This document shows, in pieces, positions 1-37,593 of a stretch of 37,593 nucleotides of DNA. How positions within the stretch are numbered: position 1 is the stretch's first letter; every line of letters starts with the position of its first letter. Origin of the DNA: Candidatus Woesearchaeota archaeon. Lineage in GTDB: Archaea > Nanobdellota > Nanobdellia > Woesearchaeales > UBA11576. The notes below the pieces were generated by a model, which worked only from the letters and a program-made list of their open reading frames with translations, ran no database searches and was not told the DNA's origin. The stretch is from positions 1-37,593 of the forward strand of contig JAFGJH010000013.1 of the NCBI GenBank assembly GCA_016929255.1, written 5' to 3'. Position numbers and translations under genes: made by a program.

Positions 1-50
1 ATCCCGGCGGACACGCCAATCGCTATCGCTATGATTATCGACGTGAACAT
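1..50 (-). CDS. N-terminus of a membrane protein, clipped by the window edge
   Basis: The reverse strand from 50 down reads MFTSIIIAIAIGVSAG and runs off the window. A short polar start followed by a hydrophobic AIxxGxxAG helix resembles the first membrane segment of archaeal TctA/DUF112-type transporters; that family link is a guess from 16 residues. The start is uncertain: the same frame stays open upstream to an in-frame ATG-TGA at 98-93, and a strong GGAGGGGG Shine-Dalgarno-like run (102-109) lies just before it. A TATA-like box (about 253-261) and GGAGG (229-233) on this strand also precede an ATG at 220 in another frame. Confidence 0.35.
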   Translation of the reverse strand, partial: MFTSIIIAIAIGVSAG

Positions 51-353
51 CTTCTTAGCAGTTGCATTACAAACGCATTTTGTTCCATCATCTCACATAA
101 ACCCCCTCCAAGTATGCCTGAATCGTACAAATGTACGGGCGTGCATGGTATTTGGTGATTGGGAGAGCTGGAGCTAAGATGCTGAGAAATGAAAATAGAG
201 CTATGCTTTGTTCTGCTCATAAAAAACACCTCCAAAAGGTTTGGCTGGCAAAGATATATAAACGAAAAGCCATTAAGCACCGGCAGGCGATGAAGTCCGC
301 CAAGGCAATGTTTGCCTGAACCGCTTTCTGCTGATGACTTCTCCTTCAATAAA

Positions 354-575
354 ATGGCTTTTGAAAACCCGATACTGCTATACCTTCCGATATCCATCCC
401 CTTCGTCCTAGCTTTGTGGCTGATGATATTCCTCCAGACATATATTCACTTCCCAAAAATGGAAAAGAGCAAGAGAATAAAGGAGAGTGCAACCAACGCG
501 ACCATTCTCTCTGCGGTCCTGTGGCTGCTAACCTGCGCAGCATTTTGCTTCCTTGTTGAGAGGCTCATCAGATGA
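354..575 (+). CDS. Small two-span membrane protein, function unknown
   Basis: The 73-residue product has two hydrophobic segments, roughly residues 7-29 and 49-69, separated by a basic stretch (KMEKSKRIKES) that should lie in the cytoplasm. I chose the ATG at 354 over an upstream TTG at 312 because the added residues are polar and poorly supported. The stop overlaps the ATG of the next gene (ATGA, 572-575), so the two are probably translated together. I do not recognise the family. The two-helix hairpin could be an anchor or partner for the helical protein encoded next. Confidence 0.6.
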   Translation: MAFENPILLYLPISIPFVLALWLMIFLQTYIHFPKMEKSKRIKESATNATILSAVLWLLTCAAFCFLVERLIR

Positions 576-988
576 AAGGCGCTGAAAAAAATTACCTGAC
601 AAGCATCCTCCTGCTTGGAAACAGCCTGCACGAACTGCTGGGGATCCTTAAAGGAATCTGTGAAAACCTCGACCTTGACTACCTCGACCCAAGAATCAAG
701 CATTTCAAGTATTTCCAGTTCACTTTCTTCGGCCTCATGGTCAAAGCAACATCACTTTCAAAACGTATGCTCTTAAAGGCAGAATACCTCGAACAAAACC
801 ACGCTGAATTCAGTGAAATATGCAACAGAATAAAAGAGATTGACCTCTCGTTGAAAAAAGCATTTGAACTGATAAAAAAGAACAAGATGATAGAAGGAAA
901 AAACAGAATAGTAAAAACAGCAAACCAATATGAACAAACGTTCGAGAAGATTGAGCAATTGATAAAAATCAAAAATATCGGTATTTAG
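572..988 (+). CDS. Small helical protein, function unknown
   Basis: The 138-residue product is predicted by eye to be nearly all helix, with amphipathic leucine and lysine/glutamate patterns (residues about 70-135, ending EQLIKIKNIGI) that look like a coiled coil or helical bundle. There is no signal peptide and no clear membrane span. It overlaps the preceding small membrane-protein gene by four bases, so a functional pair is likely. I recognise no family; the shape recalls four-helix-bundle or HEPN-like proteins, but no catalytic motif is visible. Confidence 0.6.
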   Translation: MKGAEKNYLTSILLLGNSLHELLGILKGICENLDLDYLDPRIKHFKYFQFTFFGLMVKATSLSKRMLLKAEYLEQNHAEFSEICNRIKEIDLSLKKAFELIKKNKMIEGKNRIVKTANQYEQTFEKIEQLIKIKNIGI

Positions 989-1014
989 TGCATTCACGCA
1001 CATTCTGGGTCATC

Positions 1015-1063
1015 GGGCCCGTTACGCCTGTCAATAACGCATAGTTGTTGCCTATGGTTACAT
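1015..1063. repeat. Direct repeat copy 1 flanking the HEPN/MNT module
   Basis: An imperfect copy of 2344-2393. The core 1032-1063 matches 2362-2393 at 29 of 32 positions, and similarity weakens leftward to GGGC. The core holds an inverted repeat (CATAG...CTATGGTT), so it can also form a hairpin. The pair brackets 1.3 kb carrying the toxin-antitoxin genes. Confidence 0.7.
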
Positions 1064-1110
1064 CTTGTAAGTTATTGTGCGGCCCGCGCGGGATTTGCCG
1101 CATCAGGAGT

Positions 1111-1710
1111 CTACAATAGCCTTATCCCGTCTTTCACAATCTCTTTCACCAGCCTGTCTTTCTTTTCCAGCGCCTTGAAATCCTTCGCTGTGTAGTAGTG
1201 CGGCTGTATCTCCTTCTTGAATCTCTTGTGCAGCCTGTCGATGATGTCTGTGATCAGAAGCTCGCCATCAGCGCTTTTCTCTGTGGTGATTATCGCGACG
1301 TCAATGTCCGAGTCCCTGCTGAATGTCCTTTTAGCGTATGAGCCGAACAGTATCACTTGCTCGATATTCTCAAGATCTGCGTTCGTCAGCTCATAGACGA
1401 ACTCGCGCAGCACGTTCAGTGCAGCAAAATCAGGGTTGTTGAGCTGCTTCTTCTCGAGCATTATTGTCTCTATTATCTGCTCTGTGAATGCGCTGCTCAG
1501 GTTGAGCTTGTAATAATATGCCTTGCCGATCTTTTCTGATGTTATAATGCTGAATTTCTCAAGCAGGAGCAGGAACTTTGTCAGCACCTTGTTGCCTAAC
1601 TTCGTGAGCTGCTGTATCTCTTTCCTCGATATAGCCTTACCTGGAGCCTCGGCGAAGACGAACAATATCTTCCAGGCAGTCCTGGTACCCAAACACACGT
1701 CCAACAGCAT
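1111..1710 (-). CDS. MNT-type nucleotidyltransferase with winged-helix N-terminus (antitoxin of HEPN/MNT pair)
   Basis: The 199-residue product has two parts. Residues about 1-75 look like a winged-helix DNA-binding domain (SRKEIQQLTKLGNKVLTKFL followed by a wing-like strand). Residues about 115-199 are a minimal nucleotidyltransferase with the signature LFGSYAKRTFSRDSDIDVAI: GS, then two aspartates for metal binding. In MNT-HEPN systems the MNT protein neutralises the HEPN RNase, in studied cases by adding AMP residues. Here its start overlaps the HEPN stop (TAATG), as expected for such a pair. The fused DNA-binding domain suggests that it also represses the operon through the inverted-repeat sites at 2243-2297. 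Confidence 0.85.
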   Translation of the reverse strand: MLLDVCLGTRTAWKILFVFAEAPGKAISRKEIQQLTKLGNKVLTKFLLLLEKFSIITSEKIGKAYYYKLNLSSAFTEQIIETIMLEKKQLNNPDFAALNVLREFVYELTNADLENIEQVILFGSYAKRTFSRDSDIDVAIITTEKSADGELLITDIIDRLHKRFKKEIQPHYYTAKDFKALEKKDRLVKEIVKDGIRLL

Positions 1711-2240
1711 TATTCCATCAACCCCTTCACCAATCCGACGTATGGCTTTACTATCTTATCGAGAAAATAAACTGCTTTCTGCGAGTTCACCTTGCTCTCT
1801 TTTGTGTAATCCTCGGAATAATACTGAGCTTTGCCTCTTTCCTGCTTCCCGCGCTTCAGGAGGACGGGCAACGTCTTTTCCTTGAGGCGTTCAGCGCTGT
1901 AATAGACATCCTTCGCTTCTTTCAGCAGTTTGAGGAGTTTTTCCTTCAGCGCAGGATCCTTGATGAAATGCTCAAGCGCCTCAATTGTCTTTGCGTGTAT
2001 CTCCGGGCTTGAGATCTTTGCATTGAACCTTCCTGCAAGAAACAGCTTTGTTATGTTATGCATGCAATAATATCCAGAGATGATGCTCCAGCGGGGGAAA
2101 TCAAGAATGTTCTTCTCCGCGTGCTTCAAATCCTCTTCATATGCTGTCCTGTGGAAAGCGAGGTAATTATCCTTTTCGGTCGCAGGCAGATCAATCCATC
2201 TTAGCTCTTCTGTCCTGCAGGATGTTTCGTTTTTTTCCAT
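1710..2240 (-). CDS. HEPN-domain protein, probable toxin partner of the MNT protein
   Basis: The product of about 176 residues is helical and fits the HEPN fold: a segment resembling SGYYCMHNITKLFLAGRF with the family's Y/H pattern, then helices carrying AKDVYYSAERLKEK. The usual RNase motif R-x4-6-H is not clear; the nearest arginine (in PRWS) is too far from the histidine, so catalytic activity is uncertain. It could act as a nucleotide-binding or inactive HEPN. A GTG at 2249 is in frame, but I prefer the ATG at 2240 because GGTGG lies about five bases before it. The gene is first in the operon and overlaps the MNT gene by one base. Confidence 0.75.
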   Translation of the reverse strand: MEKNETSCRTEELRWIDLPATEKDNYLAFHRTAYEEDLKHAEKNILDFPRWSIISGYYCMHNITKLFLAGRFNAKISSPEIHAKTIEALEHFIKDPALKEKLLKLLKEAKDVYYSAERLKEKTLPVLLKRGKQERGKAQYYSEDYTKESKVNSQKAVYFLDKIVKPYVGLVKGLME

Positions 2241-2242
2241 TA

Positions 2243-2297
2243 TTTCCACCTTGGTGTATTTATTATGTTCTTATTTATATATCTTTCCACTTTGGTG
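2243..2297 (-). promoter_or_regulatory. Promoter and candidate operators of the HEPN/MNT operon
   Basis: On the minus strand a TATA-like GATATATAAATAAG (2270-2283) lies about 35 bases before the ATG. It sits between two direct copies of a 14-mer, TTTCCACCTTGGTG (2243-2256) and TTTCCACTTTGGTG (2284-2297), 41 bases apart start to start. The first contains the dyad CACC-TT-GGTG. One copy covers the expected transcription start and ribosome site, the other lies upstream of the TATA/BRE, so a bound repressor would block initiation. The winged-helix MNT protein is the obvious candidate; this is inference. Confidence 0.6.
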
Positions 2298-2343
2298 CTT
2301 ATTTTAAAGCACTTAAGTGCTATTTAAAAGGTTTCGAGTCGCC

Positions 2344-2393
2344 GGGCTTTGTTGCGCCATTCAATAACCAATAGTTGTCGCCTATGGTTACAT
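2344..2393. repeat. Direct repeat copy 2 flanking the HEPN/MNT module
   Basis: Partner of the repeat at 1015-1063, in the same orientation. The inverted repeat within it (CCAATAG...CTATGG) is preserved. It lies upstream of the HEPN promoter. Between this repeat and the tRNA (about 2394-2682) I see no convincing gene apart from the short hydrophobic frame at 2592-2654. Confidence 0.7.
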
Positions 2394-2591
2394 GCATGAA
2401 CATGAGCATCCTAACGCCACCTGCGCTGGAAATAATCGTATTGTGGCGCTTTCTGCGGAAATCTTCAGAGGGAAAACACTTCTGACTCGCGATTTGGTTG
2501 TTCTTGCTTGCCTTTGCTGATTTTCATCCTCTGTATTTGATTTGTCGTACAAATGATGTTTTGTCCTTCTTCGCGGCAGCCCACTATGATA

Positions 2592-2654
2592 TCAGCCCGT
2601 GAATATTCCTGCGGATATTCCGAGGAGGATTGCTAGCAGGAGCTGGAGTATCAT
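2592..2654 (-). pseudogene. Possible remnant of a transporter N-terminus
   Basis: Twenty codons on the minus strand read MILQLLLAILLGISAGIFTG and then a stop. The pattern (AIxxGxxAGxxTG) is what I expect at the first helix of TctA/DUF112-type permeases, and it resembles the hydrophobic start at the left window edge. No continuation follows in any frame. It could be a decayed copy of that gene, a leader peptide, or chance. Confidence 0.25.
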
Positions 2655-2682
2655 CGTGATAAACTGATTTTGAGATATTGTG

Positions 2683-2799
2683 CGGTGCGGGCGGGAAAAC
2701 CGCGATCAAAGGGGTTAAACCGATTCGAACCCGCAAGAAATCTGGTAAGATTTCATCAGGATGGCACCCTGGCGCACTACCAAATTATGCGACCGCACC
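2683..2799 (-). tRNA. tRNA with anticodon arm reading GCC (Gly?), long variable arm and probable 27-nt T-arm intron
   Basis: The acceptor stem GGTGCGG (2793-2799 side) pairs perfectly with CCGCACC (2684-2690 side). The D arm is GCAT...GTGC with a GG in the loop. The anticodon arm is CCAGG-GTGCCAT-CCTG, giving T33, GCC and A37. The variable region (2737-2754) is an 18-nt stem-loop of seven base pairs. T stem GCGGG and T loop TTCGAAT (2723-2729) are canonical, but 27 extra bases (2696-2722) separate the loop from the returning strand CCCGC (2691-2695); removing them restores a perfect T arm, so this is a probable intron. No CCA is encoded. A long variable arm is normal for Leu and Ser tRNAs, not Gly, so the identity is uncertain. 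Confidence 0.75.
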
Positions 2800-2813
2800 T
2801 TTGCACAGCACAA

Positions 2814-2824
2814 AGGTTTAAATA
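2814..2824 (-). promoter_or_regulatory. TATA box of the tRNA gene
   Basis: On the minus strand GTATTTAAACC is centred about 22 bases before the tRNA 5' end at 2799, the usual archaeal distance. The box lies in an inverted repeat (AAAGGTTTA...TAAACCTTT, 2811-2836). Confidence 0.55.
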
Positions 2825-2846
2825 CATCTAAACCTTTTAAGTCGCC

Positions 2847-2880
2847 ATCTGGTAAGATTTCACCAAGGTGGCAACCTTGG
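2847..2880 (-). repeat. Partial copy of the tRNA anticodon and variable arms
   Basis: This 34-base stretch matches 2740-2772 inside the tRNA: the 16 bases TGAAATCTTACCAGAT are identical and the anticodon-arm part is similar. Here the arm is a perfect hairpin, CCAAGG-TTGCCA-CCTTGG, still showing GCC in its loop. It lies upstream of the tRNA promoter on the same strand and is not a complete tRNA. It also contains CACCTTGGTG, the dyad seen at the HEPN promoter. Confidence 0.55.
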
Positions 2881-3033
2881 TTTTTCTTTTGTTTTCTATC
2901 TTTATATGTGTTCTCGACGGAAAACCGAAGAATGTTCTTGCTGTGCGGAATGTTTCTGAGAACGTTGGATGGGTTTGCGATTACTGATTATTCATCCGGA
3001 AATGTTCCGAAGAATTTGAAGGAGTTTCCTAGC

Positions 3034-3885
3034 TTACCTTACCATGACCTTCATCAGCTGGCATCTCCTGCAGATGTCATTCCTGCTTGGCTCGCCGCAG
3101 ACCCTGCAGTATTTCAGGTTTGAAGAACTTCCATATCTTTCTTTTATCTTCGGCAGCATCCCGATAAGCTTAGCGACCAAGTTATGCTTGACCTTCGGGC
3201 ACTTCTTCTCAAGCTCTGAAAGCATCGCCCGCACATCACGCCTGAACGCTCCAACAGAACAGGGGCAAGGCTCATAGACTATCTCCCTGTCCCAGCCCAT
3301 CTCCTCGGTGTACTTCCTTATCTCTGCGTTGGTGCAGAAGTAGAGCGGCTTGACGCGCTGCACGAATCCTGCGTCTTCTATCATGCCTGTCTTCGGGCCC
3401 ATGTTCATGAACAGCTCAGGCTTGCCCTTCAACAGGTTCATCATCACATTCTCTGCCTCATCATCAAGGTTGTGTCCTGTGACAAGCTTCGCAGCGCCGA
3501 GCTCCCTAGCTTTCTTGTTCAGTATCCACCTGCGCACAACACCGCAGATGGTGCAGTTGCCTATGCGCCCACGCTCCTGGATTCCGGACCTTAAGAAGCA
3601 GATGCTAGAGCCATGCTCTTTCCTGATGTCAATTATGTTCAGCTTAATCTTATTCCTGTCACAGAAACCCTTCAGGTTGCCAAGATTCCTCTGCGACCAG
3701 TCACCCATCTTAAGGTCTATCATCATGCCCTCGACATCATATCCTGCCTTCTTCAGGATGTAGAGTGCAGCAGTGCTGTCCTTGCCGCCGCTGCAGGCGA
3801 CGAATATCTTCTCATTCCTGCTGCAGAGAGCATATTCTTTGATTGTCTTCCTGACCTTTGCCTCGAACTCCTTTACGTATTGCAT
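3034..3885 (-). CDS. TtuA/Ncs6-family tRNA 2-thiolation enzyme
   Basis: The 283-residue product is an ATP-pyrophosphatase that adenylates a uridine (or cytidine) and replaces oxygen by sulfur in tRNA. Visible motifs: PP-loop SGGKDS near residue 31, the CTICG cysteines in mid-protein that with a later cysteine ligate the Fe-S cluster, GHNLDDEAE, the CPCSVGAFRRD segment, and a C-terminal zinc knuckle CRVCGEPSRNDICRRC. The usual N-terminal zinc knuckle is reduced to one cysteine. I start at the ATG at 3885 (MQYVKEFEAK); the frame extends to 3951 but those residues translate an AT-rich promoter-like stretch. The zinc-ribbon gene at 3951-4106 lies just upstream in the same direction. Confidence 0.85.
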   Translation of the reverse strand: MQYVKEFEAKVRKTIKEYALCSRNEKIFVACSGGKDSTAALYILKKAGYDVEGMMIDLKMGDWSQRNLGNLKGFCDRNKIKLNIIDIRKEHGSSICFLRSGIQERGRIGNCTICGVVRRWILNKKARELGAAKLVTGHNLDDEAENVMMNLLKGKPELFMNMGPKTGMIEDAGFVQRVKPLYFCTNAEIRKYTEEMGWDREIVYEPCPCSVGAFRRDVRAMLSELEKKCPKVKHNLVAKLIGMLPKIKERYGSSSNLKYCRVCGEPSRNDICRRCQLMKVMVR

Positions 3886-3950
3886 AGATAATAACAAAGA
3901 AATAAGGAGAAGTATTAAAAAATAACTATTATGCTGAAAATGCAGAAACA

Positions 3951-4106
3951 TCAGGCATCCTGGATGAGCTTCTCCGCCTTGCCAGGCCCCCTGTGGATTG
4001 TCCTGAGGGTCTTGGGCTTGCCGCAGTAAGGGCAGGCCGGAAGCACCCTGTCAGACTGCAACTTGAACCTATAGTTGCAGTTGCTGCACATGTATTCAAC
4101 AGCCAT
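3951..4106 (-). CDS. Small zinc-ribbon protein
   Basis: The 51-residue product begins MAVEYMCSNCNYRFKLQSDR and has two CxxC pairs, CSNC and CPYC about 16 residues apart, forming a single zinc ribbon, then a basic tail. The start is well supported by GGAGGTGT a few bases before the ATG. It lies between the LemA gene and the tRNA thiolase, all on one strand. Such ribbons bind RNA, DNA or protein partners; the neighbour suggests, but does not prove, a role with the thiolase. Confidence 0.8.
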   Translation of the reverse strand: MAVEYMCSNCNYRFKLQSDRVLPACPYCGKPKTLRTIHRGPGKAEKLIQDA

Positions 4107-4154
4107 GGTCACACCTCCTGAAAAACCAAGCCAAAAAAGACAAAAAGAAAAGAT

Positions 4155-4724
4155 TCAGAACTCCACCTTGACATCCTTCTTCTCCTCCTCAGCCGCCTTG
4201 AACATCTCCTTCGGAGTCAGCTTCATCATGTTCGCCACGATCATGTCAGGGAAGCTCTCAATGCGGATGTTGAACTGGTTGCAGCTGTCGTTGTAGAACT
4301 CGCGCCTGTCAGCCAGCTCATTCTCGATGCCGCTTATCCTCTGCTGCAGGTGCATGAAATTCTCGTTCGCCTTCAGCTGCGGATAGTTCTCAGCGACGGC
4401 GAAAAGCGTCTTCAGAGCGCCGGTTATCTGGCTGTCTGCAGCAGCCTTCTCAGGCACGGACTTCGCCTTCAGGAGCGCGCTCCTCGCCTCTGTTATCTGT
4501 GTGAGCACCCCTTTCTCATGCTTCATGTACCCTTTCACAGTGTTGATGAGCTTGGGAAGCTCGTCAGACCTCTGCTTCAGCAGCACGTCAATGTTGCCCC
4601 AAGACTTCTTGATGTCGTTCTTCAGCCTGACCAGGCCATTGTAGATCCCGATGAAGTAGCCCACAATGCCTACCACGACCAGGATGACAATGACCAAAAC
4701 AACAATCGCCACTCCAATCGCCAT
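4155..4724 (-). CDS. lemA: LemA family membrane protein
   Basis: The product of about 189 residues starts with one membrane helix (MAIGVAIVVLVIVILVVVGI) followed by the LemA core: YNGLVRLKNDIKKSWGNIDV, the conserved QRSDELPKLINTVKGY segment and a long helical stretch ending in a charged tail. LemA proteins are anchored with a short outside N-terminus and a helical body; their function is poorly defined. I prefer the second ATG (4724), with GGAGGT seven bases upstream, over the ATG at 4730, which abuts that site. The GIDE-like gene directly upstream (17-base gap) is a common partner of lemA. Confidence 0.9.
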   Translation of the reverse strand: MAIGVAIVVLVIVILVVVGIVGYFIGIYNGLVRLKNDIKKSWGNIDVLLKQRSDELPKLINTVKGYMKHEKGVLTQITEARSALLKAKSVPEKAAADSQITGALKTLFAVAENYPQLKANENFMHLQQRISGIENELADRREFYNDSCNQFNIRIESFPDMIVANMMKLTPKEMFKAAEEEKKDVKVEF

Positions 4725-4746
4725 TTCCATACCTCCTTACCTGTTC

Positions 4747-5511
4747 TCAAAATAGCCTTAAGTATATAAGTATTATCGTCAGGCAGCCCACTATCAGCGC
4801 CCCGCCGCCTAGGAAGCCTCCTATCACCTTCAGCTTCAGCTTCTTCAGCAAGTCATTCTCAGAGCTGTCTGAAATGTAGTATATCCCTTCTCCGCCTTTC
4901 TGTATCATTATATCCTCCTCATTCTTCTGGGCGCTTGCGTCCTCAAAGAAAGGGTTGTCTCCCGCACTCCCGAGGATGTACAGCTTGTCATTCGGAGCGA
5001 TGTAATATTCTGTGTAGCGCATCTGCTTGTTGAAGCCGAACAGGGTCCTGTTCGTGAGGCCGTTCTTCTTGAGAAAATCCAGCACTGGCAAAGGTGTTCT
5101 CCCTGCAATGCCTGAATTGAAGGTGTAATCCACAGGGATGTCAACATTCGCGCCCTTTGGGTCCACCAGCACAGAACCTGTATTGTCCTTGACAAAGAAA
5201 TGCACCATGTCTACCCCTGCCTTTATCGTCGCCCAGTAGCTGTTCTTGCCGGAACTGCGTTTCTCTTCCACCGTGTACTTGTAGTACACGCAATCTTTTC
5301 CTGTGAGAGGGCTCTTGAGGACCTTCTTCTCAGCAGGCACCACCTCGCCGTATATCTCGCAAAGGCCCATGGCAAGCGAGCGTATCTTCGAGGTCGGCAT
5401 GTTCTCTATCATGCGCTTCAGGCGGAACCAGGAGAATCCCTTGATGAACAGGCCAATACCTACAAAGAAACCAACCATAGAATAGGCGAACAGCCGTCCT
5501 TCATCTGCCAT
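4747..5511 (-). CDS. GIDE-domain membrane protein
   Basis: The 254-residue product has an N-terminal helix (about residues 9-25), a soluble domain with KSPLTGKDCVYYKYTVEEK and DNTGSVLVDPKGANV, and a C-terminal hydrophobic segment (about 230-252). The middle domain is the GIDE/BAM module found in the eukaryotic E3 ligase MUL1 and in many prokaryotic proteins; no RING finger is present, so no ubiquitin ligase activity is implied. It precedes lemA in a two-gene unit. A TATA-like CATTTAAATATC (about 5530-5541) lies some 25 bases before the ATG, so the message may be nearly leaderless. Confidence 0.85.
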   Translation of the reverse strand: MADEGRLFAYSMVGFFVGIGLFIKGFSWFRLKRMIENMPTSKIRSLAMGLCEIYGEVVPAEKKVLKSPLTGKDCVYYKYTVEEKRSSGKNSYWATIKAGVDMVHFFVKDNTGSVLVDPKGANVDIPVDYTFNSGIAGRTPLPVLDFLKKNGLTNRTLFGFNKQMRYTEYYIAPNDKLYILGSAGDNPFFEDASAQKNEEDIMIQKGGEGIYYISDSSENDLLKKLKLKVIGGFLGGGALIVGCLTIILIYLRLF

Positions 5512-5652
5512 TCACCTGCGCAAGAATGATTGATATTTAAATGTTCTTTACGACTGCGATATTGTAAAAAGAACAAGCCGCGACACGCAGCATAAAAACA
5601 AACTTTTTTAAAGAATAATGGTTTTAAACGCAGCAGATACGCAGAGGGATAA

Positions 5653-6612
5653 ATGTCAAATATCTTGGCAGCATATCAGAACAGTATTTTTCTTTTCTTG
5701 CTCTTACTGTTGGTCGTGCTGGCCGGATGCGCTCCTGCAGAGCATGTCTTTGCCGACAGGCGCGGCAAGATACCTTCAGACGCGGTCAAGATGACACCGG
5801 AGACAGACAGGAACCCCCCTGTGCTTCACAGCGACGAGTTTGAAGAGCCTGTGCCTTTCGACGCGGTGAACACTGCCGGCGCAGAGGACTCGCCGTTCAT
5901 GCCTGCTGACCGGGATGAGTTCTATTTCTTCTTCACACCAGACGTAAGTGTCCCTGTGGAAAAACAGATACTCGACGGTGTCACAGGCATATGGGTCTCG
6001 CGCTGGGAGAACGGAGCATGGCAGGAACCGGAACGCGTCTGGCTCCAGGACCCCGGCAAGCTCTCAGGCGACGGATGCGAGTTTGTCCAAGGCGATACGA
6101 TGTGGTTTTGCACAGTGCGCGAAGGATACACAGGGATACAATGGGCAAGGGCCGAGTTCATAGACGGAAAATGGCAGAAATGGAAAGTCGAAAACTTCCC
6201 TCCTGAATACGAGGTCGGAGAGCTGCACTTCACACGCGACGGGAACGAGGCATATTTCCACTCATCAAGGCCCGGCGGCAAAGGAGACAATGACATCTGG
6301 AGAATGCGCAAGGCCGACGGAAGATGGCAGGAGCCTGAGAATGTTGAGGCGGTTAACACTGAAGCCAGCGACGGCTGGCCATACATCACACCTGACGGCA
6401 ATGAGCTGTGGTTCAACAGGTTTTACAAAGGGACTCCTGCGGTGTTCAGGTCTGGGCTGGTCGGTGGAGAGTGGGGCGAGCCTGAACTTATGGTCGACAC
6501 CTTTGCAGGAGAGCCCACACTTGACCGTGACGGAAATCTTTATTTTGTGCATCATTATTATGACGACGGCGTAATGCTGGAAGCGGACATATACATTGCG
6601 TACAGGAAGTGA
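5653..6612 (+). CDS. Secreted lipoprotein with PD40/TolB-like beta-propeller repeats
   Basis: The 319-residue product has a lipoprotein signal: hydrophobic core LFLLLLLVVLAGC with the cysteine at about residue 26. The mature part holds repeated blade motifs such as FTRDGNEAYFHSSRPGGKGD, DIWRMRKADGRWQEPENV and ITPDGNELWFNR, typical of WD40-like PD40 repeats. Such propellers bind proteins or glycans at the cell surface. GAGGGATAA lies a few bases before the ATG. It is a single-gene unit, divergent from the GIDE gene and convergent with tspO. Similar bacterial proteins are common, so horizontal acquisition is possible. Confidence 0.85.
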   Translation: MSNILAAYQNSIFLFLLLLLVVLAGCAPAEHVFADRRGKIPSDAVKMTPETDRNPPVLHSDEFEEPVPFDAVNTAGAEDSPFMPADRDEFYFFFTPDVSVPVEKQILDGVTGIWVSRWENGAWQEPERVWLQDPGKLSGDGCEFVQGDTMWFCTVREGYTGIQWARAEFIDGKWQKWKVENFPPEYEVGELHFTRDGNEAYFHSSRPGGKGDNDIWRMRKADGRWQEPENVEAVNTEASDGWPYITPDGNELWFNRFYKGTPAVFRSGLVGGEWGEPELMVDTFAGEPTLDRDGNLYFVHHYYDDGVMLEADIYIAYRK

Positions 6613-6627
6613 TGTATCTCTTCAGTC

Positions 6628-7104
6628 TTAGTTCAGACGCCACAGCATGAAGTTCAGCAGGGCAGCAAAAGACACCCAAAGAAGATAAGGCACCAGAAGG
6701 TAAGATGCTGCTCTCGATATGCTGAAGAACAGGACTGTTGTCGCCATTATCGAGAGCCAGAGGATGGTTATCTCTGCGAAAGCGATACCGGGAGCATGGA
6801 AACCAAAAAACAATATCGACCAAAGCGCGTTCAGCACCAGCTGGAGGCCGAAAACACCGAACACAAACCAGCTCCTGCTGCCTGAACGCCAGACAAGATA
6901 GAGCGAGATTCCCATCATGGTGTACAGCGTAATCCAGACCGGCCCGAAGACCCAGCCCGGCGGGTTGAACGCTGGTTTGTTCAGCGCAGCATACCAAGCG
7001 CCGACCGAAGAAGCTGTGAAAAAAGAGCCTATAATTCCTGCAAGCTGGCAAATGAGTATAGCAGCAGCAACTTTCAGCGCTTCGTAAAATGCTCCTGTCT
7101 TCAT
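6628..7104 (-). CDS. tspO: TspO/MBR family membrane protein
   Basis: The 158-residue product has five hydrophobic segments and the family's tryptophan-rich signature: WYAALNKPAFNPPGWVFGPV, then WITLYTMMGISLYLVW and FGLQLVLNALWSILFFG. TspO proteins bind porphyrins and cholesterol-like ligands and respond to oxidative stress or light in bacteria. Length is typical. It is the last gene of a minus-strand run with the FTR-like protein seven bases upstream, which fits a redox or tetrapyrrole stress context. Confidence 0.93.
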   Translation of the reverse strand: MKTGAFYEALKVAAAILICQLAGIIGSFFTASSVGAWYAALNKPAFNPPGWVFGPVWITLYTMMGISLYLVWRSGSRSWFVFGVFGLQLVLNALWSILFFGFHAPGIAFAEITILWLSIMATTVLFFSISRAASYLLVPYLLWVSFAALLNFMLWRLN

Positions 7105-7111
7105 TCTTCAA

Positions 7112-7546
7112 TCACTTCTTTTTGACGAACAGCCCGCACCAGCACATTCCTTTTTCTTTCCAATTTTCATCTGCCCTGAAGTTGCAAGGGCAGGTAATCT
7201 TCAGGTCTCGCTCGCGCTTTCCGTCCCTCAGGCGGCAGGGGCAGAGTTTCAGGCCGAATTTAGACTCGTTCATCAGAACGCCCTTGGTAATCAGGTCGAC
7301 GTGTTCCTTGTCAGGGTTCAGCATGAACCCGTTCTTCTCTGCGAACTTTTCCCATGCAGAGAGCACAGCAGCGGCATCCATGCCACTTCCGCCTTCTGCA
7401 CCCATCATGTTGCGCGCCTCTTTCTCAGATACTTCGCAATATGAATTATTTTGCATGCACGTCGGGCAGACCTCAGGGCATGCAATTCCATAGTGTATAT
7501 CATTGCAGACATTGCATCTCCAGCATCTTTTCATTTCTATCATCAC
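7112..7546 (-). CDS. Rubredoxin-like plus ferredoxin:thioredoxin reductase catalytic-domain protein
   Basis: The 144-residue product fuses two metal domains. Residues about 7-32 form a rubredoxin-like knuckle (CWRCNVC...CPEVCPTC). The C-terminal part has the catalytic-chain pattern of ferredoxin:thioredoxin reductase, CPCR (about 103), CPC (about 120) and CWC (about 135); the classic third motif is CHC, so the histidine is replaced by tryptophan. Such proteins carry a 4Fe-4S cluster and a redox-active disulfide and pass electrons to thioredoxin-like partners. The start overlaps the transketolase stop (ATGA). Together with superoxide reductase upstream it suggests thiol-redox control beside the pentose phosphate genes. 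Confidence 0.85.
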   Translation of the reverse strand: MMIEMKRCWRCNVCNDIHYGIACPEVCPTCMQNNSYCEVSEKEARNMMGAEGGSGMDAAAVLSAWEKFAEKNGFMLNPDKEHVDLITKGVLMNESKFGLKLCPCRLRDGKRERDLKITCPCNFRADENWKEKGMCWCGLFVKKK

Positions 7547-9324
7547 TTCAACCTCCTGACAGCCGCCGCGATAGCCCCAGCGTCAATGCAGTACTTCTTC
7601 CTCAGCTGCCCGGGCCTTCCAGACCGGGGGATATCCTTGACATAAAGGTGGTGTATCTTCCCGACAGCCTCTGCAACGGCCCCGCCGATGCCGCCCAGAT
7701 AATGGTCCTCTACGACAATGACCCTTCCGCCGCACTCTTTCGCGTGCTTTGCAAGCTCTTTTCCGTCAAGCGGCTTGATGGAGTAAAGGTCAATCACCCT
7801 GATGCCGGTCTTCTTCCTCTTCAGCAGGCCATATGCCCTCAGCGCCTCATGCACTGTCTCCCCTGCCGCGATGACAAGCGCCCTGTCCTTCCTGCCCCTG
7901 CGCAGAACCTTAAACTTACCCAAGGGGAACTTTTCGCCGTTCGGGTATATCACCGGAGTCTTTCCCCTTGTGGTGCGCAGGTACGAAATGCCTTTGTGCT
8001 TCATCATCTCCTGTGTAAGACGCTCTGCAGACACTGCGTCGCACGGGTAAAGCACCACCGAGCCAGGCATGCTGATGAACATAGGGATATCCTCAAGCCC
8101 CATCTGGCTCGGCCCATCCTCCCCGATGCTGACACCGACGTGGGAACCTACAAACTTGATGTTGGCCTTAGAGTACATGGCCATCCTGATGAAATCATGC
8201 GCCCTTGTCAGGAACGCCCCGAATGTCGCGACAAAAGAGACAAACCCCTGTGATGAAAGACCTATGGCCATGCCGACCATGTTCTGCTCTGCGATGAACG
8301 ACTCAAAGCCCCTGCCGGGGAACTCCCTGAAAAATCCGATGGTCATTGTAGAATTCTTCACGTCACCGTCGATGGCCACGACACGGCAGTCCTTCTTCCC
8401 TGCGTTGACAAGCGCGTTGCCGAATGCAGTCCTTGTGGCGACCAGGTCCCCTATCACATAATCTCCGGCCGTGAACCCTGCAGGAGGGTGCAGTGTCTTC
8501 TTATACCTGACCCTGGAAGGCAGCTCGACTTCAGCAGGCCCAATCTCCTTCAGCGCAAGATCCATCTGCTCCCTGTCCAATGGCCTGCCATGCCAGCCGT
8601 CCCTGTCCTCGAGGAAAGACACACCTTTCCCCTTGAATGTCTTCGCAAGTATGACAAAAGGCCTGCTGCTCTTCCTCGCACTTCTGAGGGCGTCAAGGAT
8701 ATCCATCACGCTGTGCCCGTTGACAATACCCGCGTTCCAGCCGAAAGCCTCAAACTTCCTCCTGTAAGCATTGATGTCATGGCCGTGCATGGTCTGCTGC
8801 GACTGGCCCAGACGGTTGATGTCGACGACAGCGCACAGGCTGCCGAGCCGGTAGTGCGCTGCAGCGTTCGCAGCCTCCCATACAGAGCCTTCCGCACACT
8901 CACCGTCACCAAGAAGGACATATACACGCCCCTCGTCATTCAGCAGCCTCTTCCCGAGAGCCATACCCACGCCTGCCGCAAGCCCCTGGCCCAAACTTCC
9001 TGTAGCGACCTTCACCATAGGCATAAGGGGCGTCGGGTGCCCCTCGAGACTGCTCGTGACTTTCCTCAGATTGAGGAGCTCTTTCCTAGGTATCAGGCCA
9101 GCTTCAGCATATGCAGCCCACAGGATGGGGGCTGCGTGGCCCTTTGAAAGTATGAACTCATCGTCTTCCTGCAGCTCGTCGAAGAACAGGGCGCTCATGA
9201 TCTCTGCGCATGACATGCATGATGTCGGATGGCCTGAGCCTGCTGCTGTGGTGGAGATTATCGACCCTATCCTCAGCCTGTCAGCCATCACCTCGAGCTG
9301 CCTTATCTTTCCGATACCCTTCAT
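7543..9324 (-). CDS. tkt: Transketolase, full-length single chain
   Basis: The 593-residue enzyme transfers two-carbon ketol units between sugar phosphates using thiamine diphosphate. Visible: the N-terminal AGSGHPTSCMS, LSKGHAAP and GSLGQGL segments; the ThDP motif GDGECAEGSVWEAA...VVDINRLGQ; the pyrimidine-domain catalytic glutamate in IAEQNMVGMA (about residue 345); and the C-terminal domain to the end. Many archaea split this protein into two genes; here both halves are fused. It is short against the bacterial 660 residues. It sits one base after rpe and overlaps the next gene, so rpiB-rpe-tkt form one operon supplying ribose 5-phosphate and erythrose 4-phosphate. Confidence 0.95.
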   Translation of the reverse strand: MKGIGKIRQLEVMADRLRIGSIISTTAAGSGHPTSCMSCAEIMSALFFDELQEDDEFILSKGHAAPILWAAYAEAGLIPRKELLNLRKVTSSLEGHPTPLMPMVKVATGSLGQGLAAGVGMALGKRLLNDEGRVYVLLGDGECAEGSVWEAANAAAHYRLGSLCAVVDINRLGQSQQTMHGHDINAYRRKFEAFGWNAGIVNGHSVMDILDALRSARKSSRPFVILAKTFKGKGVSFLEDRDGWHGRPLDREQMDLALKEIGPAEVELPSRVRYKKTLHPPAGFTAGDYVIGDLVATRTAFGNALVNAGKKDCRVVAIDGDVKNSTMTIGFFREFPGRGFESFIAEQNMVGMAIGLSSQGFVSFVATFGAFLTRAHDFIRMAMYSKANIKFVGSHVGVSIGEDGPSQMGLEDIPMFISMPGSVVLYPCDAVSAERLTQEMMKHKGISYLRTTRGKTPVIYPNGEKFPLGKFKVLRRGRKDRALVIAAGETVHEALRAYGLLKRKKTGIRVIDLYSIKPLDGKELAKHAKECGGRVIVVEDHYLGGIGGAVAEAVGKIHHLYVKDIPRSGRPGQLRKKYCIDAGAIAAAVRRLK

Positions 9325-9325
9325 C

Positions 9326-9952
9326 TTATGCTGCCTCTTTTTTCAGCGAGGCCACAGCAGCCCCGACGTCAACCGCGTCAACAGTATACGAACCTGAGAC
9401 GAACAGGTTGGCGCCCGCCTTCGCTGCCTTGCCTATCGTCCCGGGGCGCATGCCGCCGTCCACCTCTATGTCAAGCTTCGGCGCCAAATCCCTCAGTTCC
9501 CTGACCTTATCGAGACATCCTGGTATGAACCGCCCCCCGTAGAATCCTGGCTTCACAGAGAGCACCAGCACCTGGTCTATCTTGCTGACCAGACCCTTGA
9601 CCTCATCAACGGATGTCTCAGGGTTGAGCGCAAACCCCACCCGCTTACCTTTTCCTTTCACCATCCTGATTATCATGTCAGGACTTCCCGCCTCTATGGG
9701 CGCTATGATTGTGTCGACCTTGTCACCATGAGCCCTTATCCAGCCTACAGGATCGGCAACCATCAGGTGCGCCTCGAAACTGCACCCTGTCTTCGGCAGC
9801 CTGAAATCAAAATCGATTGAGCTGTTCTTCACAAAGATTCCATCCATCACGTCGAGCTGTATGACCTTTACTTGCCCCTTTAACCTGGCTATCTTCTTGT
9901 CCAGCTCCTCCTGTGACTTCGCGATTATCGCGGGAATTATCACTTTCCTCAT
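9326..9952 (-). CDS. rpe: Ribulose-phosphate 3-epimerase
   Basis: The 208-residue TIM barrel interconverts ribulose 5-phosphate and xylulose 5-phosphate. Family marks: IQLDVMDGIFVKN (metal and catalytic aspartate), FEAHLMVADPVGWI, the phosphate-site LVLSVKPGFYGGRFIPGCLDKV, and EVDGGMRPGT with the second aspartate. The usual N-terminal PSILSAD is altered to IPAIIAKSQ. It overlaps rpiB by four bases and is followed one base later by tkt, so the three enzymes are translationally linked. Confidence 0.93.
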   Translation of the reverse strand: MRKVIIPAIIAKSQEELDKKIARLKGQVKVIQLDVMDGIFVKNSSIDFDFRLPKTGCSFEAHLMVADPVGWIRAHGDKVDTIIAPIEAGSPDMIIRMVKGKGKRVGFALNPETSVDEVKGLVSKIDQVLVLSVKPGFYGGRFIPGCLDKVRELRDLAPKLDIEVDGGMRPGTIGKAAKAGANLFVSGSYTVDAVDVGAAVASLKKEAA

Positions 9953-10389
9953 CTTTCCAGCCTGCTTATCTCCTTAATCCGCCTCCTGTGCCTGGAAGCC
10001 CTGCTGAACCTGGTCTTAAGCCAGGTCGAGACTATCTTTTTCGCGCTCTCCAGCGGAAAACACCTCCCTCTAAGACCCAGGACATTGGTGTCATTGTCCA
10101 TCCTCGACATCTTCGCTGTGTAGCTATCATAAGCGGCGACAGCACGGATGCCTTTCACCTTGTTGGCTGCGATGACCATTCCTGTCCCGCTGCCGCAGAC
10201 AAGAATGCCCTTGAGATCCCTGTCCCTTGCGACCTTCCTCGCGACCTTGACAGCAAATTCAGGGTAGTCGACAGGGTCGGCAGAATAAGTTCCGACATCC
10301 TCAAACAGGATCCTCCTGCTCTTCAGGAACCGCTTGACTTCCTCCTTACGCCTGTAGCCGGCATGGTCAGAACCAATGATAACTCTCAT
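9949..10389 (-). CDS. rpiB: Ribose-5-phosphate isomerase B
   Basis: The 146-residue product interconverts ribose 5-phosphate and ribulose 5-phosphate. RpiB marks are clear: IIGSDHAGY near the N-terminus, DYPEFAVKVARKV, the catalytic-loop segment LVCGSGTGMVIAANKVKGIRAV (the cysteine acts as base) and ARMSR-like SRMDNDTNVLGLRGR. Most archaea use RpiA, so RpiB is bacterial-type here. First gene of the rpiB-rpe-tkt unit; 76 bases separate it from the superoxide reductase upstream. Confidence 0.93.
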   Translation of the reverse strand: MRVIIGSDHAGYRRKEEVKRFLKSRRILFEDVGTYSADPVDYPEFAVKVARKVARDRDLKGILVCGSGTGMVIAANKVKGIRAVAAYDSYTAKMSRMDNDTNVLGLRGRCFPLESAKKIVSTWLKTRFSRASRHRRRIKEISRLER

Positions 10390-10465
10390 GATATTACCTC
10401 TTTTGTGTGTTCCGAAAAAATTGAAAAGATCACCTAAAAAATCAAAAGATTATCGTGCTGAAGTC

Positions 10466-10846
10466 TCAGGCTTTCCAAAGCCCGTGCAGGTTGCAGTACT
10501 CCCTTGCCACCACGTTTTCAGCAGCGACCTTGAACTGCGCCTGCGGCCTGTCCCCCGGCCTGAGATACTGCCGATAGACCTTTCCGTCAGCGATTATCTC
10601 AATCCATTCGATGTAGTGCTTCTCTTCCATCGGGTGCTTCCTGCTGCCGACCTTCACCTTGACGCTCGTCTTGGTCTTCTTGATGACAGGAACGTGCTTC
10701 TCCTGCGCGGCATCAGCGGTGTTCGCATTCTGAAGCACCATCGGCTGGCCGCAGCAGACAAGCTCTCCGCCGCCTACATGGACGACCTCGACAATATTCC
10801 CGCAGACACCGCACTTGTACACTTCATCCAATTCTTTGACTGGCAT
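10466..10846 (-). CDS. dfx: Desulfoferrodoxin-type superoxide reductase
   Basis: The 126-residue product reduces superoxide to peroxide at a mononuclear iron. The N-terminal desulforedoxin domain has CGVCGN and CCGQPM; the catalytic domain has the expected ligands [22 protein letters not shown] and the C-terminal CNLHGLW. A two-iron 2Fe-SOR is therefore expected. The ferritin-like gene lies 21 bases upstream, forming an oxygen and iron stress pair. Confidence 0.95.
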
Positions 10847-10867
10847 TTTATTACCTCTATCAGCTCT

Positions 10868-11152
10868 TCACTCTCCGACCTCTTCCTTGACTTCTTTCCT
10901 GCCTGCTTCCAGCTCCTTCACCTGCTCCTTGTCCCTGTTGAGCAGCAGCGTCTGGAACTCGCCGACATGCGTCTTCTCTTCTTTGGCTATGTCAAGGAAC
11001 ATCTTCTTTATGTTGGCGTCGTTAGCGATAGACGCAAGCTGCTCGTACAGGTTCACCGCGTCAAGCTCGGCTATGATGCCAACCCTTAGCAGCTCTCTAT
11101 CTATGCTCTCTTTACTGACCTTTGAAAGGTCAATCGGTATCTGAGACATCAT
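10868..11152 (-). CDS. Short ferritin-like (half-ferritin) protein
   Basis: The 94-residue product carries one pair of ferritin-type helices: IIAELDAVNLYEQLASIAND (E and Y), then FLDIAKEEKTHVGEFQTLLL with the ExxxH iron ligands. That is half of a four-helix bundle, so two subunits must join to make a diiron site, as in encapsulated ferritins and short rubrerythrin-like proteins. I see no encapsulin gene nearby. GGAGGTAAG precedes the ATG, and a TATA-like ATATAAATATAAATAG lies near 11210-11228, giving a leader of about 45-50 bases. It probably stores iron or removes peroxide made by the adjacent superoxide reductase. Confidence 0.8.
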   Translation of the reverse strand: MMSQIPIDLSKVSKESIDRELLRVGIIAELDAVNLYEQLASIANDANIKKMFLDIAKEEKTHVGEFQTLLLNRDKEQVKELEAGRKEVKEEVGE

Positions 11153-11227
11153 TTTTCTTACCTCCTAAACCAATTACCTTACTCTAAGCTCAAACAACAC
11201 CCAACCAACACCTATTTATATTTATAT

Positions 11228-11285
11228 CTTACCAACGGGCTCTGTCCCGAGCCTTTGGCGAGTCCCGGGACAGAGCCTTACCAAC
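11228..11285. repeat. Hairpin flanked by a 9-bp direct repeat
   Basis: GGCTCTGTCCCG (11238-11249) and CGGGACAGAGCC (11266-11277) form a perfect 12-bp stem with a 16-base loop. The unit is bounded by CTTACCAAC at 11228-11236 and again at 11277-11285. That looks like a small insertion with a target duplication, or an RNA hairpin or operator between the divergent ferritin-like and ogg genes. Confidence 0.6.
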
Positions 11286-11314
11286 AGCATCAGCTTCCAG
11301 CGATTAAGGAGCAA

Positions 11315-11324
11315 GATTTATATT
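11315..11324 (+). promoter_or_regulatory. TATA box of the ogg gene
   Basis: GATTTATATT is centred about 27 bases before the ATG at 11347, so transcription should start at or next to the start codon and the message is leaderless. Confidence 0.6.
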
Positions 11325-11346
11325 CTGCAATTGACTCCCGCGCACC

Positions 11347-11973
11347 ATGAGGAAAGCAATCAAGCGCGTCCAGGAGCTGCGGTGCGGTTCCGTGAATAAG
11401 CTGGTTGAGCAAAGGAAGCGCGAGTTCAAAGGGATGCGCAAAAAGGACAGCAGCGAGCTTTTCAAAGAGCTGTGTTTCTGCATACTCACCGCGAATTATA
11501 CTGCAGAAGGAGGCCTGCTGATACAGAAAGAGGTGGGCGACGGCTTCCTTACGCTGAGCGAGAAGCAGCTTGCTGTGCGGCTCAAGAAGCTCGGCCACAG
11601 GTTCCCAAACACTCGCGCGAAGTACATAGCCGAAGCGCGCAAGCACGCCGCCGGTCTCAAGAAGAAGCTGAGCTCATTCTCAAGCAGCACAGATGCCCGC
11701 TCTTGGCTCGTGAAGAATGTCAAGGGTCTTGGCATGAAAGAGGCAAGCCATCTCCTCCGCAACATAGGACACGATGATGTTGCGATAGTCGACTTTCATA
11801 TTGTCGACTTCCTGGTGGACTGCGGAGTCGTCGAGAGGCCGAAGACGATGACGCCCCGCAGGTATGCAGAGATAGAGGAAAAGCTCAAGAGGATAGGAAA
11901 ATGCGCGGGGATGAGCATGGCAGAGCTCGACCTCTACATGTGGTACTGCGAGACAGGGAAGGTGTTGAAATAA
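11347..11973 (+). CDS. ogg: 8-oxoguanine DNA glycosylase/AP lyase, Ogg2 type
   Basis: The 208-residue helix-hairpin-helix enzyme removes 8-oxoguanine and cuts the abasic site. The hairpin VKGLGMKEASHLLRNIG contains the catalytic lysine, and DVAIVDFHIVDFL supplies the catalytic aspartate about 18 residues later. The N-terminal FKELCFCILTANYTAEG segment and the C-terminal DLYMWYCETGK are typical of archaeal Ogg2 proteins. The size matches the family. It fits the oxidative-damage theme of the divergent genes. Confidence 0.9.
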   Translation: MRKAIKRVQELRCGSVNKLVEQRKREFKGMRKKDSSELFKELCFCILTANYTAEGGLLIQKEVGDGFLTLSEKQLAVRLKKLGHRFPNTRAKYIAEARKHAAGLKKKLSSFSSSTDARSWLVKNVKGLGMKEASHLLRNIGHDDVAIVDFHIVDFLVDCGVVERPKTMTPRRYAEIEEKLKRIGKCAGMSMAELDLYMWYCETGKVLK

Positions 11974-11994
11974 GCTAAACCCTTCTGTGTTTCT

Positions 11995-13110
11995 CTATGT
12001 GTAGATGAACACCTTGTTAGAATACTTGCTGTCGCAGAGCTGTCTTATGCTGCCGGCCCTTGACATCAGCGAAGCGCGGTTTGTCCTGACCTGGGCCAAG
12101 ATGCATTCAGGGTTTATCGTGCAGTATTCGCTGTCGAAATCATAATCATATATTGTTATCGCCAGGTTCCTGGCGCAGGTGAAGCTCAATGCATGCACAT
12201 AGCTGAGCCTTCTTTCGCCCACATCCTTGTATGCGTAGATGGGCGCCACATCCTTGTCCCTGTCTGCGTACTCATGATACTTGTAAGTTATGTTGAAATC
12301 TGTCATGCTCGCATAAAGAGACTCTACCATGCTGTTGTCGAGCAGAGTGACATTGTCAAAAAGCACTTCCTCGTTCTTGGTGTAGTTCCTGAACTCCCAG
12401 TCAGCATACCTGAGCTGCTTCTGGTATCCTGTAGGCTGCGTCGGATAGTCATCCTTGGCTTTGTCAGACGATATCCTTGTCTCATACTTTGTCATCTCAG
12501 CGTTCCTTATTCTGTGTACGATGTACCAGTTGCTGAAGTTTACATAATCAAAGAGCGCAGCAGAGCTGTTGATATAGTACTCTTCGAGGACTATGTTGTT
12601 GAGCAGCACCATCCTGCTAACATGGAGCGGCTTGTATTTTGTGCCCATGATGTCAGCGAAGTAGCGCGGTATGGTCCTGTCGAAATAGAACAAGTTCGAG
12701 ACGTTATTCAGAGCATTGATGTCCTTCCTGAACTTGATGCCGTCCCTTGTCAGCACATTCAGGTCGTAGGTGATGTCAGCGAGCGTGAAATTCCTCGGAT
12801 AGTAGATGTAGACTATCTTCTTGCACGCACCGCAGTCCTGCCAGCAGGTCGTGCAGTTCTCTGTCTCGTTCTCGCACACTCCGTTGCCGCAGACACCCGG
12901 CGTTACGCCTGTCGCGTTGGCTGTTTCAGCTGTCTCCAAATCATCGCAGACATAGTCTATGTCATTGTCAAGGCAGCATCTCTCGCCAATGATAGTCATG
13001 GGCGGCTCGCAGACAATCACCTCTGTCTTTTTCCAGCAGCCAGAAACAGCAAAGACTAAGATGACCAAAGACAGCAGAACAAATACTGCCCGCACCTCTT
13101 TTCCCGCCAT
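11995..13110 (-). CDS. Large cysteine-rich lipoprotein, function unknown
   Basis: The product is about 371 residues from the ATG at 13110 (MAGKEVRAVFVLLSLVILVF), with a lipobox-like AVSGC. The frame also opens at 13128, but the TATA-like box TTTATAAAAC (about 13134-13142) is 28 bases before 13110, so the shorter leaderless form is preferred. After the anchor comes a cysteine-rich segment ending CGNGVCENETENCTTCWQDCG, a motif seen in many secreted DPANN proteins, then a domain of about 270 residues with several N-glycosylation sequons (NVS, NFS, NYT, NVT, NIT) and few hydrophobic helices. I do not recognise that domain. Confidence 0.75.
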   Translation of the reverse strand: MAGKEVRAVFVLLSLVILVFAVSGCWKKTEVIVCEPPMTIIGERCCLDNDIDYVCDDLETAETANATGVTPGVCGNGVCENETENCTTCWQDCGACKKIVYIYYPRNFTLADITYDLNVLTRDGIKFRKDINALNNVSNLFYFDRTIPRYFADIMGTKYKPLHVSRMVLLNNIVLEEYYINSSAALFDYVNFSNWYIVHRIRNAEMTKYETRISSDKAKDDYPTQPTGYQKQLRYADWEFRNYTKNEEVLFDNVTLLDNSMVESLYASMTDFNITYKYHEYADRDKDVAPIYAYKDVGERRLSYVHALSFTCARNLAITIYDYDFDSEYCTINPECILAQVRTNRASLMSRAGSIRQLCDSKYSNKVFIYT

Positions 13111-13204
13111 ACACAGAACCAATGACAAGCTGTTTTATAAATGTTACTCATGGCAGAAGCATGGAAACATTCCATCAAATCCGAATCTTTTCTGCCAGAT
13201 TATT

Positions 13205-13221
13205 ATCATATCGGATATGAT
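13205..13221. promoter_or_regulatory. 17-bp perfect palindrome in a divergent promoter region
   Basis: ATCATATC-G-GATATGAT is an exact inverted repeat about 90-95 bases from both divergent starts (13110 and 13313). A second dyad, AATACT...AGTATT (about 13248-13261), lies nearby. This is operator-like, but no regulator is assigned. Confidence 0.4.
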
Positions 13222-13312
13222 CCAGTGCCGTGCGGAAAGACTCCGGCAATACTGGAAGTATTCCGGATTTTCTTATCCAACTCTTATTAAGCAGACGCGT
13301 ATTATCTTAGTG

Positions 13313-13651
13313 GTGAAAGAAAAGACACTACTACAGATAGCACTGGCTGTAAGCGTGCTAGGGACATTATTGCTGTTCCTGCTCTCGCAGAACATTGAGA
13401 TAGACCAGGCCATGCTCAACAGGCTGGATGACTCTGTCGATGAATCAGTCATCGTCACAGGATCTGTTGTTGGCATCAGCCAGGTCAACTCCACAACATT
13501 CCTGCGGATACAGAAGGATGAGATTGCATCAGTGGTTCTTTTCGGCAAGACCCCTTACCTTGAGGTCGGCGACTTTGTGCAGGTGCGCGGGAAGGTCACA
13601 GAACATGATGGAGAGACAGGACTGATAGGTGAGGAAGTAAGGGTAATATAA
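13313..13651 (+). CDS. Membrane-anchored OB-fold protein
   Basis: The product of about 112 residues starts at one of two adjacent GTG codons (13310 or 13313). Residues 3-23 form one membrane helix (LLQIALAVSVLGTLLLFLLS), then a linker and an OB-fold: VIVTGSVVGISQV, TFLRIQKDEIASVVLFG and LEVGDFVQVRGKVTEHDGETGLIGEEVRVI. This is the short nucleic-acid-binding-type OB fold, here outside the membrane; such domains may bind oligosaccharides or other ligands rather than nucleic acid. No ATG exists in a sensible place, hence the GTG start. Confidence 0.7.
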   Translation: MKEKTLLQIALAVSVLGTLLLFLLSQNIEIDQAMLNRLDDSVDESVIVTGSVVGISQVNSTTFLRIQKDEIASVVLFGKTPYLEVGDFVQVRGKVTEHDGETGLIGEEVRVI

Positions 13652-13783
13652 GAAGCAATGACCGAAAAAGACAAACAGCCGACACGTGTTTGTGAGGTTT
13701 TTTGTATACTGGTTACTTTTATACCTCATTTTCTTTTCGGAAAACCATAAGCAAAACCCCTCAGGACCTGAAATAATCGTAAA

Positions 13784-13793
13784 GTTTATAAAA
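13784..13793 (+). promoter_or_regulatory. TATA box of the lipoprotein gene at 13864
   Basis: GTTTATAAAA is followed by a leader of about 50 bases and GAGGTGA five bases before the ATG. The stretch 13652-13783 holds only a weak 30-codon frame. Confidence 0.5.
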
Positions 13794-13863
13794 TAGTGGG
13801 ACTTAGGTTTAAAAATTCGGGGGTTTTACACTCGCATTTCGATGTAACAAATGAGGTGATTAA

Positions 13864-14532
13864 ATGAAGCTAAGACATCTAGCAATTTTAGTTGCGATAA
13901 CACTCCTGCTTCTAGCAGTAGGCTGCGGAAAGAAAGCAGCGCCAGCACCAGCTGCGCCGACAGCGCCAGCTGCACCTGCTGCGCCAGCAACTCCAGCAGA
14001 AGAAGCAGCACCTTCGGAAGAAGCGGCTGAGACTGCTGAAGAAGGTGTTGTCGAGATTCCAGAGACTGAAATGGGACCAGGACTCGTGACAACAGAAGCG
14101 CTTGACACAGGAGACTACATGCAGCACTCTCTGCTTGGCGAGCCTCAGAACAAGGACACTGAGCTTGCAAGGGACTACACCACAGAACCTGTAAGGTTCT
14201 CCAACTTCGACTGCGTCAAGGACGAGACGACCGGGATCAGGTATATCACCATCAAGGTGACAAACACCAACGCGGACAGGTCACTGATGATCAGCCCAAA
14301 GGGCGTGGCCAAAGGCTATGACACCTATTTCCTCATCAGGGGACTGGTCGACATGGATCCTGGCTGCCAGGTCGAAGAGCTGCTCGCCGGCGAATCAACT
14401 GTCTGCCTGAATATTGGACTGGACGACGAGAGATACGGCAATCCTGCAGGAACAAACAGGCTGACAATCCAGTCGCCTGACAACGACGGCAGGAAGCTCA
14501 CAGAAGCTGTGGTCGTAAACTGCCCTGAGTAA
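13864..14532 (+). CDS. Lipoprotein with Ala/Pro/Glu-rich stalk and compact C-terminal domain
   Basis: The 222-residue product has a signal (LAILVAITLLLLAVGC) with the lipobox cysteine at residue 21. Residues about 24-60 form a low-complexity stalk of Ala, Pro and Glu. The rest is a globular domain with three cysteines (FSNFDCVKD, DPGCQVEELLAGESTVCLNI, VVNCPE) that could form disulfides, and an Ig-like strand pattern (RYITIKVTNTNADRSLMISP). GAGGTGA sits five bases before the ATG. The domain resembles the small beta-sandwich domains of archaeal surface proteins; no precise function. Confidence 0.75.
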   Translation: MKLRHLAILVAITLLLLAVGCGKKAAPAPAAPTAPAAPAAPATPAEEAAPSEEAAETAEEGVVEIPETEMGPGLVTTEALDTGDYMQHSLLGEPQNKDTELARDYTTEPVRFSNFDCVKDETTGIRYITIKVTNTNADRSLMISPKGVAKGYDTYFLIRGLVDMDPGCQVEELLAGESTVCLNIGLDDERYGNPAGTNRLTIQSPDNDGRKLTEAVVVNCPE

Positions 14533-14556
14533 GGGCTTATTTTTTTTCTTTCTTTC
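14533..14556 (+). terminator. T-rich terminator after the lipoprotein gene
   Basis: The stop is followed by TTATTTTTTTTCTTTCTTTC, a typical archaeal T-tract terminator. A small hairpin (CCAAC...GTTGG, about 14562-14580) follows before the convergent radical SAM gene. Confidence 0.6.
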
Positions 14557-14597
14557 ATAACCAACACGCGAAGCGTTGGACACCATGCTGGAACCAG

Positions 14598-15851
14598 CTA
14601 TATCTCTTCACCTACAAAGACATTGTCCTTGTCACGCAATACCTTAAGCTTGACCATCCCTTTCTTCTTCAGGCACCTGACTATAGAAATGGCCCTGCCG
14701 CCCGCAATCGCAAGCATCTCACCCTTCATCCTTCCGGGGCAGACAATCTCTGCCCTGACAGTATCCCCTTTCCTGAAAGGCTTCTCAAGCGGCCTTGTCT
14801 TGAACAGTGTATGCCCCTTTGCCTTCAGGTCAACACCTGTCTGCTTCTCCCATGCCTCAAGCTGCGCATAGAACTCCTCCCATCCCAACTGCTTAGACAT
14901 CTTGCGCCCTCTCTTATGCACAAGATAGTTCTGTATGCCTACCTCTGCACCTATACCTTTTGCGAATCCGATGAGCTTGGGCATCTCGTCATCATTCACC
15001 CCCCTTATCCAGACAGGGGCTATGACCAGCTTCAGCCTGCCAGCAGCATAGCAGCACATGTCGATCACGTGGTTGACGTCATAACCCCTGCCGCCTGCAA
15101 GCTCCTTTGCCTTCACAGGGTCGATTGCATTGAGAGAAACATTCAGCTGGGTCAGGCCCGCGCTCATGAGGTCATCAACCAGCCTCTTTGTCAGCAGCGT
15201 CCCGTTGGTTATTATAGATATGGTATTGACATTCCTGATGGCCCTCAGTCCTCTCACGAGATCCACCATGTTCGCGTACAGCAAAGGCTCACCATGGGTG
15301 TTGACAAACACATCCATCCTGACCTCTGCACCTTCCCCTGCACCTTTCCCTGCACCTTTCCCTGCATCTCCCCCTGCGCCCTGCTTGTGATCGATGACCT
15401 TCCTGGTCTCGCTCACCAGATAAGAATCCTCTACGACAAAATCAACAAGCCTGCCGGATGACCGCCCCGCGTCGACAGAGCAGAAAGGGCAGTCTATGTT
15501 GCAGCCAGTTATGGGCTTGACCTCGATTATGCTGGTGCCCCTGTCCACAATCCCGAAATAAAGAGTCCCTACCAAGGGGATGCCTGAGTTCTGGTGGACA
15601 TAGACAGCAGGATTGCCTGTCAGCGTGCTCTTCAGCTCCCTGAACGCCCTGTCCAGCAGCGGCATGAACTTGTTCTGCGCAGCCTTCTCGGAAAGGCCTG
15701 GAATTTCAATGCTGTGGTCGTTGACAGAGAAACTGCCCAGCCGTCCAAGCGACGCGTCATCTATGCTAGTCTCAAATATGCGCAGGAAAACAAGCTTTAT
15801 ACATCCATTCTCCCGGCTGAATACTATGTCCTGGAATTCAAGCCTGGCCAT
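14598..15851 (-). CDS. Radical SAM protein with C-terminal TRAM-like domain
   Basis: The 417-residue product has an N-terminal domain of about 100 residues, then a radical SAM core with the 4Fe-4S motif CNIDCPFC (CxxxCxxC, about residue 117), the GEP motif in VNTHGEPLL, and a strand SIITNGTLL. Residues about 350-417 resemble a TRAM/OB RNA-binding domain (RKGDTVRAEIVCPGRMKGEMLA). That architecture suggests modification of RNA or a ribosome-linked target; the substrate is unknown. A Gly/Ala/Lys-rich insertion (about 155-175) is encoded by the 12-bp tandem repeat at 15326-15385. A TATA-like TTTTTATAAAGT lies 20-25 bases before the ATG. Confidence 0.85.
   Translation of the reverse strand: MARLEFQDIVFSRENGCIKLVFLRIFETSIDDASLGRLGSFSVNDHSIEIPGLSEKAAQNKFMPLLDRAFRELKSTLTGNPAVYVHQNSGIPLVGTLYFGIVDRGTSIIEVKPITGCNIDCPFCSVDAGRSSGRLVDFVVEDSYLVSETRKVIDHKQGAGGDAGKGAGKGAGEGAEVRMDVFVNTHGEPLLYANMVDLVRGLRAIRNVNTISIITNGTLLTKRLVDDLMSAGLTQLNVSLNAIDPVKAKELAGGRGYDVNHVIDMCCYAAGRLKLVIAPVWIRGVNDDEMPKLIGFAKGIGAEVGIQNYLVHKRGRKMSKQLGWEEFYAQLEAWEKQTGVDLKAKGHTLFKTRPLEKPFRKGDTVRAEIVCPGRMKGEMLAIAGGRAISIVRCLKKKGMVKLKVLRDKDNVFVGEEI
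15326..15385. repeat. 12-bp tandem repeat inside the radical SAM gene
   Basis: About four to five imperfect units of CTGCACCTTTCC encode a Gly-Ala-Gly-x run on the minus strand. Unit changes add or remove four residues without shifting frame, so this loop could vary in length between strains. Confidence 0.8.
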
Positions 15852-15961
15852 GAAGACCTTCTTTTCAGGATACTTTATAAAAACATCTGTATCCTGACTT
15901 AATAATCAAGAGGAAGTTATAAAAACAACAGTATTTTCCAGCTACAAGGGGGTAACTTTTA

Positions 15962-16729
15962 ATGGCAGAAAAAGATGTGGTCATCACTTACGAGACCTTG
16001 TTTGAGCTGCTCAGGATAGAGAAGAACAGGGAAGACCTGCAGAAGCTCAGCGAGTCATTCTTCGATGATGTCCGCGCATACCTCAATGACAAGAAGTATT
16101 CTTTCGACTCCCAAGAGAGCCAGAGCCTGCTGTTCGCAGCCGACGACAAAGAGAAGGCAAGGCTGGAGATAGAGAACATAAAGAAGATACTCAAGCAGCT
16201 GTACGACCTGCGCGAGAAGAAGATCATAAACACATCAGTCAACAAGGCAAGGACAGGGGTGACCCTGATCAACACAGCCAACATGCTGCCTTCAGAGAGG
16301 CTGCTGTTCGACTCCATCAGCATGGTGCTGACCGAGTTCAGGAAGAACATACTGTTCAGGCTCGCCTGCGGAGAGGTGCCAAACGTGGACTCGCTGCCTG
16401 ACAGCGTGGTCTCAAAGCTCAACTGCGACCTGACCAGCAGCGCAGCCCAGGAGCCAATCCCTGCATCCTCCTCTGATGAGGATGAGGAAGGGACAGGCGG
16501 GATGCACTTCAGGGCGGCTGAGGAACCGAAAGAATTAAAAACAACCCCAAATTTTTCTGATTTGCGCGCAGATATCAAAAAAGTGCGGTTTTTGGCCGCT
16601 ATCGGCGAAATAGTGGGTCCTGACCTCAAGATTTACGGACCTTACGATGAAGGGACGGTGATTACGCTCCCGAACGAGCTTGCGCGTGTCCTGGTCGAAA
16701 AAAAACAGGCCGAAGAGGTCACGAACTGA
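15962..16729 (+). CDS. GINS complex subunit (Gins15/Gins51-like)
   Basis: The 255-residue protein belongs to the replicative CMG-type helicase complex. Residues about 1-145 are the helical A domain (ITYETLFELLRIEKNREDLQ, MLPSERLLFDSISMVLTEFRKNILFRLA). An acidic linker (SSSDEDEEGTGG) follows, then the small beta B domain, KKVRFLAAIGEIVGPDLKIYGP...GTVITLPNELARVLVEKKQAEEV. The A-then-B order is that of Gins51. A TATA-like GTTATAAAAAC lies near 15914. It opens the conserved archaeal cluster with eL42, eS27, aIF2-alpha and Nop10. Confidence 0.88.
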   Translation: MAEKDVVITYETLFELLRIEKNREDLQKLSESFFDDVRAYLNDKKYSFDSQESQSLLFAADDKEKARLEIENIKKILKQLYDLREKKIINTSVNKARTGVTLINTANMLPSERLLFDSISMVLTEFRKNILFRLACGEVPNVDSLPDSVVSKLNCDLTSSAAQEPIPASSSDEDEEGTGGMHFRAAEEPKELKTTPNFSDLRADIKKVRFLAAIGEIVGPDLKIYGPYDEGTVITLPNELARVLVEKKQAEEVTN

Positions 16730-16794
16730 AAATAGCCCAATTCCAGGCCAAAAAACAAGCCAAAATCAAACCTAAAATCAAGGGTGCTTTTTAA

Positions 16795-17106
16795 ATGAAG
16801 ATTCCGAAACAAGTCAAAAGGTATTGCCCATATTGCAAGAAGCACACAGAACATAAGGTAAGCCAGGCCAAGAAAAGGACGCCTGGCTCAGCAAGGCCTC
16901 TTGCCAAGAGCGCCAAGAAAAGGACAGGATTCGGGAAAGGCCACGGCAACCTAGGCAGGTACGGCTCAAAGCCTCCTGTGGGAAGCTTCAAGATGACCGG
17001 CAAGAAGACCAGCAAGAAGACAGACCTGCGCTACGAATGCAAGGTGTGCAAGAAGACCCATGTCCAGAGGAAAGGTTTCAGGACAAAGAAGATAGAGATG
17101 AAATAG
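16795..17106 (+). CDS. rpl44e: 50S ribosomal protein eL42 (L44e)
   Basis: The 103-residue product starts MKIPKQVKRYCPYCKKHTEH, the signature start of the family, and closes with the second zinc pair CKVCKKTHVQRKGFRTKKIE. The centre (KRTGFGKGHGNLGRYGSKPP) lies near the E site, where the family contacts tRNA. Zinc-binding CxxC pairs are intact. It lies 65 bases after the GINS gene and 60 before eS27. Confidence 0.97.
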   Translation: MKIPKQVKRYCPYCKKHTEHKVSQAKKRTPGSARPLAKSAKKRTGFGKGHGNLGRYGSKPPVGSFKMTGKKTSKKTDLRYECKVCKKTHVQRKGFRTKKIEMK

Positions 17107-17166
17107 GCATAGACAAAACAGACGCAGGTCAAATGAGATACAAAATGATCATATGAGGTAATGAGC

Positions 17167-17355
17167 ATGAAAAAAGTCTTCAGGGAGCCCACAAGCAAGT
17201 TCATAAAGATCCGCTGCCCTAAATGCAAGAACGAGCAGATAATGTTCGGCAAGACATCCACAGGAGTCAAGTGCCTTGTCTGCGACAAGCCCCTCGCCGA
17301 CTCGACAGGAGGGAAGTCAAGGGTGAAGGCAAGGATCCTTGAGGTGCTTGAGTAA
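17167..17355 (+). CDS. rps27e: 30S ribosomal protein eS27
   Basis: The 62-residue protein has the family zinc ribbon: CPKCKNEQIMFGKTST and CLVCDKPLA, followed by GGKSRVKARILEVL. The first ATG (17161) lies only two bases after GAGGTA, whereas the second (17167) has the usual spacing, so the shorter start is preferred. It ends two bases before the aIF2-alpha start. Confidence 0.97.
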   Translation: MKKVFREPTSKFIKIRCPKCKNEQIMFGKTSTGVKCLVCDKPLADSTGGKSRVKARILEVLE

Positions 17356-17357
17356 GG

Positions 17358-18161
17358 ATGGTCAAGAAAAAGCAGGGGCTTCCAGAGGAATCAGATCTCG
17401 TTCTATGTACTGTAACAAAAATATACCCTCACTGCGTATTCGCCAACATCGACGACTACGAGAACAAGCAGGGCATGATACACATCTCAGAGATAGCCCC
17501 CGGCAGGATAAGGAACATCCATGACTATGTCAGGATGGGCAAGAAGGTCATCTGCAAGGTCCTGAAGATAGACCGCGAGAAAGGCCACATCGACCTCTCG
17601 CTCCGAAGGGTCAGCGAAGGACAGAAGAGGGAGAAGGCAGAGCAGATCAAGAGGCAGCAGAAGGCAGAGAAGATCATAGAGTTCGTGGCGGACAAGCTCA
17701 AGATGGACCGCGCAAAGCTGCAGGTGGATCTCGTCAGCAAGTCGCCGGAGGAATACGAGACCCTGCATGACATATTCGAGGAATTCATCGTAGACGATTC
17801 AGTCCTCAAAGGCATGAACCTCCCAAAGGCGGTATATGACATGCTCAGCGAGACGATCAGGCAGAGGATCAAGCCGCCCGAGGTCGAGATAGAGGGAGAG
17901 GTGAAGCTCAAGAGCTACGCCCCTGACGGCGTCAATGTGGTCAAGAAGATACTCACCACCGCCGCGAAGACCAGCGAGGCCATGACCATAAGGTACAAAG
18001 GCGGCGGGGCATATTCCATGACAGTCATGCACAGCAACTACAAGGACGCAGAGAAGGTCATGGAAAAGACAGCAGAGCTGATAGGCGCAGAGGCCAAGAA
18101 GCAGGAATGCGAGTTCGGATTCCAGCGCGTCGAGAAAAAGCAGAAGAAGGCAGCCGCATAA
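17358..18161 (+). CDS. Translation initiation factor aIF2 subunit alpha
   Basis: The 267-residue protein delivers initiator tRNA as part of the aIF2 heterotrimer. Domains: an N-terminal S1/OB fold (residues about 10-85, with NIDDYENKQGMIHISEIAPG and GHIDLSLRRV), a helical middle domain (about 90-175), and a C-terminal alpha-beta domain (about 180-255: VEIEGEVKLKSYAPDGVNVV) that binds the gamma subunit. The residue matching the regulated eukaryotic serine lies in the loop around EIAPGRIRNIHDY. It starts two bases after the eS27 stop. Confidence 0.97.
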   Translation: MVKKKQGLPEESDLVLCTVTKIYPHCVFANIDDYENKQGMIHISEIAPGRIRNIHDYVRMGKKVICKVLKIDREKGHIDLSLRRVSEGQKREKAEQIKRQQKAEKIIEFVADKLKMDRAKLQVDLVSKSPEEYETLHDIFEEFIVDDSVLKGMNLPKAVYDMLSETIRQRIKPPEVEIEGEVKLKSYAPDGVNVVKKILTTAAKTSEAMTIRYKGGGAYSMTVMHSNYKDAEKVMEKTAELIGAEAKKQECEFGFQRVEKKQKKAAA

Positions 18162-18176
18162 GCTGCGCTTACCACC

Positions 18177-18356
18177 ATGTCAATACACATTCTCAAATGC
18201 CAGAAATGCGGGACTTACACCATCAGGGACAGGTGCCCGAAATGCGGAGAGACGCCTGTCCAGCAGATACCTGCGAAATACTCGCCTGAAGACCAGTACG
18301 GGAAGTACAGGAGAGAGGCGAAGAAAGAACAGCTGAAGGAGAAAGGGCTGTTATGA
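18177..18356 (+). CDS. nop10: Nop10, H/ACA ribonucleoprotein subunit
   Basis: The 59-residue protein reads MSIHILKCQKCGTYTIRDRC and then CPKCGETPVQQIPAKYSPED. The zinc ribbon (CxxC...CxxC) and the helical tail with YGKYRREAKKE match archaeal Nop10, which binds Cbf5 in RNA-guided pseudouridylation. It starts 15 bases after aIF2-alpha, the usual archaeal order. The structured element at 18388 begins 31 bases after its stop. Confidence 0.97.
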   Translation: MSIHILKCQKCGTYTIRDRCPKCGETPVQQIPAKYSPEDQYGKYRREAKKEQLKEKGLL

Positions 18357-18387
18357 TCATCATTACGCAGCGCCACGCTGTTGGCAG

Positions 18388-18528
18388 CAGCTGCCACGCT
18401 GCTACCCTGATGTCGGTTGCTATGTGACCATTCATCAGGGGGTTGCTGCGCAAACATCGCTTAATCAATTGAAGCGCAACCCATTCCGCTTTCATCATTG
18501 GAATGCACGCATAAAGCGGCGGCAGCTG
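18388..18528 (+). ncRNA. 141-bp structured element, copy A (unknown family)
   Basis: The ends form a stem: CAGCTGCC-(A)-CGCT at 18388-18400 with AGCG-(GC)-GGCAGCTG at 18515-18528. Inside, CTACCCTGATGTCGGTTGCT, GCTGCGCAA and GCAACCCATTCCG are shared, with few changes, with copy B at 33620-33760. GGTTGC/GCAACC can pair in both copies, and copy A also has CCTGATG/CATCAGG and CATTCC/GGAATG hairpins. It occupies the gap between nop10 and the PAC2 gene with no coding frame. The strand is assumed from the neighbours. It may be a small RNA, a 3'-UTR structure or a non-autonomous mobile element. Confidence 0.65.
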
Positions 18529-18556
18529 CCACGCATCTGTGAAAACTGGTGATAAC

Positions 18557-19354
18557 ATGACCTGGAAGTTCGAAGACATGTCCAAGAACGTGCCGAAGCT
18601 GGACAAGACAGTGCTGATAGTCGGTCTGCCGGGCATAGGCAATGTCGGCAAGATAGCCGCGGACTTCATAATAGATGAGGTCAAGGCAAAGCCGATATAC
18701 AACATATTCTCGCACGAGCTGCCCAACTCAGTGTTCGTCAATGACCAGAACCTGGTCGAGCTGCCCTCTGTGGAGATGTACCTCAGGAAGAGGAAGGGAA
18801 ATTCAGACATATTGATATTGACAGGGGATGTGCAGCCTGCTGACGAGACAAGCTCGTATGATTTCTGCGAAGGGGTCCTTGACAGGGTCCAGAAGCTCGG
18901 CGTGGAGATGGTCATAACCCTCGGCGGGATAGGCCTTGCTGAAGTTCCAAAGAAGCCGCAGGTGTTCTGCACAGGCAACTCGAAAGAGATAATAGCCAAG
19001 TTCAGCAGGAAGATGAAGCTGAACGAGAAGCTGTACGGCATCGTCGGGCCAATCATAGGGGTCAGCGGCCTCCTGGTCGGGCTTGCCGGCAGGAAGGGCA
19101 TGCCTGCGGTGTGCCTGCTCGCAGAGACTCTAGGCCATCCGGCGTACCTCGGGATAAAGGGCGCGCGCGAGATAGTGAAGGTGCTCAACAGCAGGCTGGA
19201 CCTCAAGATAAGGATAAGTGAGCTCGACAAGGAGATAGAGGACATCGAAGGAGAGATACTGACAAGGACACAGGAGCTCGGCAAGGCATCCAAGAAGACA
19301 GCACTCAAGAAGCTCCAGGGCAGGATGCATAAAGAGACAAATTACATAGGATAA
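18557..19354 (+). CDS. PAC2-family proteasome assembly chaperone homologue
   Basis: The 265-residue protein matches archaeal PbaA/PbaB-type PAC2 proteins: LIVGLPGIGNVGKIAADFII, GDVQPADETSSYDFCEGVL, VITLGGIGLAEVPKKPQVFC, PIIGVSGLLVGLAGRKGMPA, and a C-terminal coiled-coil (ISELDKEIEDIEGEILTRTQ). Some homologues hold a proteasome-activating C-terminal tail, but the end here (KETNYIG) lacks the HbYX form. The ATG at 18557 with GGTGA six bases upstream is preferred over a GTG at 18539. Its place beside nop10 is common in archaea. Confidence 0.9.
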   Translation: MTWKFEDMSKNVPKLDKTVLIVGLPGIGNVGKIAADFIIDEVKAKPIYNIFSHELPNSVFVNDQNLVELPSVEMYLRKRKGNSDILILTGDVQPADETSSYDFCEGVLDRVQKLGVEMVITLGGIGLAEVPKKPQVFCTGNSKEIIAKFSRKMKLNEKLYGIVGPIIGVSGLLVGLAGRKGMPAVCLLAETLGHPAYLGIKGAREIVKVLNSRLDLKIRISELDKEIEDIEGEILTRTQELGKASKKTALKKLQGRMHKETNYIG

Positions 19355-19406
19355 AAACCGCATCAAAGACTACATAGCACCACCTAAACTTCTGCTAAAA
19401 AATAGC

Positions 19407-19441
19407 GCGATGCATCGCTTAAAGAAAAAAGAACTTTTTCT
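19407..19441. terminator. Hairpins in a convergent gap, likely two-way terminator
   Basis: GCGATGCATCGC (19407-19418) is a perfect palindrome. It is followed by AGAAAAA/TTTTTCT (19423-19429 with 19435-19441), which gives a T-rich run on each strand. It lies between the ends of the PAC2 gene and the small gene at 19467. Confidence 0.4.
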
Positions 19442-19466
19442 GAAAAAGATGAATATCAGTTCAGGT

Positions 19467-19595
19467 TCATTTCAGGTACTCCTGGGTGCTTCTCACCTCA
19501 TCCTCAAGCAGGTCATGCTCGATATCCTTCGCGAGGTCCTCCGCAGGGTAGAGCCTGTGAAGCTTGATGAAAAATGTCCCGGCCACCTCTTCCAT
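19467..19595 (-). CDS. Small acidic helical protein, function unknown
   Basis: A 42-residue product, MEEVAGTFFIKLHRLYPAED then a helix ending EVRSTQEYLK, has normal codon use and GAGGTG placed for the ATG at 19595 (an ATG at 19601 abuts that site). It is divergent from the PhoU-like regulator, with TATA-like stretches between. No family is recognised. Its net charge is negative and the helix is amphipathic, so a protein-binding role is plausible. Confidence 0.6.
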   Translation of the reverse strand: MEEVAGTFFIKLHRLYPAEDLAKDIEHDLLEDEVRSTQEYLK

Positions 19596-19688
19596 CTTCA
19601 TCACCTCTGATTTTTATGTATCTGATATAATATAAAGAGAGCCCGTTATATATAGATATCCTAAATAAACTACATAGTGATGATAAAA

Positions 19689-19698
19689 TTTTATATAG
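19689..19698 (+). promoter_or_regulatory. TATA box of the AbrB-PhoU regulator gene
   Basis: TTTTATATAG lies 33-42 bases before the ATG at 19731, with GGGTGG (19721-19726) as ribosome site. On the other strand TATA-like runs near 19625-19660 serve the divergent small gene. Confidence 0.5.
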
Positions 19699-19730
19699 TT
19701 CCGAACTGGGTTGCCATCGGGGGTGGAAAC

Positions 19731-20672
19731 ATGCACCAAAGGAAAGTACAGCTGATAGCAGGAACGACATACACTGTCTCGCTGCCCAAGAGCTGGGTCA
19801 GGCAGCATAACGTCAGCCACAAGAGCAGAGTCTCGATAGAGGAGAAAGAGGATGGCACGCTCCTACTCTCCCCAGGATCAGGGAGCCAGAGCACAGACAA
19901 GGAATCCATTTCCATCAACATAGACGACCAGGAGCAGAACATATCGCACATAATCTTCGCAGCATACTACATGGGCTATGAGAACATACGTCTCTTCTCA
20001 AGGAAAGAGATGCGGCCCGCGACCAGGAACAAGATAAAGAGCACGATATACAACCTCAGCGGGGTGGAGATAGTGTTCGAGGACCTCAGCAAGATAGACG
20101 TGAAGGTCCTGCTGGACATATCCAAGACAGACCTCAAGCAGCTTCTCTTCAGGACGAACCTCCTCATCAACGCAGGCATAGACATCATACTGGAGAGGAA
20201 CGGGCTGGACGACCTTGAGAGGAACGAGGATGAGGTCGACAGGATGCATCACCTCATCACGAAGATGATATACCTTGCGTCCACCAACACTGCGGTGCTG
20301 CACAGCTCAGGCATAAAAAACATATCCCATATACTATCTTATTCTGCGCTCAACAAGAAGATGGAGAACATAGCGGACAGCCTCACCGACCTTGGGAGGT
20401 ACGTGCTGGAGCAGCAGAAGAGCGACAAGGTGATGGTGTCGCTGCTGGATTTCTTCAAGAAGAGGCTTTCAAGGGACATAGGACTGCTGATGAAGGACAA
20501 CCTGCCGGAGGCGCACGCCAAGGACATGACTGAGATGGGCAAGGTATATGATGAACTCGCGTCCATAGGAGACGCCCAGATAAGGATCCCCCTATCCAAC
20601 CTGGCGGATTTGATAGTGGATATAGAGGAGGAGCTCATGAACCTCATGTACTACCGAAAGCTGATGGAGTGA
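19731..20672 (+). CDS. AbrB-domain plus PhoU-domain regulator
   Basis: The 313-residue product starts MHQRKVQLIAGTTYTVSLPK, an AbrB/SpoVT-type swapped-hairpin DNA-binding domain (residues about 1-45). Residues about 105-313 form two PhoU-type helical repeats with metal-site patterns (ERNEDEVDRMHHLITKMIYL, and DIEEELMNLMYYRKL at the end). Such AbrB-PhoU fusions are common in archaea and are thought to link phosphate or metal state to transcription. No phosphate transporter is nearby. The frame is open to 19677, but GGTGG before the ATG at 19731 sets the start. Confidence 0.88.
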   Translation: MHQRKVQLIAGTTYTVSLPKSWVRQHNVSHKSRVSIEEKEDGTLLLSPGSGSQSTDKESISINIDDQEQNISHIIFAAYYMGYENIRLFSRKEMRPATRNKIKSTIYNLSGVEIVFEDLSKIDVKVLLDISKTDLKQLLFRTNLLINAGIDIILERNGLDDLERNEDEVDRMHHLITKMIYLASTNTAVLHSSGIKNISHILSYSALNKKMENIADSLTDLGRYVLEQQKSDKVMVSLLDFFKKRLSRDIGLLMKDNLPEAHAKDMTEMGKVYDELASIGDAQIRIPLSNLADLIVDIEEELMNLMYYRKLME

Positions 20673-20712
20673 TTTTCACCTGTTTCTCAGTGGCTGTGCC
20701 CAGGCACCGAAA

Positions 20713-20762
20713 CCTTTAAATACTCTTGTTACAAATAGTTATTTAAAGTTACTTATTGTAAC
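20713..20762 (+). promoter_or_regulatory. Promoter and phased operator array of the RHH-enolase operon
   Basis: A TATA-like CCTTTAAATAC (20713-20723) is followed by four half-sites exactly ten bases apart: GTTAC at 20728, GTTAT at 20738, GTTAC at 20748 and inverted GTAAC at 20758. The outer sites make an inverted repeat, GTTACAAATA/TTATTGTAAC (8 of 10). Ten-base phasing puts all sites on one face of the helix, as in ribbon-helix-helix operators. The expected start near 20746 lies inside the array, so binding should repress. GAGG (20767-20770) is the ribosome site. Confidence 0.6.
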
Positions 20763-20776
20763 TGAAGAGGCATTGG

Positions 20777-20953
20777 ATGGGAGTAGTACGCATCGATGAC
20801 ATGCTTGAGAAGCAGGTAGAGGAGCTGATTAAGAAGGACGAGAACAGGTACAAGTACCCATCCAAAACCGCGTTCTTGAACATGATAATACACGAGCGCC
20901 TGCTTGAGCTGGAGAATCTGAGGACCAAGAGGGGCCAGGGGAAAAAGAGGTAA
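20777..20953 (+). CDS. Ribbon-helix-helix transcriptional regulator
   Basis: The 58-residue product [20 protein letters not shown]... fits a CopG/MetJ-type fold: an N-terminal strand (VVRIDD), a helix ([13 protein letters not shown]), the turn [14 protein letters not shown] with a second helix, and a basic tail. It should bind DNA as a dimer. The array of half-sites just upstream suggests self-control. The stop is five bases before the enolase ATG and its last codons supply the enolase ribosome site (GAGGTAA), so the two genes share one message. Confidence 0.85.
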
Positions 20954-20958
20954 TCATC

Positions 20959-22230
20959 ATGGCAACAGACTATAAAACAGACTATAATATACGGAAGGTT
21001 TGGGCGAGGGAGATACTGGACTCCCGCGGGAACCCCACTATTGAGGTGGACATCTCAACGAACACAGACAGCGCAAGGGCTGCGGTGCCGTCAGGAGCAT
21101 CTACAGGAATACACGAAGCGCTTGAGCTGAGGGACGGCGGGATGCGCTACCATGGCAAAGGCGTGAGGAAAGCTGTCCAGAACGTATGCACAAAGATCAG
21201 CAGGGTAGTGACCGGGATGGACTGCAGGAGATTCCAGGCAATCGACAAGGCGGTGCTCAAGCTAGACGGGACATCCAACAAATCAGCTCTCGGAGCCAAT
21301 GCCATCCTTGGTGTGAGCCTGGCAGCGGCGAGGCTGGCCGCAAACACGCAGAAAAAACCGCTATACACCCTGCTTGGAGGAAAGAATGTGATGCCTGTGC
21401 CGTGCATGAACGTAATAAACGGCGGAAGGCATGCGGACAACAAGCTCCAGTTCCAGGAATTCATGATATGCCCTCACGGAAAGACATTTGCGGACTCTCT
21501 CCGCATGGGATCAGAGACTTACCAGGTCCTGAAGCAGGAGATAGCGAAGGCATACGGCAAGTCATCAACCAACGTGGGCGATGAAGGCGGGTTCGCGCCC
21601 AACTTAAAAGGCGTCGAGGATGCGCTTTATATACTTGACCGGGCGATAAAGAAAGCAGGATACGACGGCCTCATAAAGATAGCGATCGATGCTGCGAGCT
21701 CAGAGTTCTATGACAAGAAAAAGCAGACATATCTTGTCGACGGAAAATGGATGAGCGCAGACCGTCTGACAAAGCTCTATGAGCACATAATGGACGCATA
21801 TCCTGTTTTCTCGATAGAGGACCCGTTCGATCAGGACGACTTCGCGCCGTACCCCGCACTGACCGCGTCGGCCAGGAAGCGGAAGGTCCAGATAGTCGGC
21901 GACGACCTGCTTGTCACGAGCCCTGAAAGGATACGCATCGCGATTGCAAAAAATATGTGCAATGCCCTGCTGCTGAAGGTCAACCAGATAGGCTCTCTGA
22001 GCGAGGCGATGGCAGCAGCAAAGCTCTCAATGGACAACGGCTGGAACGTCATGGTCAGCCACCGCAGCGGTGAGACAGAGGACCCGTTCATCGCAGACCT
22101 TGCAGTCGGCCTGGGGACAGGACAGATAAAGACAGGGGCGCCCTGCAGGAGCGAAAGGCTCGCGAAGTACAACCAACTCTTGCGGATAGAGGAAGAGCTG
22201 GGACTGAAGGCGAGGATGGGAAGGATATGA
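20959..22230 (+). CDS. eno: Enolase
   Basis: The 423-residue enzyme converts 2-phosphoglycerate to phosphoenolpyruvate. Landmarks: [54 protein letters not shown], the magnesium ligands around [20 protein letters not shown] and VGDDLLVT, the catalytic lysine in [13 protein letters not shown], and [20 protein letters not shown]. Length is typical. It follows the RHH regulator in one transcript and is 1.3 kb from gpmI, so lower glycolysis is grouped. The catalytic residues are intact. Confidence 0.97.
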
Positions 22231-22242
22231 CTGAGCCAAAGC

Positions 22243-22382
22243 AGCAGCACCGCGCCGCTAGACCGCTTTGCCGGCAGCGCGTCAATCGGCCCGGCAAAAG
22301 AGGCTGGCGCCTTCTGCATATCGCTGTAGGTGTGGCCGTTTCCGATGTTCCTGCTGATCGGCGCAAGAACGGCGGTGCTGCT
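22243..22382 (+). ncRNA. 140-bp structured element, copy C (divergent member)
   Basis: The terminal stem is AGCAGCACCG-(CG)-CCG at 22243-22257 with CGG-CGGTGCTGCT at 22370-22382, 13 pairs around a two-base bulge. An inner hairpin TTTGCCGG/CCGGCAAA (22267-22274 with 22291-22298) and CCGAT/ATCGG (22342-22346 with 22357-22361) follow. Its inner ends (CCGCGCCGCTA and AGAACGGCGG) align with those of copies A and B, while the outer pairs differ but still match. The middle is too divergent to align by eye. It begins 12 bases after enolase and ends 25 bases before the protease start, so it may be a leader of that gene. Confidence 0.5.
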
Positions 22383-22407
22383 TGAACAGGAAATAGAATG
22401 GTATAAA

Positions 22408-23568
22408 ATGGCTGAGAAGGAACTTGAAGACTACATAAAGACCCAGAGGAGCCTGGGAGTGAATGAGCACGCCATACGCAAGTCCCTGCTCGACGCAGGA
22501 TACACTGAAGGCGAGTTCAAGGACCTGCTCGCCAGGCACGCGAAGAAAAGCTCAGGGGGGACAGGGTTCACACCCACTGTCAAACACATACTATGCCTCA
22601 ACCTTGTGATTGTCATCGCATTCATGTCAATCGTCTCATATCTTGCCTATGACTACAATGTCAAGCTCAACAACCTCTCTGCAGAGCACGCCAAGCAGCT
22701 CAGCGATGCAGAGCTGAAGATGGCTTCGCAAGGAGAGACCCTCAGCAGTCAGATAAGCTCTGTCGAAAGCAGCCTCCGCGGCGAGATGGAAATATCAAAG
22801 ACAAGGATAGAGCAGGTCAACACCGACCTGGTCAGGAAACTTCAGGACTACAACTACCAGGCCATGCAGAGGGACACAGCGCTGTCAGACTCGATCCAGA
22901 AGACCAGCAACAGGAGCCTCTCTGAGATATCCAGCTTCTCACAGCAGCTCGAGACAGTCAAGAGATCAACAGTAGATTTCAGCCAGATCATCCCTAAAGT
23001 GCTCAGTGCAGTAGTGACCATCGGAAGGAAAGGGCCTGGCTACTTCAACACAGCTGGGAGCGGAGTCTTTGTCAACAAGGAAGGGTACATCGTGACGAAC
23101 TATCATGTCGTGGACGATCTCGGAACAGTAACCGTGAGGACACATGACGAGAAAGAGTACACAGCCACGATCATCGGCAAGAATGAGAACTGGGACGTCG
23201 CTGTAGTAAAGCCAGTTACAGAGAAGAACAACTTCGAATACCTTGAATGGGCAGACATAGACGCTGTCTCTGTCGGAGACGCGGTCATAGCAGTAGGCAA
23301 CCCTGTAGGATTCGAATCCACTGTGACGCAGGGCATAATAAGCAACACGAAACGGCTGATACCCGGCGAGATAGATATATACTACCTGCAGACCGACGTG
23401 GCGATAAACGCAGGCAACTCCGGCGGCCCCCTGGTCAACAAGGAGGGAAAGATCGTCGGCATAGCCACGCTGAAATACTCAAGAGTGGGGTATGAGGGGC
23501 TCAGCTTTGCGCTGCGCTCGAATGATGTCCAGGGAATCCTGATGAACATACTTCAAAAAGGAAAATAA
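22408..23568 (+). CDS. Membrane-anchored HtrA-like serine protease without PDZ domain
   Basis: The 386-residue product has an N-terminal helical motif (KELEDYIKTQRSLGVNEHAI...LLDAGYTEGEFKDLL) common in DPANN membrane proteins, a membrane helix (about residues 62-84), a coiled-coil stalk (about 90-190), and a trypsin-like domain with the full triad: His in TNYHVVDD, Asp in ENWDVAVVK and Ser in INAGNSGGPLVN. It ends soon after the protease fold, so the PDZ domain usual in HtrA is missing. It probably degrades misfolded proteins outside the cell membrane. The frame extends upstream to 22330 into copy C, but I start at the ATG at 22408. Confidence 0.88.
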   Translation: MAEKELEDYIKTQRSLGVNEHAIRKSLLDAGYTEGEFKDLLARHAKKSSGGTGFTPTVKHILCLNLVIVIAFMSIVSYLAYDYNVKLNNLSAEHAKQLSDAELKMASQGETLSSQISSVESSLRGEMEISKTRIEQVNTDLVRKLQDYNYQAMQRDTALSDSIQKTSNRSLSEISSFSQQLETVKRSTVDFSQIIPKVLSAVVTIGRKGPGYFNTAGSGVFVNKEGYIVTNYHVVDDLGTVTVRTHDEKEYTATIIGKNENWDVAVVKPVTEKNNFEYLEWADIDAVSVGDAVIAVGNPVGFESTVTQGIISNTKRLIPGEIDIYYLQTDVAINAGNSGGPLVNKEGKIVGIATLKYSRVGYEGLSFALRSNDVQGILMNILQKGK

Positions 23569-23581
23569 GAGAGCTGATACC

Positions 23582-25108
23582 ATGAAACCGAAAGAGAAAG
23601 CGATACTGATCATCCTTGACGGGTGGGGACTCAGGAAGTCCGAGAGCTACAACGCGATAAAGCTGGCTAAGACACCTAACTTCAACCGGCTCTGGAAAAA
23701 CAACCCCCACACGACGCTCTATGCAGCAGAGCAACATGTAGGTCTGCCGCCAGGATTCATCGGCAACTCGGAAGTGGGACACACGCACCTCGGAGCAGGA
23801 AGGCTCATCCCGCAGGAGCTGCTCAAGATCAACCAGTCCATAAAGGACGGCTCATTCTTCAGGAACAGGGTGCTGCTCAAGGCGATGAAAGAGGCGAACA
23901 ATAACTGCTCAGCACTACACCTGATGGGCCTGCTCAGCGACGGGGGCGTCCACTCGCACATCAGCCACCTTTTCGCGCTCCTCAGGATGGCCAAGAAGAA
24001 CAAGGTCAGGCGGGTATATGTCCACTGCTTCCTTGACGGAAGGGACAAGCAGCCCCAAAGCGCCCCAAAATACATACGCATGCTGGAGGATGAATGCAGA
24101 AGGCTCGGTGTCGGAAGCATAGCCACCATCATGGGACGCTTCTATGCGATGGACCGGGACAACAGATGGAACAGGGAGCATAAGGCATATGATGCCATGG
24201 TCAACCACAGGGGAAGGATATACCATTCAGCTACAGAAGCAATCAGGGACGCTTACAAGAGAGGGGAGACAGATGAGTTTGTCAAGCCGTCGATAATACT
24301 CTCGCAGCACAAGATGGTAAAGCACTATGTCAAGGAGCACGACTCGATAATATTCTTCAACTTCCGCGAGGACAGGGCAAGAGAGCTGACAAGAGCATTT
24401 GTCCAGGGAAAGTTCAGGAAGTTCAAGCGCAGCAAGCGCATACACCTCAACTTCGTCTGCCTGACACAGTATGACCGGAAGATTAAAGCACCGGTGGCCC
24501 TTCCGCCCGAAGTGCCCCGCGACGTGCTCGGAGAAGTGATGGCCAGGAACAGGATAAGGCAGCTCCGCATAGCAGAGACAGAGAAGTATGCGCACGTGAC
24601 ATACTTCTTCAACGGCGGGCATGACAGCCCGTTTCCGCTTGAAGACAGGGTTCTCATACCGAGCCCCCGCGTCGCCACATACGACAAGATACCTGCGATG
24701 TCAGCCCTGAAGATAACCGCAGAGGCCATACAGAGGATAAAGACCGGCAAGTACCCCCTCATAATCCTCAACTATGCCAACGCTGACATGGTGGGGCACA
24801 CAGGGATTCTTTCAGCGACGATAAAAGCGGTTGAATCAGTCGATCACTGCCTGGGACAGACAGTCGCAGCAGCAAGGAGCCAACGATACAATGTGATAAT
24901 CACTGCAGACCACGGCAATGCAGAGGAGATGAGCGGAAGGCACCAGACATCGCACACCCTGAACAAGGTGCCTTTCATACTGCTGGCAGACAAGAAGTAT
25001 TCTGTCGTGAAGAGGAAGAATGACTCAATAGCGCAGGTGGCCCCGACGATACTGAGGATAATGGGACTTAAGGAACCTGAAGTATATTTTGATGGGCTGA
25101 TACGCTGA
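23582..25108 (+). CDS. gpmI: 2,3-bisphosphoglycerate-independent phosphoglycerate mutase, bacterial long type
   Basis: The 508-residue enzyme interconverts 3- and 2-phosphoglycerate. Marks of the GpmI type: LIILDGWGLRKSESYNAIKL, the catalytic serine in GFIGNSEVGHTHLGAGR, SDGGVHSHISHLFALL, HCFLDGRDKQP, GRFYAMDRDNRWNR, NYANADMVGHTG and TADHGNAEEM for the manganese ligands. Most archaea use the shorter ApgM (about 400 residues), so this is probably of bacterial origin. It starts 13 bases after the protease gene, which suggests cotranscription. Confidence 0.96.
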   Translation: MKPKEKAILIILDGWGLRKSESYNAIKLAKTPNFNRLWKNNPHTTLYAAEQHVGLPPGFIGNSEVGHTHLGAGRLIPQELLKINQSIKDGSFFRNRVLLKAMKEANNNCSALHLMGLLSDGGVHSHISHLFALLRMAKKNKVRRVYVHCFLDGRDKQPQSAPKYIRMLEDECRRLGVGSIATIMGRFYAMDRDNRWNREHKAYDAMVNHRGRIYHSATEAIRDAYKRGETDEFVKPSIILSQHKMVKHYVKEHDSIIFFNFREDRARELTRAFVQGKFRKFKRSKRIHLNFVCLTQYDRKIKAPVALPPEVPRDVLGEVMARNRIRQLRIAETEKYAHVTYFFNGGHDSPFPLEDRVLIPSPRVATYDKIPAMSALKITAEAIQRIKTGKYPLIILNYANADMVGHTGILSATIKAVESVDHCLGQTVAAARSQRYNVIITADHGNAEEMSGRHQTSHTLNKVPFILLADKKYSVVKRKNDSIAQVAPTILRIMGLKEPEVYFDGLIR

Positions 25109-25125
25109 GCAAACACGCCAAGGAG

Positions 25126-26094
25126 TCACATGATCCTCATGTACGCATCTATGGCCTCGTAATCGTCAGCTTCAAGCACAGCGCCCATCCTCTTGACAGC
25201 TTTGGTTGCCGCATAGCTCGCCCTCCTTCCTGCGTTCTCCAGGCTGCCGCCGTCAAGAAGAGTCATGATGAACACTGCCCAGTAGACATCCCCTGCACCG
25301 GTAGCATCGACCACCCTGCACTGCTCCACAGGTATCCTCCACATCTTCTGGCCTGAAGAGATGATGGATCCCTTGTTTCCCATCGTCAGCACAACCACCT
25401 TTGCGCCCAGCTCATGGAACTTCCCGATATACTCCTTCGGCTTGAGCCTGCCGAAGATCTCTTCAGCATCATCGATCGAAGGTTTTGTCAGGTCCACTAT
25501 GCTGTAAACATCCTTCAGGACCCTGAGAGCCTCTTTCCTGTCAGGCCAGACCTTCTGCCTGTAGTTGGGATCGAAAGAGATAAGCTTGCCCAGCAGCGAG
25601 GCCTTTTTCAGGACCTTAATCACCGTCGACCGTGCAGGATCCTCCGCAAGCGAGAACGCGTTCGAGTGCACGACCTTGGCCTTCCTTATCGCGCTGAAGT
25701 CGATTTCATCCTCCCTGAGCTGCGTGTCCGCACCCCTCAATATCTCAAAATCAGGAGTGCCCATGTTCTTCCTTATGAAAGATTTGGTGGTCCCTGCGCT
25801 GCCCTCGACCTTGACATGCTTGTGTATCATGCCCTGCCTTTTCATGGTCTTCAGAAGGAACCTCCCGTCCTCGTCATCGCCGATCTTCGTCATCAGCAGG
25901 GCTTTGCGGTCCAGGTTCCGCATGTGAAATACTATGTTGGCAGGGCTCCCGCCGAAGAACTTCTCAAACAGCACCCCCTCATTGAGCGGTTTGTCCTCTC
26001 TCGAGATATAGTCTGTCAGCAGTTCGCCTATGCAGAGGATGTCAAACTCCCCCTTCAGGGACCTTATCTTTCTGTATAGCGCTTCCTCATCCAT
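25126..26094 (-). CDS. PfkB-family sugar kinase
   Basis: The 322-residue product matches ribokinase-fold kinases: ILCIGELLTDYI, the glycine-rich FFGGSPANIVFHMRNL, ISFDPNYRQKVWPDRKEA, KPSIDDAEEIF, and the C-terminal anion hole and base VVDATGAGDVYWAVFIMTLL. The pattern is close to fructokinases and 2-keto-3-deoxygluconate kinases; I cannot choose the sugar. It is convergent with gpmI (17-base gap) and follows the C39-like peptidase gene in the same direction. A TATA-like CATTTAAAAGC lies only about 14 bases before the ATG, so the true start may differ by a few codons. Confidence 0.88.
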   Translation of the reverse strand: MDEEALYRKIRSLKGEFDILCIGELLTDYISREDKPLNEGVLFEKFFGGSPANIVFHMRNLDRKALLMTKIGDDEDGRFLLKTMKRQGMIHKHVKVEGSAGTTKSFIRKNMGTPDFEILRGADTQLREDEIDFSAIRKAKVVHSNAFSLAEDPARSTVIKVLKKASLLGKLISFDPNYRQKVWPDRKEALRVLKDVYSIVDLTKPSIDDAEEIFGRLKPKEYIGKFHELGAKVVVLTMGNKGSIISSGQKMWRIPVEQCRVVDATGAGDVYWAVFIMTLLDGGSLENAGRRASYAATKAVKRMGAVLEADDYEAIDAYMRIM

Positions 26095-26126
26095 CTTGAA
26101 TGCTTTTAAATGGTTATTCTGAGAAA

Positions 26127-26729
26127 CTAGCCGAAGACTATCATCCTGTGATCTCTCTTGACCTCGCTCACCTTCTCGAAAGCCTCATGCACGACCGCTT
26201 CACTGACCGCGAGCTGGCCTTTTTTTGGGTCCATGATGCTGAAGACACCCTGCCTGTATCCATAAACCGGAAGGTAATGTGAATTCCGCTTGTTCTCCTT
26301 GGTGTCCCTCACGATGCCTGCTATAAGCCTCAGAAGAACCACATTTCCATCTTTCAGGGCACTTTTCACGTCTTCGAGCGTAAACTCATTCTCCTCTATG
26401 ACTATCCCTCTGTCCTTTGCGTGCCTGTAAAAAAGCTGCGAGGAGAAATTGGCTATCTCTATCTCCTTCTTCTTGTATGCCTTGAACTTGTAGCCCGGGA
26501 ACTTGTACTCGTGCTCCCCCACGACCACCTTGAGAGGGACGCCTTTCTGGTGCGCGTATATCGCGAGAGCATAGATAGAACTACCCCTTGTGGGCAGAGC
26601 TGCTGTCTTATGCCAGATGTCAAACTCATTGTCGATGTTCAGCAGGAAATCTGGCCTGAAATGGTTGATTATCATAGCCAGCGAAGACGCCGCGCAGGTG
26701 TACTTTGTCGTCTGCTTGTAGAGCTGCAT
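26127..26729 (-). CDS. C39-like cysteine peptidase
   Basis: The 200-residue product starts MQLYKQTTKYTCAASSLAMI: a Gln for the oxyanion hole and the nucleophilic Cys of the papain-like C39 fold. The matching histidine and aspartate are in NSHYLPVYGYRQGVFSIMDP. No transporter or double-glycine leader gene is visible, so it belongs to the stand-alone C39-like group rather than bacteriocin exporters. I start at 26729 because ATTTTTAAATAAAAC lies about 24 bases upstream (leaderless); the open frame to 26837 overlaps the neighbouring gene. It may process a peptide made or handled by the upstream operon. Confidence 0.75.
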   Translation of the reverse strand: MQLYKQTTKYTCAASSLAMIINHFRPDFLLNIDNEFDIWHKTAALPTRGSSIYALAIYAHQKGVPLKVVVGEHEYKFPGYKFKAYKKKEIEIANFSSQLFYRHAKDRGIVIEENEFTLEDVKSALKDGNVVLLRLIAGIVRDTKENKRNSHYLPVYGYRQGVFSIMDPKKGQLAVSEAVVHEAFEKVSEVKRDHRMIVFG

Positions 26730-26791
26730 AGGTATCCGGATACGGGTTTTATTTAAAAATGTTGCTGTGTTTTCAGGCTGCTGGCAAACGC

Positions 26792-27526
26792 TCAACTGAG
26801 CCACCCGCGCTTCTGCCTGCAACAGTCCACAAAACAAGAGAATATCCTCTTGAACACATGGTCTTTCTCCATGAGCATCTCAGGGTGGAACTGAATACCG
26901 ATCACCATCCCATCACATGATTCTATCCCCTCAATAACTCCGTCATCTGCGACTGCAGACATCCTGAAACCTTTAGGCAGGCTGGTGACTGCCTGCCTGT
27001 GAAGGCTGTTCACCGACGTGTCCTTGCGCTTGAGCATCCCTGATAGCTTTGAGCCCTTCATAACGTGTATCCTGTGCGCGGGCGCTTCTTCCTCTCTCTT
27101 CTGTCTATGTTCCACGCCTGTGCCTGCGAAATCAAGATTATCCCTCCCCACAGTCCCGCCAAAGACTTCAGCTATCATCTGATGACCCCTGCATATGCCA
27201 AGGATGGGCAGCTTCGCTTTCCTGGAAGCGATAATCATGTATCTCTCGAAATGGTAGCGCCTGCTGTTCTGCTCCTCCAGATTTGGGAGAATCTTGCTCT
27301 TCCTCTGCTTTCCAGTGAGAGAGCCGCTGCCTCCTCCGGTGACAAGAAGACCGTCGATGGACCTGATGAACCTGCTCGCGTTGGCATATATCGGCAGGAT
27401 GATTGGGATGCCCCCTGCGTCCTGCACTGCCTCTACATATCTCTGATCCACGCAGTACTTGCTGCTGCCCTGGTCGAAGTTGCCTGTAATGCCTATTCTG
27501 GGCTTCTTTTGTCGGAGCATGTTCAT
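26792..27526 (-). CDS. Class I glutamine amidotransferase-like hydrolase (peptidase C26)
   Basis: The 244-residue product belongs to the gamma-glutamyl hydrolase/PuuD group. The triad is intact: Cys in LGICRGHQMIAEVFGG, His and Glu in GIQFHPEMLME; VNSLHRQAV and GLLVTGGGSGSLTG are also typical. Members cut gamma-glutamyl bonds, releasing glutamate or finishing a gamma-glutamylated intermediate. It overlaps the ATP-grasp ligase by four bases (ATGA) and is the last gene of the opine dehydrogenase operon. A ligase paired with such a hydrolase recalls gamma-glutamyl protection and deprotection in biosynthetic pathways; that role is inference. Confidence 0.88.
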   Translation of the reverse strand: MNMLRQKKPRIGITGNFDQGSSKYCVDQRYVEAVQDAGGIPIILPIYANASRFIRSIDGLLVTGGGSGSLTGKQRKSKILPNLEEQNSRRYHFERYMIIASRKAKLPILGICRGHQMIAEVFGGTVGRDNLDFAGTGVEHRQKREEEAPAHRIHVMKGSKLSGMLKRKDTSVNSLHRQAVTSLPKGFRMSAVADDGVIEGIESCDGMVIGIQFHPEMLMEKDHVFKRIFSCFVDCCRQKRGWLS

Positions 27527-28551
27527 CCCAAAAGATCATATACTGCAGATGGCATGACCTTTTTCATGTCTTCAGGTATACACAGGGCGTGACCTTCCCT
27601 GATGTTCCTGCTTATCGCCGCAAGGAAAATCGCGTTGATGGTCGCAGCATAGTCCATGTCCCTGCATCTCATGCCTGTGGGAAAATAATTCTCTATCACA
27701 GACTGGCCGTTGATCTCTATCCCGTAGAGCATGCCATCTTCGCCCATTATGACATCGCACCTCGCATAGTCCCTCATCCCCGCGGCGTCGTACATCCTTC
27801 CTGAAAGCTCCATCAGGATGTTCTGCAGGCCGCCTGGCTTTACAGGTTCAGGCTCGAATATGCTGGTGCCCGGGGCGCAGTCCTTCATCTTCTTGGTTAT
27901 GACGAGCGGCTTTTCACCCTCTTTTGTGATGATCATCTCTGACGGGCCGACAATCTTCCTTTCACCCCTGCCTATCACCGCCACTGTGAACTCCTTCCTT
28001 TCCCTGCCGAGGTACTGCTCTGCGAAAAGCTCCTCAAAACCGTTCGCGCGCAGGTTCTCTGAGACCCTCAGAAGATCCTCTTTTGTGTAGACAACACTCC
28101 TTTCGTCAATACCCCTGCTGCCGCCTTCTCTGGACGGCTTTATGATGAACGGAAACCCTTGTTCAGGGATCTCGCTTCCGGAGCATATCCTGAAATAAGC
28201 AGGAGTGGGTATTCCCTGCGATCTCCACACATCCTTTAGCGCGGTCTTGTCAAGGACAAGGTCGAGAGACTGCTGATCCGAACCTACAAAAGGCACGCCT
28301 TCGCCAGCAAGTATCTCATGGACCTTGCCGCTGACTGAACCGTCATCATTGAAGGTGTAATATGCCCCGCTGAACACGAGGTCAGGGGATACTTCCTTCA
28401 AGTCTCCCAGGAGAGCCGGCGTGGAAGTCACGAACCTGTATTCAGCATCAATCCCTCCGACCCTGAGAGCTTCAATCATCCTTTGGTAAGTCTTGACGCT
28501 TCCTCCCCCTTTTTTATCCCAATCCTGCGCGCTTACTATGAGTGCTTTCAT
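27523..28551 (-). CDS. D-Ala-D-Ala-ligase-like ATP-grasp enzyme
   Basis: The 342-residue product has the ligase layout: an N-terminal Rossmann-like domain (DLVFSGAYYTFNDDGSVSGK, FVGSDQQSLDLVLDKTALKD), the ATP-grasp lysine in FPFIIKPSREGGSRGI, FAEQYLGRERKEFTVAVIG, and the metal site DYARCDVIMGEDGMLYGIEINGQSVIE. Such enzymes join a carboxylate to an amine through an acyl phosphate. Archaea lack bacterial peptidoglycan, and no other wall genes are here, so another amino-acid or peptide substrate is likely. It starts one base after the cobalamin protein's stop and overlaps the C26 hydrolase. Confidence 0.88.
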   Translation of the reverse strand: MKALIVSAQDWDKKGGGSVKTYQRMIEALRVGGIDAEYRFVTSTPALLGDLKEVSPDLVFSGAYYTFNDDGSVSGKVHEILAGEGVPFVGSDQQSLDLVLDKTALKDVWRSQGIPTPAYFRICSGSEIPEQGFPFIIKPSREGGSRGIDERSVVYTKEDLLRVSENLRANGFEELFAEQYLGRERKEFTVAVIGRGERKIVGPSEMIITKEGEKPLVITKKMKDCAPGTSIFEPEPVKPGGLQNILMELSGRMYDAAGMRDYARCDVIMGEDGMLYGIEINGQSVIENYFPTGMRCRDMDYAATINAIFLAAISRNIREGHALCIPEDMKKVMPSAVYDLLG

Positions 28552-28552
28552 C

Positions 28553-30217
28553 TCAAAAACCTCCTAACTTTCCCATCTTCTTTCCAGGCACATCATCCGC
28601 CGAACTTTCCTTCAAAAGCAATCCTGATATCCTCTCCTCCTCGCCCTGGGGCTTCCCGTCTCTCCTGATTGAATACGCCCCGCCATCTATGAAACCGGTG
28701 ACTGCCTCACCTCTTGCGAAGGGGCTGCTCTTCAGCATAGGGGCGTCAAGCACACCAGAGCTTACAAGGCTGCTGAGATAACCCGCATCAGTGATGCAGC
28801 CTTTCCTATGGATATATCTCAACAGAAAACCAGCCTCATCCTTGAGCAGATTCTTCCTGCACTCCACCCCTGGATCTTCAGTCATGTCCGGCGCACCCGC
28901 AGAATTCCTCATCACATGGTATGCTATCCTTGCGCTCCTTACAACCTCATCAGCTGTGGCTGCGTGGTGGGGCTCAGTATAGTTCACGACGTGGACTATG
29001 TCCGGAGCGAGCTGCATCTGGAGCATTGTGGAAGAGGCCAGCTGCGCCCTTGCCTCCTCAAGATCATTCGGGAAGCTCGGCAGGCCGGTCCTTGTCTGCG
29101 TATATGTCCTGAAACTTCCATCCTCAAGGGCGGAAACCATCTCCTTCACCGCGAGCATCTTCGCGAGCTCATTCGAGAATGAGCTTCCGGGAGGCACATT
29201 GAACATGTACTGGTGTATGTAGTCTTTCACGCCGCATGCCTTCGCAATCTCTGCGCCGAGGACAGCAGAAGCGACGACAAGAGAGTCATGCGCCCAGCGC
29301 ATGGCCCAGTGGTGCGCCTCAAGAACCTCTACAGGGATGCCGCGCTCTGCGTTCCACCGGATAAGCTTCAGGTGCTCTCTGACAGACTCCTCAAGACTGT
29401 GCGGGCCCCTCCTATCCATCGCGTTGAACCAGAATACCGGCACTGCAGCCCAGGCATTGCCGAATGCATCCTCATACATCTCCGCAAGCCTGATAAGATC
29501 ATCAGTGCCTGCATAAGTCCTCATGAGCGGGAAATTACCTTTTCTCGTCGCTGCGAAAAGTCTCCTGAAATCATCAGGCAGCCTGACAGGAACGCCTCCA
29601 GCACCTCTGGACCCCGCATCCTGCATTTCAGGATGGTAGAAGCTGGCCTGCGCATCCTGATCAGTGCCCAAAGATACGACATCTATCAGTCCAGATTCAG
29701 CAATGATCCCTATGCCTCCGATTGTATCATCAAGATCAGGGAGGCCGAAGTGCGTCCTGACCAGCGGTGCCCCTTTTTTCCACCGCATCCTGCCTATGAC
29801 GTCCTGAGGAGGAACTTCCTTCAATGGTCTGTCTCCGCTTCCCTGCTTCAGGTATGACCTGACCTCATCAGGATTATTGCCGTCGGAGACAAGCCTGAAC
29901 AGCCCCGACCTCCTAGCGACTTCAGCGACAGGAGGGGTGCCTCCGAAAAGAAAGTCTATGCTGCCGCTGCCCGAACCTTCCCTGTCGAGGCTGCTCTTGA
30001 GCTCGCAGAGCGTGTGCTCCGCTGTCCGGGGTGTAAGCCTGTAGCTTATGGCGACAGCATCAGGAGACTCCTTTTTTATGGCTTCAATCAGCCTTTCTAT
30101 CGATACTGCAGGTCCGAGGAATACGGTCTCGTGGCCTGCTTCCTCCGCATCCCGCAGGAAATTATACACCCCCTGCACATGCACGCAGTCCCCTACTGAT
30201 GCACCTATTATCTTCAC
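28553..30217 (-). CDS. Cobalamin-binding protein with mutase-like TIM barrel, substrate unknown
   Basis: The 554-residue product begins with a B12-binding domain (residues 1-125): SVGDCVHVQGVYNFLRDAEE in place of the usual GDxHxxG (one extra residue between Asp and His), SYRL for SxL, and FLFGGTPP for the GG motif. Residues about 150-480 look like a TIM barrel similar to glutamate-mutase-type catalytic chains (DVVSLGTDQDAQASFYHPEM, VFWFNAMDRRGPHSLEES, VVNYTEPHHAATADEVVRSA). It probably rearranges the carbon skeleton or an amino group of a small acid; the exact family is not certain. The start is a GTG inside the opine dehydrogenase stop (GTGA overlap). Confidence 0.75.
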   Translation of the reverse strand: MKIIGASVGDCVHVQGVYNFLRDAEEAGHETVFLGPAVSIERLIEAIKKESPDAVAISYRLTPRTAEHTLCELKSSLDREGSGSGSIDFLFGGTPPVAEVARRSGLFRLVSDGNNPDEVRSYLKQGSGDRPLKEVPPQDVIGRMRWKKGAPLVRTHFGLPDLDDTIGGIGIIAESGLIDVVSLGTDQDAQASFYHPEMQDAGSRGAGGVPVRLPDDFRRLFAATRKGNFPLMRTYAGTDDLIRLAEMYEDAFGNAWAAVPVFWFNAMDRRGPHSLEESVREHLKLIRWNAERGIPVEVLEAHHWAMRWAHDSLVVASAVLGAEIAKACGVKDYIHQYMFNVPPGSSFSNELAKMLAVKEMVSALEDGSFRTYTQTRTGLPSFPNDLEEARAQLASSTMLQMQLAPDIVHVVNYTEPHHAATADEVVRSARIAYHVMRNSAGAPDMTEDPGVECRKNLLKDEAGFLLRYIHRKGCITDAGYLSSLVSSGVLDAPMLKSSPFARGEAVTGFIDGGAYSIRRDGKPQGEEERISGLLLKESSADDVPGKKMGKLGGF

Positions 30218-31374
30218 CTGTACACCTCGCTGCTTCTTCTTCTATCATATATGAAATCAAAAAGCTCTTTCCTGATGTTAACATCTGTAAGACCAAGACT
30301 GGACAGCGTCCTGCCGTTGAGCCTCAGGTCATAGCCCGTGATGCGCTCTGCTTCCGCAATCAAGTAGTCCATGTTCGGCGTCTGAATGCCCAATGCCCTT
30401 CCGACGAGCGAAAGAGGGACCAACCCTGTAGGCACGTCCTCGAGCAGATACCTGTGTTTCAAGGTATCAGGAGCATATATCCCCCTATATGCGGGGTTGT
30501 CTCTTATCATGCTGCAAAGGCTGTCACCTCTGATAGAATATCTGCTCTCAAGCCATTCTTCCAAAGAGGGGATCATGGTGTCAAGGCTCCTTGCGATCGC
30601 CTGCCTTTCATCATCCAGCTTCTCCATAAATTTCGCTGTGACCTCGTTGACACCCTCACAATAGAACTCAAACCTTCTCCCTTCCCGTATCTTCTGCTGG
30701 TTGAATATGGTTATTGTCGGATGGAATATGGCACCTATGTTCCCCAAGCTCGTGACGAGTATGTTCTTGGCGGCTTTCATCTGCGGAAAAAGGGGGCTGA
30801 GAATATCCAACACATAACCTGTCTGCCAAGGTATGAGAGTGGCGATGGCGACCTCATTTTTCACACCGAAAACGCGCGCTTGCCCCGGCTCGGTCACCCT
30901 TGTGGCATAGACCAGTGTGTTGGCCTCGCAGATTATCACATTTACATCAGGTCTTGCAGAATATATCTCATTAGCAACCTCGAGCGCGCCGAAAGTCCTG
31001 CTCGGGTTGAGCATCATCACCTGCCCGTCATTGAGGTAGGGAGCTACTGACCTTGCGATATCCTTATGGCCTAAAGCAGTAGTCGCGACCATTATCACAT
31101 CAACGCCATCCATCGCCTCTGCGATGTCTGTCGTGACTGCTTCAAGATGCCCTTCAGCCTGTATCGCTCCTTCCAAATTTACCTTTCTGCTCTTCAGGAG
31201 ATTGCCAAGCCTCCCTGGCGACCTGTTGAACAGCTTGACACTATAACCTTTTGAAGCGATGTCCCCTGCAAATGTCTGACCGCCGCATCCCGCACCTAGA
31301 ACCGCAAATGTTGGTTTAATGTTGTTTTCAGGTTTTTCTGTTTTTATAAGGGTCTTTTCTGACATTTTTTTCAT
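30214..31374 (-). CDS. Opine dehydrogenase family protein
   Basis: The 386-residue product starts with a nucleotide-binding fold (FAVLGAGCGGQTFAGDIASKG...VKLFNRSPGR) and contains the octopine-dehydrogenase helical domain with the catalytic histidine region GNIGAIFHPTITIFNQQKI and DMIPSLEEW-like helices. Such enzymes reductively join an amino acid and a 2-oxo acid using NAD(P)H; relatives act in metallophore synthesis. First gene of the operon, with GGAG four bases before the ATG and a TATA-like ACATATAAAATTGG near 31420. The AT-rich gap 31375-31568 contains no gene. Confidence 0.85.
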   Translation of the reverse strand: MKKMSEKTLIKTEKPENNIKPTFAVLGAGCGGQTFAGDIASKGYSVKLFNRSPGRLGNLLKSRKVNLEGAIQAEGHLEAVTTDIAEAMDGVDVIMVATTALGHKDIARSVAPYLNDGQVMMLNPSRTFGALEVANEIYSARPDVNVIICEANTLVYATRVTEPGQARVFGVKNEVAIATLIPWQTGYVLDILSPLFPQMKAAKNILVTSLGNIGAIFHPTITIFNQQKIREGRRFEFYCEGVNEVTAKFMEKLDDERQAIARSLDTMIPSLEEWLESRYSIRGDSLCSMIRDNPAYRGIYAPDTLKHRYLLEDVPTGLVPLSLVGRALGIQTPNMDYLIAEAERITGYDLRLNGRTLSSLGLTDVNIRKELFDFIYDRRRSSEVYR

Positions 31375-31640
31375 TTATCTCCTTTATTTTTCTTTAAAAT
31401 CAGAAAGTAAATGATTAAATCCAATTTTATATGTTTAAAATCGATTAAAATGGTTTTTTAGTGTCTAAAAACTCTTTTCTTCTATTTACTTCTGTTTTTG
31501 GTGTTGTAAAACCTATTTTTTAAACTTTTGCTTTTCTATCGTCGCTTGAAAATGCTTTAGGAGCTCTTTTGTCCCTTCTAAGAGACTTCGCATACTCAAA
31601 AGATATAAATAAACCAGACCTTATGTTTTTAAACCAAAAA

Positions 31641-32858
31641 ATGATACCAACCCTCAAGGACTATGAGAAGATAGCGGGAAAAGAGGTCATCGAGAGGCTC
31701 AAAACTTCTTCTGGGAGGCTTGCCGGCTGCCACATATCCCATGTCAACTCGACATCGCAGGGCGGGGGCGTGGCGGAGATACTCAACACATTAGTCATAC
31801 TCATGAACAGGCTCAAGATAGACACGAGCTGGCGCATATTCAAAGGCTCATACCACCTCTTCAACATCACAAAAAAGATGCACAACGGCCTGCAGGGAGA
31901 CCCCAAGGCCAAGATGACCAGCTTCAGGAAGAGGGTATACCTTGAGGAGACAGAGCGCAACTGCATCATGAACCACTTCAAGACAGAAGACCTGGTGGTC
32001 GTGCATGACCCCCAGCCGCTGGCCATGATAATGCACTACGAGAAGAGGCAGCCCTGGCTGTGGAGATGCCACATCGACATAACGAACGCAAACCCCAGCA
32101 TCTGGGGATTCATCCAGCCGTACGTGAACAGGTACGACGGCGTCATAGTTTCCATGGACCAGTACAAGAAGCCTGACGTCACGCAGCCGCAGCACATCAT
32201 AATGCCGTCGATAGACCCACTATCCATAAAGAACGCGCCGATCCGCGAGGACAAGAGGAAGCAGGTCCTGGGAAAAAGAGGCATAGACCAGGACAGGCCA
32301 ATCATCACACAGATATCAAGGTTCGACCCGTGGAAAGACCCGCTTGGCGTCGTGAAGATATGGGAAAAGGCAAGGAAGGAAGTGGACTGCCAGCTTGTGC
32401 TGATGGGAGACATGGCATCAGACGACCCAGAGGGCCCTGCAATTTACCAGAAGGTGCGCGACAAGATAGGCGACAAGAAGGACGTCCACCTGATAACCGA
32501 GCGCAACGACGTGCTTGTCAATGCGCTGCAGACAGACTCGTCAGTAATCATACAGAACAGCATAAGGGAAGGTTTCGGCCTCACTGTCTCTGAAGCGCTC
32601 TGGAAAGGGACGCCGGTCATAGCGACCGCTGTCGGCGGGATACCCAGCCAGGTCATCCACGGCAAGAACGGCTTCCTGATAAACAACATCAACGAAGGCG
32701 CGAAGCACTGCACCGAGATGATAAACAACACAAGGCTCAGGCAGGAGATGGGAGCGCAAGGCAGGGAGCACGTCCGCAAGAACTTCCTGATAACAAGGCA
32801 CCTGCAGGACTACATAGACATAGCCAACAAGTACATAACCAGGACAGGACAACCCTGA
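31641..32858 (+). CDS. treT: GT4 glycosyltransferase, TreT (trehalose synthase) type
   Basis: The product of about 405 residues matches archaeal TreT, which joins NDP-glucose and glucose into trehalose: MIPTLKDYEKIAGKEVIERL, GGGVAEILNTLVILMNRLKI, VVVHDPQPLAMI, WRCHIDIT, ITQISRFDPWKDPLGVV, VLMGDMASDDPEGPAIYQ, and the donor site IREGFGLTVSEALWKGTPVI. The frame opens at 31569 and an ATG at 31623 is possible; I prefer 31641 because AAAGATATAAATAAACC (about 31598-31614) lies 27-40 bases before it and the sequence then matches the family start. Trehalose would serve as osmolyte or reserve. Confidence 0.85.
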   Translation: MIPTLKDYEKIAGKEVIERLKTSSGRLAGCHISHVNSTSQGGGVAEILNTLVILMNRLKIDTSWRIFKGSYHLFNITKKMHNGLQGDPKAKMTSFRKRVYLEETERNCIMNHFKTEDLVVVHDPQPLAMIMHYEKRQPWLWRCHIDITNANPSIWGFIQPYVNRYDGVIVSMDQYKKPDVTQPQHIIMPSIDPLSIKNAPIREDKRKQVLGKRGIDQDRPIITQISRFDPWKDPLGVVKIWEKARKEVDCQLVLMGDMASDDPEGPAIYQKVRDKIGDKKDVHLITERNDVLVNALQTDSSVIIQNSIREGFGLTVSEALWKGTPVIATAVGGIPSQVIHGKNGFLINNINEGAKHCTEMINNTRLRQEMGAQGREHVRKNFLITRHLQDYIDIANKYITRTGQP

Positions 32859-32898
32859 GTAACAATCATAAGTTATTTAATACCCGTTTCTTTTTAAC

Positions 32899-33573
32899 AT
32901 GCCCATGGAAACTCTGGGGTCAATCAAGGACAGGATACCTGAACAGCTGCACTCTGTGCTGCAAAAGGAAGGGATAGACAAGCTGAGGCCAGCACAGGCA
33001 AAGGCGATAAAGGCAGGTCTGCTCGAAGGCAGGTCATTGCTCGTCTGCACACCCACTGCCAGCGGCAAGACCCTTGTCGCAGAGCTCGCCTTCATGAACT
33101 CCATCCTCAACAGGAAAGGGAAGGCAGTCTACATCGTTCCGCTGAAGGCGCTCGCCAGCGAGAAGCACAAGGACTTCAGGCGCAAGTATGCCCACCTGAT
33201 AAAGATAGGGATGTCCATAGGGGACTTCGACTCGTCAGACCCTCACCTGCACACATATGACCTCATTATAACAACCTCTGAAAAGCTCGACTCGCTCATA
33301 AGGCACCACGCGCCGTGGCTGCGGGATGTCGCTGTGGTGATTGTCGATGAGATACACCTGCTAAACGACCCTGGAAGGGGGCCGACGCTCGAGATACTGA
33401 TAACCATACTGAAACAGCTCCTGAAAAAGGTCCAGCTGATAGGGCTCAGCGCAACAATAGGCAACGAGAAAGAGCTCTCAGAATGGCTCGACGCGAAGCT
33501 TGTCCACGACGACTGGCGGCCTGTCGAGCTGCACAAAGGGGTCTATCTCGAAGGGAAGATAGAATTCGGGTAA
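32899..33573 (+). pseudogene. Hel308-like helicase, first RecA domain only
   Basis: The 224-residue product matches the N-terminus of Hel308/Ski2-like helicases: LRPAQAKAIKAGLLEGRSLL (Q-motif region), Walker A TPTASGKT, VPLKALASEKH, TTSEKLDSL, Walker B VDEIHLL and motif III LSAT. It stops at GKIEFG, just where a full protein of about 700 residues would enter its second RecA domain; motifs IV-VI and the winged-helix and ratchet domains are missing, and no frame after the stop continues them. A TATA-like GTTATTTAATAC lies 25 bases before the ATG, so it is probably still transcribed. It is either a truncated gene or one half of a split gene. Confidence 0.7.
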
Positions 33574-33619
33574 TCTTGTCGAGACCTGACGCGGTGACAT
33601 GCTGCCAGATTATAAGATG

Positions 33620-33760
33620 CTGCAGCCACGCTCCTACCCTGCTGTCGGTTGCTATCTGCTCACGGCCCTGACTGTGCTGCGCAATAACTTCCTTTTGTCG
33701 TCAAAGTGCAACCCGTTCCGTTTCTTTGGTCTGATAAAACGCTAAGAGCGGTGGCTGCAG
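33620..33760 (+). ncRNA. 141-bp structured element, copy B
   Basis: The same length as copy A. The terminal stem CTGCAGCCA-CGCT (33620-33632) pairs with AGCG-(G)-TGGCTGCAG (33747-33760). The first 37 aligned bases match copy A at 33 positions (CTACCCTGCTGTCGGTTGCT), and TGCTGCGCAA and GCAACCCGTTCCG recur further in. The outer stem differs from copy A at two positions on each side, always as matched pairs. It starts 46 bases after the truncated helicase and lies before the convergent end of the OmpA-like gene. Confidence 0.65.
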
Positions 33761-33802
33761 CCAGGTAACGAGCGGCGGCGCTGCCAGAGTAATAAGAAAT
33801 GA

Positions 33803-36800
33803 TTAAGCAGCATACCTCTGTTCGCGCTCTGCCTCGTAGGCCATGAGCTCGTCGAACATCCTGTCAATCTCTGCTTTGTCCTCAGCAGCGCTGCGCTTCT
33901 CTGCAAGCCTGCTGTGCGGATCCGAAGAGGTTCTCTGATCCTCAAGCGCGAGCAGCTCTGCAAGAGCGTCCCGGACATCAGCCGATGCGGCTGCACCCGG
34001 AAGTGGCAGAAGGTTGTCCTTGTCATATTCTCTACCTTCATCAATGGGCTCGATATCCGCTTCAGACAGCTCAATCACCCTATCATCCGCATTAGGCGCG
34101 TAGCTCTGAGGTATCGGCGGGGGAATGTCCCTGTGCCCGTAAGCCTGCGGGTAATCCTCGATCGGCTCATAGTCATTGTCGTGGAGCAGCGTGACCCACT
34201 CGCCGTCATCGTCGAGCATTTCAACTATGTCTGATTCAGACAGCTCTTCAACAGCCCCATTTCCTGCGTCGGCAGTATACTGCACGGGTGTGGGCCGGGA
34301 AATCTCCCTCTTCTGCATATATTGCGCTGGTATCGGCGGAGGAGTGTCCCTATGCCCGTAAGCCTGCAGGGAATCCTCGATCGGCTCATAGTCCTTGTCG
34401 CCCAGCGGCATGACCCACTCGCCGTCATCGTCAAGGACCTCGAACTCGCCGTAATCAAGCTCAGTGACCGCTTCCCCAGGCACACTTATCATGCCTTTCT
34501 CTGCGAAAAGCTGCCTGAGCCTGCTGACGAGCTCATCACCCATGCATGCTGCCATCAACGTATACACATCAGAGGCTACACCATCAGGGCATGCGAAACC
34601 GTGCTTCGCCTCGAACTCAGCAGAGAAGTTGCCCTTTGACAGGGCATTGCCGTACTGCTGGCCGAACAGCGTGTGCCTGTACTCCCTGTTGATCGTGCCG
34701 GCCATCTTCAGGCACTCCTTCGCCAAATTGTTGTCATATGCATCAGCAAAACCTGTGGCTGAAGAGTCTCTTACGACACTATCGTCCGAAATCGTGAACC
34801 TGCTGTTCCTGGAAATCACTTCATCGACAGCCAAGTCGCCGAAGATAGGTATGCCATACTTATCACTGAGCATGACCTCCACGTAGATGGGGATGTCATC
34901 CTGACTCTCAGCCTGCACAGCACCGTCCGGAGAATCAAGGCCTGACAGGTCTGCGTATACAGGGATGTCATCAGCACCGTCGATCAGGACATCATTGCTG
35001 TCAGCGGCCTGCCCTGCTCCGCTTCCGTGCGAATCAAGGCTGCCGATCCTACCGGAACCGCTGCCGTCAGTGCTGCCTGCAGGAACGCAGCCCTCACCGC
35101 ATGGCACACTGTCCTCACAGCCGCTGAGCTCCTCGGCAGCTTCCCTGTGTGTCTCGGGATTCGGAAGAACTGGTGAGAATGTGACCCCTCTGTTATTCGC
35201 GAGCTCCCTCTCTGCAGTGCCTGCAGCGTATATGTCTGTCTCGCTCAGGTTCTCGACATCAAACTCGAGGCCTTCAAGCCCTGCTGCAGCGGCCAATCTT
35301 TGGGCGTCACGCAGGGCTTTCGCTCCGCTCCTCGCGCCTAGGTCTGTGTTGTACCTTCCGTCGTTGAGCACAGGGTGGCCGGACCTTGCGAAATCCTCGC
35401 GGTCTTCCATGCTCCTGTGCGCGTAGATTGTGATGTGCCTGACACCATCGGTGTACCGGCCGACGAGATAATCGCTCAGCGCGTCAAGAGCATCCCTTGA
35501 GACATAATTGGTGGAATCAAAATGCATCTCCAGTTTCAGATTGCAGTTCTTTCTTACAGCATCACCGCCAGCAGTATCCGGTGCCGTCTCTGGCTCCCCA
35601 TCCCCTCCTGCAGCTGCCGCGGGTCCTGCGGGTGAAGTGTGGCCTGAGTCAGGCTCTGGCGCTGCGACGCTTCCTGAACCAGCATCAGATGCTGTGTGAA
35701 GTGCCGCAAGTGCACTGTTGACAGAGGAATCTATCGTCGGTGCGCCTGTATCATGCACTGCGGCTGCTGTTGCAGTATCATGCCTTGATGTGTCTCTCCC
35801 TTCCTGGCCGCGCATAGCGAGGTAACCGCCTATCCCCAGGCCCAGTGCGAGCACACCTGCGGCGACGCCGCCGTATATCCATGCCTTCTTGCGCCTGCTC
35901 ATGGCCGGCTCCACGGGCTCTTCCTTCTGCCTGGCAAGTGCTTCCTTGGCTTTTTCTTCCGCTGCCTTCTTCTTCTCTTCAGCTCTCCTATCTCTCCATG
36001 AATTGAACCTTGCGTACCATCCTTGCGGTCTCTCCTCTTCAGCATTCCCTTCTGCCTCGGGCTTCTTTTCCTGCTGCGGAGAATATGCCTCGGCTGCCCC
36101 TGCTTTTGCAGCAGCATTTGCTTTCTCCCTCTCCAGGCGCTGCTCCAAAGCGGTCGAATGAGAAGATGTTATCGATGTTATCTCGTCATCGATCATCCTG
36201 CCTATCTTGTCATCAGCATGAGGAGCCGCTTTTGCCGACGGCGCGGGAACCGCCATCCCGACGGCAGGTCTTTCTTCCGGCCTGTACGTCTTCGTCACTT
36301 CCTCATCAAACCTGCGGTCTTTTGCCGCTGGCTCTTCAGGAGCATAAACATCATCCTCGCCTGAGAAAAGGGAATGGCCATCTTCTGCAGGTTTTGCAGA
36401 TGCAGTAGCGGGCGCTGCAGCCTCGACTATCAACTCGAGAGGAGACTCTTCAGGCCTGGCTTTCTCTTCTGCAGGCTTAAGAGCATCTGTTCCGGGAGAA
36501 GCAATCCTCCAGAGATATTCAGAACTGATAAACACCTTGTCAGGTTCGTCAGCGGTCCTTGCCGAGGCTGCCACAACAGGAGCAGGCAGGCCTTGTATCG
36601 TGCTCTTCGCAGGCGCTTGCCCTGCTTCGGCAGGCCCTTGTTCCACTTCAACAGGCGGTGCTACAGCTGCCTTCAGCTCGTCAGGCGTAAGCGCGGGTCC
36701 CATTCCTGCCATTGTAGGCTGGCGCGCATCCGGTTCAGCGGCAATCGAAGGAAGCCCAGGGAGTGTAGCTCCATGCGGCACTTCTGGTTCAGCAGGAGAT

Positions 36801-37447
36801 CCAGCAACCTGGTCTTTTCCGGTAAATGGTTGAGGCAAGCCCTGAAGCGTTCCTTGTGCTGGCTTTTTCTTTTCTTCTTCTGGACTCCCGACGCTGCCGG
36901 GAATCACTATCGCGCCTTGGCGTCTAGCTTCCGCCAATATCTCATCTTTTCTGTCTTCAGGAACTTGATCAAGCAGCACTGCGCCGAAAGGTCTCGTATG
37001 CTCTGACCTTGCCGGTTCTTTAGGGATCTGCACACCTTTCTCATCTGCAGGAGGAGATGTTGAGAAAAAATCATCATCGCCTTTCTTGACCCGAGATACA
37101 GAAGCGCCTCTTGTCTCAGGCATTAGGACCCTGAGAAGTCCGCTGCCTTCTTCATCCCTTTCTTCAGCATGTTCGGTCTCATCTTCAGGATGAAGCGGAG
37201 GAAGAGTCATGCCTGTCACCAGTGTAGGCTCCTGCATGCTCGTGTAGAATTCATCAGCTTTGGCGACAAAACCATCCCAGCTTCCAAAGGCCTGGTTCAC
37301 CTGTTCCAAAGAGAAAGTGAGATGATTCCCTTCAAGATCATTCTCTGTCGGCGGTGCGCCATTCCGCTCTATATGCGATGCACCCCACTCTATCATATCA
37401 TCTATTGTTTTCGGGTCTATAAACTTTTCATCATCTTGTCCTGACAT
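33803..37447 (-). CDS. Giant single-span protein with OmpA-like domain and repeated acidic C-terminus
   Basis: The 1214-residue product has, in order: a small domain (residues about 8-70) with PPTENDLEGNHLTFSLEQVN...AFGSWDGFVAKA, like the helix-turn-helix repeats in homing-endonuclease-associated proteins; a long Pro/Glu/Ala-rich disordered region with repeats of QGLPxP/PGLP; a charged helix; a basic stop-transfer and one membrane helix (KKAWIYGGVAAGVLALGLGI, about 515-540); an OmpA-like fold (about 632-760: LEMHFDSTNYVSRDALDALS, HITIYAHRSMED, NNRGVTFSP); a domain with DDIPVYADL/DDIPIYVEV/YGIPIFGDL repeats; and tandem copies of DDDGEWV...YEPIED...AYGHRDxPPPIP. The N-terminus should be cytoplasmic and the OmpA part outside. 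GGTGA precedes the ATG. Confidence 0.75.
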   Translation of the reverse strand: MSGQDDEKFIDPKTIDDMIEWGASHIERNGAPPTENDLEGNHLTFSLEQVNQAFGSWDGFVAKADEFYTSMQEPTLVTGMTLPPLHPEDETEHAEERDEEGSGLLRVLMPETRGASVSRVKKGDDDFFSTSPPADEKGVQIPKEPARSEHTRPFGAVLLDQVPEDRKDEILAEARRQGAIVIPGSVGSPEEEKKKPAQGTLQGLPQPFTGKDQVAGSPAEPEVPHGATLPGLPSIAAEPDARQPTMAGMGPALTPDELKAAVAPPVEVEQGPAEAGQAPAKSTIQGLPAPVVAASARTADEPDKVFISSEYLWRIASPGTDALKPAEEKARPEESPLELIVEAAAPATASAKPAEDGHSLFSGEDDVYAPEEPAAKDRRFDEEVTKTYRPEERPAVGMAVPAPSAKAAPHADDKIGRMIDDEITSITSSHSTALEQRLEREKANAAAKAGAAEAYSPQQEKKPEAEGNAEEERPQGWYARFNSWRDRRAEEKKKAAEEKAKEALARQKEEPVEPAMSRRKKAWIYGGVAAGVLALGLGIGGYLAMRGQEGRDTSRHDTATAAAVHDTGAPTIDSSVNSALAALHTASDAGSGSVAAPEPDSGHTSPAGPAAAAGGDGEPETAPDTAGGDAVRKNCNLKLEMHFDSTNYVSRDALDALSDYLVGRYTDGVRHITIYAHRSMEDREDFARSGHPVLNDGRYNTDLGARSGAKALRDAQRLAAAAGLEGLEFDVENLSETDIYAAGTAERELANNRGVTFSPVLPNPETHREAAEELSGCEDSVPCGEGCVPAGSTDGSGSGRIGSLDSHGSGAGQAADSNDVLIDGADDIPVYADLSGLDSPDGAVQAESQDDIPIYVEVMLSDKYGIPIFGDLAVDEVISRNSRFTISDDSVVRDSSATGFADAYDNNLAKECLKMAGTINREYRHTLFGQQYGNALSKGNFSAEFEAKHGFACPDGVASDVYTLMAACMGDELVSRLRQLFAEKGMISVPGEAVTELDYGEFEVLDDDGEWVMPLGDKDYEPIEDSLQAYGHRDTPPPIPAQYMQKREISRPTPVQYTADAGNGAVEELSESDIVEMLDDDGEWVTLLHDNDYEPIEDYPQAYGHRDIPPPIPQSYAPNADDRVIELSEADIEPIDEGREYDKDNLLPLPGAAASADVRDALAELLALEDQRTSSDPHSRLAEKRSAAEDKAEIDRMFDELMAYEAEREQRYAA
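34100..34470. repeat. Two direct repeats of about 100 bp inside the giant gene
   Basis: The segment at about 34125-34220 recurs at about 34340-34440 with high similarity (shared ATCCTCGATCGGCTCATAGT and ACCCACTCGCCGTCATCGTC). They encode two copies of the DDDGEWV...YEPIED...AYGHRD block, about 70 residues apart. Confidence 0.85.
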
Positions 37448-37466
37448 CAGCCCTTCACCCTAATGT

Positions 37467-37593
37467 TCATTGCCCGGACTGCTGATAATCAATAATCTCA
37501 TCTAGAAATTCAGCTCCAGGCGTTTGAAGCTTTGCATCCCTTTTTATGTCCCCTGACTTACCTAGTAATTCCCTTTTATATATAAATTTTTGG
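37467..37593 (-). CDS. C-terminal end of a gene continuing beyond the window
   Basis: On the minus strand the frame is open from the window edge to a TGA at 37467-37469 and ends GDIKRDAKLQTPGAEFLDEI then IDYQQSGQ. The composition looks like real protein and no start codon is present in frame, so this would be the tail of a gene to the right. The AT-rich TTTATATATAAAAG at about 37573-37587 could instead be a promoter for the giant gene, so the call is uncertain. The stop is 20 bases before that gene's ATG. Confidence 0.45.
   Translation of the reverse strand, partial: QKFIYKRELLGKSGDIKRDAKLQTPGAEFLDEIIDYQQSGQ

Follow-up and report, generated by a model that had tools for sequence, protein, structure and literature searches.

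Four adjacent genes of a Woesearchaeota archaeon, encoding an octopine/nopaline-type dehydrogenase (ODH), a fused B12 protein, an ATP-grasp ligase and a C26 hydrolase, probably move and work together, and we consider it reasonably likely (probability approximately 0.6) that they form a single biosynthetic module, spread by horizontal transfer, whose product is a small molecule derived from an amino acid. This view is supported by an arrangement of genes and overlaps conserved between two archaea, by the families of the enzymes, by an altered mutase pocket and by a chromosomal slot that swaps cargo; the order of reactions, the substrate and even true opine formation are inferred. The genes lie in a stretch of 37,593 nucleotides (the window), which is contig C38 of a genome of 1.2 Mb that is 93% complete and whose size and genes point to a DPANN archaeon. 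Its relevant features are as follows.

26127..26729, minus strand: C39-like (DUF3335) gene at the slot edge, outside the operon (PF11814, 1.3e-18)
26730..31504, no strand: swapped block, without DNA homology to the same-genus genome G001 (blastn)
26792..27526, minus strand: peptidase C26/class I amidotransferase-like hydrolase, 244 aa (PF07722, 1.3e-46)
27523..28551, minus strand: ATP-grasp ligase, D-Ala-D-Ala-ligase-like, 342 aa (PF07478 Dala_Dala_lig_C, 2.5e-12)
28553..30217, minus strand: fused B12-binding and glutamate-mutase-E-type barrel protein, 554 aa, GTG start (PF02310, 1.4e-9)
30170..30193, minus strand: B12-ligand motif region G-D-C-V-H-V-Q-G, residues 9-16 (sequence and alignments)
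30214..31374, minus strand: ODH, octopine/nopaline-type dehydrogenase, 386 aa (PF02317 Octopine_DH, E=1.8e-40)
31569..32858, plus strand: TreT-like trehalose synthase glycosyltransferase at the slot edge, outside the operon (PF21269, 1.2e-53), at the same position in G001

The run of four tightly joined genes described in the initial annotation was borne out by the open reading frames and by Pfam, with a 4-base overlap between the ODH and B12 genes, a 1-base gap between the B12 and ATP-grasp genes and a 4-base overlap between the ATP-grasp and C26 genes, and with matches that exceed the family cut-offs for all four proteins. The C39-like gene and a PfkB gene (26094-25126) had also been reported downstream. 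Both are indeed on the same strand, but a role for them in the operon was not supported. The likely start of the C39-like gene is ATG 26729 rather than TTG 26837, and a TATA-like box, tttttaaataaa, lies approximately 25 nt upstream of this ATG; the PfkB gene has a TATA-like box approximately 25 nt before its own ATG. The C39-like gene and a similar TATA-like box are kept in relatives that have different cargo or no cassette, and PfkB is missing from the corresponding position in G001. Because of these separate promoters and this comparative context, both genes were rejected as operon members and are treated here as neighbors.

In a genome-wide scan, the sole relative of the window B12 protein was found in locus L016 of archaeon SI047_bin76 (57% identity). 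The scan of genome contigs relied on exact peptide patterns taken from a single sequence and may therefore have overlooked bacterial relatives that are more distant. The order in L016 is a first ATP-grasp gene followed by ODH, B12, a second ATP-grasp gene and C26, all on one strand, and the last four of these genes are joined by 4-base overlaps. Identities between the window and L016 are 57% for the B12 protein, 50% for ODH and 40% for C26. Both L016 ligases are glutathione-synthetase/RimK-like and are not orthologous to the Ddl-like ligase of the window (E=0.013 and 0.08). The surroundings of L016, with a subtilase upstream and an RNase-J-like gene downstream, are unlike those of the window. 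The order ODH-B12-ligase-C26 is thus shared with L016, where the ligase is of a different ATP-grasp type and a second one has been added. Since homologous genes stand in this order, with such overlaps, at another kind of chromosomal site, the arrangement is more than chance. Conserved order in an independent context, as sought for a single operon, was thus found in L016.

The B12 protein had no full-length counterpart in any other genome searched, the overlapping samples comprising 371 genomes from the phylum, 353 from the order and 229 relatives of the L016 archaeon; weak phylum and order matches to the B12 model, which span just a short part of it and lie mostly in longer frames, were not counted. 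The protein is absent from the same-genus genomes G001-G003, no relative was found in scans of viral contigs or by tblastn against plasmids and phages, and tblastn with the L016 protein as query and a permissive threshold gave weak fragments only. The same ordered set is thus patchy and present in two settings, and joint transfer as a unit is therefore the best explanation, which in turn argues for one shared function. The comparison with L016, through conserved order and co-transfer, strengthened the initial view of the four genes as one unit, and with only two carriers any claim of co-evolution among the cassette genes would be limited.

The DNA of the window is 84-87% identical to that of G001 as far as position 26729 and then from 31505 onward, and nothing between these points could be aligned by blastn. 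The slot, which is edged by the C39-like gene on one side and a short Hel308-like gene on the other, holds varied cargo among relatives: a BshA equivalog that scored 288 bits against a cut-off of 273.7, a pair of BshB1-like deacetylases and a protein of 450 aa that matched no family in G001; two OCD/mu-crystallin enzymes in G002, where the contig ends; Gfo/Idh, glycosyltransferase-like and PIG-L genes in G003; ATP-grasp, ODH and S66 peptidase genes in G004, which is of another genus; ATP-grasp and class I amidotransferase/C26-like genes in G005; and an AstE/M14-like enzyme in G007. In a third genus the cargo is a ligase with an amidohydrolase. In G009 the slot is empty. Because of the block swap relative to G001 and these varied cargos, the slot is a site at which genes for small molecules are exchanged, and the cassette is one of its cargos; a number of them combine a ligase and a hydrolase. 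The slot context also suggested a role in low-molecular-weight thiol metabolism, in which the cassette product would serve as a redox buffer in place of the bacillithiol-like compound made by the sister species. This reading draws on the BshA equivalog that G001 carries in this slot together with two BshB-like deacetylases and on the glutathione-synthetase-like ligases of L016 and G004, but the window cassette has no recognised cysteine-specific enzyme and several other slot cargos appear unrelated to thiols, and we judge it distinctly improbable.

The window B12 protein combines a B12-binding domain (residues 1-125) and a MutE-type barrel (residues approximately 146-536) in one chain. Against PF06368, the methylaspartate mutase E chain family, the L016 protein (P0008) passed the cut-off of 26.6 with 31.7 bits and the window protein alone (P0001) remained below it with 16.7 bits. 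When a profile of the two proteins was compared to a MutE profile with HHalign, they aligned over 375 columns with a score of 68 (E=2e-8); the highest score among 60 column shuffles was 27, and the reversed sequence also scored 27. A structure prediction with the two B12 proteins (mean pLDDT 43, pTM 0.28) was credible only in the N-terminal Rossmann part. The cobalamin-dependent rearrangement proposed initially gains weight from this homology to glutamate mutase across the whole barrel and from a B12-dependent ribonucleotide reductase, which scored above the NrdJ cut-off in both carriers. Since NrdJ is present in both, adenosylcobalamin is presumably available to each of them; an adenosyltransferase of the PduO type, the one type searched for, was found in neither. 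The G004 genome, which has an ODH cassette but no mutase, lacks NrdJ, a single case.

The MutE homology, taken at face value, could mean that the protein is an ordinary glutamate mutase of methylaspartate metabolism with accidental neighbors. The substrate pocket of glutamate mutase includes an arginine claw (R66, R149 and R100) and the further substrate contacts E171 and Y177 (PMC9545868). When the cassette proteins were aligned with GlmE, whose reference sequence was checked against PDB 1cb7, the residues R66, R100, R149, E171, Y177 and Y181 corresponded to H156, Q190, Y235, A257 (P in L016), W263 and M267, respectively, in an alignment to MutE of 18% identity in which single columns can shift. 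H156, Q190 and Y235 are identical in the window and L016 proteins, and the claw is lost in both; five of the six replaced residues are among those named as substrate contacts (PMC9545868). Nine of ten other MutE proteins, divergent Streptomyces ones included, have all six residues unchanged, the exception being one Fusobacterium sequence. The GlmE-type Asp96, Glu214 and Glu330 are retained in the cassette proteins, and R233, two residues from the R149 position, could take part. Even allowing for possible column shifts, such wholesale replacement of the pocket is hard to reconcile with glutamate as the substrate. Because each of the six glutamate-binding positions checked has a different residue in both copies, the B12 protein is probably an adenosylcobalamin mutase for a substrate other than glutamate. 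Neither methylaspartate ammonia-lyase nor GlmL was found among the neighbors, and the neighbors are conserved in L016, which also speaks against an accidental setting. The ordinary glutamate mutase reading was rejected on its active-site residues; it is largely excluded and in our estimate very improbable.

Compared to GlmS/GlmE (1ccw/1cb7), the cassette protein thus shares the B12-binding Rossmann domain and the MutE barrel over approximately 375 columns but differs in being fused. The fusion of a B12 domain to MutE is not itself new, because a Roseibium aggregatum protein (L059) has the identical architecture, with the same domain order in a single chain; unlike the cassette protein, it has an intact arginine claw and adjoins an aromatic amino acid lyase and a racemase. 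The B12-ligand motif reads CVHVQG in the window versus DVHVQG in L016, so that in the window DxHxxG motif His13 and the Gly are retained and Asp is replaced by Cys11. This loss of the supporting Asp could either tune the window enzyme or impair it.

The partner enzymes belong to known families. ODH has a GxGxxG NAD site, scored 138.8 bits against PF02317 (cut-off 30) with its Octopine_DH helical and NAD Rossmann domains, and matched N-(1-D-carboxylethyl)-L-norvaline dehydrogenase (CENDH, 1bg6) at 6.8e-67 with phmmer. Its His218 and Asp313 align with the CENDH H-P and E-D-V-x-T-G motifs. It therefore resembles CENDH and the octopine dehydrogenases in full-length homology, NAD motif and catalytic His and Asp positions, but its partner genes differ from theirs. 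The ligase has a Dala_Dala_lig_C domain and matched VanA in the PDB at 9e-18, but it fell below the cut-offs of all NCBIfam Ddl models (76.8 bits versus 243 and 67.3 versus 245.65), and to our knowledge a cell-wall context is not expected in a DPANN archaeon. C26 scored 159.5 bits against PF07722 (cut-off 20.5), and the triad positions Cys112, His214 and Glu216 are present and invariant between the window and L016; it resembles the PuuD/C26 gamma-glutamyl hydrolases in family and triad but reached only 76 bits against the PuuD model, whose cut-off is 266.

An opine-type dehydrogenase could point to an opine metallophore cluster of the staphylopine kind. The operon proteins, however, include neither a nicotianamine synthase nor a PF10100 dehydrogenase, and a metal transporter is likewise missing from them. 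The absence of nicotianamine-synthase-like and PF10100 proteins would by itself count mildly against an opine metallophore of known type, and we regard such a cluster as highly improbable.

The main rival to biosynthesis is a catabolic or salvage module, in which C26 would hydrolyse an imported opine-like or gamma-glutamyl compound, ODH would oxidise the opine, the mutase would rearrange the resulting acid and the ligase would scavenge. Plasmid-borne bacterial relatives of ODH adjoin transporters and catabolic-looking genes, and for this reason opine formation by the cassette ODH is predicted but not assured. In fermenters, glutamate mutase serves catabolism (compare the annotation of L057), and DPANN cells depend on scavenged compounds, which would fit such a module. 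Conversely, the one ATP-grasp ligase in the window and the two in L016 point to synthesis, and a transporter is present in neither operon. Taken together, we consider catabolism unlikely.

Under the biosynthetic reading, the fused B12 protein would act first, as an adenosylcobalamin-dependent radical mutase of the glutamate mutase fold that converts a non-glutamate substrate into an unusual acid or amino acid. The dehydrogenase would then reduce the mutase product or join it reductively, the ATP-grasp ligase (two ligases in L016) would add an amide-bond cap, and C26 would take off a gamma-glutamyl or amide group for deprotection or recycling. Because the ligase alone is exchangeable, ODH, the mutase and C26 may constitute the core and the ligase may tune the final coupling. 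An analogous logic is seen in a Bradyrhizobium plasmid set (L114) of lysine 2,3-aminomutase, gamma-glutamyltransferase, 7TM protein and ATP-grasp genes. As in the cassette, a mutase, a related Ddl-like ATP-grasp ligase and a gamma-glutamyl enzyme stand in a row, but the aminomutase is of the radical-SAM type by annotation and there is no ODH; we know of no function for this set. The cassette gave no PADLOC match that would indicate a defence system.

No described pathway with this gene set was found in the open-access literature, in agreement with the initial statement that none was known from archaea. The family of each enzyme is known; the set as a whole, and a claw-less MutE-type mutase in this setting, appear to be undescribed in that literature. 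A bolder extension, which we hold to be rather doubtful, is that the B12 protein catalyses a coenzyme-B12 mutase reaction of a new type, distinct from those of the known carbon-skeleton and amino mutases, and that its product leads to small metabolites of a new class. These might be low-molecular-weight thiols or solutes that take over the function of bacillithiol in the sister species, and their genes would lie in a slot for the exchange of whole pathways among DPANN archaea.

The known coenzyme-B12 mutase reactions are few, and the cassette provides a defined and testable candidate for another, with the same fold and a different grip on its substrate, whose product is constrained by the partner genes. 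These reduced-genome archaea also appear to trade entire small-molecule pathways at a single locus, which departs from the usual picture of them as purely dependent cells, and the slot with its varied cargo offers a comparative handle on what the products do.

The cassette of the window occupies one site (26730-31504) of an exchange slot whose homologous sites lie in L029 and L046 to L052, loci from the relatives' genomes. The slot is flanked by Hel308-like/TreT on one side and a C39-like (DUF3335) gene on the other, and its metabolic cargo differs in nearly every relative. When the C39-like gene (26127-26729) was compared with its orthologues, the cysteine at the catalytic position was found to be lost in five relatives (G004, G008, G045, G014, and G037), with the remainder of the protein conserved. 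The stand-alone N-terminal Hel308-like helicase domain at 32899-33573 is short (224 aa), and relatives keep a similar length. At 33803-37447 on the minus strand lies a 1214-aa protein in which one apparent transmembrane segment and near-repeated stretches (DDDGEWV...YGHRD.PPPIP) can be made out by eye.

In the same-genus genome, the slot (L046, G001:C22) carries a bacillithiol-like gene set:

Within L046 5561-9483: BshA equivalog, score above cut-off
Within L046 5561-9483: two BshB1-like deacetylases, scores below cut-off
Within L046 5561-9483: 450-aa protein overlapping bshA, no Pfam or NCBIfam match

The 450-aa protein is a candidate stand-in for the cysteine-adding BshC. In G004, from another genus, a related cassette of ATP-grasp, octopine/nopaline-type dehydrogenase (ODH), and S66 peptidase genes (L029 8973-11883) sits at the same chromosomal position; it contains no B12 protein, and the B12-dependent ribonucleotide reductase NrdJ is absent from that genome.

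At a further locus (L030, G155:C6, 5800-16831), an ODH gene lies amid three TrpRS/TyrRS-like paralogues, and this gene set possibly represents an aaRS-derived ligase pathway:

L030 7177-8139, 9227-10231, and 12332-13351: three proteins of ~320-340 aa, without Pfam hit
Within L030 5800-16831, around the ODH gene: M28 peptidase and S66 peptidase

Glutamate mutase E chain (MutE)-like proteins were also seen elsewhere. That of Fusobacterium (L058 501-1943), with altered glutamate-contacting positions (Y66, K149, D171, H177, and F181 in GlmE numbering), is perhaps another mutase with an altered substrate. In Roseibium (L059 1033-3734), a B12 domain and MutE are naturally fused, and neighbouring genes encode an aromatic amino acid lyase as well as an amino acid racemase. 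A Bradyrhizobium plasmid (L114 2198-6963) encodes in a row a lysine 2,3-aminomutase (by annotation), a gamma-glutamyltransferase, a 7TM protein, and a Ddl-like ATP-grasp enzyme, a set whose logic is comparable to that of the window cassette, although the enzymes are unrelated.
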